Source: Saprospiraceae bacterium
GTDB lineage: Bacteria > Bacteroidota > Bacteroidia > Chitinophagales > Saprospiraceae
NCBI GenBank assembly: GCA_017996375.1
Contig: JAGOHC010000005.1
Location: forward strand, 1 to 52,533
Reading direction: 5' to 3'
Length of the DNA stretch: 52,533 bases
This document shows, in pieces, positions 1 to 52,533 of the stretch (positions are counted from its first letter, which is position 1; each line of letters begins with the position of its first letter). The position numbers were made by a program, and so were the translations under genes. The notes under the pieces were generated by a model. That model had not been told where the DNA came from and searched no databases. It saw only the letters and a program-made list of their open reading frames with translations.

Positions 1-58
1 CGAGTATGCTGAAGCAAAATTACTGCGATCCAAGTTAGCTCAACTAAAAGCGGCCTGA
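1..58 (+). CDS. C-terminal end of an unidentified protein (partial)
   Basis: An open frame enters the window from the left and ends at TGA 56-58. The visible residues EYAEAKLLRSKLAQLKAA look like a charged C-terminal helix. Its stop overlaps the tatD start as ATGA, which suggests translational coupling and a shared operon. There is too little sequence to name the protein. Confidence 0.55.
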   Translation, partial: EYAEAKLLRSKLAQLKAA

Positions 59-825
59 TGACGCTGATTGACACACATGCTCATTTGTACTCGGAGCGAT
101 TTGACGATGACCGCAACGGCATGGTGCAACGCGCCTTGGCTACTGGCGTAGAGCGTATGTATCTCCCAAATGTTGATAGTCAATCTATACAAGGTATGTT
201 GGCATTGGAAGAAGCCTTCCCACAGCATTGTTTTGCCATGATGGGGCTGCATCCGTGTTCTGTTGATGCGAATTATAAAAAAGAATTGGCGATAGCCGAA
301 AAATGGTTAGCTGACCGCCCCTTTTGTGCCGTTGGCGAAATAGGTATAGATTTGTATTGGGATAAAACCCATATTTCAGAGCAAAAAAGTGCCTTCATCA
401 CACAAATTCATTGGGCGAGGGAGTTAAATATTCCTTTCATCATTCACTCACGTGAATCTATTGATGAAATAATTAAAATTGTAGATGCCGAGCAGGACGG
501 TAACTTGCGCGGTATTTTTCATTGCTTCTCAGGTACTGTTGAGCAAGCCTATATTATTCAACAGTTAGGTTTTTTGATGGGGATAGGCGGTGTGCTCACC
601 TATAAAAAAGCTGACTTGCCAGAAGTGGTTAAACAAGTACCTCTGACGGCACTGGTGTTAGAAACCGATGCGCCATATCTGCCACCTACACCACATCGCG
701 GCAAGCGCAACGAATCGGCATACCTCACCTTAATAGCCGAAAAATTAGCGGAAGCAAAACAAACTACCATTGAGGAAGTAGCTGCCGTTACTACAGCCAA
801 TGCACTCCAACTTTTTGGCGACTAA
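58..825 (+). CDS. tatD: TatD family metal-dependent hydrolase (DNase)
   Basis: 255 residues, the usual length for the TatD amidohydrolase family, which are metal-dependent nucleases acting as 3'-5' exonucleases in DNA turnover and repair. The metal ligands are visible in order: DTHAH (H7 and H9), VGEIG (E94), IIHSR (H130), FHCFSG (H155) and LETDAPY (D204). The family signature around the last Asp, followed by LPP, is intact. The start codon overlaps the stop of the upstream gene (ATGA), so the gene is probably the distal member of an operon. It is cytoplasmic, with no signal peptide. The physiological substrate cannot be told from sequence. Confidence 0.93.
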   Translation: MTLIDTHAHLYSERFDDDRNGMVQRALATGVERMYLPNVDSQSIQGMLALEEAFPQHCFAMMGLHPCSVDANYKKELAIAEKWLADRPFCAVGEIGIDLYWDKTHISEQKSAFITQIHWARELNIPFIIHSRESIDEIIKIVDAEQDGNLRGIFHCFSGTVEQAYIIQQLGFLMGIGGVLTYKKADLPEVVKQVPLTALVLETDAPYLPPTPHRGKRNESAYLTLIAEKLAEAKQTTIEEVAAVTTANALQLFGD

Positions 826-948
826 AAAAACGCCGCAATAAAGCAAGGAGCTAAAACAACACTTCCAAATATTTAAGATTAGGGCTTAATTTTCTTTTTT
901 CTTAACAAAGAAACTGCATAAACAGATGCTTTTGTCTTAAACAACGTT

Positions 949-956
949 TATATTTG
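949..956 (+). promoter_or_regulatory. Candidate -7 element (TAnnTTTG) for the CHAT/TPR gene
   Basis: TATATTTG fits the Bacteroidota -7 consensus TAnnTTTG exactly. A TTTG lies at 931-934, but the 14-base spacing is shorter than the usual spacing to the -33 box. A transcript starting near 962 would exclude an upstream in-frame TTG/ATG-like start and supports ATG 1002 as the real start. Confidence 0.45.
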
Positions 957-1001
957 TTTTTGCATGTATATCGCATTCGTTTAAAAATAAATCCTACTTC
1001 T

Positions 1002-4000
1002 ATGAGAAACTTCACCACCGGATGTTGGATGTTCCTGTGGTCTTGTTTTTGTGTGGCGCAAGCACCAATTGATACGACAGAAGCAAGCGTACTACTCCAA
1101 CGAGCCCGAATGGAATACGAAAGTCAGAGCATCGAAGCTGCGTTTAAATCGGTTACTTTGGCACAACAATTATTTACTAAAACCTTGGGCGAAAACCACC
1201 CTCGCGTGGCAGATTGTATTTATATACAAGCCATGTGTTATTTTATGCAAGACGAACTTCGCAAAGCATTACAGCTTGCTCAGCAAGCATATAAGCTGCA
1301 TCAAAAATCAAAAGAATCTCCATTGACTTTAGCAAAAGATATTGATTTAATTGGGCATATACAGTTGTATCAAGGGGATGATGTTGGTGCTGAACAACAG
1401 TTCGATATAGCGTATAACATCCGAAAAAAACACCTTGCACCCGATGATAAAATCATGACGCGCTCCTTAGACAAATATTTTTTGCTAAATATGTATCGCC
1501 GCCGCGAAGACAAAGGAATTGATATCTTGTTGCAGATAATGGCTATTGATAAAAAACACTACGCTCCCGATGATGTAAAATTAGCACTTACCTACGCAGA
1601 TCTCGGCGAAGCATACAAGGCTATCGGCAATTTTAGAAATGCTAATAAATATTATCAGATGGCGGTGCCTATTTTTGAAAAAGCAAAAAGCCCGCATCTC
1701 GCTACTGTAAAAAATAATATAGGGACTTTATACTTAAAGCAATGTGATATGCACCAGGCACTGTTGTATTTTTTAGATGCTTTAGCAATGGATATTATGA
1801 AATATGGTGCGTACTCTTATGAAACTTCTTTAGGTTATAGAAATTTGGGCGACTATTATTTAAGTAAGGGTGACTACTATGCTGCACTTGAAATGTACAA
1901 CGAAGTGCAATGTATTAGAAGCACACATAGCGACTTAGATCCATTAACACTTGCTCCTGTATTAGAGGATATTTCTACTTGTTGGTTAGAACTTGGCGAC
2001 AAACAAACCGCTTGGGAATATTTGAAGCAAGCCAGCAAAATTAAAAAGCAGCATCTTCCACCCATTGATATTCGCATGAGCGACAATTACGGTTCATTAG
2101 GAGATTGGTATTATAAGCAACACCAATATACAACGGCGCAGCAGAATTATCAAAAAGCAGTTAGCATCAGAGAAAAATTGGAGTCCGTAAATCCGATTGA
2201 TGTTGCTACATTAAATCAAAAAATTGCTGAATGTTATCTTCATCTATCTAATCCTTTGCAGGCACTTCGCATTGTAAGGAGCGAATATCAGAAAATGAAT
2301 ATTTCAGAAAACACCCCTATTGAGGAGCTTCCTAAACTGGAAACCGCTATATTGTTGTTGAGTACACAAGCTACGGCACTACGCAGACGCTATGAACAAC
2401 TGCACATTATAGATACATTACAAGCTGCCGAAGCTACACTTAAAACAGCTATTGTACTCATCGAAAAGTTGCGTAACTCATATAGGAATGGCGAATCAAT
2501 TAACTTACTATCTGACTATTTTCAAAAAATATATGATGAAGCCCTACAGACAAACATGGAGTTATTCTATTATACGCAAGTCGAAAAATACCTTTTGTAC
2601 GCATTTGCTCTTGCCGATGCCAATAGAAGTGCCGCTTTAGCCAATGCCGTACAACGCAATATTATTCAGGATGAATCAGCTGCCGATATTCAGCAAAGGT
2701 GTTTGTATTACGAACGTAAAATAGCGGAGGCTACTCCCGCTCAAAAAAGAATATTTGAAGATTCGCTGCGACATTATCAACAACAATATTATGCGGCAAC
2801 TAAAAATTTAAAAACAGATTTCACTCTAAAGCCTCCAGATTTACCGCAAATGCAGAAGCAGCTTAAAAAGGAAGGAGCAGCCGTGATTACTTATGCAATG
2901 ACGGACGATAGTCTTTATATCTTTGTCCTAACGGGTAATAAGTTATACCACCACACCCAGCAGCTACTTTCCTCGCTTCAAAAGGATGTACAAACCTTTA
3001 ATCAAAGTATTTTGGAGTATGCCATGCACCTCCATACGTCGAGCGAATATTTAACTTATTTTGATAATGTATATACTCAAACAGCACAACAACTGTACAA
3101 ATATTTGGTGCAACCTATAGAGCAATATTTGCCCGAACGAGTCTGCATTGTGCCAACAGGGGTACTTGGGTATGTCGCCTTTGATGCGTTATTAACTGCG
3201 CCACCTGCCAAAGCGCAGCAGTTTCAGGATTACCCGTATTGGCTTAAAAAACACACGATTAGCTATTCATACTCGGTGCAATTAATGACAAATAAACACG
3301 CGCCGCTTCACCATGCAAAGCACGAACTGTTGGCAGTAGCGCCAACATTTGCTAGTACAAACAATACGTATACGGCAGTGGCTATTGCAACTCGTCAGAA
3401 CTTTGAACCCCTAAAATATAATGTAGAGGAAATACAACGGGTACGGGAACAAATCGGCTCAGGCGACCTGCTATTAGACAATTCGGCTACTGTTAAAAAA
3501 TTTGAAGACATAGCCGCGCAATATCGCATTTTGCATCTCTCTACACATGCAAAAGCAGACGAAAGGAAAGGCGATTTCTCCTACTTAGCATTTCAGAATA
3601 CATCTGATAACCGAAGTAATTTATTGTATGCAAAAGATTTATATGGCTTGCGCCTGAATGCCGACTTAGTGGTGTTAAGTGCCTGCGAAACAGCCAATGG
3701 CGAATTGCGCCGCAATGAAGGTATTATCAGTTTAGGGTATGGATTTTTACATACCGGTGCCAAAAGTCTCATTACCACGTTATGGAATATCAACGATGCT
3801 ACTACTCCAGTGTTGATAGAATACTTTTATCAAGGATTACTCGCGCACCAAGACAAAGCTACTGCACTCAATAGAGCAAAAAAAAGATATATTCAAGCAG
3901 ACAAAGAGCAGGCATTGTCACACCCATTTTTTTGGGCAGCCTTCATGCCAGTAGGCGATATGCAACCATTAGCTATGCAAAGTACCACAACCAACAGGAT

Positions 4001-4079
4001 GCTGTGGTGGATACTCGTTGCGGTTGTTTTGGGAGGGCTATACTTTCTGTGGCGCAGGTTTTTTAGTAGCTGGCACTAA
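1002..4079 (+). CDS. Secreted or membrane-anchored TPR-CHAT domain protein (caspase-like fold)
   Basis: 1,025 residues from ATG 1002. This start gives a clean signal peptide (MRNFTTGCWMFLWSCFCVAQ), whereas the longer frame does not. The first ~500 residues are helical tetratricopeptide repeats, with many blocks of the ALGDYYLxKGDYxxA type. A coiled region follows, and then a C-terminal CHAT domain of the caspase superfamily. The likely catalytic dyad is present: His849 in LHLSTHA and Cys895 in VLSACET. The family hallmark GAKSLITTLWNIND follows. A hydrophobic helix (WWILVAVVLGGLYFLW) next to basic residues closes the protein, so it is predicted to be anchored in the inner membrane with the bulk in the periplasm. 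CHAT proteins are proteases or scaffolds in signalling and cell death. Here the gene stands alone between housekeeping genes, so substrate and role are unknown. Confidence 0.85.
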   Translation: MRNFTTGCWMFLWSCFCVAQAPIDTTEASVLLQRARMEYESQSIEAAFKSVTLAQQLFTKTLGENHPRVADCIYIQAMCYFMQDELRKALQLAQQAYKLHQKSKESPLTLAKDIDLIGHIQLYQGDDVGAEQQFDIAYNIRKKHLAPDDKIMTRSLDKYFLLNMYRRREDKGIDILLQIMAIDKKHYAPDDVKLALTYADLGEAYKAIGNFRNANKYYQMAVPIFEKAKSPHLATVKNNIGTLYLKQCDMHQALLYFLDALAMDIMKYGAYSYETSLGYRNLGDYYLSKGDYYAALEMYNEVQCIRSTHSDLDPLTLAPVLEDISTCWLELGDKQTAWEYLKQASKIKKQHLPPIDIRMSDNYGSLGDWYYKQHQYTTAQQNYQKAVSIREKLESVNPIDVATLNQKIAECYLHLSNPLQALRIVRSEYQKMNISENTPIEELPKLETAILLLSTQATALRRRYEQLHIIDTLQAAEATLKTAIVLIEKLRNSYRNGESINLLSDYFQKIYDEALQTNMELFYYTQVEKYLLYAFALADANRSAALANAVQRNIIQDESAADIQQRCLYYERKIAEATPAQKRIFEDSLRHYQQQYYAATKNLKTDFTLKPPDLPQMQKQLKKEGAAVITYAMTDDSLYIFVLTGNKLYHHTQQLLSSLQKDVQTFNQSILEYAMHLHTSSEYLTYFDNVYTQTAQQLYKYLVQPIEQYLPERVCIVPTGVLGYVAFDALLTAPPAKAQQFQDYPYWLKKHTISYSYSVQLMTNKHAPLHHAKHELLAVAPTFASTNNTYTAVAIATRQNFEPLKYNVEEIQRVREQIGSGDLLLDNSATVKKFEDIAAQYRILHLSTHAKADERKGDFSYLAFQNTSDNRSNLLYAKDLYGLRLNADLVVLSACETANGELRRNEGIISLGYGFLHTGAKSLITTLWNINDATTPVLIEYFYQGLLAHQDKATALNRAKKRYIQADKEQALSHPFFWAAFMPVGDMQPLAMQSTTTNRMLWWILVAVVLGGLYFLWRRFFSSWH

Positions 4080-4093
4080 TTTGGCACTATCGC

Positions 4094-4486
4094 CTAATCT
4101 ACTAAAGCCTTATAAGCAGCAGCATCCATTAAATCAGTTAATTCAGCGATATTGGTCAGTTCAATTTTTACAACCCAACCATCGCCATAGGGGTCGGTGT
4201 TTATCAGTGAAGGATTATCGCCCTCCTTTTCGTCTAACATGGGGTTAAACGCCAAAATTTTACCACCAACAGGCATGAATAAATCGGAAGTGGTTTTTAC
4301 TGCCTCAACGGTGCCAAAAATATCATCCTTAGCCAGTGTATCGCCAACGGTATCAACTTCTACGTACACGATTTCATCTAATTCGCGTTGAGCAAAATCG
4401 GTGATGCCTACGTAAGCGATGTTATTATCCTCAATACGTACCCATTCGTGTTCTCGGGTGTATTTCAGCTTGTCAGGAAAATTCAT
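4094..4486 (-). CDS. gcvH: Glycine cleavage system H protein
   Basis: 130 residues from ATG 4486 ([16 protein letters not shown]), matching the normal H-protein length; an upstream in-frame extension is not family-like. H protein carries the aminomethyl group on a lipoyl arm between the P, T and L proteins of glycine cleavage. The lipoylation site is the lysine in [12 protein letters not shown] (K64). The barrel-sandwich hybrid fold is evident from the [19 protein letters not shown] block. The gene converges with the CHAT gene, with only 14 bases between the stops. No other gcv gene lies nearby, as is common in Bacteroidota. Confidence 0.96.
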
Positions 4487-4516
4487 ACAAAAAAGTTTAT
4501 TGATAAATTCAAACCC

Positions 4517-4524
4517 CAAAATTA
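4517..4524 (-). promoter_or_regulatory. Candidate -7 element for gcvH
   Basis: On the minus strand this reads TAATTTTG, an exact TAnnTTTG match, about 30 bases before the gcvH ATG. No clear -33 TTTG lies at the usual distance. Position and consensus support a promoter with a short leader. Confidence 0.45.
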
Positions 4525-4643
4525 ATAGAATTTATCAGATGTATTACTCCAATGAGTGCTTTTTTTATCAAAGTTATAAACCAATATATTGCTAGCTTCT
4601 GCGAAATGCTTTATCTTTAACATCAGCATAAAAGTACATTTTA

Positions 4644-4655
4644 TACAACGTTGTA
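4644..4655. repeat. 12-bp perfect palindrome abutting a start codon
   Basis: TACAACGTTGTA is a perfect palindrome that ends exactly before the ATG at 4656. It could be an operator for a dimeric regulator, or it could be chance in AT-rich DNA. Confidence 0.3.
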
Positions 4656-4964
4656 ATGATGCAAATCTATCACTTCCGTAAAATAGTAGCAGCCTGTTTT
4701 TTGAGTTATTGCTTACACGATGCAGTACAAGCACAAGTTCAGCCGAACTATACCGAACTCTTCCGACGCAAGCAAGCGGAGCACCTGAATATTGATAGAA
4801 TTGACTTTTTTAAAGACATTTATTACCCACAGTTGGGGTATTTTTGTAAGCTGGAATTACATGGCGACAAACGACGATTACAGCCCATTCGCTTTCGGCT
4901 TGGTAATGTACAATATGTAGATAAGTTGGAAGGTAAAGGTTGTTATAAGTATCAAAAACAGTAA
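4656..4964 (+). CDS. Small secreted hypothetical protein
   Basis: 102 residues. The N-terminus (MMQIYHFRKIVAACFLSYC... up to VQAQ) looks like a signal peptide with cleavage after AQAQ-like residues. The mature part is about 75 residues, contains two cysteines (in GYFCKLE and GKGCYKY) that could form a disulphide, and is rich in basic and aromatic residues. Two tandem ATGs (4656 and 4659) make the exact start ambiguous. No family was recognised. It stands alone between gcvH, which is divergent, and the esterase gene. It is accepted as real because of the signal peptide and the coherent mature sequence. Confidence 0.6.
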   Translation: MMQIYHFRKIVAACFLSYCLHDAVQAQVQPNYTELFRRKQAEHLNIDRIDFFKDIYYPQLGYFCKLELHGDKRRLQPIRFRLGNVQYVDKLEGKGCYKYQKQ

Positions 4965-5055
4965 TTTTTATAACTAAAGTTGTCACAAACACGGCTTAAA
5001 ACGGCATTTTTACAGAAAATTTAAAAAATTAACAGCATGATATCGCCGTAAGTAT

Positions 5056-5063
5056 TAACTTTG
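5056..5063 (+). promoter_or_regulatory. Candidate -7 element for the esterase gene
   Basis: TAACTTTG matches TAnnTTTG and lies 54 bases before the ATG at 5118. No convincing -33 TTTG is visible. Confidence 0.45.
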
Positions 5064-5117
5064 CACCTCCTAACCAAATAGATTGCAATCTAAGATTTTT
5101 AAACTAACTGAGGCTAT

Positions 5118-6230
5118 ATGTCAACGCATGTTGCGCCCACTCAAAAAGTTACCAAAAAGAAAATAAAACTTATCATGCACACTCCTACACTGGACGACAG
5201 ACCAGTGTACGTTGCTGGTAATTTTAATAACTGGACGGCAAAAGATGCACGATTTAAAATGGATCGCCAAACGGACGGGAAGTATATTTTCGAGTTCCCC
5301 GAATTTGTTTCTGCATTAGAGCGCATTGAATATAAATATACGCGTGGTGGCTGGGATGAAGTTGAATTAGATGAATATTACAACGAAATCAGCAACCGCA
5401 TATTGGAGGTGTCGGATGGGAACATCCGCGATGTAGCGTATAATTGGAAAATTGACGGCTATACTTATCCAAAAAAATATTATCCCATTATCGAATTGGT
5501 AGCCGATAACTTTGATATTCCACAAATGGGCAAGAGCCGACGAGTGCGCGCGGTGTTGCCATATAATTATTATCAAACTGACAAGCAATATCCGGTTATT
5601 TATATGCAAGATGGGCAGAATCTTTTTGATAACGCTGCGCCGTTTGGCAACTGGGGAATGGACAAAAAAATGGCGGTGCTGACGGATATGGGTGCGGGCG
5701 ATTTTATCATCGTTTGCGTTGACCACGCCGAGAGTGATCGTATATTGGAATACAACCCGTATCGCAAAACCTCTATCGGATTTGGTGAAGGGAAAAAATA
5801 TGTGCGCTTTTTAGCGGATACGCTCAAGCCTTTTATTGATAAAAAATATCGTACGAAAACGGAACGCCAGTTCACAGGTGTTGGTGGAAGCTCCATGGGC
5901 GGGCTTATTAGCATTTATGCAGGCTTGATGTTGCCAAAAATATTCGGGCGACTGTTAGTCTTCTCGCCCTCGCTCTGGGTGTCGGCAAATATTTTATCAG
6001 ACAGCGTGCGCTACACTAATATTGATGATACACGTGTGTATATTTATGCAGGCGGCAACGAAGGGTCGAGCATGATTCCGAATGCACAACGCTTCCGCAC
6101 AGCATTGGAGCAACAGGGTATCGGCGAAGAATCTATTGATATATTTTTTTCTATTGACCCTGACGGAAAACATACCGAATCCCGCTGGGGCGCAGAATTT
6201 CCAAAAGCTATAAAGTGGTTGTTTTTTTAG
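5118..6230 (+). CDS. Esterase-D family alpha/beta hydrolase with N-terminal glycogen-binding-like domain
   Basis: 370 residues. Residues ~15-105 resemble the CBM48/AMPK-type glycogen-binding fold (VYVAGNFNNWTA, then IEYKYTRGGWDEVE). Residues ~120-370 form a putative esterase domain (RVRAVLPYNYY, VIYMQDGQNLF). The nucleophile is probably Ser259 in GGSSMGG, with His352 in DGKHTESRW as catalytic base. No signal peptide is visible, so the enzyme appears cytoplasmic, whereas many relatives (enterochelin-esterase or feruloyl-esterase types) are exported. A substrate linked to storage glucan or an acylated sugar is an inference from the N-terminal domain only. Its stop converges on the WG-repeat gene 16 bases away. 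Confidence 0.85.
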   Translation: MSTHVAPTQKVTKKKIKLIMHTPTLDDRPVYVAGNFNNWTAKDARFKMDRQTDGKYIFEFPEFVSALERIEYKYTRGGWDEVELDEYYNEISNRILEVSDGNIRDVAYNWKIDGYTYPKKYYPIIELVADNFDIPQMGKSRRVRAVLPYNYYQTDKQYPVIYMQDGQNLFDNAAPFGNWGMDKKMAVLTDMGAGDFIIVCVDHAESDRILEYNPYRKTSIGFGEGKKYVRFLADTLKPFIDKKYRTKTERQFTGVGGSSMGGLISIYAGLMLPKIFGRLLVFSPSLWVSANILSDSVRYTNIDDTRVYIYAGGNEGSSMIPNAQRFRTALEQQGIGEESIDIFFSIDPDGKHTESRWGAEFPKAIKWLFF

Positions 6231-6245
6231 CCCCAATGGTGTGCA

Positions 6246-7268
6246 TCATTCTGACCAAATTATCTTTCCGGTTTTATCTAAATATTGCCAAGTGTTACCT
6301 TCGTTAGTGACACGTGCCAGCCCGTTTTTGTAAGGCTCGGCAGCCTCATATTGTGGCTTAATGACAATAGCACCTTTAGGGTTAATATAGCCCCATTTGC
6401 CGTTAATTTTTACTTGTGCCAAGCCTTCGGAAAACATCCCCGCATCTTCAAATACAGGCGGAATGCTAATCTTGCCGGATTTATCAATAAAACCAAATGT
6501 TTGGCTGATTTCTATGAGTGCCAAGCCTTCGGAGAAGTGCCCCGCAAAGGTGTAAGCCGGCTTGATGGGTATTTCACCCTTAGCATCAATAAAACCGTAT
6601 TTACCTTTACTGACGATGACGGCGTAGTCTTCCGAAAACTGCCCGGCTGTTGCTGATTCTATAATATCAAAAGTGGGCGGGAGTAATATCCTTCCGGCTC
6701 TATCAATGAGTCCCCATTTTTTTTGCTCTGAAACAATGGCAACATCTCCTTGAAATGGTGCAGCTTGCTCAAACTGAGGTTTAATTACCCAGTTGCCCTC
6801 TTTATTGATGTATCCCCAGCGTTTATTGGTTGCTGCTGCTGCTAAATCGTGTTTGAACGGCGTGGCGGCATCAAAGAGTGGGGGAATAACAAAAGCCCCT
6901 GTTTTATCAATAAACCCAACCTTGCCGTTGGTGCGTGCCGGAGCAACGCCTTCGCTAAAATCGCCAGCTTCTTCAAATTGCACAGGTATCACTAAGCTGC
7001 CGCGTGCATTGATATAACCCCAGAGTTTTACGAGTTGCACTTTAGCTAAATCTTCTTCAAAATTGCCCACATAGTTAAACACGTGTTTCATCAATAACCT
7101 GCCTACGCCATCGAGTGGTATGGGCTTGTTGTTAAATAGTACCCTCGAAAAGCCATTATAGAAATCCTCGGCTTCAGGGTATTGCGGCTCAATAATTACA
7201 TCGCCTTTGTTATTGATAAATCCGTAGCGGTCATTTTCTCTTATTTTGTATAAGGGCTGTTTTCTCAT
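6246..7268 (-). CDS. WG-repeat protein
   Basis: 340 residues made almost entirely of WG (WG_beta_rep) repeats of ~35 residues. Each begins with a core such as YGFIN, WGYIN, VGFID, WGLID or WQYLD, followed by G..VI.PQF..A..F..G.A. I count nine cores, with the unit between the first and second degenerate. There is no signal peptide or membrane segment, so it is probably cytoplasmic. WG repeats form beta-structured binding surfaces; no catalytic site is seen and no ligand can be inferred. The gene ends convergently with the esterase gene and has its own promoter. Confidence 0.88.
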   Translation of the reverse strand: MRKQPLYKIRENDRYGFINNKGDVIIEPQYPEAEDFYNGFSRVLFNNKPIPLDGVGRLLMKHVFNYVGNFEEDLAKVQLVKLWGYINARGSLVIPVQFEEAGDFSEGVAPARTNGKVGFIDKTGAFVIPPLFDAATPFKHDLAAAATNKRWGYINKEGNWVIKPQFEQAAPFQGDVAIVSEQKKWGLIDRAGRILLPPTFDIIESATAGQFSEDYAVIVSKGKYGFIDAKGEIPIKPAYTFAGHFSEGLALIEISQTFGFIDKSGKISIPPVFEDAGMFSEGLAQVKINGKWGYINPKGAIVIKPQYEAAEPYKNGLARVTNEGNTWQYLDKTGKIIWSE

Positions 7269-7324
7269 ATTAGTATGCTAAATCTCAACGTATGTAAAAA
7301 AACTTTAAAGTAAAGAGTGGTTGC

Positions 7325-7359
7325 CAAAAATACGGTGAATTTTAGAAACATCCGTCAAA
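7325..7359 (-). promoter_or_regulatory. Candidate promoter for the WG-repeat gene
   Basis: On the minus strand a TTTG (7356-7359) is followed after 23 bases by TATTTTTG (7325-7332), a TAnnTTTG match. The leader to the ATG would be ~55 bases. Confidence 0.45.
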
Positions 7360-7400
7360 ATCTCAAATTTTATAGTATTTCTTTTTATTGTAGTAGGGAT

Positions 7401-7438
7401 ATAAAAAAAGCTGCTGCCCGAAATTCGAGCAGCAGCTT
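7401..7438 (-). terminator. Rho-independent terminator of the large T9SS protein gene
   Basis: A perfect 10-bp stem (AAGCTGCTGC / GCAGCAGCTT, 7408-7417 and 7429-7438) is followed on the minus strand by a run of U residues. It lies ~30 bases after the stop at 7472. Confidence 0.85.
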
Positions 7439-7471
7439 GTAATCATTCTAAGAATTTGCTATCACAAACGA

Positions 7472-10400
7472 TTAGTTCATGATAATCATTTTCTTAGTAA
7501 CTGTGTTAGTTGCAGTACTTAATTCATAGTACATCACACCAGAAGCGTTTAATTCAGATTTGCTTACTGTAATTTGGTTGTAACCTTTTGCATAGTTACC
7601 TGTTACAGTTTTAACAATCTTACCATCAACGTCCATGATTCTCATTGTCACAGCACCACCTTCAGGTAAATTGAAGCCGATAACTGTAGAGTTCATGAAT
7701 GGATTTGGTTGGTTTTGATATACTTCGAAAGTATTGTTTACAGTAGCACCGTTGAACTGAATTGCAACATCCATGCCTTGAGCAGTTTTGCTATATGCTT
7801 CAGCCTTAGTAACTGCAGAGTTAGCACTGATTAATTTGCTTAACTGACCAGTAGCCAATGCTTTGAAAGTAACTGTGAAAGATACTTCTTTAGTTGCATC
7901 GTTGTTATCGAAGCTCGTAGTGATGAAGCCTTCGTTAGTACGAGTGAAGCCGAAGAATTCAGGAGCTAAACCTTCAACATTAACTACTTCAAGAGCGTTT
8001 TTGTCGAATGCTAATGTGAACTGGTATCCTGCGATATCAGTAGTGTTAGCAGTAAAGTTTACTTTCACTTCTTGACCTGCAACGATTGATTGGTCTTTAG
8101 CAGCCAATACAAAAGTACCGTTGTTGTTTCTGTCGTTAGAGCCTAATAATGAGTTAGGAGTTGCGTTACCGTTTAAGTCTCCCACTTTCACACCAACGAA
8201 GTCAGCGTTATTCATTTCGCCTGTTAAGTTATCAATGTTGTAAACTTCAGGGAAGTTTTCATTGAATGGATTAGCAGCGTTCTGGAACTGGTAGTCAGCG
8301 CGAACGAATCTCCAAGATTCAGTATTGTTAGGGAACTCAGTTGTGATACCTAAGATTAACTTACGTAATTCAACCATATCTAATGTAGTGATTGAGTTAG
8401 AACGGTTTACGTCTGCAGCAATCATTTTGTAAGGGGAATCCAATAATTCTGTGCCTAAGATATGCTTACGCATCAACACTAAGTCGAAAGTAGAAACACC
8501 ATTAAGTGGATTCATGTTCTTCTCAGGAGTGATAGTGTAGCTGCTACCCATTGGAAGTGCTAACTGGAACACACCTGAAGGAGCAGTAGTTGCAGCACCG
8601 CCAATAGCGTTACCGTTATTGCTAGCTGTGATTGTAACTTGCTCAACATTTTCTAATTCTTCTGTGTGAACTAAACCTGCAACAGATGGGTCAGGAGTAC
8701 CTGGGCAACCTGTTACATAGATAGAAGTCAAGCAGAAGTCAGAGTTGCCACATTCGTCAGTAACGTGTAATTCAACGATTACATTTGGACCAGCAAGTGG
8801 GCAGCAGATAGTGATGCTTGGTGTTGGAGCACCAGTGTCACCTTGTCTTCTGATACCTAAAGTTACATCGCCACAGTTATCCCAGCTGCCAGCGTCAAGG
8901 TCAGAAGCCCAAACTTCGATACAACCAGAAGAAGGCATTACTGCAGTAGAGATACCGATGCAATAAGGCGTTGGTTTCTTACAGTCAGTAGCTGTGAATA
9001 CTTCAGTAGCAGTACCTACGTTTCCGCAAGCATCTTCAACTGACCATACGATACGGTGAGTACCTTTAGGAAGTACTTGGCTAGCACTACCTGAACCAAC
9101 AGTACCTACGTTATCTATGATATCATAAGTGCCATCGTTGTTAAGGTCAATTTTGTAGTAGAAACGTAATATTTCTTCGCAGTTAGTAGTTGCTGTTGCA
9201 GTTAGGATGTGATAGTAGCAACGGCCGTCAGTAGGATAAACACCTTGCTGGTTAGGGTCACATTCGTTGTGAGGAGTAACAACTGGAGGTACGTTATCAC
9301 GTACTTTGATTACTTGTGTCCACTCAACATAACCATCACCTGTATCTTTAAACTTCTTGCCTGTGTTAGAGCCGTTGTTACAGTTTGAACAGTTACCCAT
9401 GGCCATATCAGCAGTATGAGGAGCGTTAGGATTGTAAACGCACCAGTTAATAACTTTCCAAGTACGTAAAATTTTGTAACAAGCTTCTTCTCCACCTACG
9501 ATAGGAAGAATTTCGTCTGTGCTATCTATTGCGATAAGTTCACAATCATCACCTGTGATGATTGGGCGGCAGTGGTAACCTGCATCTTCGCAGCCATTTA
9601 CAGTTACATCAGCAGGGAAACAAACAGAGAAGTCGTTAACGTGGTAAAATGTAACGCGCTGTGTGCAAGATGTTGAGTTGCCACAAGCATCAGTAGCTGT
9701 CCAAGTTCTTGAAAGTACGCCACGCTTACACTCATCAAGTGTACCGCCGTTAGATTCAGTAACAGTTACTGTACTACAATCGTGGAAGTCAGCAGCAGTA
9801 TAATGGCTGAAGTATTGCCAAGGATCGTTTCCGCTTGCACAGTTTACTGTTGCGTCTGTGATTTCAGGGCAATAAGGAGCAGCTTTATCATCCACTAATA
9901 CTTCTACCATACAAGTGTTAGAGTTGCCGTGGCAATCTGTTACTTCAAGTACAACCATACGGCTGCCACAAGAAGTTGCCGTGCCGTGAGTGCCTTCGTG
10001 AACACCTAAATCGCTACCATCAAAAGTAACAGATGAGTCAAAAGAGCCACCGTTCATCTTGCGAACTCTGAATGTTAATTCATCGCAACAGTTGTCGTAG
10101 CTGCCGTTGTCAAATGCTTGAGCAGGAACGACTACGTTGCAATCTGTTGGATCTAAAGTAACTTGTAATAATTCTTTGCAGATTACGTTTGGAGCGGACT
10201 CATCTACAACTGTTACTGTGTAGCAGCATGTAGTTTCGTTACCACAACCATCTGTAGCTGTGTAGCAGATTTCGTGTGCACCTTCTGTAAGTGCAGCAGA
10301 TGAACCTGTTACAACATTACCATCAACTTCTCTTGTAACAGTGATTCCGTCTGGGCAGCAAGCGTCAGATACTTGTGGCGTTGGGAATGTGTAGTTTCTT

Positions 10401-11461
10401 GAGCAAGCCCAAGAAGTTGTAGAGATTGTAGCATCAGCAGGACAAGTAATGCTTGGCCCTTCGCTGTCTTCAACTTTGATTAACTGAATGCACAATTCTT
10501 CTGCTTGGCCTGTACACCAATCTGCAATATCCCAGTGACGGAAAATTTTATAGCTACCGCAGCAAACCTCAACTGTTACATCGTGGTATGTAGCCGCAAC
10601 TCTACAGCAAGCATGGCTTTCAGGAGTGATTTCATAGTTCATCCAAGTTGGATAACCAGTAACGCTAGGGCTGGTATCTCCACCATTGCATGATACAGTG
10701 GTAGGAGCAGGACATTCTACTTCAGACAAAGACTCTAATCTTGTGAAGTAGTAGTATTGGGTACAAGTACCCTGTTTGCCGCATCTGTCTGTAACTGTGT
10801 AAGTTTTTGTAATGATTTTAGTGATGTTGCTACCTTCAGCAGGACAGTCATCAAAAGTTACAGAACTGGTAACAGTTGCATCAACAACACCGCAGTTGTC
10901 TGTAGAGTTGCTGCGAACATAGTCTAAGTCAGCAGCCATCTGTGATGTTACTTCTGCACTACCCCATTGTGCACATTTGTAGGTGCGGTTTGGAGGGCAA
11001 ACAGCCACAGGAGCCAATTTGTCTTCAACATGGATTGAACCCCAACAAGAGTTGCCTGTTGCCCAATGCTTTACTTTTACAGTAAGATCAGCAGGACAAG
11101 ACATTCCTAAAGCGTATAACTCGTTTAAGTCAACATAGTCATAAGCGTTCGAGTTGTCTGGGTGTAATGGTGTTATACCATCAGGACCCATGATGATTAC
11201 TTTAAATGCTTGCGGACCGTTAGGACTACAAACAGTTGGGTTGTTAGCACCCGTAAGCATTACGTCATAAGTAACATTTGCGCGACAGTTAGCGGCAACA
11301 GAGATGTTGACGTTCGCATTACAGTTCAATGAACAGTAAGGCGCCTGCGCGATAGCTAAACTGCTACAACACAACATAAGTGCTGGCAACAATCCAAGCT
11401 TCGTTACCATGTTTTTCACTCTGCCCAGTGAGTGAAAGGAGGTAAAAATCGCTTTCTTCAT
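7472..11461 (-). CDS. Giant secreted HYR-type protein with dockerin-like, cohesin-like and T9SS sorting domains
   Basis: 1,329 residues from ATG 11461 (MKKAIFTSF...), with a 39-residue signal peptide ending LAIAQ. Residues ~40-980 are cysteine-rich beta-sandwich modules of HYR type. At least six carry the signature D[AEG]CGN or a variant (DGCGNETTC, DACGNSTSC, DECGNSDFC), with conserved Cys pairs. Residues ~987-1048 look dockerin-like (STFDLVLMRKHILG, then ADVNRSNSITTLDMVELRK), with two Asp/Asn-rich Ca-binding segments. Residues ~1115-1242 resemble a cohesin fold (VAGQEVKVNFTAN, GYQFTLAFDKNALEV). The last ~87 residues are a type A T9SS C-terminal domain (YQNQPNPF, ending KKMIIMN). It should be exported across the outer membrane and attached or released, probably as an adhesin or matrix protein. 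It is monocistronic with its own terminator. Confidence 0.88.
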   Translation of the reverse strand: MKKAIFTSFHSLGRVKNMVTKLGLLPALMLCCSSLAIAQAPYCSLNCNANVNISVAANCRANVTYDVMLTGANNPTVCSPNGPQAFKVIIMGPDGITPLHPDNSNAYDYVDLNELYALGMSCPADLTVKVKHWATGNSCWGSIHVEDKLAPVAVCPPNRTYKCAQWGSAEVTSQMAADLDYVRSNSTDNCGVVDATVTSSVTFDDCPAEGSNITKIITKTYTVTDRCGKQGTCTQYYYFTRLESLSEVECPAPTTVSCNGGDTSPSVTGYPTWMNYEITPESHACCRVAATYHDVTVEVCCGSYKIFRHWDIADWCTGQAEELCIQLIKVEDSEGPSITCPADATISTTSWACSRNYTFPTPQVSDACCPDGITVTREVDGNVVTGSSAALTEGAHEICYTATDGCGNETTCCYTVTVVDESAPNVICKELLQVTLDPTDCNVVVPAQAFDNGSYDNCCDELTFRVRKMNGGSFDSSVTFDGSDLGVHEGTHGTATSCGSRMVVLEVTDCHGNSNTCMVEVLVDDKAAPYCPEITDATVNCASGNDPWQYFSHYTAADFHDCSTVTVTESNGGTLDECKRGVLSRTWTATDACGNSTSCTQRVTFYHVNDFSVCFPADVTVNGCEDAGYHCRPIITGDDCELIAIDSTDEILPIVGGEEACYKILRTWKVINWCVYNPNAPHTADMAMGNCSNCNNGSNTGKKFKDTGDGYVEWTQVIKVRDNVPPVVTPHNECDPNQQGVYPTDGRCYYHILTATATTNCEEILRFYYKIDLNNDGTYDIIDNVGTVGSGSASQVLPKGTHRIVWSVEDACGNVGTATEVFTATDCKKPTPYCIGISTAVMPSSGCIEVWASDLDAGSWDNCGDVTLGIRRQGDTGAPTPSITICCPLAGPNVIVELHVTDECGNSDFCLTSIYVTGCPGTPDPSVAGLVHTEELENVEQVTITASNNGNAIGGAATTAPSGVFQLALPMGSSYTITPEKNMNPLNGVSTFDLVLMRKHILGTELLDSPYKMIAADVNRSNSITTLDMVELRKLILGITTEFPNNTESWRFVRADYQFQNAANPFNENFPEVYNIDNLTGEMNNADFVGVKVGDLNGNATPNSLLGSNDRNNNGTFVLAAKDQSIVAGQEVKVNFTANTTDIAGYQFTLAFDKNALEVVNVEGLAPEFFGFTRTNEGFITTSFDNNDATKEVSFTVTFKALATGQLSKLISANSAVTKAEAYSKTAQGMDVAIQFNGATVNNTFEVYQNQPNPFMNSTVIGFNLPEGGAVTMRIMDVDGKIVKTVTGNYAKGYNQITVSKSELNASGVMYYELSTATNTVTKKMIIMN

Positions 11462-12039
11462 TTTAAAAAAATTTAAGTTAGAAAATGTTTCGTAGAAAAA
11501 TATATAGAGCAATTTTTCTCAAAAAAATACCATCACAACAGCATACAAAACGCACTGTTGTTAAGTTTAAACCGTATTTATTCCTGAAGTGTAAAAGCGT
11601 AAAAGACCTGAATATCAGAGAAGCGGACTTACCGTGTTTTTAATACAAACACTATAAAGCAGTTCTTGACTCAAGTTGAATACCGTGTAATCAATTTTGA
11701 TGGAAGTAGCAGTCTTGGGATGACTTATACAGCAAATGTAGTAAGATTTTTAAGAATTATCATTATTGTTTGAGTTTATTTTTTCAATAATTCTTAATGA
11801 TACGTTTCAAAAATCTTCTAAACTTTGACTTAAAAATGGCTGAAAGTTACTATCATCTTTGCTACTTATTACGAGAACACAGATGACAGTATTGCGTTGC
11901 AAAGCTAAATACTAATGACTATTGTTTTATACCCTTTAAATGGTATTTTTTGTATTAAACAAGGCGATAATGCGTAATTTGCTGTACTACCGCCTTGTTT
12001 GAAATTGATTTCTTTAAGGTTGGAAGGAAAATGGTTGTC
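11462..12039. other. 578-base intergenic region upstream of the giant secreted-protein gene
   Basis: No convincing coding frame is seen. It holds two exact minus-strand TAnnTTTG elements, TACATTTG at 11733-11740 and TAGCTTTG at 11900-11907. Either could drive the downstream gene with a 5' leader of ~260-430 bases. At its right end lies the putative terminator of the beta-barrel gene (11957-12000). The long leader may carry regulation, but no recognisable riboswitch was found. Confidence 0.5.
11957..12000 (-). terminator. Probable terminator of the outer-membrane protein gene
   Basis: A perfect 10-bp inverted repeat (AAACAAGGCG / CGCCTTGTTT) with a 24-base loop lies ~40 bases after the stop at 12040. 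The U-tract after it is short (GTTTAAT), so efficiency is uncertain. Confidence 0.5.
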
Positions 12040-12765
12040 CTAAAAAAGTACACCTATGCGTAGGGTGATACTGCGTAGCGTAGCTTTGGAATTGTCCCAC
12101 GTGTTGTCGTCATACAAGGTATGTTTTTCGCCATCGCGTGTAACATCCGTGAAGCCTTGCTGGTAATACAATCCAGCTACTAAGGCTGTGTTAGAGGTCA
12201 TGCCCCATTCAACACCGCCTCCAAGCCCCCAAGATAGGTTGAGTGCCCCAACAGAATTGTAAATATTTTCTTTTTCTGTTTTTATATCGCCGTCAATAGC
12301 TCCGCGTGCTTGTGTCACAATTCCTAAGGTTATAATTGGAATTTCGCCAAAGTAGCGGATGTATCCGAACTCAGAAGTACGCATTTTTAAGCTAAAGGGT
12401 ATTTCTACGTATTGCAATTTGTAGTCAAATTTACCTCCGGCAGCCACATGATGATATTCTTCTTTTTCGAGGTCAGATTTGCGCCAAAATTGGCCACCCT
12501 TTGATTGTTTGATTGTGCCGCCATTGGCAAACGAAAATCCGATACCCGTACTCAGGGAATAGTTTTCAGCAAAATAGAAATCGCCGGTCATGCCTAATTT
12601 CATGCCTAAGCGCCCGCCATCAGATGAAGCAACTTTATCGTTTATACCCAACCAAGTGTATGAAGGGCTGATCTGCCCGCCTAAACGGAAATTATTATCC
12701 AACTGTGCTGTTGCTGTGCAGCACAACATAGTTAGTAAGCTAACGATAAAAGTAAATTTTTTCAT
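12040..12765 (-). CDS. Outer-membrane beta-barrel protein (PorT/OMP_b-brl_2 type)
   Basis: 241 residues with a signal peptide (MKKFTFIVSLLTMLCCTATAQ). The mature part alternates hydrophobic and polar residues in amphipathic strands (FRLGGQISPSYTWLGI, NYSLSTGIGFSFANGG, ALVAGLYYQQGFTDV) and ends in an aromatic terminal strand (SITLRIGVLF), typical of an eight-stranded barrel inserted by BAM. Such proteins are abundant in Bacteroidota and mostly have no assigned role. The gene is monocistronic, with a TAnnTTTG promoter 54 bases upstream and a hairpin downstream. Confidence 0.85.
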   Translation of the reverse strand: MKKFTFIVSLLTMLCCTATAQLDNNFRLGGQISPSYTWLGINDKVASSDGGRLGMKLGMTGDFYFAENYSLSTGIGFSFANGGTIKQSKGGQFWRKSDLEKEEYHHVAAGGKFDYKLQYVEIPFSLKMRTSEFGYIRYFGEIPIITLGIVTQARGAIDGDIKTEKENIYNSVGALNLSWGLGGGVEWGMTSNTALVAGLYYQQGFTDVTRDGEKHTLYDDNTWDNSKATLRSITLRIGVLF

Positions 12766-12818
12766 AATTTAGATTTTAGATTAAATGTTTCGCGGCTCAT
12801 GCCAAATGTGTGATGTTG

Positions 12819-12826
12819 CAAAAGTA
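12819..12826 (-). promoter_or_regulatory. Candidate -7 element for the beta-barrel gene
   Basis: The minus strand reads TACTTTTG, an exact TAnnTTTG match ~54 bases before the ATG. A TTTG at 12841-12844 sits 14 bases upstream, closer than the usual -33 spacing. Confidence 0.5.
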
Positions 12827-12875
12827 ACGTTTTGCTTTCGCAAACGCTGACATTACAGTAAATATTTTTTTCACA

Positions 12876-13067
12876 TTACTGGCTCGGAACGCCTACATCT
12901 TGGCGTTTTTTAAACTCCATTTTTTCGCTACGTTCCACCACGGGCTTACCGATGCGCGGCAGTATAATGAGCAGTAAACCTAAAAAAAGTAAAGCAATAA
13001 TTATCCACTTCAATATACTAACTTGCGGGGTAACTTGCGTTGATAAAGGTGTACCTGATTTTTTCAT
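12876..13067 (-). CDS. Small single-pass membrane protein
   Basis: 63 residues with one strongly hydrophobic helix (WIIIALLFLGLLLIILP, residues ~21-37). It is flanked by a polar N-terminus and a basic/acidic C-terminal tail (ERSEKMEFKKRQ). No family was recognised. The gene lies alone between the beta-barrel gene and the divergent PBP1A gene. The long uninterrupted hydrophobic run and charged flanks support a real protein. Topology by the positive-inside rule is ambiguous. Confidence 0.5.
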   Translation of the reverse strand: MKKSGTPLSTQVTPQVSILKWIIIALLFLGLLLIILPRIGKPVVERSEKMEFKKRQDVGVPSQ

Positions 13068-13172
13068 ATTAAACTTTTTCGTAAAGCTATGGGCTATTTT
13101 ATTTTTTTTGACTAATTTTCAAAATATTTTTTCTTGGCAAAACCCTGCAATGTTCAAGTTTACATTTCTTGT

Positions 13173-13180
13173 TATCTTTG
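13173..13180 (+). promoter_or_regulatory. Candidate -7 element for the PBP1A gene
   Basis: TATCTTTG matches TAnnTTTG and lies 47 bases before the ATG at 13228. No clear -33 box was seen. Confidence 0.5.
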
Positions 13181-13227
13181 CCATCATACACAACATATAA
13201 CAAATATACTAATCGGCTAAAATTTTT

Positions 13228-15831
13228 ATGAACCAGCATGTTCGGGCAATTCAGGAGGAGCGCAAACCAATTTACGAAAATATCATCAAATGGATGTGGC
13301 GCATCGTTTTAGGTAGCATTGCCTTCGTGGTATTGCTGTTTACTATCCTAAACTTTTCAGGACTACCTACTTTTGAACAATTAGAAAACCCGAACAACAG
13401 TTTCGCCTCCGTAGTGTACGCAAGTGCCGGTGAAGAGTTAGGACGTTACTTTGTAGAAAACCGCGTGCCGGTTCAGTTTGATAGCCTCTCCGAACACCTC
13501 GTAGATGCGCTCATCGCTACTGAAGATCAACGTTTTTATAAACACAGCGGCATTGATTTAGAAGCTATTGCCCGCGTGGCAAGTAAAACTATTTTATTAG
13601 GCGACCGTTCGTCGGGAGGTGGAAGTACTATCACCCAACAGTTAGCAAAATTATTATACTCCGACCGCGACTTTTCTGGCATGGGCAAGCTTCGCAAAAC
13701 CATTAATCTCGTTATCATTAAACTTAAAGAATGGATAACCGCTGTGAAGCTGGAACGCAACTATACCAAAGAAGAAATTTTAGCCATGTATCTCAACAAA
13801 GCCAACTTTGTTAATGGTGCATTTGGCATCAAAGCGGCTTCAGAAATCTACTTTGGGAAAACACCAAAAACACTCAGTACACAAGAGGCTGCGTTGCTTA
13901 TCGGTATGTTGCAAAACCCGTCACTTTACAATCCGCTAAAACGACCTGAACGCGCCACCGCCCGCCGCAACGTAGTGTTGAAGCAGATGAATAAAAATAA
14001 CAAACTTTCTAATGCTGAATACGAAAAACTGAAAAGCACTCCCTTAGGGTTAAACTTCAAACGACAAGCACAGTTTGTAGGTCCCGCACCTTATTTTCGG
14101 GCAGAGTTAGTCAAAGAATTGCGCCATATCCTTGATAAACCAGAGTATTATAAAAAGGATGGTTCTAAATATGACATATACCGCGACGGGCTAAAAATTT
14201 ATACTACCATTGACCTCAAGTATCAAAAATATGCAGAACAGGCGGTTGCTGAACACATGAGTAAGTTGCAACAACGTTTTACCCAAGTGTGGAAAGGTAA
14301 AGACCCTTGGACTTATGCCGAAACAACGATCCCAAAAGAATTGCGCCAACACTCCCTGCAAAAAGTCATTCGAGATTCTGACCGGTATCAAAAAATGCGC
14401 GACAATTATCTGGATGAAGCCGAAGACTTGCTTCGCAATGACATCGGCGATTTTGTAATCAAAGATAGCGACATCGAAAGAATTGTTGCAGAAAGCAACC
14501 CTGATAAAGCTATTGATAAACTCCTCGCCGAAAAAACTATTGATATACCTACCGCATCAGCATACCGAAAAATGATAGATAGCGATAACTGGAGCAACTA
14601 CAAAAGCCAATGGCGCAAACTACAAACCGATGTGGATAAAGCCTTTCGCACTAAGGTGAAAATGAAAATATTCAAATATGGTGTGCCAAACAACGAGCGT
14701 GATACCATCATGTCGCCACTTGATTCTATCCGCTATCACCGGATGTTTTTGCAATGCGGCAGCATGGCAGTTGATCCCACTACCGGCTTCGTCAAAGCAT
14801 GGGTAGGGGGCGTTAATTACAAATATTTTCAATTTGACCATGTTACATCTGACCGACAAGTTGGCTCAACCTTCAAGCCTTTTGTATATGCCACCGCCAT
14901 CGAACAATCGGGTATATCACCCTGCTACGAAGTATATGATATTCCTTATACCATACGGCGAGGCGAAGGCAATTTTCGTGTAAGTGCCGACTGGACTCCC
15001 TCCAATGCAAAGGGCGAATATTCCGGTGCGTTACTCACGCTAAAAGAAGGATTGAAAGAATCAAAAAATACCGTATCCGTCTATTTGATGAAAGAAATAA
15101 TTCGCAGTACGGCACCCGTACGCGGATTAATTAACAGTATGGGTATTGACAGTTCTGCACGTAGAGCAGACGGGCAGTTGCGTATCCCCGACCAACCGTC
15201 TATTTGCCTCGGCGCAACAGACTTGTCTGTATATGAAATGACAGGTGCATATACTACATTTGCCAACAATGGGCATTACAACAAACCTATTGTTATTTCG
15301 CGTATCGAAGACCGCAACGGGCATGTTATCTACCAAGAGTTGCCGTTGGAACAAACTGCTATGCCTACTCATGCCAACTATGCAATGGTCGAGATGCTCA
15401 AATATGCCACCAAAGGCACTACGGGAATTGTAGAATTGAAAAGCGAAGTAGGAGGCAAAACCGGCACAACAAATGATTTCACTGATGGGTGGTTTATGGG
15501 TATAACGCCAACCTTAGTGGTGGGTACTTGGGTTGGTGGCGAAGACCGCTGGATTCGCTTCTTGAGCTTAGACGAAGGGCAAGGTTCGGTGATGGCAAAG
15601 CCAATTTTTGTGAAATTAATGAAGCAGTTAGAAAAAGATGGTGCTACAAATTATGACGTTGGAGCGCGATTTTCTGTTCCACCGGATATGTCTATTGTGT
15701 TGGATTGTTGGCAATACAAACAAAATACACAAGAGGAAGATCAGTTTGAAAATGGTGATGTTTCAGATGATTTGTTTAATAATAAAAAACCTTCAAAGCC
15801 GACGCAGGACGACGATGACTTCCAGCAATAA
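13228..15831 (+). CDS. Class A penicillin-binding protein 1A (glycosyltransferase/transpeptidase)
   Basis: 867 residues. A short cytoplasmic tail and a membrane helix (residues ~24-44) come first. The GT51 glycosyltransferase domain follows with ATEDQRFYKHSGID (catalytic Glu99), GGSTITQQLAK and the KANFVNGAFGIKAASEIYF block. The penicillin-binding transpeptidase domain carries all three motifs: STFK (Ser547, Lys550), SKN (612-614) and KTG (744-746). A charged helical insertion (~340-505) separates the two domains. The C-terminal ~60 residues are acidic and low-complexity. It polymerises and cross-links peptidoglycan in the periplasm. It is monocistronic, with an AT-rich spacer before the sigma gene. 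Confidence 0.93.
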   Translation: MNQHVRAIQEERKPIYENIIKWMWRIVLGSIAFVVLLFTILNFSGLPTFEQLENPNNSFASVVYASAGEELGRYFVENRVPVQFDSLSEHLVDALIATEDQRFYKHSGIDLEAIARVASKTILLGDRSSGGGSTITQQLAKLLYSDRDFSGMGKLRKTINLVIIKLKEWITAVKLERNYTKEEILAMYLNKANFVNGAFGIKAASEIYFGKTPKTLSTQEAALLIGMLQNPSLYNPLKRPERATARRNVVLKQMNKNNKLSNAEYEKLKSTPLGLNFKRQAQFVGPAPYFRAELVKELRHILDKPEYYKKDGSKYDIYRDGLKIYTTIDLKYQKYAEQAVAEHMSKLQQRFTQVWKGKDPWTYAETTIPKELRQHSLQKVIRDSDRYQKMRDNYLDEAEDLLRNDIGDFVIKDSDIERIVAESNPDKAIDKLLAEKTIDIPTASAYRKMIDSDNWSNYKSQWRKLQTDVDKAFRTKVKMKIFKYGVPNNERDTIMSPLDSIRYHRMFLQCGSMAVDPTTGFVKAWVGGVNYKYFQFDHVTSDRQVGSTFKPFVYATAIEQSGISPCYEVYDIPYTIRRGEGNFRVSADWTPSNAKGEYSGALLTLKEGLKESKNTVSVYLMKEIIRSTAPVRGLINSMGIDSSARRADGQLRIPDQPSICLGATDLSVYEMTGAYTTFANNGHYNKPIVISRIEDRNGHVIYQELPLEQTAMPTHANYAMVEMLKYATKGTTGIVELKSEVGGKTGTTNDFTDGWFMGITPTLVVGTWVGGEDRWIRFLSLDEGQGSVMAKPIFVKLMKQLEKDGATNYDVGARFSVPPDMSIVLDCWQYKQNTQEEDQFENGDVSDDLFNNKKPSKPTQDDDDFQQ

Positions 15832-15973
15832 ATAGTTAAGATAATCTTAATTTCATTTTTTTTTGAAATAAAATTATTTTTTTACAATTCTATGATAAAT
15901 TATGTAACTTGTTGATATTCAATACTTTTATAAGTGTATATTTATTTTTTTAAAAATTGTACAATAAAGTGTA

Positions 15974-16005
15974 TTTGGATTTTGTTTAATTTTTATGTAA
16001 TTTTG
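15974..16005 (+). promoter_or_regulatory. Promoter of the ECF sigma factor gene
   Basis: TTTG at 15974-15977, a 20-base spacer, then TAATTTTG at 15998-16005. This is the best full match to the Bacteroidota promoter consensus in the window. Transcription would begin ~16011, about 20 bases before the ATG at 16032. Confidence 0.65.
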
Positions 16006-16031
16006 ATTAAACAAAACATACAATAGTAATT

Positions 16032-16583
16032 ATGTCAACAATAGAGTTTAATAGCAGATTTTATCAGATGGCAGCAATACTCCAAGCGTTCGCTTTTAAT
16101 CTGACTCAGAATATTGAGGACGCTCGCGATTTATTTCAAGATACTGCCTTTCGCGCACTCACCAACAAGGATAAATTCGCGACAGGGACTAACTTCAAAG
16201 CGTGGTTGTTTACTATAATGAAAAACATTTTCATCAATAACTATCGCAAGAAAGTAAAATCTAACACCATCATTGATAGTACCGACAATTTGTACTTCAT
16301 CAACTCCACCGCAAACATTACACAAAATGCTGCGGAGTCAGATATTATGATGGAGGAGTTAAATGCCATGTTGGATAGTTTGGATGCAAGCATCCGCGAC
16401 CCATTCATGATGCACTATCAAGGTTTCAAGTACCAAGAAATTGCAGACGAATTATCATTGCCTTTAGGAACGGTTAAGAGTCGTATCTTCTTTGCTCGCC
16501 GCGAGTTGAAAGATATGATACATCGCCGCTATGGTAATACCATTGGGTATGAAAAAATGCTCGACCTTGAGTTAGCAGATTAG
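16032..16583 (+). CDS. ECF-type RNA polymerase sigma factor
   Basis: 183 residues. Region 2 spans ~10-75 (FNLTQNIEDARDLFQDTAFRAL, then FKAWLFTIMKNIFINNYRK, the -10-binding helix). Region 4 spans ~112-165 (the helix-turn-helix YQEIADELSLPLGTVKSRIFFARREL). Domain order and size fit sigma-70 ECF factors of Bacteroidota. No anti-sigma factor gene is adjacent; the next gene is convergent. Control may therefore be at the transcriptional level or by a remote anti-sigma factor. A strong promoter lies upstream and a terminator downstream, so it is a single-gene unit. The target promoters are unknown. Confidence 0.92.
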   Translation: MSTIEFNSRFYQMAAILQAFAFNLTQNIEDARDLFQDTAFRALTNKDKFATGTNFKAWLFTIMKNIFINNYRKKVKSNTIIDSTDNLYFINSTANITQNAAESDIMMEELNAMLDSLDASIRDPFMMHYQGFKYQEIADELSLPLGTVKSRIFFARRELKDMIHRRYGNTIGYEKMLDLELAD

Positions 16584-16638
16584 CCTAATGCCGCGTAAAG
16601 TAGTTTTTAAAATCCAATTAGGATAATAGATTTTTTAG

Positions 16639-16675
16639 ACCGTTTCAAGTTTTTACGTTGAAACGGTTTTTTATT
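16639..16675 (+). terminator. Terminator of the sigma factor gene
   Basis: A perfect 10-bp stem (ACCGTTTCAA / TTGAAACGGT, 16639-16648 and 16658-16667) with a 9-base loop is followed by TTTTTTATTTT on the plus strand. Confidence 0.88.
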
Positions 16676-17395
16676 TTATCCATACAGCTCGGCATGAATT
16701 TGTGAGGGTGCAAAACGCAACTCTTTCGTCAATATTAGAGTGCTGGCATCAATCATTTGTTGCCAGCCACATAAATAGAAATGTATATCACCACGTGGCG
16801 GTGCATAAAATTTTTTGTATAAATCTTGTACGTAACCTTTTAGGTATGTAGAATTTTCTTCACGGGATAATACAACATCGTATCGAAACGATGAATGTGT
16901 TTTTTCTAACTGCTCAAATTCCTTTTGATACAAAATACCGGAGGCGTAACGTGTACCAAAAATGAGGTGGATTTTTTTATGCGGAATGCAGTTGTTGTAA
17001 ATATAATGCAGCATACTACGGAAAGGCGCAACGCCCGTACCCGTACAAATCATTACCAAATCGGTAGTAATTTCAAGCGGTAAAACAAACACACCGGACG
17101 GTGCTTTGAAGCGCAACGTTGTACCCATAGTCACTTCTTCAAAAAAATAGCGCGAAGCGTTGCCCTGAGGATTTTGTGCTATGCAAAATTCTAACACATT
17201 GCCACCCGTCGGTGCATTAGCGATGGAATAACTACGCCAACGCTCCAACCGCTTATTACTGATAGGCAAATCCATCACAACAAATTGTCCGGGGCGAAAG
17301 GGTATATCTGCCACAGCAGGCACCGTCACCCAAATACGCAAGGTAGTCGGCGACTCTTGGAGCATACTCGTCACAATACCTTCGTGCCAGAGCAT
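16676..17395 (-). CDS. FAD/NAD(P)-binding oxidoreductase of the ferredoxin-NADP reductase superfamily
   Basis: 239 residues. The FAD-binding beta-barrel carries the RxYS motif (WRSYSIANAP) and the preceding PGQFVVMDLP. The nucleotide domain carries CTGTGVAPFRSML and the terminal segment FYLCGWQQMIDA. There is no ferredoxin domain or signal peptide, so it is a soluble reductase moving electrons between NAD(P)H and an unidentified partner. The start lies 6 bases after the lepB stop on the same strand, so the two genes probably form one operon. Whether it is a flavodoxin/ferredoxin reductase or a component of an oxygenase cannot be told from sequence. Confidence 0.85.
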   Translation of the reverse strand: MLWHEGIVTSMLQESPTTLRIWVTVPAVADIPFRPGQFVVMDLPISNKRLERWRSYSIANAPTGGNVLEFCIAQNPQGNASRYFFEEVTMGTTLRFKAPSGVFVLPLEITTDLVMICTGTGVAPFRSMLHYIYNNCIPHKKIHLIFGTRYASGILYQKEFEQLEKTHSSFRYDVVLSREENSTYLKGYVQDLYKKFYAPPRGDIHFYLCGWQQMIDASTLILTKELRFAPSQIHAELYG

Positions 17396-17401
17396 ACTTA
17401 T

Positions 17402-18979
17402 TTACATTTTATTTGCGGATGTAAATATTCTATCCCAACGAATACCTTCGGCGGCGTTAGCATTTTTTGTCGAAAACCAAATGAACAATGGTTTGCCTAC
17501 AACGTGGTCTTCGGGTACAAATCCCCATACGCGCGAGTCTTCAGAATTATGGCGATTATCGCCCATTGCCCAATAGTAATTTTGTTGAAAAGTATAGGTG
17601 CTTGCCTCCTTTTCGTTGATGAATATTTTGCCGTCGCGTTCTTCTAATTTATTGTTTTCATATACCGCAATGATGCGGCGATACGGCGCAATGGTTTGTG
17701 GTGTGATGCTGACGGTAACACCTTCTTTGGGTACGTATAATGGTCCGAAATTGTCCACACTCCATTTATTAAAATTGGTAGGGTCATGCGGGAACAAACG
17801 ATTCGGGTCATTCACAGGGTCTATCGGCGAAGCCTCTTCGATGCGGATACTAGGATCGAGTGATTTTATTTTTTCGATTTGTTCTTTTGTAAGATTAAAT
17901 AACCCTTCCTGGTAATTATTATCCGTAATATTTACACCAAACTCCTTCAGCTTATCTAAATTTAAAGCAGCACTGCTCAAAACGCGGTAGGTATATTGCA
18001 AGTGAGTAGGGTTAGTAGCTGCCACCCCGTTGATATACAACTGTTTATTGCGAATTTCGAGCGTATCGCCTGCAATAGCCACACACCGCTTGATATAATG
18101 ATCGCGCTTATCAATAGGGCGTACCACAAGCGGATAACCTTGCAGGTATTGTTGTAAGAACGGGTTGCGCCGCAAATCATGTACGCTAAACGTACGCTCA
18201 GGGCGAACATAAACGCTATCCCCTTCCGGGTAATTAAACACAAACGGGTCGTTATTTTTGATACTCGTCAATGCCGGCAGACGGTGGTAGCCCAAGCTCG
18301 GCGATTTTAAGTAAGATTCTTTATCCAAAAATGGAATACGATTGTGGAGCAACGGCAATTGTGCCACCGTCATCGGTGTACGTATGCCGTAGTGTGCTTT
18401 GCTCACAAAAAGGTAATCGCCCACTAACAACGAGCTCTCCATAGACGAGGTAGGGATGGTGTAGGCTTCAATGAGAAACATGCGAATAAACGCTGCCGCG
18501 AATACCGCAAACACGATGGCTTCTACCCATTCGCGCAATGCACCTTTTTGGTAAGGATTGTTGGCTTCTAATTTTTTTACTAAGTAGGTATCTTTCTTTG
18601 TACGCGCTTCAGCGAGTTGATGAGCATAATCGGCTTCTAATTTTAGCGTGGGTCCTAAATATTTTGATTTGTCATCGCGCGCCGTTAAGAAAAAAGACAG
18701 CGGCGCATAAATGACCGCCAACGCAGTATCCACAAAGCGGAATTTGCCGAAAGAGCGCACCAAATCTACTGCCATACCTGTGAAGGTAAATATATTCACG
18801 ATAGGAAATAACAACCACAAGGCTTCCTTTGTAGGTTTGCCAATGAGCTTACACCATTCTATAACGTTCACACCCGGAATCCACGCCTTACTACTCGGCA
18901 CGCCAGCTTTCTCAAACAATTTACCCAACGTAAAACAAAGCAGTAGATAACTGACGATTAAAAAAATTAGAATACTCAT
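17402..18979 (-). CDS. lepB: Signal peptidase I with extended N-terminal membrane region
   Basis: 525 residues from ATG 18979 (MSILIFLIVSYLL). It removes signal peptides from Sec-exported proteins at the periplasmic face. The catalytic Ser179 lies in PTSSMESSL, and the general base Lys297 in YIKRCVAIAGDTLEI. Box E is present near the C-terminus (GDNRHNSEDSRVWGFV). It is longer than E. coli LepB. Hydrophobic segments at ~2-20, 52-70 and 86-100 precede the usual anchor at ~152-170, and a large insertion (~200-290 and ~320-420) separates the boxes. Such extended forms are common in Bacteroidota. It is divergent from carB. Confidence 0.93.
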   Translation of the reverse strand: MSILIFLIVSYLLLCFTLGKLFEKAGVPSSKAWIPGVNVIEWCKLIGKPTKEALWLLFPIVNIFTFTGMAVDLVRSFGKFRFVDTALAVIYAPLSFFLTARDDKSKYLGPTLKLEADYAHQLAEARTKKDTYLVKKLEANNPYQKGALREWVEAIVFAVFAAAFIRMFLIEAYTIPTSSMESSLLVGDYLFVSKAHYGIRTPMTVAQLPLLHNRIPFLDKESYLKSPSLGYHRLPALTSIKNNDPFVFNYPEGDSVYVRPERTFSVHDLRRNPFLQQYLQGYPLVVRPIDKRDHYIKRCVAIAGDTLEIRNKQLYINGVAATNPTHLQYTYRVLSSAALNLDKLKEFGVNITDNNYQEGLFNLTKEQIEKIKSLDPSIRIEEASPIDPVNDPNRLFPHDPTNFNKWSVDNFGPLYVPKEGVTVSITPQTIAPYRRIIAVYENNKLEERDGKIFINEKEASTYTFQQNYYWAMGDNRHNSEDSRVWGFVPEDHVVGKPLFIWFSTKNANAAEGIRWDRIFTSANKM

Positions 18980-19239
18980 CTGTATAATTTTCAATTCGAT
19001 GTAAATAAAATAGATTTGTCGCCACAACAAAACTTTGACAAAGTAACTTACTTGTTATCAAAATGTTGCACCCGATTCGACAATATTTGGCAAATGCACT
19101 ATCAACAACATATATTAATTGACTAAATCATAACCTGCCGCAAACGGCATCAAAGATACAAAATATTCTTTCTAATAAATCAGGTACATATTTTTGATTT
19201 ATTTGTTGCAGATAAGGTAGGCGGAATATAAATTATACG

Positions 19240-19247
19240 TAGCTTTG
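19240..19247 (+). promoter_or_regulatory. Candidate -7 element for carB
   Basis: TAGCTTTG matches TAnnTTTG and lies 26 bases before ATG 19274. No clear -33 TTTG is present. The short leader argues against the earlier in-frame TTG as start. Confidence 0.5.
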
Positions 19248-19273
19248 CAGGCAATTTTAAACTAAAGTTGCAC

Positions 19274-22087
19274 ATGCCTAAGGATTCATCTATTCGTTCT
19301 GTATTAATTATTGGCAGCGGGCCCATCATCATCGGGCAAGCCTGCGAGTTCGATTATAGCGGTTCTCAAGCATCGCGCTCACTACGCGAAGAGGGCATCG
19401 AAGTTTCCCTCATCAACTCTAACCCGGCCACTATCATGACCGACCCCGTAACCGCTGACCACATCTATTTATTGCCTCTAACGGTAGAGAGCATCGAATC
19501 CATTTTACAAGAAAGAAAAATTGACGCAGTACTGCCAACTATGGGCGGACAAACTGCCCTTAATCTTGCCATAGAAGCCGACAAGCAAGGCATCTGGCAA
19601 CAGTACGGCGTGCGTATGATTGGCGTGGACATTGCTGCTATTGATCTTACAGAAAATCGCGAAAAATTCCGCCAGCACATGATAGATATTGGGATGGATG
19701 TTGCCCCTTCATATATCGCCAACTCGCTGCTGGAAGGAAAGGATGCTGCCCAAAAAATAGGCTACCCTTTAGTCATACGCCCATCTTATACACTCGGTGG
19801 CTCGGGCGGTGGGTTTGTACATACCGAAGAAGAAATTGAGGAAGCCCTTACACGCGGACTCAACGCCTCTCCCACACACGAAGTATTAGTCGAAAAAGCA
19901 GTATTGGGATGGAAAGAATACGAGTTAGAATTGTTGCGTGATGTGAATGACAACGTAGTGATTATCTGCACCGTTGAAAATCTCGACCCTATGGGCATCC
20001 ATACTGGCGACAGCATAACGGTAGCACCTGCCATGACACTCTCTGATACTGCATTTCAACAAATGCGTAGCGATGCAATAAGGATGATGCGCTCATTAGG
20101 CAATTTCTCTGGTGGCTGTAATGTGCAGTTTGCCATGCACCCCGAAACAGAAGCACTCATAGCCGTTGAAATAAATCCGCGTGTCTCACGCTCGTCCGCC
20201 TTAGCCAGCAAGGCAACGGGTTATCCGATTGCCAAAATTGCTGCTAAATTAGCCATAGGATATACCTTAGACGAGTTGAAAAATCAAATCACCAAAACAA
20301 CGTCTGCTTATTTTGAACCAACGTTAGATTACGTCATCGTAAAAATGCCGCGCTGGAATTTCGATAAATTCCCGAATGCTAGCGATAAACTCGGACTGCA
20401 AATGAAGTCAGTCGGTGAAGTAATGGCTATTGGGCGTAATTTTTTGGAAGCATTGCAAAAAGCCTGTCAGAGCCAAGAGAACAATCGCTCCGGCTTAGGA
20501 GCTGACAAAAAAGAATGGATACGCACCGAAGATATTTTGGAGCGTTTGGAAAACGCCAGCGATGACCGCATCTATCGAATAAAAGATGCGCTGCGTTTGG
20601 GAATACCAGAAAAATCTGTTCAAAAATTGACAGGAGTTGATTCGTGGTATCTCAAACAAATTAAAACCTTAGTAAAAATGGAGGAGCGCCTAATGCGCTA
20701 CAACGTTGCGGAAGATATTCCGTATGAATTTTTTAGAGAACTAAAACAACACGGCTACTCCGATGCACAAATTGCGTGGGTGATGCGTATCAACGAACAC
20801 GAAGTGACGCGCCGCCGCAAAAAATTAGGTATACGCCGCGTGTTCAAAATGGTAGATACTTGCGCTGCCGAATTTGAGGCGCAGACGCCTTATTTCTATT
20901 CCACTTTTGATGCCGAAAATGAAAGTATTGTTTCTGATAAAAAGAAAATTATCATTTTGGGGTCGGGTCCCAATCGCATCGGGCAAGGCATTGAGTTTGA
21001 CTACTGCTGCGTGCACGGATTATTGGCGGTAAAAGAAGGTGGCTACGAAGCAATTATGATTAATTGTAACCCTGAAACAGTATCTACCGATTTTGATATT
21101 GCCGACAAACTTTACTTTGAACCTATCTTTTGGGAACACATTGAGGAGATAATTGAACACGAAAAGCCCGAAGGTGTTATTGTGCAATTAGGCGGACAGA
21201 CTGCCCTCAAACTCGCCGAGCGATTCCATAAAACCGGCATCAAAATATTCGGTACAGATTACGCTTCAATGGATTTAGCAGAAGACCGTGGCGCATTCTC
21301 TGATTTGCTCAAAGCACTCAATATTCCATATCCGCAATACGGCGTGGCCAAAGATGCCGACGAAGCCTTGCAAGTAGCGCATAAAGTAGGCTATCCAGCA
21401 TTGGTGCGCCCCAGCTATGTGTTAGGTGGGCAGCGTATGCGTATCGTCATCAATGACAATGAATTAGAAAAAGCAGTGTTGAATATTTTTAAACACCTGC
21501 CCGATTACAATGTGTTGATTGACCATTTTTTAGACCGCGCACAAGAAGCCGAAATTGATGCAATCTGCGATGGCGAGCAAGTGCATATTATGGGTGTCAT
21601 GGAACATATTGAGCCTGCCGGCATCCACTCAGGCGACAGCTCCGCCATGTTGCCTACATACAGCCTTTCGGAGGATGTATTATTGACAATGGTGGAATAC
21701 ACCAAACGCTTGGCATTTGCCCTCAATATCAAAGGATTAATCAATATTCAATTTGCTATTAAAAATGAAAAAGTATATGTGATAGAAGCCAATCCACGAG
21801 CAAGCCGCACTACGCCGTTCATCGCAAAAGCCTATAAAGTGCCATATCTTAAAATTGCAACGATGGTGATGCTTGGACATAAATTAAGCGAATTTACAAT
21901 TGAAAAACAGTTGGATGGCTACGCCATAAAAGTACCGGTGTTTTCGTTTAATAAGTTTCCAGGTGTGGACAAACGCCTCGGTCCGGAAATGAAATCAACC
22001 GGGGAGGAAATACGGTTTATCAAAGATTTGAAAGACCCATACTTCCGCAAACTTGAGCAAGAGCGAAATATGTATCTGTATCGTTAG
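19274..22087 (+). CDS. carB: Carbamoyl-phosphate synthase large subunit, lacking the C-terminal allosteric domain
   Basis: 937 residues from ATG 19274. It makes carbamoyl phosphate from bicarbonate, ATP and ammonia channelled from CarA, for arginine and pyrimidine synthesis. Two homologous ATP-grasp halves are visible. The first begins with IIGSGPIIIGQACEFDYSG; the second begins with ILGSGPNRIGQGIEFDYCC. Glycine-rich loops (SYTLGGSGGG, SYVLGGQRM) and metal-binding Glu/Asn blocks (VEINPRVSRSSAL, IEANPRASRTTPF) are intact. The chain ends just after GPEMKSTGEE. It therefore lacks the ~130-residue MGS-like domain through which UMP and ornithine act in E. coli CarB. carA is not in the window. Confidence 0.95.
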   Translation: MPKDSSIRSVLIIGSGPIIIGQACEFDYSGSQASRSLREEGIEVSLINSNPATIMTDPVTADHIYLLPLTVESIESILQERKIDAVLPTMGGQTALNLAIEADKQGIWQQYGVRMIGVDIAAIDLTENREKFRQHMIDIGMDVAPSYIANSLLEGKDAAQKIGYPLVIRPSYTLGGSGGGFVHTEEEIEEALTRGLNASPTHEVLVEKAVLGWKEYELELLRDVNDNVVIICTVENLDPMGIHTGDSITVAPAMTLSDTAFQQMRSDAIRMMRSLGNFSGGCNVQFAMHPETEALIAVEINPRVSRSSALASKATGYPIAKIAAKLAIGYTLDELKNQITKTTSAYFEPTLDYVIVKMPRWNFDKFPNASDKLGLQMKSVGEVMAIGRNFLEALQKACQSQENNRSGLGADKKEWIRTEDILERLENASDDRIYRIKDALRLGIPEKSVQKLTGVDSWYLKQIKTLVKMEERLMRYNVAEDIPYEFFRELKQHGYSDAQIAWVMRINEHEVTRRRKKLGIRRVFKMVDTCAAEFEAQTPYFYSTFDAENESIVSDKKKIIILGSGPNRIGQGIEFDYCCVHGLLAVKEGGYEAIMINCNPETVSTDFDIADKLYFEPIFWEHIEEIIEHEKPEGVIVQLGGQTALKLAERFHKTGIKIFGTDYASMDLAEDRGAFSDLLKALNIPYPQYGVAKDADEALQVAHKVGYPALVRPSYVLGGQRMRIVINDNELEKAVLNIFKHLPDYNVLIDHFLDRAQEAEIDAICDGEQVHIMGVMEHIEPAGIHSGDSSAMLPTYSLSEDVLLTMVEYTKRLAFALNIKGLINIQFAIKNEKVYVIEANPRASRTTPFIAKAYKVPYLKIATMVMLGHKLSEFTIEKQLDGYAIKVPVFSFNKFPGVDKRLGPEMKSTGEEIRFIKDLKDPYFRKLEQERNMYLYR

Positions 22088-22123
22088 TAATAACGACACT
22101 AACAAATTGAATAAAAAAATATC

Positions 22124-22870
22124 ATGCAGTTACGTTGTGATAATTTAGTAAAAATATACGGCAGCCGCAAGGTTGTCAAAGATGTTTCCATAGTTGTAAA
22201 TAAAGGCGAAATTGTAGGGTTGCTGGGTCCTAACGGAGCGGGAAAAACTACCTCTTTTTACATGACAGTCGGGTTTATAAAACCCAACGAAGGACACGTT
22301 TATTTAGACCAAGACGACATCACAGATTTGCCGATGTACAAACGCGCCCAACGCGGCATCGGGTATCTGCCGCAAGAAGCCTCCGTGTTCCGCAAGTTAA
22401 GTGTCGAAGACAACATCAAGGCGGTATTGGAAATGACAAAACTCTCGCCTGCCGAACAGCACGACAAGTTGGAAACGCTTATCGCGGAATTTACTTTGGA
22501 GAAAGTACGCAAGAGTAACGGCGACACCCTTTCGGGTGGCGAACGCCGGCGTACTGAAATTGCTCGCGCATTAGCTACTGACCCAAGTTTTATTTTACTC
22601 GACGAACCTTTTGCGGGCATTGACCCTATCGCAGTTGAGGATATTCAATACATCGTTGCAAAACTAAAAACAAAAGATATTGGCATCCTCATCACTGACC
22701 ACAACGTGCAAGAAACACTATCCATTACCGACCGCGCTTACTTGATGTTTGAAGGTAGCATCTTAAAAGCAGGTACTGCCGAAGAACTCGCCGCCGATGA
22801 AATGGTGCGAAAAGTATATCTTGGTAAAAATTTTGAACTTCGCCGAAAAGTAATTGAATTTGATAAATAA
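22124..22870 (+). CDS. lptB: LPS export ABC transporter ATP-binding protein LptB
   Basis: 248 residues. Walker [10 protein letters not shown] (35-43), Q-loop region [12 protein letters not shown] signature LSGGERRR, Walker [14 protein letters not shown] and the switch histidine in TDHNV are all intact. The [16 protein letters not shown] and GGERRR(T/V)EIARAL wording is typical of LptB rather than other ABC ATPases. It powers extraction of lipopolysaccharide from the inner membrane with LptFG. It lies 36 bases downstream of carB and 1 base upstream of a small lipoprotein gene, so co-transcription is likely. Confidence 0.93.
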
Positions 22871-22871
22871 A

Positions 22872-23132
22872 ATGAATTGCACAAACCTGAAATTACTCGC
22901 CTGTTTGTTGTTGCTCCACACATTAGGTGGTTGTAATAATGACGATGAGTTTACACCTAAAGAAAAAGAAATTATTATAGCCCGGTTCAATGATAGCATT
23001 GTACACTTGCGCCCACTTTGGGATAGCACCTGCCAGATGCAACAGCCGGAAAGGTTGCGCCGCGATATAGACTCTCTCATGGCACTTCGCGTACGCGAGA
23101 TACAAGAAAAATTAGCAACACGCCCACGCTGA
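22872..23132 (+). CDS. Small lipoprotein downstream of lptB
   Basis: 86 residues from ATG 22872, one base after the lptB stop; a TTG start 18 bases earlier is less likely. The N-terminus MNCTNLKLLACLLLLHTLGGC ends in a lipobox (TLGGC, Cys21). After NNDDE come ~60 residues with a charged, helical, amphipathic character. No family was recognised. Tight linkage to lptB suggests an envelope role, but that is inference. Its stop lies 5 bases from the convergent yraN stop. Confidence 0.65.
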   Translation: MNCTNLKLLACLLLLHTLGGCNNDDEFTPKEKEIIIARFNDSIVHLRPLWDSTCQMQQPERLRRDIDSLMALRVREIQEKLATRPR

Positions 23133-23137
23133 CAATG

Positions 23138-23500
23138 CTACCATTCAGGAAAAAAAGCATCCTCGTAATGTTTAATAATAGGTGTTTGCCTTTGCAACAA
23201 AATAGCGATAATATCAAAACGAATTTCGCCGCTGTAGTGTGTTGCCTCCATATAAGCTGCTGCAGCAGCGTTTAGTAGTGCTTCTTTTTGAGGCGTGACG
23301 AATTCCTCTGGCTCGCCGAAATAATTATACGAGCGCGTTTTTACTTCTACAAATACCAAGATAGCATCTTTTTGAGCAATAATATCTACTTCTGCTCGCT
23401 TAAAGCGCCAGTTGCGAGCCACAATGCTATACCCATTTTTAACTAAAAAATCTACGGCTTTTTGCTCGCCGATTTCGCCGATTTTATTATTATTTGCCAT
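23138..23500 (-). CDS. YraN family (UPF0102) endonuclease-like protein
   Basis: 120 residues, the usual family length. The PD-(D/E)XK-like core is visible: GEIGEQKAVDFL, ARNWRFKRAEVDIIAQKDAILVFVEVKTR and PQKEALLNAAAAAY. The Asp of VDII and the Glu and Lys of FVEVKTR are the expected metal-binding and catalytic residues. The family's role is undefined, with links to DNA uptake or repair proposed in other bacteria. It is a single gene, convergent with the lptB operon and divergent from the isomerase gene. Confidence 0.92.
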   Translation of the reverse strand: MANNNKIGEIGEQKAVDFLVKNGYSIVARNWRFKRAEVDIIAQKDAILVFVEVKTRSYNYFGEPEEFVTPQKEALLNAAAAAYMEATHYSGEIRFDIIAILLQRQTPIIKHYEDAFFPEW

Positions 23501-23650
23501 AAAAGTTGTATCTTCGTGCTGCTTTTTCGCTATTCGGAGCGATGTGCGTATAAATCCGCATAAACTACGGCAAGTTCCGATTTTTTAGTCGTATGATTTA
23601 GCTAAAAAAGCAACTTTATTACAACTTTTTCATTTTAAATATTTTATTAT

Positions 23651-24643
23651 ATGATGGATACACTCGTAGCGCGCTATGCAGAGCAATTGCGCGAAGCCTT
23701 GCAAATTGGAGCGGCAGCTACCATTCGTAAACATACCAGCCCCATTCGCAACATCTACGTATCAGGGTTGGGTGGCTCTGGCATTGGTGCTAACTTCGTG
23801 GCAGAATTTATCAAAGATGAATGTAAATTACCCTTCCAAGTTGGTAAATGTTATGACATTCCCAAATACATCAATAAACATACATTGGTCATGGTGTCGT
23901 CCTATTCCGGCAATACCGAAGAGACACTCTCAGCCTTCGATTTGCTATTGCAAACAGGCGCAAAAATTGTTTGCATCGCTTCAGGCGGAAAGGTTATTGC
24001 TCGCGCAAAAGAATTAGGCTTAGACTACATCAAAGTACCCGATAATTGGCCATCACCACGTGCTTGTTTAGGGTATTCGTTGGTGCAACAATTATACGTT
24101 TTGCAAAAGTTAAAAATTATCCCATCCAAATATACCAAACAGATAGCAAAGGCTGCCGACTTATTAGATAAAGAGGAAAGTAACATACGCACTATTGCCC
24201 GGAAAACCGCTAATGCGTTGCGTGGCAAAATGCCAATTATCTATACTACTGACCGTATGGAAGCGGTTGCAATACGCTTCCGTCAACAGGTTAACGAAAA
24301 TGCGAAACTGCTTTGCTGGCATCATATCGTACCTGAAATGAACCACAACGAATTAGTAGGTTGGCGCGATGAAATGCCGGACCATGCTGTTGTTTACTTC
24401 CGCAATAAAGATGATTTTGAACGCAACCAAATGCGGATTGAGATTAATAAACAGGTGATTGGCAAATATTGTAAAACAATTTTGGAGTTACAATCAAAAG
24501 GAAAATCATTAATCGAAAAAGCGATGTACTTCGTACACTTAGGCGATTGGATTTCTGTATATATGGCAGCTGACCGCAACGTTGATGCCATTGAGGTAAA
24601 AGTAATTGACCATCTGAAAAACGAATTAGGCAAGGTAAAATAA
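23651..24643 (+). CDS. Bifunctional phosphoglucose/phosphomannose isomerase (SIS domain)
   Basis: 330 residues. It contains two SIS domains, with the sugar-phosphate-binding loops GLGGSGIGANFVAEF and VMVSSYSGNTEETLSAF in the first, and a C-terminal bif_PGI-like domain with the MNHNELVGWR motif. The family interconverts glucose-6-P, mannose-6-P and fructose-6-P and in some Bacteroidota stands in for classical Pgi. The final helix MYFVHLGDWISVYMA is also family-typical. Two adjacent ATGs (23651, 23654) leave the exact start open. The pheS gene follows 29 bases later. No TAnnTTTG element was found upstream. Confidence 0.9.
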   Translation: MMDTLVARYAEQLREALQIGAAATIRKHTSPIRNIYVSGLGGSGIGANFVAEFIKDECKLPFQVGKCYDIPKYINKHTLVMVSSYSGNTEETLSAFDLLLQTGAKIVCIASGGKVIARAKELGLDYIKVPDNWPSPRACLGYSLVQQLYVLQKLKIIPSKYTKQIAKAADLLDKEESNIRTIARKTANALRGKMPIIYTTDRMEAVAIRFRQQVNENAKLLCWHHIVPEMNHNELVGWRDEMPDHAVVYFRNKDDFERNQMRIEINKQVIGKYCKTILELQSKGKSLIEKAMYFVHLGDWISVYMAADRNVDAIEVKVIDHLKNELGKVK

Positions 24644-24672
24644 ACTTGCACAAATAATATTATACAATAAAT

Positions 24673-25701
24673 ATGATTTTTGACATCATACAAGCATTAT
24701 TAGAAGAAGTAAACGCCACCACACCACACAATAAGGAAGAGTTGGAGCAATACCGTCTGCGATTCATCGGTACGAAAAATGCCATCAAAGATGTTTTTGC
24801 CGAGATGAAAAATGTACCTAACGACCAGAAAAAAGAGTTCGGGCAAGCCGTCAATCAACTCAAACAAGCTGCGGAGGAAAAATTTATACTTCTAAAAGAA
24901 GCTATCGAAACTGCCGATGGCAATGCTCTTGCCAATGCCTTCGACCCCACAGCCCCACCTGAGCCACTTGCGGTAGGGTCGCGGCATCCTGTTTCGTTAG
25001 TAATGAACAACATTGTACACATCTTTCAACGTATGGGTTTTGTGGTTGCCGAAGAGCGCGAAATAGAAGACGATTGGCATAACTTCACAGCGATGAACAC
25101 ACCAAACGACCATCCGGCACGCGATATGCAAGATACATTCTACTTAAAGAACAGTATTAAAATGTTGTTGCGGACGCATACATCCTCCGTACAGGCGCGT
25201 GTTATGACGACACAACCACCACCTATTCGCATCATCGCGCCGGGCAGGGTATATCGCAACGAAACCATTTCTGCGCGTTCACATTGTCAGTTTCATCAGG
25301 TAGAAGGATTGTACATTGACCGCAACGTGTCGTTTGCAGATATGAAACAAACGCTCTTGCATTTTGCCCGCGAAATGTACGGTGCACAAACTAAAATTCG
25401 TCTGCGTCCTTCCTACTTTCCTTTTACAGAACCAAGCGCAGAAATGGATGTATATTGGGGTTTAAATGATGAGGTGGATTATCGCATCACAAAAGGAACA
25501 GGCTGGCTCGAAATACTCGGCTGCGGCATGGTTGATCCTGCTGTTTTAGATAACTGCGGCATTGATAGCACCCAATTTTCTGGCTTCGCTTTCGGTATGG
25601 GCATTGAGCGACAAGCTATGCTCAAATATCGCATTGACGACATCCGACTGCTGTTTGAGAATGATATTCGTTTTCTGAAACAATTTACAGGCGTAATATG
25701 A
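24673..25701 (+). CDS. pheS: Phenylalanine-tRNA ligase alpha subunit
   Basis: 342 residues, the normal length. An N-terminal coiled-coil that contacts tRNA-Phe (~1-85) precedes the class II catalytic core: HPVSLVMN, motif 2 GRVYRNETISARSHCQFHQVEG, and motif 3 FAFGMGIERQAMLKYRIDDIR. It pairs with PheT as an (alpha-beta)2 enzyme charging tRNA-Phe; pheT is not in this window, an arrangement common in Bacteroidota. It is probably co-transcribed with the upstream isomerase gene. Confidence 0.96.
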   Translation: MIFDIIQALLEEVNATTPHNKEELEQYRLRFIGTKNAIKDVFAEMKNVPNDQKKEFGQAVNQLKQAAEEKFILLKEAIETADGNALANAFDPTAPPEPLAVGSRHPVSLVMNNIVHIFQRMGFVVAEEREIEDDWHNFTAMNTPNDHPARDMQDTFYLKNSIKMLLRTHTSSVQARVMTTQPPPIRIIAPGRVYRNETISARSHCQFHQVEGLYIDRNVSFADMKQTLLHFAREMYGAQTKIRLRPSYFPFTEPSAEMDVYWGLNDEVDYRITKGTGWLEILGCGMVDPAVLDNCGIDSTQFSGFAFGMGIERQAMLKYRIDDIRLLFENDIRFLKQFTGVI

Positions 25702-25713
25702 ACATTTTAGTAA

Positions 25714-25721
25714 TAATTTTG
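25714..25721 (+). promoter_or_regulatory. Candidate -7 element for gyrB
   Basis: TAATTTTG matches TAnnTTTG 51 bases before the gyrB ATG at 25773. The -33 region is not obvious. Confidence 0.45.
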
Positions 25722-25769
25722 TTACAAATAGTTGGCTTACAATAACTTAACAAGCCTACGAATAAATAA

Positions 25770-27770
<2,001 letters not shown>

Positions 27771-27791
27771 AAAAATATTAGATTATTTTTG

Positions 27792-27826
27792 AAAGGGTAG
27801 ATGGCTTGTACTATTTGCCCTTTTTG
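27792..27826 (+). terminator. Probable terminator of gyrB
   Basis: A stem of ~11 pairs with two G-U wobbles (AAAGGGTAGAT / ATTTGCCCTTT, 27792-27802 and 27813-27823), loop of 10, then TTTTT. It lies between gyrB and xerD. Confidence 0.6.
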
Positions 27827-27848
27827 TATATATGATTTTCAATAACAC

Positions 27849-28787
27849 ATGGCTATTACAACAAAAAGTATCGCCACATGGCAACCGTACATCACTGCTT
27901 TTAAAAATTACTTGCTGTTAGAGCGATCCATGTCTGTACACTCACAAGCTGCATACCTACTTGATGTTGAAAAATTGGCACAATTTGCCACCATACAAAA
28001 TCGTGCTTCTGCTGCTTCACCTTTAGCCATTTCCGCAACAGACCTGACGGAATTTATCGTTTGGTTGCAAGTGTTTGGCTTATCCGCCACTACGCAAGCA
28101 CGTATCATTTCAGGCATCAAAGCCTTTTATAAATTTTTATTGTTAGAAAACCATATTCAGCACGATCCCACCGGCATATTAGATAGCCCAAAATTGCCTC
28201 GCAAACTACCAGACACCTTATCACATGACGAAATACAACAACTGCTACACAGTATTGATATGAGCGACCCCTTAGGTGTTCGTAATCGAGCCATGCTCGA
28301 AACCCTTTACGCTTGCGGGTTACGCGTCAGCGAATTAGTCACGCTGAAGTTATCCAACATTTTTTATGAAGAAGAATTTGTACGCATAACGGGCAAGAAT
28401 AACAAAGAGCGCATCGTGCCCATCGGTGCAGAAGCCATTAAGTTTATACGGATGTATGTCGAAACCATACGCATCCACCACGAGCACCTTCCAAAAGAGT
28501 CAGAAGATATTGTATTTCTCAATCGTCGCGGGAAACCGCTCACGCGCGTCATGGTTTTTCTCATCATCAAAATATTAGTAGAAAAAACAGGTATTGAAAA
28601 AACCATAAGCCCGCATACCTTTCGTCATTCTTTTGCCACCCACCTCATAGAAGGCGGTGCCGACCTGCGTGCCGTTCAAGATATGCTGGGGCATGAAAGC
28701 ATCACAACTACCGAAATATACACCCATTTAGATACCAATTTTTTGCGGGAAACCATACTGACCTGTCACCCGCAAAATCGGCGTTAG
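27849..28787 (+). CDS. xerD: Tyrosine recombinase XerD/XerC
   Basis: 312 residues. An N-terminal SAM-like core-binding domain (~10-105) precedes the catalytic domain with the full tyrosine-recombinase set: Arg159 (ACGLRVSELV), Lys183 (TGKNNKERIVP), His256 and Arg259 (HTFRHSFATHL), His282 (LGHESITTTEIYTH) and nucleophile Tyr291. Size and the absence of nearby mobile genes fit a chromosomal Xer recombinase that resolves dimers at dif. The XerD versus XerC choice is by general similarity only. No dif site was recognised nearby. It follows gyrB after a terminator. Confidence 0.9.
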   Translation: MAITTKSIATWQPYITAFKNYLLLERSMSVHSQAAYLLDVEKLAQFATIQNRASAASPLAISATDLTEFIVWLQVFGLSATTQARIISGIKAFYKFLLLENHIQHDPTGILDSPKLPRKLPDTLSHDEIQQLLHSIDMSDPLGVRNRAMLETLYACGLRVSELVTLKLSNIFYEEEFVRITGKNNKERIVPIGAEAIKFIRMYVETIRIHHEHLPKESEDIVFLNRRGKPLTRVMVFLIIKILVEKTGIEKTISPHTFRHSFATHLIEGGADLRAVQDMLGHESITTTEIYTHLDTNFLRETILTCHPQNRR

Positions 28788-29171
28788 TGGCAAAAACAAG
28801 TTAAGCAAAAATTTGTTTTTATGCTAAAAAGCAAAATAATTGTGTTAAAACACAGCAAGGTTGCAAAAAAAGTCGTAATATAGCAGCGATTTTGTGCAGA
28901 TGCGAATGTAGAGGAGTGTAAACCGATGGCAAAATAACATTTGGATAGTTTCAATATATACAATAACAGCGTTGTTTTTAAGCAGAAAAACATATATCGT
29001 TTATCGTTAAGCAAAATACTATTGTAAAAATTAGCAGACGTGTCCGCACGTATTGTATTCCGTAGTGCCATCCAATAGTTACCTCACTTGAGGTTTCCGC
29101 TCACCACTTCTACCTCGCCGAACGCAAAAGACGTTCATTATTTCATTATTCAATTAAACATAATATATATC
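28788..29171. other. 384-base noncoding region between xerD and rny with possible structured RNA
   Basis: No protein-like frame is seen on either strand. An inverted repeat GATGGC (28925-28930) / GCCATC (29067-29072) is flanked outside by partial pairing of GAG...GTAA with TTAC...CTC. It encloses ~136 bases, including a hairpin ACGTG-TCCG-CACGT (29038-29051). The ~175-base size and rod-with-bubble outline recall 6S RNA. From memory, 6S RNA often lies next to rny in Bacteroidota, but I could not confirm any conserved 6S core. A small hairpin CCTC-acttg-AGG follows at ~29082. This is a hypothesis, not an identification. Confidence 0.3.
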
Positions 29172-30854
29172 ATGAGTATGATAACAGGTCTCATCATCGG
29201 GCTGGTGGTTGGTGTAGTTGCTGCTTATTTTTTAGGGCAAGCGGCGATTAAGAAAGTAAACCAAGCCAAGATTGATGAGGTAAACCGCAAAACAGACCAA
29301 GTGTTGTTAGAAGCTAAAAAAAGTGCAGAACGTATTGAAGAGGATGCAAAAAGTAAAGCAGACAAAGTATTAGATAAAGCAGAACAGCGAAACGAACAGA
29401 TAAAACAAAAAAAGATTCAGGAAGCACGCGAGCGTTTCAACGTCTTTAAAGAAGAATTTGAAATAGAAAAAAACCAGCGTAAAGCAGAGTTGAAAGAATG
29501 GGAAGCTGAAGTGAAACAGATGGATCACGAAGTGCGCCAACGCCAACTTTCCATGCAAACACAACTGACAGAGTTTGATAAGAAAAAACAAGAAGTAGAG
29601 GCACAAGAAGCTGAATTTTTAGCTATCCGCGAAAACCTCGACAAGCAATTAAAGATTGTTGCCAAACGTAAAGAAGAACTTGATGCTGCTAACGAAATTC
29701 GCATCAAAGAGTTGGAAATCATCGCCAAGCTCAGCGAACAACAAGCTAAAGACCAACTCATAGAAGCAGTTCGCGCCAAAGCCGAAACCGAAGCAATGGC
29801 GTATGTAAAAGATACCATTGCACAAGCCAAAATAAATGCCGGAAAGGAAGCCAAAAAAATCGTTATTCAAACCATCCAAAGGATGTGCGCCGAATACACC
29901 ATCGAAAATACGGTTTCTGTTTTTAACCTCGATTCTGATGACCTGAAAGGGCAAATCATCGGGCGCGAAGGGCGCAACATCCGCGCACTCGAAGCTGCCA
30001 CCGGCGTAGAAATTGTAGTGGATGATACTCCCGAAGCGATTGTTATTTCCAGTTTCGACCCTATCCGCCGCGAGGTAGCTCGCCTCTCGCTCAAGCGTTT
30101 GGTTGCCGATGGGCGTATCCATCCGGCGCGTATCGAAGAGGTAGTAGCTAAAACTCGCAAACAATTAGAAGAACAAATCATAGAAATAGGTGAGCGCACC
30201 GTTATTGAATTAGACATTCACGGCTTGAACCCGGCATTGGTACGTATGGTGGGTCGTATGCGTTTCCGTTCATCCTACGGGCAAAACTTGCTCAAACACT
30301 CCATAGAAACAGCCAATTTATGTGCAACGATGGCTGCCGAATTAGGGCTAAACCCTAAGCAAGCGAAGCTGGCAAAACGCGCTGGTCTATTACACGATAT
30401 TGGTAAAGTTGCTGAAGAAGAAAGTGAACTTTCACACGCTATATTGGGTATGCAACTTTGCGAAAAGTTTAACGAAAGTCCGGTGATTTGTAACGCCGTA
30501 GGTGCACACCACGATGAGATAGAAATGAACAACCTCATATCGCCAATCGTACAAGCCTGCGATGCCATTTCGGGTGCACGTCCGGGTGCACGCCGCGAGA
30601 TTTTGGAGAGTTACCTCAAGCGAATCGGCGAACTCGAAGAGTTGGCAATGGGGTATGACGGCGTTCAGAAAGCCTATGCCATGCAAGCGGGTCGTGAGTT
30701 GCGCGTCATTGTTGAAAGCGACAAAGTAACAGATGAATATGCAGACGATTTATCGTTTATGATTTCGCAAAAAATACAAAATGAAATGCAGTATCCGGGT
30801 CAAATAAAAGTGACGGTCATTCGAGAGAAACGCGCCGTAGCCTTTGCGCGATAA
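29172..30854 (+). CDS. rny: Ribonuclease Y
   Basis: 560 residues from ATG 29172 ([20 protein letters not shown]); longer frames begin at a TTG inside the leader and lack family sense. A membrane anchor (~3-23) is followed by a long charged coiled-coil (~30-215), a KH RNA-binding domain ([22 protein letters not shown]) and an HD phosphohydrolase domain ([22 protein letters not shown]). This is the complete RNase Y architecture, an endonuclease that starts mRNA decay at the inner membrane. It is monocistronic, with a strong terminator after the stop and a long leader that may hold a separate RNA. Confidence 0.95.
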
Positions 30855-30878
30855 TCGGAACTCCATTAGTACAAACCT

Positions 30879-30918
30879 AAGCTGCCTTCAAATAATAATA
30901 TCTGAAGGCAGCTTTTTT
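30879..30918 (+). terminator. Terminator of rny
   Basis: A perfect 12-bp stem (AAGCTGCCTTCA / TGAAGGCAGCTT, 30879-30890 and 30903-30914) followed by six T residues on the plus strand. The minus-strand side has no U-run, so it mainly serves rny. Confidence 0.88.
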
Positions 30919-30926
30919 GTCAAAAA

Positions 30927-32222
30927 TTACCCTGTCGCCTTATTTAGGTTATGGAAAATTCTTTGTAAGAGATTATACTCCTGCGTATAGATTGCAGCCA
31001 CCCCTTTCATCCTTTGTCTTTGTGGTAATACTTTACCTTGAGAAGTTTTTAGTACTTGAGGCAAACTAATAGTCACTAAATATGAACCATTATTGGGGAT
31101 TATTGAATAATCTTTAACCTTTCCTTCAATAGAGCCAAACTGAGCGGTTGGGTAATTTTCTATATCAATTATTACCTTTTGCCCAACGTTAAGACTACCC
31201 GAAGATTTTAGATTTAGATTACCAAAAGCAATTAAACTTGCTTGCACATCAGGTATAAGGACAAAAAGTATTTCGTCTGTTTTTGCAAATTGATTATAAC
31301 TATTTATCTTATTAAACGAGACAATCCCATCAACAGGAGATCTGTACACAAATTGCGCTTCCCATGCCTGATATTTTGCTTCAATTTGATCAATTATTTG
31401 TTGGATATCAAATATTCTTGATAATATGCCTTTTGCTCTATCTTCTTTCAATTCATTAATTTGGGTGTATAGTTGCTGTACCTTAATATCGTTATTAATT
31501 CGGCTAGCCGTAAAGTTTTCTGCCTGCCTTAATTCTTGTAATAATCTTGCTTGTGATTTTTCTTTGTCCACTTCCGAAATAAGGCTATCTTGCTGAAGTT
31601 TCTTGCTACGAGTATAATCTTTTTCAACCAAATCAACTTCGTCCGTGTAGTACTTTTGCTGGATTTTTATAGAATGATTTAGTTTTTCGGTATAAACAAT
31701 TTCATTTTCTATGGCGTTGATTTTTTTAAAAACGTAATATTGTCGTAAATAACTTTGAAACTCACTAAATAACTGCCTTAGATTTGCATAATCTGACGAT
31801 AGTTCTCCAAGTTTAAGCGATTCAGGAAGTTTAAGCGATAAGTAATCTTTAGTAGCTCGTATGGATTCAAAATCGTAAAAGAAACGATTGAGTAAATCCC
31901 AATCTTTTGGGTTTGTAGTTGAACTAAACTGTAATACGATTTCGCCTTTCTTTGCGTATTGTTTATCAGTTATATAGATGCTATCTATTGTTCCACTAAT
32001 TTTCGATAATATCTCCACAGGAGGGCTTTCTGAAACAATTTCTATATCCAATACTAACTTATCTGGATACCTGACAAATGAAGCAACAGCTATACAAGCG
32101 AGTAAAAATAAAAATATGGCAAATATTCCCCACCGGACAAGCCAATTGGGTGGATTGCCAAAAATATTTTCTATTACTAATTCCACATTTTTATTATCAG
32201 GTGGTTCGTTTTTATTAGGCAT
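30927..32222 (-). CDS. HlyD-family membrane fusion protein of the RiPP exporter
   Basis: 431 residues. A short cytoplasmic N-terminus and one membrane helix (~30-50, FAIFLFLLACIAVASFV) come first. A biotinyl-lipoyl-like half (SKISGTIDSIYITDKQYAKKGEIVLQ) follows, then a long coiled-coil hairpin (~105-290, Lys/Glu/Gln-rich) and the return half (YRSPVDGIVSFNKIN). A beta-barrel domain closes the chain. It spans the periplasm and couples the ABC exporter to an outer-membrane channel, probably TolC-like and encoded elsewhere. Its start overlaps the end of the C39-ABC gene by 8 bases, so the two are translationally linked. It is the last gene of the grasp-with-SPASM operon. Confidence 0.88.
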   Translation of the reverse strand: MPNKNEPPDNKNVELVIENIFGNPPNWLVRWGIFAIFLFLLACIAVASFVRYPDKLVLDIEIVSESPPVEILSKISGTIDSIYITDKQYAKKGEIVLQFSSTTNPKDWDLLNRFFYDFESIRATKDYLSLKLPESLKLGELSSDYANLRQLFSEFQSYLRQYYVFKKINAIENEIVYTEKLNHSIKIQQKYYTDEVDLVEKDYTRSKKLQQDSLISEVDKEKSQARLLQELRQAENFTASRINNDIKVQQLYTQINELKEDRAKGILSRIFDIQQIIDQIEAKYQAWEAQFVYRSPVDGIVSFNKINSYNQFAKTDEILFVLIPDVQASLIAFGNLNLKSSGSLNVGQKVIIDIENYPTAQFGSIEGKVKDYSIIPNNGSYLVTISLPQVLKTSQGKVLPQRQRMKGVAAIYTQEYNLLQRIFHNLNKATG

Positions 32223-34419
32223 ATGCAGATGTTTCTAAATCTAATTGGTTTTTTACCAAATTATAATAAAGATTCCGTTGTTTTACTAAGGAAATATGAG
32301 TTCCAACCTCTGCTACCTCTCCATTATTTAAGACAATTATTTGGTCTGCGTTTTTTACCGTACTTAGTCTGTGCGCCACTATCACAACTGTTTTAGACGA
32401 GAAGAAAGTATTAAGGTTATCCATGATTATACGCTCATTCGTTGTATCTAACGCATTAGTTGCCTCGTCAAAAAAGAGAAAATCGGGATTCTTATATACG
32501 GCTCTTGCGATGAGCAAGCGTTGCTTTTGCCCTTGCGATAATCCGTTGCCCTTAGCACCAATCTTGGTATTGTACGATAGCGGAAGTCCATAAACATAAT
32601 CTGCGATATTAGCCATTCTTAATGCATAATCTAATTGGTCTAATCGGATTGTATCATCACTCTCTGCAATATTCGCAGCTATTGTATCTGAAAAAATAAA
32701 ACCCTCTTGCATAACTGTACCGCATTTGGTGCGCCAAAAAGGTTTATCTATTGCGTTGAGAGGGATATTTCCCACAGTAATAATCCCTTCTGTGGGTGGG
32801 TAAAAACCCAATAACAACTTTAGCAAGGTTGTTTTCCCACTACCACTCGTGCCAACTATTGCAGTAGTTTTTCCGTGCGGAATAGTGATGTTAATATTCT
32901 GCAATACAAGACCTCCTATGCTATTATATCGAAAACTTATATTGTTCAGTACTATATCTGCTTGTTCCGGCAACTGTAATATCAGTTGATTGTTACTATC
33001 GGACTCGGGTTTAATATCTGTTATCTCAGCCATCCGATTAAGGCTTATTTTTGCATCTTGCGCTGCTCTGATAAATTGTATAAACTGGTCAAAAGGAGCA
33101 TTTAGTTGTGCCACAATATATTGTATAGCGACAAGTGTACCGAGTGTGATTTTTCCCTCAATAACAGCTTTTGCAGCAATAAACGAGATGATAATATCTT
33201 TGAGTCTATTAAAAAATAATGCACCGAAATCTTGATACTGCCGTAGTGCAAGAGATTTAGATTGTATTCTGAAAAGGATTGCTTGTATATTTAACCATTG
33301 CCATCGGCGTTTCATTTCGCTGCCTTGCAATTTTATTTCTTGCATACCGTGTATCATCTCATATAAGGTTTGATTATTATCAGATGCCTGTTGAAATGAT
33401 AGATAATCTAAATCTGCTCGTTTCTTTAGAAATAACATTTCCCATAGCACATATAATAATGAAAAACAAAAAAACACTACGAAAATAGTGATGTCGTACA
33501 TTAGTAACAAAGCACTAAAGGTAATCAATGTGAGTACGGAGAAAAATATATTCAGAACAGAACCGGTAAGAAACTGTTCTACACGCTGGTTATCCCCGAT
33601 GCGTTGCATCAAATCACCTACATTTTTACTATCGAAGAACCCTAAGGGCAATCGCATTAATCGGAGAAGAAAATCGGCAATTAAATGAACGTTTACGCGC
33701 TTACCTATTTGGAGTAATATCCAAGATTGAATGAATTGTACAAAGGTTTGCGTGATGAATAATACCAACTGTGCAAGAAGTATCAGCCATACAAAAGGCA
33801 GATTTTGGTTCTGTACACCAACATCTATGAGTGATTGAGTTAAGAATGGAAACAACAGTTGGAACACCAGCCCCGCTAATATTCCAATAAAAAATTGGAT
33901 TATCAAGCGATTATAAGGGCGTACATATCCTACAAGATAGTGCCAATTATTTATAGTTTGGCTGCTTTCTTGCGTATTATGAAACGAGGGTGTAGGCTCT
34001 AAACCCAATGCAATACCTTTATCATCATCGCTGCACCACGATTGCTCGAATTGTGCCACTGTTAGTTTGATAAGATCGAAAGCGGGATCGGCTATACGAA
34101 CGACCCCCTTTTTTATGCTATATACCACCACAAAATGGCGTTGCTCCCAATGAATGATACAAGGAAGTGGAAACTGCTCAAGACCCGCTTCACCGTTGAG
34201 TGTACGAAAGCGAACTTTAACGGCTATGGTTCTAAACCCAAGCCCTTCGGCTGCTATTGCAATACCCTTCATGGATACACCCATGCGCGATACTTGGCAG
34301 GCTTCACGCAGGTATTGTAACGACAGCACCTTGCCGTGCCACGCACACACCATTTTGAGGCAGGCAGCACCACAATCCATCTCATCTAACTGACGTGTAA
34401 ATGGAAAACCGCGAAGCAT
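32215..34419 (-). CDS. C39 peptidase-containing ABC transporter (PCAT) for double-glycine leader peptides
   Basis: 734 residues. The N-terminal C39 cysteine peptidase has its triad: Cys16 (LDEMDCGAACL), His95 (QRHFVVVY) and Asp111 (IADPAFD). The membrane domain spans ~165-450 with about six helices. The nucleotide-binding domain shows Walker A GTSGSGKTTLL, signature LSQGQKQRLL, Walker B FLFFDEATNALD and the H-loop in VAHRLST. Such proteins cleave leaders after GG and export the core. The likely substrate is the peptide encoded at 37786-38031, whose leader ends in LYGG. It lies 12 bases downstream of gwsS and overlaps the HlyD gene. Confidence 0.93.
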   Translation of the reverse strand: MLRGFPFTRQLDEMDCGAACLKMVCAWHGKVLSLQYLREACQVSRMGVSMKGIAIAAEGLGFRTIAVKVRFRTLNGEAGLEQFPLPCIIHWEQRHFVVVYSIKKGVVRIADPAFDLIKLTVAQFEQSWCSDDDKGIALGLEPTPSFHNTQESSQTINNWHYLVGYVRPYNRLIIQFFIGILAGLVFQLLFPFLTQSLIDVGVQNQNLPFVWLILLAQLVLFITQTFVQFIQSWILLQIGKRVNVHLIADFLLRLMRLPLGFFDSKNVGDLMQRIGDNQRVEQFLTGSVLNIFFSVLTLITFSALLLMYDITIFVVFFCFSLLYVLWEMLFLKKRADLDYLSFQQASDNNQTLYEMIHGMQEIKLQGSEMKRRWQWLNIQAILFRIQSKSLALRQYQDFGALFFNRLKDIIISFIAAKAVIEGKITLGTLVAIQYIVAQLNAPFDQFIQFIRAAQDAKISLNRMAEITDIKPESDSNNQLILQLPEQADIVLNNISFRYNSIGGLVLQNINITIPHGKTTAIVGTSGSGKTTLLKLLLGFYPPTEGIITVGNIPLNAIDKPFWRTKCGTVMQEGFIFSDTIAANIAESDDTIRLDQLDYALRMANIADYVYGLPLSYNTKIGAKGNGLSQGQKQRLLIARAVYKNPDFLFFDEATNALDTTNERIIMDNLNTFFSSKTVVIVAHRLSTVKNADQIIVLNNGEVAEVGTHISLVKQRNLYYNLVKNQLDLETSAYA

Positions 34420-34431
34420 TTATATGGTCAG

Positions 34432-35514
34432 CTAATTATTAGGTAAGATAATATCAGATAGTTCATAGTATTGTATAGCTTTTTGCTTAAGGGGATTATT
34501 GCTATAGTCTTCCCAAGTGCCTGTATAAGGGTCATATCCACACTTAAGCGGAGCAGAATATATATTATCCGGCTCATCAAGATATGCACGACAGTCTGTA
34601 CAAATATGCCGAAACTCACAGTCTTTGCACTTTATTATATCATCTTTTTTAATATTCCAGAATTTTGTAAAAGCCGTTTGTTTTATTACATCTGCCAGTT
34701 GCACATCTTTAATATGTCCAAAATGATGCGACATACTAGGGCAGTTTTTAATATAACCATCTTTATCAACACTAATTTTGCGATTTAAACAGGTATTATA
34801 CTGCTGAGATTCAGTGAAGGTTTGTATGTTTACTGAAAAGTATGACTCATCAATTACGCCACAATTTTTTTCGCTAATAGTATTCTTACTATAGAATATT
34901 GGACATTCGACACTATTGTGCGAAATATATTTATCGGGAGCAGCATATACTATAATCCTATCTATACGCTTGTATTTATCTACTAAATCTTGCAACAGTA
35001 TATGTTCATTTTCTATCTGATACCTCAATATTATTTCAATGTTTTCAATGATATTATCTTCCAACCCATTTAATACTTGTTCAATAAATTGTAGAGAGAT
35101 ATTATTAAAACATCTAATTTGAAACGCTTTACATCGCACTATATTCATTTGCGCTACTGTACGCAAAACAATATCCTCGTCCCCACCAAAATCAATTATT
35201 ATATTTGTAATATCATAGGGAGTTTCCCAATCTAACGATAACTTAGGAAAAGATTCCGGATGGTTATCAAAGAAGACGAGCTCATTGTCAGCTAAAAACC
35301 TATAGTATTCATCTATTATATCGTCGTAATTATTCTCATAGAAAGACTTTATATATTCTATACTTTTGCCCTGATGCTTTTCTAAGATTTCATACATGGC
35401 GTTAGGAATATTCATTGCCTCCTGACGTTGAACATCGCAAAGCAGCGACTTTGTATGCCCCTTTACGGGAATACAGCAGGAAAAGAGTATAAAAGGTTGC
35501 TTTTCATCAATCAT
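34432..35514 (-). CDS. gwsS: Grasp-with-SPASM system SPASM-domain peptide maturase
   Basis: 360 residues. The N-terminus (FSCCIPVKGHTKSLLCDVQRQ...IPNAMYEIL) has the wording I associate with the gws SPASM maturase family. The C-terminus has a SPASM-type cysteine set: C242-x10-G-x4-C258, C296-x2-C299-x5-C305-x2-C308 and C325, enough to bind auxiliary Fe-S clusters. The canonical radical-SAM CxxxCxxC motif is absent, so a classical SAM-cleaving cluster is unlikely and its chemistry is unknown. It may bind or present the precursor, or transfer electrons. It starts with an ATGA overlap on a degraded small gene, downstream of gwsG and 12 bases before the exporter gene. Confidence 0.85.
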   Translation of the reverse strand: MIDEKQPFILFSCCIPVKGHTKSLLCDVQRQEAMNIPNAMYEILEKHQGKSIEYIKSFYENNYDDIIDEYYRFLADNELVFFDNHPESFPKLSLDWETPYDITNIIIDFGGDEDIVLRTVAQMNIVRCKAFQIRCFNNISLQFIEQVLNGLEDNIIENIEIILRYQIENEHILLQDLVDKYKRIDRIIVYAAPDKYISHNSVECPIFYSKNTISEKNCGVIDESYFSVNIQTFTESQQYNTCLNRKISVDKDGYIKNCPSMSHHFGHIKDVQLADVIKQTAFTKFWNIKKDDIIKCKDCEFRHICTDCRAYLDEPDNIYSAPLKCGYDPYTGTWEDYSNNPLKQKAIQYYELSDIILPNN

Positions 35515-35779
35515 AATTTGCCAAGTTTACTGATTGGTTTATTAAATCTAGTTGCTTGATAAGAGGTTGTTTGATAAACTGTTATTTTTATAAATCTTGG
35601 CTCAACAATTTTTGTAGAACCTTCTACTGCATATTCAACTATAACGTTATTTTAAAACGCATAACTTAAAGGTAATTTCTCAAGATCTTCTTTGCTAAAA
35701 TAAGTATTCATATAAGGTTTTTTTATAAGAAAAGAAATTCTTTTTCCGTACGAGTACCTGAATGTATAACTTTGATCAT
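35511..35779 (-). pseudogene. Degraded small gene between gwsG and gwsS
   Basis: One frame stays protein-like from just after the gwsG stop to a TGA that overlaps the gwsS ATG (ATGA). It reads DQSYTFRYSYGKRISFLIKK, then PYMNTYFSKEDLEKLPLSYA-F. An in-frame TAA (35652-35654) comes next, followed by NNVIVEYAVEGSTKIVEP and RFIKITVYQTTSYQ to ...KLGKL. No in-frame start codon exists near the front. The ATG at 35779 is one frame off, as if a base had been lost just after it. Thus an ~88-residue protein appears to have lost its start and gained a premature stop. The intact stop/start coupling with gwsS suggests the loss is recent. A sequencing error is the alternative. No family was recognised. Confidence 0.6.
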
Positions 35780-35782
35780 AAT

Positions 35783-36745
35783 TTAATTATTGAAATATTG
35801 TGCGATGTGTTTTTCTATAAAATAATTACAATTATGAGAAAGCCAACCAAATTGCCCCAAGTGATTGACTTCAAGAAATACTAAATCATTTTCGGGTGTT
35901 ACAATTATATCAATAGAACCTGTATCCATTCCAATTTTTTGTATAAAATTAAGCACTTTTGTATTGTGTTCTTTAGATAGAATATACGGCACATTTCTAT
36001 TCGGCTTGATATTATCATAGTTCCGGTAGTCAATCATTGTCTTATCATTTCGCTGAGAAAATATCGCCATAGGGAAAAGTTTATCTTGCAGAAAGAAAAT
36101 CCTCAACTCAAGTTTCTTTTTTACGTAGCGTTGCACCAAAAAAGGACAACAGAGGATACCTTCTTCAACATCTTCTCCTCCCATATTTACCATCTCAGTA
36201 CATGAAGCATAATGTCTATTATTGATTGTAAGGGAGTATAAATTATCAATCGCTTTTGTGATAAACTCCGACTCTGTTGCCAACAAATTAGCAGTTCTTT
36301 TATCAGATAAAACATAGGTATCGGGAATACGCAACCCTACTGATCTCGCCACATCCAAACTTTGCAATTTCAAATGGTCTCTCTCCTTGGATAAGTTTCC
36401 TAAATGTTTTTTTAAAAGCAACTGGTAGTAAATAAACTCCTTTAATTTATGCCATTCTCTCTTGAGCGTATTTATTACGGCGTATTGACTAATACTGAGT
36501 ACGGGTGTTACAATTTGCAAATCGCCACGCCTATACCAAAATGACTCGAAATGACTGAGGTCATAATTTTCATTTCCTTGCCCGTTTAGCACTATCCGAA
36601 TACCTTCATTGGTGTTCATTATAATGTTGACACCCAGCAAATCATCTTCTCCGTTTATTCTCCTAAAGGGCGTTTTGTAATGTAATAACCATTTTATAAC
36701 GGCACTTGTAGAGTGATCTGTTTTATTACTTAAAATGAGCAACAT
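35783..36745 (-). CDS. gwsG: Grasp-with-SPASM system ATP-grasp peptide maturase
   Basis: 320 residues. The N-terminus (MLLILSNKTDHSTSAVIKWL, then SFWYRRGD) is typical of RiPP ATP-grasp ligases of the graspetide class. The ATP-grasp fold shows the lysine-bearing strand EFITKAID, the hinge VQRYVKKKLELRIFF and the metal-binding end block SIDIIVTPENDLVFLEVNHLGQFGWL, with the Asp, Glu and Asn expected for Mg-ATP. Enzymes of this kind join Asp/Glu side chains to Ser/Thr (esters) or Lys (amides) of a precursor. The probable substrate is the peptide at 37786-38031. It starts 3 bases after the lipoprotein stop, so it is part of the operon. Confidence 0.88.
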   Translation of the reverse strand: MLLILSNKTDHSTSAVIKWLLHYKTPFRRINGEDDLLGVNIIMNTNEGIRIVLNGQGNENYDLSHFESFWYRRGDLQIVTPVLSISQYAVINTLKREWHKLKEFIYYQLLLKKHLGNLSKERDHLKLQSLDVARSVGLRIPDTYVLSDKRTANLLATESEFITKAIDNLYSLTINNRHYASCTEMVNMGGEDVEEGILCCPFLVQRYVKKKLELRIFFLQDKLFPMAIFSQRNDKTMIDYRNYDNIKPNRNVPYILSKEHNTKVLNFIQKIGMDTGSIDIIVTPENDLVFLEVNHLGQFGWLSHNCNYFIEKHIAQYFNN

Positions 36746-36748
36746 TTT

Positions 36749-37702
36749 TCACCAATTTAACTTAACCAAATATTTAGCAATATTTTCTTCGGGGAGTTCT
36801 GAATAAGTATCCACCAGGCAGTTTAACCGATAACCACTATTAGTATTTTTTAAAGCGTATGCTGTTTTTCGGAGTTGGTCGTCAATGCTATGAAAGCCTA
36901 TTTTTTTTCGCAAGGCATTGATTTCTTGTTCCTGTTTAGCTGAAAGCTTAGTGCGATAGAGTTGATTATCAATGCGTACTACCAGCGAAAAAGCATAGGG
37001 GCGTTTGTCATCGAATAAGTCATAATAATCAGCAAATTCATGGGGTGCCAGGTGTTGCTCTCGGAGAAAGATTAAGAGTTTTTTATCTAAATTTTCAAGC
37101 TTCTCCATGGCAAAATGGGTAAATAAAATATTTTCCGGTGGCACAAAGTAACCCAACATATTAGGCGTGCATTGCAAACCAATTTTTGTTGCTGAGGGAT
37201 AGCCTTGTTGTTCATAATAGTGCAAAAAATCTACATAGTTTTCCTGAGTCGTTTTGTGTTTAAGTTCTCTTATATGTTGCTGATGAGCTAATTGGTCTTT
37301 ATCATGTAGTTTGTTTATCTTTTCTTTATACCCAAAGTCAATGGTAGCCGTAGTGTTGCGAAGCTCGGTTGTAAGATCTGCATTATCACGGAACATTTCC
37401 AAGCGCGTAAAAAACTCCAAACACAAACCACGTTTACGCAATGCCTTAGCATTTTGAAGGGAAAAAGCGGTATCGCGAAGCGATACCGAAAGTTTTAGAG
37501 CATTATAGTAGTCATCCGCCCACCCGTCAGCGAGCGAAAAAGCCTTCTTGTAATGGCGCAATGCTTGTTGGTTATCATCGGCAACGATAGCCAATTCTGC
37601 CTTATTGATTTCGGCGTAATATCGCAGGTTTTTTTTAGGCATTAACCTGCTTGAACAGGCTACAGACGTAAGACAAACTAATAAGGCAATTAAATTTTTC
37701 AT
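36749..37702 (-). CDS. RiPP-locus lipoprotein, helical, TPR-like
   Basis: 317 residues from ATG 37702 (MKNLIALLVCLTSVACSSR); longer frames lack a signal. The lipobox VAC places the acylated cysteine at residue 17, so the protein is anchored in the envelope. Residues ~25-110 resemble TPR helices (ADDNQQALRHYKKAFSLADG). The rest is charged and mostly helical with no known domain. It sits between the precursor gene and gwsG and is almost certainly co-transcribed with gwsG (3-base gap). It could be a receptor, an immunity factor or a partner for the exported peptide; none of these is shown by sequence. Confidence 0.75.
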   Translation of the reverse strand: MKNLIALLVCLTSVACSSRLMPKKNLRYYAEINKAELAIVADDNQQALRHYKKAFSLADGWADDYYNALKLSVSLRDTAFSLQNAKALRKRGLCLEFFTRLEMFRDNADLTTELRNTTATIDFGYKEKINKLHDKDQLAHQQHIRELKHKTTQENYVDFLHYYEQQGYPSATKIGLQCTPNMLGYFVPPENILFTHFAMEKLENLDKKLLIFLREQHLAPHEFADYYDLFDDKRPYAFSLVVRIDNQLYRTKLSAKQEQEINALRKKIGFHSIDDQLRKTAYALKNTNSGYRLNCLVDTYSELPEENIAKYLVKLNW

Positions 37703-37729
37703 GATAATATTGAAATATATTTGAAAAGT

Positions 37730-37762
37730 GCCGATAGGGGTGAGCATTAACGCCCTATCGGC
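37730..37762 (-). terminator. Intercistronic hairpin after the precursor gene
   Basis: A perfect 10-bp stem (GCCGATAGGG / CCCTATCGGC) with a 13-base loop lies 23 bases after the precursor stop and before the lipoprotein gene. Only a weak U-tract (ACTTTTC) follows on the minus strand. It fits a partial terminator or mRNA stabiliser giving more precursor than enzyme. Confidence 0.6.
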
Positions 37763-37785
37763 TTATTTGTTATGTAACAGTAAAA

Positions 37786-38031
37786 TTAACTGTGGGCAGT
37801 CTGCGAACCTGCTGTGGTCATCTTGTTATAATCCGTACCATTCCGTGAACCGTCAGCATTATACACTTCAGAATCCGAAGAGTAAGTAAAACCAAAACTT
37901 GTAGTACCGCCACCAGTGGCACACTCACATCCACCATTGGGTACTTCCGAAGGTGCACCACCGTAAAGGCTACCGGAGTCCTTGATGGCATTTTTTGAAA
38001 AAGCATCTAATTTTAATGATTCAAATTTCAT
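37786..38031 (-). CDS. Grasp-with-SPASM RiPP precursor peptide
   Basis: 81 residues. The leader MKFESLKLDAFSKNAIKDSG has the LKL..FSKNAI pattern typical of Bacteroidota GG-leader precursors and ends in SLYGG (Gly24-Gly25), the expected C39 cleavage site. The 56-residue core begins APSEVPNGGCECATGGG. It has Cys35-x-Cys37, a Gly triplet, aromatics (FGFTYSS), ten Thr and eight Ser in all, and acidic residues (E29, E36, D53, E55, D60, D67) able to form side-chain esters. One lysine (K70) could form an amide link. It is the first gene of the operon, divergent from the XRE regulator. The symbol is left blank because no name is firmly established. Confidence 0.82.
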   Translation of the reverse strand: MKFESLKLDAFSKNAIKDSGSLYGGAPSEVPNGGCECATGGGTTSFGFTYSSDSEVYNADGSRNGTDYNKMTTAGSQTAHS

Positions 38032-38082
38032 GATAAATAAAATATATAGCCATAGAAAACACCTGCATAACGCTGCAAGCTA

Positions 38083-38139
38083 TTCCGTCCGTGTCGTTTT
38101 GGGTGGTGTTGCGCTACGCCACACATGGAAGGGACGGAA
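38083..38139 (-). promoter_or_regulatory. Predicted leader hairpin upstream of the precursor gene
   Basis: TTCCGTCC (38083-38090) and GGACGGAA (38132-38139) are exact complements. They enclose a second imperfect stem, GTGTTGCG (38106-38113) / CGCCACAC (38117-38124), with one mismatch. If transcribed with the precursor gene, it gives a bipartite stem ~50 bases before the ATG, which may stabilise or regulate the message. Confidence 0.5.
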
Positions 38140-38156
38140 GTTCCGAAATGCAATTA

Positions 38157-38175
38157 ATTACACCACAAGTGTAAT
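38157..38175. promoter_or_regulatory. Perfect inverted repeat, candidate XRE operator
   Basis: ATTACAC-CACAA-GTGTAAT is a perfect 7-bp inverted repeat with a 5-base spacer, between the precursor gene and the divergent regulator gene. On the minus strand it overlaps TACACTTG, one base off the TAnnTTTG -7 consensus. This is the expected geometry for an HTH dimer controlling the RiPP operon. Confidence 0.5.
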
Positions 38176-38227
38176 AATAATAAAAAAAAATCCTAATTGT
38201 GACAATAAAAATATTTGCATTTTGCGT

Positions 38228-38235
38228 TATGTTTG
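38228..38235 (+). promoter_or_regulatory. Candidate -7 element for the XRE regulator gene
   Basis: TATGTTTG matches TAnnTTTG 32 bases before the ATG at 38268. A TTTG at 38214-38217 is too close to be a normal -33 box. Confidence 0.45.
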
Positions 38236-38267
38236 TTGTGTATTTCACCATTATATAAAAATATCCT

Positions 38268-38582
38268 ATGAAAATCAACCAATTAACTGCTATTCGTATC
38301 AAAGTGTTACGTATCCAATTAGGCTTTTCCGCAGAGGTAGTTGCAGCTGAACTCAAAATAGATAAAAGCAATTATAGTAGGCTCGAAAATGGAAAAGTAG
38401 AAATCACCATTACGCGATTAACACATATTGCACAGGTATTAAAAGTGCCTGTGGTTGATCTGTTACCCTACCAAGATATTCAGCAATCAAATAATATAAA
38501 TGCAGACCCTGCTTTGAAACAAACCCTATACTCCGCTATATCTATACTTGAGGTAGCTTTGCAAAAAATAAATAACCAGTGA
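38268..38582 (+). CDS. XRE-family helix-turn-helix regulator, divergent to the RiPP operon
   Basis: 104 residues. A Cro/CI-type HTH spans ~5-62 (IKVLRIQLGFSAEVVAAELKI, then DKSNYSRLENGKVEITITRL and THIAQVLKVPVVDLL). A short helical tail that may dimerise follows. It lacks other domains. The gene diverges from the precursor gene across 236 bases that contain a perfect inverted repeat, so local control of the RiPP operon is likely, probably with autoregulation. It ends at a bidirectional terminator shared with the beta-helix lipoprotein gene. Confidence 0.88.
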   Translation: MKINQLTAIRIKVLRIQLGFSAEVVAAELKIDKSNYSRLENGKVEITITRLTHIAQVLKVPVVDLLPYQDIQQSNNINADPALKQTLYSAISILEVALQKINNQ

Positions 38583-38655
38583 TTATGACTGCTTTGATGT
38601 AGCGTACATAATCTGTTAGTGGTATTGCATTTTATGCTTTTTGTGTGTAATAACA

Positions 38656-38690
38656 AAAACCCGTATCAAGTTTACCTCGATACGGGTTTT
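38656..38690. terminator. Bidirectional terminator between the XRE gene and the beta-helix lipoprotein gene
   Basis: AAAACCCGTATC (38656-38667) and GATACGGGTTTT (38679-38690) form a perfect 12-bp stem with an 11-base loop. T runs lie on both strands, as expected between convergent genes. Confidence 0.82.
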
Positions 38691-38718
38691 CGTTTGTCGC
38701 AATAAAAAAATGCTGACT

Positions 38719-40038
38719 TTAATAGTCGGTATTTTGCGGATCGAAGTTTGCCCAGCCTAATGTCCAATCGGTTGTATCGAAAGCACCGGCATAGCTTGTA
38801 GCTACAAACCCGTTTGGAAGTGTCTTGCCGATATTCAATAATGGCGAATTGCTAGAAGGCATAAATTTAGGTGATGTGTAATGATTGTAACTGCCGTCCA
38901 AGTTTAAATCCGAAATGCTCAAGTTAGTAATATTCCCATGCGTTGATGTATAGAATTGCGTAGTATCCACCGCCAATAATGCTGTGGACATACCTGTTAG
39001 CACCAACCCTTGAATTTGAGCAATTCCGTTGGCAAAATTTGCCTGACTTGCTGCCCCGTTAAACTCCAAACCTGCCTTTGGGTAAGCACCGACAATAACC
39101 GTATTGTAAATATTCAACGCCGAGTTGCGGCGAATGAGAATGCCATCATTATACTTTGTATTTAGTGCTCCTGCACCCATGTAGATGCTAAAGTTTGCAA
39201 AGGTCGCATTGGTCTGTGGCAACGCAGCAGTACCATTGCCATCGTTATCACTTTCAAATGCATTAGAAGAAGAGCAAGTGCATTGGTCGGCGATGTTGGG
39301 GTCGCGCAGCGAAACCCCAAATTGTACCTTCCCGCTAAACCCGTTATCGGTATCAAAATCATCATCCAAACCCCTGAAAGCAATAAGGTGATTAGCGTTG
39401 GCACTACCACCAAACCATTCGAAAGAGTCATCACCGGAATAGGAAACTTGTACAAAATCTATTTCAGTACCGCGCCCTACGCCACCCAAGGTAAGCCCGT
39501 TAATTTCTTTGTCAGGTTCAAAAGCGATGCCAGCAAACTCAATGCGAACATAGCGCAGAATACCGGAGTTGTCATCATCATTTGTGCCGCCAAAGGTAGT
39601 TAAATTTTCTCCTTCAATGGTTGCCGGAGACTTATTTACGGTTGCTTTGCCTAACAGTACCAAGCCACCCCAATCGCCGTAGCTTCGTGCACCTTTAGCT
39701 TGGTTGCTTGTAAAAATGATAGGTTTTTGTGCTGTGCCTTGTGCTATAATTTTTGCGCCAGGCTTGATGATTAACGATCCTTTTGAATCCTTATCACCTT
39801 TGATGATTGTACCTGCTTCGATAGTGAGTGTTGCGCCTGCCTCTACATATACAAAGCCTTTCAACAAATACTTCTTGTTGGCAGTCCAAGTTGTGTTTGA
39901 TGTAATCGTGCCACTAATAGTTGTCAATGTTTGATTGGTGTTGTTCGGTTCAGTGCCATCATCAACCTTTTTACACGCATTGGCGATGAATAAGAAGAGT
40001 ACAAACAATGGCAATATTTTGCCTGAAAAGTTTTTCAT
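38719..40038 (-). CDS. Beta-helix surface lipoprotein paired with a TonB receptor
   Basis: 439 residues from ATG 40038, with lipobox IANAC (Cys22). The body is a right-handed beta-helix type sequence (YVEAGATLTIEAGTIIKGD, KGSLIIKPGAKIIAQG, then AKGARSYGDWGGLVLLG). It holds acidic and aromatic blocks such as NDDDNSG, SFEWFGG and RGLDDDFDTDNG. A Cys pair occurs in DQCTCSSS. Relatives are often found beside TonB receptors in Bacteroidota and are often misnamed multidrug transporters. It probably acts at the cell surface as a substrate-binding partner of the receptor encoded 132 bases upstream. The substrate is unknown; the operator upstream hints at phosphate stress. Confidence 0.78.
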   Translation of the reverse strand: MKNFSGKILPLFVLFLFIANACKKVDDGTEPNNTNQTLTTISGTITSNTTWTANKKYLLKGFVYVEAGATLTIEAGTIIKGDKDSKGSLIIKPGAKIIAQGTAQKPIIFTSNQAKGARSYGDWGGLVLLGKATVNKSPATIEGENLTTFGGTNDDDNSGILRYVRIEFAGIAFEPDKEINGLTLGGVGRGTEIDFVQVSYSGDDSFEWFGGSANANHLIAFRGLDDDFDTDNGFSGKVQFGVSLRDPNIADQCTCSSSNAFESDNDGNGTAALPQTNATFANFSIYMGAGALNTKYNDGILIRRNSALNIYNTVIVGAYPKAGLEFNGAASQANFANGIAQIQGLVLTGMSTALLAVDTTQFYTSTHGNITNLSISDLNLDGSYNHYTSPKFMPSSNSPLLNIGKTLPNGFVATSYAGAFDTTDWTLGWANFDPQNTDY

Positions 40039-40090
40039 AATTGAGTTTTTTAAATTAAAAATTCTATACATATTTTGGAATAAACGATAG

Positions 40091-40119
40091 TTATTAATCA
40101 ATAACATATTGATTAATAA
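40091..40119. repeat. Perfect 12-bp inverted repeat between the TonB receptor and lipoprotein genes
   Basis: TTATTAATCAAT (40091-40102), spacer AACAT, ATTGATTAATAA (40108-40119). It is a perfect but AT-only-rich stem in the intercistronic gap and may act as an mRNA hairpin or a regulator site. Confidence 0.5.
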
Positions 40120-40170
40120 GTGATTAATAAATTATAAAAATTATTAATATGATTTTTGTTTGCTATGCGT

Positions 40171-42939
40171 TTAGAGTTTGTAAGTAGCTCCTAAACTAAT
40201 GAGCGAACCTCGACTGAATGACCGCCAATTTTTGTCATTACCATCAATTTTTGCATCATTGTTGCTATCTGCTGTAAAGCGATTGGCTTGGTTGAATAAA
40301 TCGGAAATGCCTAATTTGAACTCTAATTTTTGCCCAACGGGTTTAGATATATTGATGTCAATAACATTGCGCGGCATTTCATAAATAGTCTGGTTACCTA
40401 ACAAATCGCCTGCAACAAATATGCGTTTGCCGATGACGTTATATAGGATGTTTGCCTGAAACAAATCGTGGTTGTAATACAAACCTAAATTGACCAAATA
40501 TGGCGACTGCCCCTGCAACGGACGATTGGCAATTTGTCCAGCCAGATTGGAGGCATCTACACGACTGTAAATAAGTGAGCCATTGGCAACAATGGTTAGC
40601 CGATTTTGCAAAAAGCCTTTGATGTTTTTTCTTACTTCTATTTCAAAGCCCACGCTTTTTGCACTATTCGGATTGGCATAAAAAAATGCCGTACCGCTAC
40701 CAGCTGCTCGCCCTGATATTTCAATGGGATTGATGAAGTATTTATAAAATGCGGCTACGGTGATAAGCTCGCCATCGCTTGGGTAGATTTCGTAACGCGC
40801 ATCAATATTATGTATAGATGCTGTTTTCAGGTCGGGATTTCCACTTTTTGAAATGTTCAAATTAAAATCGTAATAACTGAACGGGGCAATTTCTCTAAAC
40901 TCAGGGCGATTAACCGTCATGCCATACGCAAAACGCAACTGTTGCATTTTGTTGATTTTGTAGGTAACATTCAAACTTGGAAACGGCGAAATAATAGGGT
41001 TGTTTACAGTAACCGATGTGCCGCTTCCGCGCAAGCGACTTTGTAATTGTTGGCGATTGAACTCTCCGCGCAACCCTATCTGTGTGCTGATGCGCGAGGT
41101 GAACGGGATAACTGCACTCATGTATGCTGCAGATAATGAATTTTGAGCGGTATAATGGTCATCATAATTTGTGCCTTCCAACAAGGATATACCACCAGCG
41201 TTAGTTGTGATATTTTGCTCGTCAAAAAATATTTCCGGCAATTGGTAAATGCGTTCAGAATTATTTGGATTGATGTAGCCAAACCAACGTGCATTGAAGT
41301 CGCGTATTTTTACTTCTTCAAACGCGCCAACTTGGGTTTTTACAACCATTCCTCTTATTGTAATATCTTTCTCGTAATTTAAAGCAGCCGTAGCGATATG
41401 TTCGTTGAGCGCAGACCAAAAGCGGGCAGCTTGTGTCAAGGAAGGGTTCGCCACTGGCGGCACATCTATTTTATATTGTTCGTCTGTTTTTCCGCTAATA
41501 CGACTTGTGGCGATGCGGCGATAATCTGGCTCATAGCGATTGGTAAAACCATACCCGACATTCCAAGTTAATTTTGCTTGCTGTTGCATATCGTGTGTGC
41601 CACTAAGTTGTGTGCTGTAAATGCTTCGGGTTTCGTAGCGGAAAGCATAATTGCGAAAATCAATTTGTTCATTTTCGTTAGTGCCTTCGCGCATGAGTGT
41701 TTCGTTGGTTGCCGCTTGGTAGAACAGGTTGCGAAATTCAATTTTACTTTTTTCTGATAGGAGTATATTGAAATTTGACATAGCACTCAAGCGTACTTGT
41801 TGCACGGATGCTGCATCGCGCCATTGGTATGCCAACTCATTGTTATTTATACCTTCGTAACGTTCCTGTGTGGCATTTTGAGGAAGCAAATTACTCATAC
41901 TGTAATTCACATTTGTAATATTAGAAACATCTAACGCACCGATATTGAATATTCTTGATAACCCCAGGTTAGCACGTAAATCGGGCATAATGGTTTGATT
42001 ACTAACATTATACATCGGCAAAAACCGCCGAAATTGTTCGTTTGCTGCTACTCGGTTGTTGCCATTTAGTATAGCGCGATTGCCAAAATTTTGAGGCAGC
42101 GCGCGTGTGCCGTCATCAAAACCTAACATATCTAATTTCCCGCCAGCATATTGTAATGCCTGCAAATTAGTAGTGCCGGTGCGGTATGCTGTACTGAAGC
42201 CAAAAGTTGTGGTGTTTTCGTCAATGCGGCTTTTAGTATAAATTTTTATCACGCCGCCTGCCATTTCGCCAGCATTTTCGGCGGAAGCTGTTTTATAAAC
42301 AACGATTCGGTCAATAGCGTTTGCTGGCAGCAGATCAAAGCTAAAAGCGCGTGCATCTACCTCAGTACTCGGCGTAATAACATCATTCAGTAACACGGTA
42401 TTGTACCGTTCATTCAATCCCCGAATCATTACAAATCGGTCATCCATGATACTGATGCCGGGTACTCTTCGCATCACTTGCGAGGCATCTCTATCTAATG
42501 TTTTAGCAATTTGCTGAGCAGATACGCCTACGGCAATGGGGTTCATTTTTTTAGTTTCTAACACTATGGCAGTTTCGGTACTTGTCTTTTTGGTGGCTCG
42601 CACAACGACCTCTTGCAGCACTTCGGTTGCTTCTGACAGGCTGATGTTTACTAAGTCAGTAGCCGTATTTTCTACTACCTTTACAGGGATTTTTTTGGAG
42701 GTATAAGATACATACGAGATGCTTAAAGTATAAGTGCCTGCAACAATATTTTCTAAAATAAAATTACCATCAAAGTCAGTACTAGTTCCTTTGTTTGTGC
42801 CGTCTAACGAAATGATGGCACCCATTAATCTCTCGTGCGAAAGCGCATCCGAAACCGTGCCTTGAATGCTGCCTGTTTGGGCAAATGTTATTAAGGAAAA
42901 GAGTAAACTTGTAGCGATAAAAATAAATCTGCGATGCAT
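40171..42939 (-). CDS. TonB-dependent outer-membrane receptor with carboxypeptidase-regulatory-like domain
   Basis: 922 residues from ATG 42939 (MHRRFIFIATSLLFS). This start gives a clean signal peptide and lies downstream of the promoter-like element that abuts the longer frame. Mature order: CarboxypepD_reg-like domain (GSIQGTVSDALSHERLMGA to ~110), plug (DASQVMRRVPGISIMDDRF, IRGLNERYNTVLLNDV), then a ~700-residue 22-strand barrel ending in FSRGSLISLGATYKL. No SusD gene is adjacent, so it is not a Sus-type sugar system. The partner is the beta-helix lipoprotein gene downstream. It imports a large or scarce solute using TonB energy. Confidence 0.92.
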   Translation of the reverse strand: MHRRFIFIATSLLFSLITFAQTGSIQGTVSDALSHERLMGAIISLDGTNKGTSTDFDGNFILENIVAGTYTLSISYVSYTSKKIPVKVVENTATDLVNISLSEATEVLQEVVVRATKKTSTETAIVLETKKMNPIAVGVSAQQIAKTLDRDASQVMRRVPGISIMDDRFVMIRGLNERYNTVLLNDVITPSTEVDARAFSFDLLPANAIDRIVVYKTASAENAGEMAGGVIKIYTKSRIDENTTTFGFSTAYRTGTTNLQALQYAGGKLDMLGFDDGTRALPQNFGNRAILNGNNRVAANEQFRRFLPMYNVSNQTIMPDLRANLGLSRIFNIGALDVSNITNVNYSMSNLLPQNATQERYEGINNNELAYQWRDAASVQQVRLSAMSNFNILLSEKSKIEFRNLFYQAATNETLMREGTNENEQIDFRNYAFRYETRSIYSTQLSGTHDMQQQAKLTWNVGYGFTNRYEPDYRRIATSRISGKTDEQYKIDVPPVANPSLTQAARFWSALNEHIATAALNYEKDITIRGMVVKTQVGAFEEVKIRDFNARWFGYINPNNSERIYQLPEIFFDEQNITTNAGGISLLEGTNYDDHYTAQNSLSAAYMSAVIPFTSRISTQIGLRGEFNRQQLQSRLRGSGTSVTVNNPIISPFPSLNVTYKINKMQQLRFAYGMTVNRPEFREIAPFSYYDFNLNISKSGNPDLKTASIHNIDARYEIYPSDGELITVAAFYKYFINPIEISGRAAGSGTAFFYANPNSAKSVGFEIEVRKNIKGFLQNRLTIVANGSLIYSRVDASNLAGQIANRPLQGQSPYLVNLGLYYNHDLFQANILYNVIGKRIFVAGDLLGNQTIYEMPRNVIDINISKPVGQKLEFKLGISDLFNQANRFTADSNNDAKIDGNDKNWRSFSRGSLISLGATYKL

Positions 42940-42973
42940 AAAAACTAATTTTTTTCGTATAATTTTCATGCTA

Positions 42974-43019
42974 CAAAATTCGTATCTTACTATTAACTTA
43001 ACGTTAAGCGCATATTAAG
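42974..43019 (-). promoter_or_regulatory. OmpR/PhoB-type direct-repeat operator and promoter of the TonB receptor gene
   Basis: On the minus strand CTTAA (43019-43015), CTTAA (43008-43004) and GTTAA (42997-42993) recur with an exact 11-bp period, the geometry of PhoB/OmpR-family binding sites. GAATTTTG (42981-42974), one base off TAnnTTTG, follows at the distance of a -7 box. The repeats would cover the -33 region, as in activated class II promoters. Confidence 0.55.
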
Positions 43020-43079
43020 TTATTGCTAATTTTATTACTCAATAATTTTCCAATAGCCTGTTTTGTCACTTCCGATACG

Positions 43080-43087
43080 TACCTTTG
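43080..43087 (+). promoter_or_regulatory. Candidate -7 element for the GatB/YqeY gene
   Basis: TACCTTTG matches TAnnTTTG 17 bases before the ATG at 43105, giving a very short leader. A TTTG lies at 43062-43065, 14 bases upstream. Confidence 0.5.
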
Positions 43088-43104
43088 CATGAAACAGTAC
43101 AATT

Positions 43105-43551
43105 ATGACATTAGAAGAAAAAATAATGACCGACCTCAAAGAAGCCATGAAAGCCAAAGACCAAGCTGCGCTAGACGGTATTCGTGCTATCAAAGCTGCT
43201 ATTTTGTTGGTAAAAACGGATGGTAGCGGACAGGCTATTGACGAAACAAAAGAGATACAAATTCTGCAAAAATTAGTCAAGCAGCGCAAAGAATCATTCG
43301 ATATTTTTACACAACAGGGGCGTACTGACCTCGCCGCACGCGAGCAGGCACAGATTGCCGTTATCGAAAAATATTTGCCCAAACAAATGGATGCAGCAAC
43401 ACTGGAAACTACACTGAAAAAAATCGTTGCCGAAGTAGGCGCAACCTCCGCTAAAGATATGGGCAAAGTGATGGGTATGGCTACTAAACAACTCGCAGGC
43501 AAAGCAGACGGAAAACTCATATCCGAAATAGTGAAAAAATTATTAGCTTAA
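43105..43551 (+). CDS. GatB/YqeY domain protein
   Basis: 148 residues, typical of free-standing YqeY proteins. The family resembles the tRNA-binding tail of amidotransferase GatB. Key blocks are visible: LKEAMKAKDQAALDGIRAIKAAI, EIQILQKLVKQRKESFDIF, EIAVIEKYLPKQM-like AQIAVIEKYLPKQMDA and KDMGKVMGMATKQLAGKADG. It is cytoplasmic, and its biochemical role is not settled. The methyltransferase gene starts 8 bases after the stop, so the two are co-transcribed, with batD as a probable third member. Confidence 0.93.
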   Translation: MTLEEKIMTDLKEAMKAKDQAALDGIRAIKAAILLVKTDGSGQAIDETKEIQILQKLVKQRKESFDIFTQQGRTDLAAREQAQIAVIEKYLPKQMDAATLETTLKKIVAEVGATSAKDMGKVMGMATKQLAGKADGKLISEIVKKLLA

Positions 43552-43559
43552 ACAACAAC

Positions 43560-44354
43560 GTGGATAATAATTATATCAAAGTAAACCAAGCACTGTGGGA
43601 AGCAAAAACTGCCGTACACGTAACATCTGATTTTTACGAACAAGAACTTTTTTTGCAAGGTAAAAACACGTTGCAGGCTATTGAGTTGGCGCAGTTAGGT
43701 GATATTGATAAGAAAACCGTCTTGCATTTGCAATGTCATTTCGGGCAAGACTCGCTATCTTTGGCAAGGATGGGAGCAACCGTCACGGGCATTGATTTTT
43801 CCGAAAAGGCGATTCAAATAGCAAATGAAACAGCACAGCGCCTGTCACTCAACGCACAATTTATCTGTTGTAATGTGTATGATACGTTGCAGCACATCCG
43901 CGAACCTTTTGATATAGTTTTTACTACTTACGGCGTAATCGGTTGGTTGGAAGATTTAGATGCTTGGGCAAAAGTAATAGCAGGCAGTCTCAAGCGGGGA
44001 GGCGAGTTGCACTTTGTAGAGTTTCATCCTGTAGTGTGGATGTACGACAATGATTTTACTCATATAGCATATCCTTATTTTAAGGATGTGCCGATTATTG
44101 AAAATGAGTCCGGTACTTATGCCAACAGGCAAGCACCAATTCAATTAACTTCAGTGAGCTGGAATCATGGTTTGGCAGAAGTGGTTACGGCGTTGCTCAA
44201 TAACGGGTTGGTGCTTACGCAATTCAGAGAGTTTGATTACTCACCGTATAATTGTTTCAACAACATGAAGCAAGGCGAAAATGGGCAGTATTTTATCCCA
44301 CGGTTAGAAAAAAAAATACCTATGGTATATGCTATCAAAGCGGTTAAGAAATAA
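43560..44354 (+). CDS. Class I SAM-dependent methyltransferase
   Basis: 264 residues from a GTG start at 43560, 8 bases after the yqeY stop; no nearer ATG preserves the N-terminal helix. Motif I is LHLQCHFGQDSLSLARMGA, followed by the acidic end of strand 2 (VTGIDFSEKAI). Motif II-like FDIVFTTYGVIGWLEDL and the post-motif ELHFVEFHPV are typical of class I enzymes. The C-terminal part (SWNHGLAEVVTALLNNGL) is family-like for small-molecule methyltransferases. The substrate is unknown. Its 3' end overlaps the batD start by 26 bases. Confidence 0.88.
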   Translation: MDNNYIKVNQALWEAKTAVHVTSDFYEQELFLQGKNTLQAIELAQLGDIDKKTVLHLQCHFGQDSLSLARMGATVTGIDFSEKAIQIANETAQRLSLNAQFICCNVYDTLQHIREPFDIVFTTYGVIGWLEDLDAWAKVIAGSLKRGGELHFVEFHPVVWMYDNDFTHIAYPYFKDVPIIENESGTYANRQAPIQLTSVSWNHGLAEVVTALLNNGLVLTQFREFDYSPYNCFNNMKQGENGQYFIPRLEKKIPMVYAIKAVKK

Positions 44355-46035
44355 TACACACTATGTTCGTTTTTGGATGATAACGGTTGCTGTGCTGCTG
44401 CCCTTGCTGCTATCAGCGCAAGTTGTATTTGAAGCCACCACCAACGTAAAAGTAGTTGCATTAGATGAAACGTTTGAAATAGTCTTCAACATCAATCAAG
44501 GCAACGGGCGCGAGTTTAGTCCGCCGTCTTTCAAAGAATTTGATGTAATGAATGGCCCCAACCAATCCATGAGTACCACTATCATTAATGGCAAGCTATC
44601 ACAACGTTTGGCGTATGCTTATTTGCTGCATCCGAAGAAGGTTGGTAAATTCACGATAGATGCGGCAACCATTTTTGTTAAAGGAACAAGGTATCAAACC
44701 AAACCCGTTAGCATAGAAGTACGCCCGTCTGACAAGCAAGATTTAAAAGGGGATTTACCGAAGGATAAAACAGCTTTTGTACAATTAGAATTAGATAAAA
44801 CATCGGCATTTCTTGGCGAACAAGTAATGTTAGATTATGTACTTTACACTACCGTAGATGTACATAATGCCGAAATGCTCAAGCCGCTGAGTTTTGATGG
44901 CTTTTTTGCCAAAGAGATGCAAAATTTTGATATGCGTTCCGATAGGGTTACACAAAACGGCACAACTTATGTCACCAAATTGCTAAAACGGGTGGCTTTA
45001 TTTCCACAACAAGTGGGCAGCTTAACCATTCCTCCTGCCAACTTACAATTAACAGTGGCTACTGAAGAACGCAGCCTTTTCTATTCGTCCAATATGTACG
45101 ATATGCCCGTAACTACCAATAGCGCAACCATACAAGTGAAGCCACTGCCCATTAATGCACCTGCCAATTTCATGGGGGGGGCTGGCAGCAATTTTGTGGT
45201 CAATTTATCTGCTGATAAAACACAACTCACCACCGATGATGTCCTGACCCTACGTGTAGAGGTGTTAGGCGATGGCGACCCAAAACGTATTCAGTTACCA
45301 CCATTGCCGTTAGCCGCCGATGATTTTGAAGTATATAAACCACACACCGTTGAAGAAAATTTTTTGGAAGGCGGCAGCGGGCAACTGAGTAGCATGAAGC
45401 GGATTGAATATCAAATTCTACCCAAGCGCGAAGGCATATTTACGCTGCACCCCACATTCAGCTACTTTAATACAACGCAACAGCGTTTTGAATCGAATAA
45501 TACGCAACCAATTACGCTGTCTGTCACCAAAGGTAGCGGAAGGCACACTAACATTGCACCAACAACACCTACTACAAAAAAAGAATTGAGTTGGATATAT
45601 TTGATAGCTGTAATCGGTGCATTGGCAGCAGCTGCAGGGTATTGGAATAAACGACAAAACCCACCACAGAAAATCGAAGATGCCGCCACAAAAAAGAAAA
45701 AGTACGCACTAACCATTGCCCAACAACGATTGTCAAAGGCAAAGTTTTTTTGGAAAGAAAATAAAGCAACTGATTTTTATACTGAGATAACACGCTCACT
45801 ATTAGGATACGTTTGCGATAAGCACAATCTGCAATTAGGCACAACAACACGCGAGGAGGTGCGAACCATACTACAAACAGCAGTACAAGATGAAGCCTTA
45901 GTCAATATTTTTTTTGATTGCGTTCACACCGCAGATTTGGCACTTTTTGGTGGACAAGATAACACCGACACCATGCAACAAACTTATCAAAATGCGGTGC
46001 AAACCATTGTGGAAATTGAGCAGCGATGGAAATAA
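44329..46035 (+). CDS. batD: BatD-family periplasmic protein
   Basis: 568 residues. The start at 44329 overlaps the methyltransferase gene by 26 bases and gives a basic N-region before the hydrophobic core (MLSKRLRNNTHYVRFWMITV...LLLSAQ). ATG 44377 would leave no positive N-region. The mature part has repeated BatD/oxygen-tolerance Ig-like modules (ALDETFEIVFNINQGNGREF, FLGEQVMLDYVLYT, LTTDDVLTLRVEVLGDGDPKRI). A membrane helix (IYLIAVIGALAAAAGYW, ~425-441) and a cytoplasmic helical tail with basic residues follow. BatD usually sits with batABC and moxR. Here batABC are absent and moxR is convergent, so the set is split. Confidence 0.85.
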   Translation: MLSKRLRNNTHYVRFWMITVAVLLPLLLSAQVVFEATTNVKVVALDETFEIVFNINQGNGREFSPPSFKEFDVMNGPNQSMSTTIINGKLSQRLAYAYLLHPKKVGKFTIDAATIFVKGTRYQTKPVSIEVRPSDKQDLKGDLPKDKTAFVQLELDKTSAFLGEQVMLDYVLYTTVDVHNAEMLKPLSFDGFFAKEMQNFDMRSDRVTQNGTTYVTKLLKRVALFPQQVGSLTIPPANLQLTVATEERSLFYSSNMYDMPVTTNSATIQVKPLPINAPANFMGGAGSNFVVNLSADKTQLTTDDVLTLRVEVLGDGDPKRIQLPPLPLAADDFEVYKPHTVEENFLEGGSGQLSSMKRIEYQILPKREGIFTLHPTFSYFNTTQQRFESNNTQPITLSVTKGSGRHTNIAPTTPTTKKELSWIYLIAVIGALAAAAGYWNKRQNPPQKIEDAATKKKKYALTIAQQRLSKAKFFWKENKATDFYTEITRSLLGYVCDKHNLQLGTTTREEVRTILQTAVQDEALVNIFFDCVHTADLALFGGQDNTDTMQQTYQNAVQTIVEIEQRWK

Positions 46036-46067
46036 AAAAATGCGGATTTGCTCAGAGCAAATCCGCA
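46034..46067 (-). terminator. Terminator of moxR, touching the batD stop
   Basis: A perfect 12-bp stem (TGCGGATTTGCT / AGCAAATCCGCA, 46041-46052 and 46056-46067) with a 3-base loop is followed on the minus strand by seven U residues. The T-run lies at the batD stop codon, so moxR transcription ends at the end of batD. Confidence 0.85.
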
Positions 46068-46165
46068 AGAGTTGAGATTCATTTACCTTGTTCAAGATTT
46101 CAAAAAAACGCCTTGAACGTTATGAGATATACAATTTGAAATTTTCAAAAATATTTTGTGAAGTA

Positions 46166-47137
46166 TTATAATAATCCTTGAATTACTTTCTCTTCCGTAA
46201 CGCCGTCTGCTTCAGCGCGATAGTTGCGAACTATGCGGTGACGCAAAACATTGTTTGCAACAGCTCGCACATCTTCAATATCTGGCGAATACTTGCCCTG
46301 AATGGCAGCATGGCACTTTGCCCCTAACACCAAATATTGCGATGCACGCGGACCCGCTCCCCAAGAGATGTAGTCATTTACTTGCTTGGTGGCGCGTGGC
46401 GTTTGCGGGCGCGTTTTCGTTGCCAACCCAACGGCATATTCCAACACGTTATCCGAGATAGGAATCCGGCGAACCATTTTTTGGAAGTGTAAAATTTCGG
46501 CTGCGGAAACAATTTGCATCAAAGTTGGCTTAGTATCGGAAGTTGTGGTTTTTACCACCTCAATTTCTTCTTCGTATGAAGGATATGTTAGTGGAATGCT
46601 GAACATGAAACGATCTAATTGCGCCTCCGGCAAAGGGTACGTGCCTTCTTGCTCAATTGGGTTCTGCGTAGCCAATACAAAAAACGGATTCGGTAACACA
46701 TGGCGAACACCACTTACAGTAACGGAACGCTCTTGCATAGCCTCTAACAAAGCAGCTTGTGTTTTTGGCGGAGTACGGTTAATTTCATCGGCTAATAAGA
46801 TATTAGCAAATAAAGGACCTTTGTTAAAACGGAATTGGCGGTGTTCGTCCAAAATTTCCGAACCGGTAATATCCGAAGGCATCAAATCGGGAGTAAACTG
46901 GATACGCTTAAAATCTAAATCGAGCACGTCAGAAATTGTACTAACTAATAAGGTTTTTGCCAACCCGGGTACGCCCACCAAAAGGCTATGCCCGTTGCCA
47001 AACAACGAAAGTATAACAGATTTCACTACCTCGTCTTGCCCGACAATAACTTTTGCAATTTCGGAGGACAGGTTTCGGTAGGCGTTTGCTAAGGCATCAA
47101 TGGCTTCTACATCGGAGGAATAATTGATTTGCGTCAT
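46166..47137 (-). CDS. MoxR-family AAA+ ATPase
   Basis: 323 residues from ATG 47137 (MTQINYSSDV). Walker A is VGVPGLAKT (54-62), Walker B ILLADEINRTPPKTQAALLEAMQER, and sensor 1 FFVLATQNPIEQEGTYPLPEAQLDRFMF. Sensor 2 and lid segments follow (TKRPQTPRATK-like TKTRPQTPRATKQ, GAGPRASQYLVLGAK). This is the full MoxR signature; such ATPases act as chaperones for VWA-domain partners and are usually linked to bat genes. No VWA or DUF58 gene follows on this strand. It is divergent from the epimerase gene and convergent with batD. Confidence 0.93.
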   Translation of the reverse strand: MTQINYSSDVEAIDALANAYRNLSSEIAKVIVGQDEVVKSVILSLFGNGHSLLVGVPGLAKTLLVSTISDVLDLDFKRIQFTPDLMPSDITGSEILDEHRQFRFNKGPLFANILLADEINRTPPKTQAALLEAMQERSVTVSGVRHVLPNPFFVLATQNPIEQEGTYPLPEAQLDRFMFSIPLTYPSYEEEIEVVKTTTSDTKPTLMQIVSAAEILHFQKMVRRIPISDNVLEYAVGLATKTRPQTPRATKQVNDYISWGAGPRASQYLVLGAKCHAAIQGKYSPDIEDVRAVANNVLRHRIVRNYRAEADGVTEEKVIQGLL

Positions 47138-47249
47138 ATCTCGTAAAATAATTATCAATTAGATAAGTACGCAATAAACGAAAACAAGGGCGATTTGTTG
47201 CGGCAGAAACTTTACAAAATATTTTTTCTGTTTTTCGCAACAATATATT

Positions 47250-47269
47250 TTCCAGTATTGTTACTGGAA
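47250..47269. promoter_or_regulatory. Perfect 8-bp inverted repeat operator upstream of the epimerase gene
   Basis: TTCCAGTA-TTGT-TACTGGAA is a 20-bp perfect palindrome with a 4-base spacer, ending 15 bases before ATG 47285. It directly follows a -7-like TATATTTT (47244-47251), so a bound dimer would block this promoter. It lies in the divergent gap with moxR. Confidence 0.55.
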
Positions 47270-47284
47270 TTACCAAAATAAAAT

Positions 47285-48187
47285 ATGATGAAAATAATAT
47301 TAGCCGGAGGCACCGGATTGATAGGTAATCGTTTAAGTATACTATTACATCAACGCGGTTATGAAGTGTGCCTTTTGAGCAGAAAGCCAGAAAACAACCT
47401 GTTCAAAACTTACCTTTGGTGCCCAGAACGAGGCACGATAGATCTCGCCGCTTTTGAAAGCGCGTATGCTGTTATTCAATTAGCCGGTGCAGGCATTGCC
47501 GATGAACGATGGTCGCCTGCCCGAAAAAGTTTACTTATCAATAGTCGTGTGGAAAGTACACAATTGCTAAAAAAGTCCTTCGAGCAACTCGCTCATCCAC
47601 CTCAAGTATTCTTATCCGCAGCAGCTATCGGATATTATGGAAATCGTGCGGACGGTAAAGTGCTTACAGAAGCAGCATTGTCAGGTGGCGACTTTTTGGC
47701 GCAGTGTTGCGTAGCTTGGGAAGCCAGCATCCAAGATTGGGGCGATTTGGATGTGCGCGTAGCATGGTTTCGTCTTGGACTTATTCTGTCGCATAGCGGA
47801 GGGGCATTAGAAAAAATGAAGCTGCCATTACATTTTTTTCTTAATCCGTATTTTGGTAATGGACAGCAAATTTATTCTTGGATTCATATTGACGATGTTT
47901 GTAATATGTTTATTTATGCGTTGGAGCATCCGCATATTCAGGGTTGCTACAATGCCGTTGCACCACATCCACTGTCGCAAAAAGAATTTGCAAAAGCATT
48001 AGCGGAAGCAATGAACAAACGCTATGCGTTGGGCTTTCCAATCCCTAAAAATATTTTACGAATGTATTTCGGCGAAATGGCAGATGTGTTGCTCAATAGC
48101 AATAATGTTTCGTCAAAAAAAATACAAGGGGATGGGTTTGTTTTTCAATATCCAGAACTGCTGCCGGCGCTCAAAAATTTACACTAA
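47285..48187 (+). CDS. TIGR01777 family NAD(P)-binding epimerase/SDR protein (YfcH-like)
   Basis: 300 residues with start MMKIILAGGTGLIGNRLSILL, an extended-SDR Rossmann loop (GGTGLIG). The family features VIQLAGAGIADERWSPARK, SRVESTQLL, SAAAIGYYGN and the C-terminal DUF1731-like part (YNAVAPHPLSQKEFAKALA, then ILRMYFGEMADVLL) are all present. The family is widespread and its substrate is unknown. The classical YxxxK is only partly recognisable around YYGNRADGK. It is controlled by a strong palindrome just before the start codon and converges with the serine hydrolase gene, one base apart. Confidence 0.9.
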   Translation: MMKIILAGGTGLIGNRLSILLHQRGYEVCLLSRKPENNLFKTYLWCPERGTIDLAAFESAYAVIQLAGAGIADERWSPARKSLLINSRVESTQLLKKSFEQLAHPPQVFLSAAAIGYYGNRADGKVLTEAALSGGDFLAQCCVAWEASIQDWGDLDVRVAWFRLGLILSHSGGALEKMKLPLHFFLNPYFGNGQQIYSWIHIDDVCNMFIYALEHPHIQGCYNAVAPHPLSQKEFAKALAEAMNKRYALGFPIPKNILRMYFGEMADVLLNSNNVSSKKIQGDGFVFQYPELLPALKNLH

Positions 48188-48188
48188 A

Positions 48189-49496
48189 TTAACGCACAAC
48201 CGTAAACGATTTGTACGCAACTTGCTGCTCGTTTTTGATGGGTAAAAAATAAATACCTTTCGGTAAATGCGTTGTAGAAAATTGCTTGCCGTGAATGTCA
48301 ATCGAATACACTGTACCTAAAACATCATACACAAATAATTTGCCATCAGGCAGATTTTGATTGGTTTGAATATTGATAAAATGTGTACTCGGATTTGGGT
48401 ATAAAACAGCGTCTGCTAAAATGGGCGTATCGTACACCGCCGAAGGCGAGCAAATAATTTCATTCAAACGCACCCAAATTTCGTCCTGATAGGCGAAAGG
48501 AACAAAACTATTGTCGGGTATGTTGCCCATACGAATCATCACCAAATTTTTACTCGGAACAACATTGATAAGCTGCCCATTTTTGCCCATAGCAGCAAAC
48601 ATATCGGGCGATGCAGGAGGACACAACGACACAGGAAAAACAATTTGCGAGCCGGGTACCATTATGGCATTTTTACCATTCAGCCACGTCAAATATCCGT
48701 ATGACGGATTAAGATTTTGCGAAGTATTTGTCATTGCTTGAAAGTATGCTGTATCTGATAATACATCGGTGTTGCCCCACTTACCTTTGTTCAGCAGGAG
48801 CAGCCCAAACCGCGCCATACTGCGTGGTGTGCTGAACAAAACGTTGTTGTCTGCTACTGGAATGTATGCTCCATTCATCCCGATTTTATTGCGTACATGC
48901 GAAGCGAAAAATGTGTTCAGGGACTGCCCCGATGCGCCAGCTATCACACCATCTAACAGCGTATAAGGTGCGTTGTGATATGCCCAACGCTCGCCCGCAT
49001 CGGCGATATATTGCAAGCACGAAGGGTCGGTACAATCGTTGTTGGCAACACCATCATCCAAACCGGTAGTCATGGTAAGTTGATGCCGAATGGTAATCAG
49101 TTGCTCCTTTTCGGGCGGTGCGGATGTCCACCCGTTTCCCAAAAAAGTTGCCGAAGGTTGATGTATGTTGAGCAATGCTTCTTGCTGTGCAATGCCTACC
49201 AAAAAGGCTGTCATGGTTTTTCCGGCGGAAGCCCAATACCAAAGACTGTCTTGCGTAAAGCTGCCGAAGTATTTTTCTAAAACAATTTTTCCGTCTTTTA
49301 ATAAAATGAAACCTTTGGTGTTGGTTGCGTCCAAATAAGCGTATAAGGAATCAATTTTATCAATACACCAATCAAGTGATTGTGGTGAAGTGGTTTCCCA
49401 AGTGTTGCCCGTTAGTGGCGGAAAGTACAACGGCTGCGCTTGTAAATATTGCGAGCAACTTAATAATAGGAAAAACAGGATAATAGCGGTACGCAT
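48189..49496 (-). CDS. T9SS-secreted serine hydrolase of the beta-lactamase class C family
   Basis: 435 residues from ATG 49496 (MRTAIILFFLLLSCSQYLQAQ, signal peptide). The nucleophile is Ser90 with Lys93 in WASAGKTM (SxxK), and Tyr173-x-Asn175 in WAYHNAPY (YxN). The last ~70 residues are a type A T9SS sorting domain (LYPNPSTHFINIQTNQ ... KGIYFLPIKNEQQV). It should be exported across the outer membrane. The family includes D-aminopeptidases, esterases and penicillin-binding relatives; the substrate is unknown and true beta-lactamase activity is not implied. It is single-gene, convergent with the epimerase gene. Confidence 0.88.
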   Translation of the reverse strand: MRTAIILFFLLLSCSQYLQAQPLYFPPLTGNTWETTSPQSLDWCIDKIDSLYAYLDATNTKGFILLKDGKIVLEKYFGSFTQDSLWYWASAGKTMTAFLVGIAQQEALLNIHQPSATFLGNGWTSAPPEKEQLITIRHQLTMTTGLDDGVANNDCTDPSCLQYIADAGERWAYHNAPYTLLDGVIAGASGQSLNTFFASHVRNKIGMNGAYIPVADNNVLFSTPRSMARFGLLLLNKGKWGNTDVLSDTAYFQAMTNTSQNLNPSYGYLTWLNGKNAIMVPGSQIVFPVSLCPPASPDMFAAMGKNGQLINVVPSKNLVMIRMGNIPDNSFVPFAYQDEIWVRLNEIICSPSAVYDTPILADAVLYPNPSTHFINIQTNQNLPDGKLFVYDVLGTVYSIDIHGKQFSTTHLPKGIYFLPIKNEQQVAYKSFTVVR

Positions 49497-49656
49497 GATG
49501 TGGATATTTTTAGCGATAGAAGGCAATTTATGTGACAAATTTTCTTAACTAAAGTCGTGAAGACATGAAAATATTAACACTAACTGTTTATGTTTGGGTT
49601 GTTGTGCAACAGTCAAGGTTAGTTTTTTTATAATGTTTGTTCGTATATTTTGCGAT

Positions 49657-49699
49657 AAAAACCTACCCTAAGCAACGAAAAAAAACGGCTTCGGGTAGG
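49657..49699 (-). terminator. Terminator of the small-lipoprotein gene cluster
   Basis: CCTACCC-T-AAGC (49662-49673) pairs with GCTT-C-GGGTAGG (49688-49699), eleven pairs and one mismatch. Five U residues follow on the minus strand. It lies 17 bases after the stop at 49716. Confidence 0.8.
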
Positions 49700-49715
49700 A
49701 GAAAATTAGAGGTAT

Positions 49716-50126
49716 TTACAATGGACGATAGTCACATTTCCTATAATTGATTGATTTTAGCGTATCATTGCTAAACACAAATTGAAGGCACATTAATTCC
49801 TTCTGTTCCGCATCATATTTGCTTTGATATTCAATCATATTCTCCAAAATTATACCCCTTTCGCCAAATAATTTTAATACGTCTGACTTGCTTTTTTTGC
49901 CGATTAAACAGCTTTTAAAATCAGTTGTAATTTCGGTGCAAAACAAGTCATTACGCTTATAAACTACAGGAAAATATTTGCCAAAACCTTCAAGGATTAT
50001 CCAATGCTTATCAATGGCTGTTTGTAGTTTTTTATCACATTCATTACTTGTTTGAGTACGAATACTGTTACAACCAATGGATAACAAAACAGCGAATGTT
50101 ATATTACCAAGTATGAATGTTTTCAT
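49716..50126 (-). CDS. Small lipoprotein, paralogue A
   Basis: 136 residues. The lipobox LSIGC places the acylated Cys at 19. The mature part has the pattern shared with its two neighbours: an early Cys (NECDKKL), a helix with Trp (IDKHWIILE), a Cys in DLFCTEI, a CL motif (SCLIGKK) and SDVLKLFGERG. No known domain was recognised. It is preceded by a 57-base repeat that also precedes paralogue B, with the same 3-base gap to the ATG, so the unit repeat-plus-gene was duplicated. It is the last gene before the terminator at 49657-49699. Confidence 0.75.
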   Translation of the reverse strand: MKTFILGNITFAVLLSIGCNSIRTQTSNECDKKLQTAIDKHWIILEGFGKYFPVVYKRNDLFCTEITTDFKSCLIGKKSKSDVLKLFGERGIILENMIEYQSKYDAEQKELMCLQFVFSNDTLKSINYRKCDYRPL

Positions 50127-50129
50127 AAT

Positions 50130-50186
50130 TTGATTATTTTGTACGTACCCAAAATTGGCTTGCTACAGGGATATTTGCAGCAAGCC
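50130..50186 (-). repeat. 57-base repeat R1 with hairpin, upstream of paralogue A
   Basis: It shares 51 of 57 bases with 50679-50735. It contains the stem GGCTTGCT / AGCAAGCC. On the minus strand the hairpin follows the end of paralogue B and precedes a conserved stretch just before paralogue A. Confidence 0.8.
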
Positions 50187-50204
50187 ATAAATCAACATAT
50201 TTTT

Positions 50205-50675
50205 TTAATCAATACGTACTTGAGGGTATGCACAGGTTGTATATAAACTGCTATCAACGCTTCCGTTCGTGTTATTTATTTTAAATATAAGACACAAAGT
50301 GTTTGAAATCGTTAAGGTATCTATACATTGATAATAAAGATAGGTATTTACTTGTTCAACTTTATCAAATGTGTAGTCACCAAATAAAGTTACGACATCA
50401 TTTTTCGCTAAATTATTTTTGATGCAATCTTTATAAATATTGCCTACTCGCTCACAAAACGCATCATTTTTTTGATAATTCGACATACTCGGATTGAGTA
50501 TTTTTTTGTTTACTAATGTATGCCAATTTTTTGTAATATCATCTTTTAAAACTCCGATGCAACTATCTTGTATATCAACGCTTTTATTGTTAGCTGCGCC
50601 GCTATGCGGTTTGTAGTGACTGCATGATGAACATAATAACGCTGTAAGTGTGATTGTCAAGGTTAGTTTTGTCAT
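50205..50675 (-). CDS. Small lipoprotein, paralogue B
   Basis: 156 residues. The lipobox LLCSSC places the acylated Cys at 18. The mature part follows the same plan as its neighbours: an early Cys (DSCIGVL), ITKNWHTLVNKK, Cys in DAFCERV, DCIKNN and DVVTLFGDYTF, then a Cys-containing C-terminal beta part (LYYQCIDTLTISNTLCLIF). Sequence identity between copies is low apart from this skeleton, so divergence is old or fast. It is preceded by repeat R2. It probably lies on the outer membrane surface or the periplasmic face; the role is unknown. Confidence 0.75.
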   Translation of the reverse strand: MTKLTLTITLTALLCSSCSHYKPHSGAANNKSVDIQDSCIGVLKDDITKNWHTLVNKKILNPSMSNYQKNDAFCERVGNIYKDCIKNNLAKNDVVTLFGDYTFDKVEQVNTYLYYQCIDTLTISNTLCLIFKINNTNGSVDSSLYTTCAYPQVRID

Positions 50676-50678
50676 AGC

Positions 50679-50735
50679 TTGATTATTTTATACGTACCCA
50701 AAATTGGCTTGCCACAGAGGTATTTGTGGCAAGCC
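50679..50735 (-). repeat. 57-base repeat R2 with hairpin, upstream of paralogue B
   Basis: A near-copy of 50130-50186 with 6 differences. Its stem GGCTTGCCAC / GTGGCAAGCC is 10 bp and perfect. A T-A pair in R1 is C-G here, and a mismatched pair in R1 is restored, showing that the RNA hairpin is kept. Confidence 0.8.
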
Positions 50736-50745
50736 CTGAGTTCAA

Positions 50746-51150
50746 TTATTCCACCATATCTATCATGCCACTTTCTGCATCTTTTACATAATTTTTGTCA
50801 AAATGAATCCTCAAATAACAATAAGGATAGTAATATTTTTTGCTACAATTAGCTTTGAAAATATATTCGAAGATGCCCTCACGTTTTCTATCAGGTTTTC
50901 CGAATAATTGAATAATCTCAATTTTATGTAAGCGAATCAAGCAATCATGGTTAAGTTGTGCTAATGTAATAACTTCGGAGAAATCCTGGTGACACGGATT
51001 TTTTTGATGTTTATACCACTTTTTATTTATCAATTCTACAAGGCTTTTACATTCCGGAATAAAATCTGCTGAATTAGATAAAGGTGGTTGTTGTACAAAC
51101 TGCGATTTGCACGAAAGTGCGATGAAGCACAAAAATAAAATGCGTTTCAT
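50746..51150 (-). CDS. Small lipoprotein, paralogue C
   Basis: 134 residues. A short lipoprotein signal ends in IALSC (Cys14). The mature part has the shared skeleton: PECKSLV, INKKWYKH, Cys in NHDCLIRL, EIIQLFGKPDRKREG, then a Cys- and Tyr-rich beta part (KYYYPYCYLRIHF). The ATG overlaps the protease stop by one base (TAATG), so it is co-transcribed with that gene. No domain was recognised. Linkage of the trio to a secreted metzincin suggests, but does not show, a functional tie such as inhibitor or partner. Confidence 0.75.
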   Translation of the reverse strand: MKRILFLCFIALSCKSQFVQQPPLSNSADFIPECKSLVELINKKWYKHQKNPCHQDFSEVITLAQLNHDCLIRLHKIEIIQLFGKPDRKREGIFEYIFKANCSKKYYYPYCYLRIHFDKNYVKDAESGMIDMVE

Positions 51151-52533
51151 TATAATTTCTCAAACTTTATTTGGTGAAAATTATTGCCTTCTTTTAAAAC
51201 TCCGAAATATATACCTTGATTTAGCATGGATACATTTATTGATATAGATTTTGAATTAGGGAAAGTTTCTAATTGTACTCTTCCTAGTAAATCGAAGATT
51301 TTTATATTCTCAATAATTTTAGAGCTTTCAATAAACAGATTGTTGAATGATGGATTGGGCCAATATTCTATTTGCTTTTTAATATTTAATGCTTCTAAAT
51401 ATGATGAAGTACAATCATCAAGTTGAATCATTGGGTTAATTGTACAATTTGGCTCCGCTATATTACTTATTTGCTTAATGTAATCACCTCCCTCAATATC
51501 GTTTGTATGAGGTGTACGATTAGGTGTTAATACCTCGAAGTACATTATATCATCATTTTGATTGACATGTAATAACAACTGTGCATGTCCCAATTCATGT
51601 AGAGCAAACGATTCAAGATCATGATTGTTTTCCCAGAATGAGAAAGGCAATGTGGGATCGTACTCTTGATTAACATACCAATCTTCAAACTGCCTAAAAT
51701 ATATATCAAACTTTTTTAATGCAAATTTTAATATACTCCCATTTCCATCTAAACATGCAGAGAAATACTCCTTTGTGGTTACTGCTTTTGTACTACTTGG
51801 ATTTCCATCAGGCAATAAATCACTTAGTATTATTTGACAAGCATACTGTTGATAGAAAGGTGCTATATCAGGATAATCTTTTATTTTGAAATTAATATTA
51901 TCTGTTTGTATCCATGTACATAAGGCTCTTTCAAAAGCGGGTACAGCACCGGAAAGGTTTTTAAAATTTTCGCTATAATATAATACGTATCCACTATTAT
52001 CTTCACTAAAATCACCAATTAATCTGACCTTTTTTCTTTTAAGTTCTGATTGTCCAATATCTGCACGTGCACGATTATCAACGGCAAAACGAACATTAAG
52101 GGACTCGCTACTTGTCTTTACAGAATTATTTACAATCTTTACCCTGATTTTTCCAGAACCAGCGTATTCTGTATAAACTCCATCTTTTGCTACGCTAGGT
52201 ACAAATACTTCTATTTTGGTTTCGCTCCAGAAATTATAATCTGTTAGCAAAGGTTGAATCCAGTCGACTCCGTTTACGGTACCTTCAAAAGCATTGGTAA
52301 ATTCAACATATGAGTTTCCTTGGGTAGTGCCAAAACCGGAACCATAAATTGTTAGAAGATCATCCGTTCCTGCTCTCAACGACAACGGTCTAATACTATC
52401 AATCGTCACGGCAAGTTGCTCAAACGGCTTCCACTCACCATCTACGTTGACGGTATCAAAATTCAGGGCAGCGTTGCCGTCCCAATATTGGTTGAGGGAT
52501 AAAATCTCGTTATAGTTAAAAGCAATACCAGGG
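51150..52533 (-). CDS. Secreted metzincin-like metalloprotease with IPT/TIG and T9SS domains (5' end outside window)
   Basis: The frame is open to the right edge, so the N-terminus is missing. Visible order: an IPT/TIG Ig-like domain (LSLRAGTDDLLTIYGSGFGT), then a zinc protease segment with HELGHAQLLLH. The latter is HExxHxxxxxH, like matrixins, but with Leu in place of the usual Gly before the third ligand. A Met-turn candidate DDIMYFEV follows. A ~75-residue type A T9SS sorting domain ends the chain (YWPNPSFNNLFIE ... MLNQGIYFGVL). It is an exported protease or protease-like protein. It is transcribed with the three small lipoproteins. Confidence 0.8.
   Translation of the reverse strand, partial: PGIAFNYNEILSLNQYWDGNAALNFDTVNVDGEWKPFEQLAVTIDSIRPLSLRAGTDDLLTIYGSGFGTTQGNSYVEFTNAFEGTVNGVDWIQPLLTDYNFWSETKIEVFVPSVAKDGVYTEYAGSGKIRVKIVNNSVKTSSESLNVRFAVDNRARADIGQSELKRKKVRLIGDFSEDNSGYVLYYSENFKNLSGAVPAFERALCTWIQTDNINFKIKDYPDIAPFYQQYACQIILSDLLPDGNPSSTKAVTTKEYFSACLDGNGSILKFALKKFDIYFRQFEDWYVNQEYDPTLPFSFWENNHDLESFALHELGHAQLLLHVNQNDDIMYFEVLTPNRTPHTNDIEGGDYIKQISNIAEPNCTINPMIQLDDCTSSYLEALNIKKQIEYWPNPSFNNLFIESSKIIENIKIFDLLGRVQLETFPNSKSISINVSMLNQGIYFGVLKEGNNFHQIKFEKL

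What the first reader, a model, noticed from the sequence alone, without database searches (positions are those of the whole stretch)
30927..38582. Complete grasp-with-SPASM RiPP locus with its own regulator
Precursor with double-Gly leader, lipoprotein, ATP-grasp maturase, SPASM maturase, C39-ABC exporter and HlyD partner lie in one minus-strand set, with a divergent XRE gene. The families are known, but I know of no solved product for the gws branch, so the product and the order of chemistry are open.
Basis: partly seen in the sequence, partly recalled or inferred. Interest (0 to 1): 0.8.

Follow-up and report, generated by a model that had tools for sequence, protein, structure and literature searches.

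The report
Graspetide locus with pseudo-radical-SAM partner
A Bacteroidota gene set predicted to make a cross-linked peptide pairs its predicted cross-linking enzyme with a protein that resembles radical enzymes but lacks their radical-making motif and likely serves as a docking partner; one small conserved gene of the set is cut by a stop codon, so the set may be switched off in this genome.

Summary
The locus is real: both maturases pass the curated gws cut-offs (TIGR04192, TIGR04193). It is not complete.

The main result concerns the "SPASM maturase". None of 113 distinct GwsS has the CX3CX2C motif of radical SAM enzymes. A confident AlphaFold model shows an N-terminal fold like leader-binding RRE domains, a shortened barrel and a SPASM domain. 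In 11 of 113, four of the eight SPASM cysteines are lost as a block, yet the ten of these mapped with long flanks still lie beside a gwsG. All 36 above-cut-off GwsG in 395 genomes have a GwsS match just downstream. GwsS is best read as an obligate leader-docking partner of the ATP-grasp enzyme, not a second chemist.

The precursor's leader is of gws type; its core has no database relative. The lipoprotein joins DUF6624 through relatives. Our paper searches showed no solved gws product.

The parts
37786..38031 (-). gws precursor peptide, 81 aa; leader MKFESLKLDAF...YGG (25 aa), core without database relative, rich in Gly, Thr, Ser, Asp, with two Cys
36749..37702 (-). predicted lipoprotein, 317 aa (lipobox-like VACSS, read by eye), helical model; DUF6624-related through relatives (fits 'cluster 23' of Makarova 2022)
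35783..36745 (-). GwsG, ATP-grasp peptide ligase, 320 aa; the conserved polar positions of the family are kept (K164, Q205, R215, D239, R241, R250, D279, E292, N294)
35511..35711 (-). LPL gene, interrupted: motif LPLSYAF at the N side and FNKPISK at the C side, in-frame TAA at 35654-35652 (codon 20 of 67)
34432..35514 (-). GwsS, 360 aa: RRE-like domain (about 6-90), shortened barrel (about 100-190) without CX3CX2C, SPASM domain with eight Cys (218, 242, 258, 296, 299, 305, 308, 325)
32215..34419 (-). C39 peptidase-ABC exporter, predicted to cut after Gly-Gly and export
30927..32222 (-). HlyD-family periplasmic adaptor
38268..38582 (+). divergent XRE (HTH_3) regulator, 104 aa
38157..38175 (.). 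inverted repeat ATTACAC-5 nt-GTGTAAT between XRE gene and precursor; possible operator, weak

Best explanation
This is a grasp-with-spasm graspetide locus in which the ATP-grasp enzyme GwsG is predicted to cross-link the precursor's core, while GwsS, which has a SPASM domain but no CX3CX2C radical SAM motif, is predicted to be its leader-docking partner and not a radical enzyme. Shown: family membership of GwsG and GwsS, the missing motif in all relatives tested, the RRE-like fold of the GwsS model, pairing of GwsG with GwsS, the gws-type leader, and the stop codon in LPL. Inferred steps: (1) the RRE-like domain of GwsS binds the MKxESLKLxxF-type leader as an added strand. (2) GwsS, with LPL bridging or activating, presents the core to GwsG, which phosphorylates Asp/Glu side chains and joins them to Thr, Ser or Lys side chains (loss of 18 Da per bond). 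(3) The C39-ABC exporter cuts after the leader's Gly-Gly and exports through HlyD and an outer-membrane partner. (4) The DUF6624-type lipoprotein meets the product outside the cytoplasm (retention, processing or self-protection; open). (5) In this genome the LPL stop would lower or abolish product formation if LPL is needed.
Confidence: 0.62

Rival explanations
1. GwsS is a second modifying enzyme: its SPASM clusters (or an unusual SAM site) make thioether or C-C bonds in the core, as Makarova et al. suggest for this branch.
For: SPASM domain with eight conserved Cys in the main class; the core has two Cys; 55 of 94 precursor candidates of relatives hold a Cys; Makarova et al. 2022 (PMC8939145; section 7, part 1 of section 6 and passages seen) call it a radical SAM enzyme and note conserved precursor Cys.
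Against: No CX3CX2C in 113 of 113; shortened barrel; a subclass lacks one whole set of four Cys yet lies in gws loci; 39 of 94 precursor candidates have no Cys.
Confidence: 0.15
2. The LPL stop is an assembly or base-calling error, and the locus is intact and active in the organism.
For: Every other gene is open, the rest of the LPL frame keeps its conserved C-terminal motif, and the genome is a fragmented assembly of 242 contigs.
Against: The precursor is listed on 7 contigs and the lipoprotein on 3, the longest 396 kb against 52.5 kb for the window's contig, yet a read-through LPL query with X at the stop found no protein, as expected if no intact copy was called there; absence of a small called ORF is weak evidence. 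No second LPL in the assembled genome.
Confidence: 0.35
3. The stop is real and the locus is decaying, so it makes no product in this lineage.
For: An internal LPL stop is seen only here among the 108 regions with an LPL match; gwsS fragments and matches with in-frame stops are common in the same-family sample.
Against: All other genes, including the precursor and exporter, are open; LPL may be dispensable.
Confidence: 0.45

Closest known systems
Graspetide branch 5 of Makarova et al. 2022 (PMC8939145) / gws system (TIGR04192 + TIGR04193)
   Same: ATP-grasp, LPL and SPASM genes in that order, with a 'cluster 23' type lipoprotein, C39-ABC/HlyD exporter genes in many loci and very diverse precursors with a GG leader
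   Different: LPL interrupted here; core without database relatives; that paper labels the SPASM protein a radical SAM enzyme, which our motif and fold results do not support
Graspetide group 14 of Carter et al. 2026 (PMC13097080, passages)
   Same: Described there as always co-occurring with a SPASM-domain protein and highly with an NHLM-type transporter
   Different: That group 14 is the gws group is our inference; no group-14 product is described in the passages seen
Rosaritide (MirB plus partner MirC)
   Same: Graspetide synthetase that needs a partner protein; MirC's N-domain weakly resembles an RRE
   Different: MirC is a chaperone/PPIase-type protein, not a SPASM protein
Microviridin ligases MdnB/MdnC
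   Same: ATP-grasp ligase core by sequence
   Different: MdnC reads a PFFARFL helix through Glu191/Asp192/Asn195 (PMC7823629, passages); the aligned GwsG positions are not conserved as such, and a GwsS pairs with GwsG
RiPP radical SAM/SPASM maturases CteB, SuiB, TigE, anSME
   Same: Barrel plus SPASM arrangement; an N-terminal RRE in several (recalled)
   Different: GwsS has no CX3CX2C motif and a shortened barrel

Membership tests
gws graspetide system | ATP-grasp protein above the TIGR04192 cut-off | tested here: met
   267.1 against 230 bits
gws graspetide system | SPASM protein above the TIGR04193 cut-off next to it | tested here: met
   332.9 against 175 bits
gws graspetide system | Precursor with gws-type leader upstream | tested here: met
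   phmmer best E 2e-5 against 94 relatives' precursor candidates, 0 of 100 shuffles as good, but an unrelated window ORF reaches 8.7e-5 with one hit; weaker by leader profile, E 0.057 though first of 457; TIGR04149 cut-off not reached
gws graspetide system | LPL homologue in the gwsG-gwsS slot (a usual companion in branch 5, not part of the two NCBIfam models) | tested here: met
   E 1.5e-11, but the frame is interrupted by TAA
gws graspetide system | Ester/amide cross-linked product | not testable with these tools
   needs mass spectrometry
Radical SAM/SPASM peptide maturase | CX3CX2C motif | tested here: not met
   0 of 113 GwsS, window included
Radical SAM/SPASM peptide maturase | SPASM cysteine pattern | tested here: met
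   TIGR04085 29.0 against 27 bits; eight Cys; Pfam SPASM just below its cut-off, 21.1 against 21.5
RRE domain | PqqD-like winged-helix fold at the N-terminus | tested here: met
RRE domain | Binds the leader | not testable with these tools
   needs a binding assay
DUF6624 (PF20329) / cluster 23 lipoproteins | Pfam match of the window protein itself | tested here: not met
   no PF20329 match
DUF6624 (PF20329) / cluster 23 lipoproteins | Homology through gws relatives | tested here: met
   4 of 10 related proteins hit PF20329; profile-profile Prob 98.2, E 3.1e-14 against an 8-sequence set of which those 4 are half and the other 4 were not scanned
C39 peptidase-containing ABC exporter | C39, membrane and ATPase domains with motifs | tested here: met

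The most novel reading that the evidence does not exclude
Gws systems are split-recognition graspetide synthetases: GwsS is a radical SAM enzyme that has lost its radical, and in one subclass a whole auxiliary cluster, and become the leader clamp, while the tiny LPL protein acts in trans as the switch helix that classical graspetide leaders carry in cis. Recognition, activation and ligation would sit on three polypeptides, which would let precursors diverge almost without limit, as is seen.
Probability: 0.35. Interest if true: 0.8.

Novelty: new variant of a known kind. Interest (0 to 1): 0.58.

Why it matters
The gws branch is the largest of the poorly characterised graspetide groups in Makarova et al. 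2022 (190 loci), and the listings and passages of our paper searches showed no solved product. If GwsS is a docking partner and not a radical enzyme, attempts to reconstitute gws products should include GwsS and LPL with GwsG, need no SAM, and look for -18 Da steps. It would also be a clear case of a radical SAM enzyme fold reused as a peptide-binding scaffold, with cluster loss by steps visible in living relatives.

Tried and rejected
Tried without result: Rfam scan of the window, no hit; tRNA scan, none; sequence search of GwsS against the PDB, nothing at E 0.1 or better; fold search of the lipoprotein model, no match at E 0.001 or better, best is TPR-like PilF at 0.041; RNA fold of the precursor's upstream region, z -1.33, 17 of 200 shuffles fold as well. 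A shared core motif (Y/W-S-S-D-S/T) with a few relatives was seen by eye and dropped: the core alone scores E 0.0093 and 4 of 100 shuffled cores do better. Reading LPL as a second precursor was considered and dropped: the 16 aligned relatives have no conserved GG and no conserved acid residue. MdnC contact positions in GwsG rest on one pairwise alignment and are only suggestive; if LPL were a close mimic of the microviridin leader helix, those positions would be expected to persist, so this counts somewhat against the bold reading. That the LPL motif recalls the graspetide leader motif is an idea of Makarova et al., used here. The lipobox, the names 'AuxI' and 'AuxII' for the two four-Cys sets (recalled from anSME) and the GG cleavage rule are recalled or read by eye, not tested.

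Counts with dropped rows: 457 window ORFs of 30 aa or more in the leader test. The set of 94 precursor candidates was picked by a loose rule from 64 of the 80 named loci and holds some non-precursors (for example what looks like a regulator in L078). For the structure alignment 65 sequences were given of 81 at hand. GwsG conservation used 76 of 81. The 133 GwsS sequences include duplicates; 113 remain at 95% identity. The LPL test of 117 regions used E up to 1; 108 hit, 101 at 1e-3 or better; it counts the window twice (WIN and L001), holds a few duplicated loci, and 55 of the regions trained the profile. Of its 16 flagged rows, 14 have a stop only at the natural C-terminal end. Of its nine misses, seven have a small ORF in the slot, L019 only a longer frame that overlaps gwsG, and in L002 the slot holds the end of what looks like a lipoprotein gene. 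The lipoprotein count (56 of 81 loci, 53 with a member ending near the gwsG start) rests on an iterated profile and includes fragments. L129 was fetched but not mapped, being part of L120. One search left out 16 weak matches and the weakest GwsS fragments.
Full report
WHAT IS THERE. The window carries, on the minus strand, a precursor gene (38031-37786), a lipoprotein gene (37702-36749), gwsG (36745-35783), gwsS (35514-34432), a C39-ABC exporter (34419-32215) and an HlyD gene (32222-30927), with a divergent XRE gene at 38268-38582. The two maturases pass the curated gws cut-offs: TIGR04192 with 267.1 against 230 bits and TIGR04193 with 332.9 against 175. Each has one match in its genome of 2.78 Mb, which is rated 93% complete. 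The G+C of the locus (0.33-0.39) lies under that of most of the window (0.38-0.44). In the class sample 0 of 5 same-family and 0 of 8 same-order genomes had a GwsS match; in a wider family sample 64 of 398 did, 37 of them above the cut-off. So it is patchily held.

Between gwsG and gwsS nearly all relatives have a small gene, typically with an LP-[hydrophobic]-x-[hydrophobic] motif near the start and a FYKPISKI-type end. Makarova et al. 2022 named this the LPL family and placed it always just upstream of the SPASM gene (PMC8939145; passages, part 1 of section 6 and section 7 seen). A profile from 55 relatives, window left out, hits 108 of 117 regions, 101 of them at E 1e-3 or better, the window at 1.5e-11. 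Of the nine misses, seven still have a small ORF in the slot. In the window the frame 35711-35511 has an in-frame TAA at 35654-35652, codon 20 of 67; no other region with a match has an internal stop. A read-through query with X at the stop found no protein in the database, and the genome holds no second LPL match. Either the locus has lost LPL recently, since the remaining frame keeps the KPISK motif, or the assembly has an error.

CLUSTER LOSS BY STEPS. Eight cysteines are conserved in the main class. In 11 of 113 distinct sequences, four of them (218, 242, 258, 308) are gone together and the other four (296, 299, 305, 325) are kept; 101 have all eight and one (L069) has lost a single Cys. 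Such all-or-none loss is what one expects if the four bind one cluster. Ten of the 11 were mapped with long flanks: each lies with a gwsG beside it or one gene away, and 8 of the 10 loci show exporter genes or precursor candidates (L120 and L122 do not within the stretch). L119, L120 and L130 hold an eight-Cys and an AuxI-less module side by side. The eleventh locus mapped, L125, has an eight-Cys GwsS only. A cluster that can be dropped whole is unlikely to be the site of the defining chemistry; that is inference.

PAIRING. Among 395 class genomes, 36 of 36 GwsG above the cut-off have a GwsS match 0-1500 nt downstream on the same strand, some of these GwsS being below their own cut-off. Of the 17 weaker ATP-grasp matches compared, six do; eight of the other eleven are four adjacent pairs, as in microviridin loci (likeness recalled). 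Sixteen matches below 110 bits were left out.

MECHANISM. The most likely scheme is that GwsS holds the leader and GwsG makes the bonds. GwsG resembles the microviridin ligases and keeps the conserved polar positions. The contacts by which MdnC reads its leader helix (Glu191, Asp192, Asn195; PMC7823629, passages) are not conserved as such at the aligned GwsG positions. A partner-dependent graspetide is known: rosaritide needs MirC, whose N-domain weakly resembles an RRE (PMC13097080, passages). The role of LPL is open; an activator in trans is our boldest reading, built on a remark of Makarova et al. that its motif recalls the graspetide leader motif, which branch-5 precursors lack.

PRECURSOR AND LIPOPROTEIN. 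The leader is related to those of other gws precursors (best E 2e-5; 11 of 94 under 0.01; 0 of 100 shuffles as good; one unrelated window ORF reaches 8.7e-5 with a single hit), while the core alone scores 0.0093 and 4 of 100 shuffled cores do better. It has no database relative, so the product cannot be predicted. The lipoprotein family is found in 56 of 81 loci, in 53 with a member ending near the gwsG start, and joins DUF6624 through its relatives; the window protein alone does not match PF20329. Carter et al. [quoted passage not shown] a lipoprotein signal, read by eye here, would place this one outside the cytoplasm.

NOVELTY. The locus is a gws graspetide locus, so a known kind. The reading of GwsS as an RRE-bearing pseudo-radical-SAM partner was not found in print in our searches; these cover open-licence papers only, were judged from listings and passages, and curators may know of the missing motif. 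A 2025 paper on RRE discovery does not hold the words SPASM or graspetide in its main text (word find).

Noticed in passing
L119, L120, L130: Two gws modules side by side, one with an eight-Cys GwsS and one with a GwsS that lacks four of the eight Cys.
   Followed up: partly
same-family genomes, (for example G610, G444, G421): Many short C-terminal gwsS fragments, some with in-frame stops: likely remnants of lost gws loci in this family.
   Followed up: no
window 36745-35783 (GwsG residues 199-200, 295): Two-residue CC insert whose columns are gaps in 74 and 73 of 76 aligned sequences, and His at a position where 72 of 76 have Pro.
   Followed up: no
window 38157-38175: Inverted repeat ATTACAC-5 nt-GTGTAAT between the XRE gene and the precursor; a possible operator, but 18 inverted pairs were listed in that stretch.
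   Followed up: partly
L034, L088, L083, L076, L078: XRE homologues upstream of gwsG on the opposite strand, as in the window.
   Followed up: no
window 50001-52000: G+C falls to 0.31 near the right end of the window.
   Followed up: no
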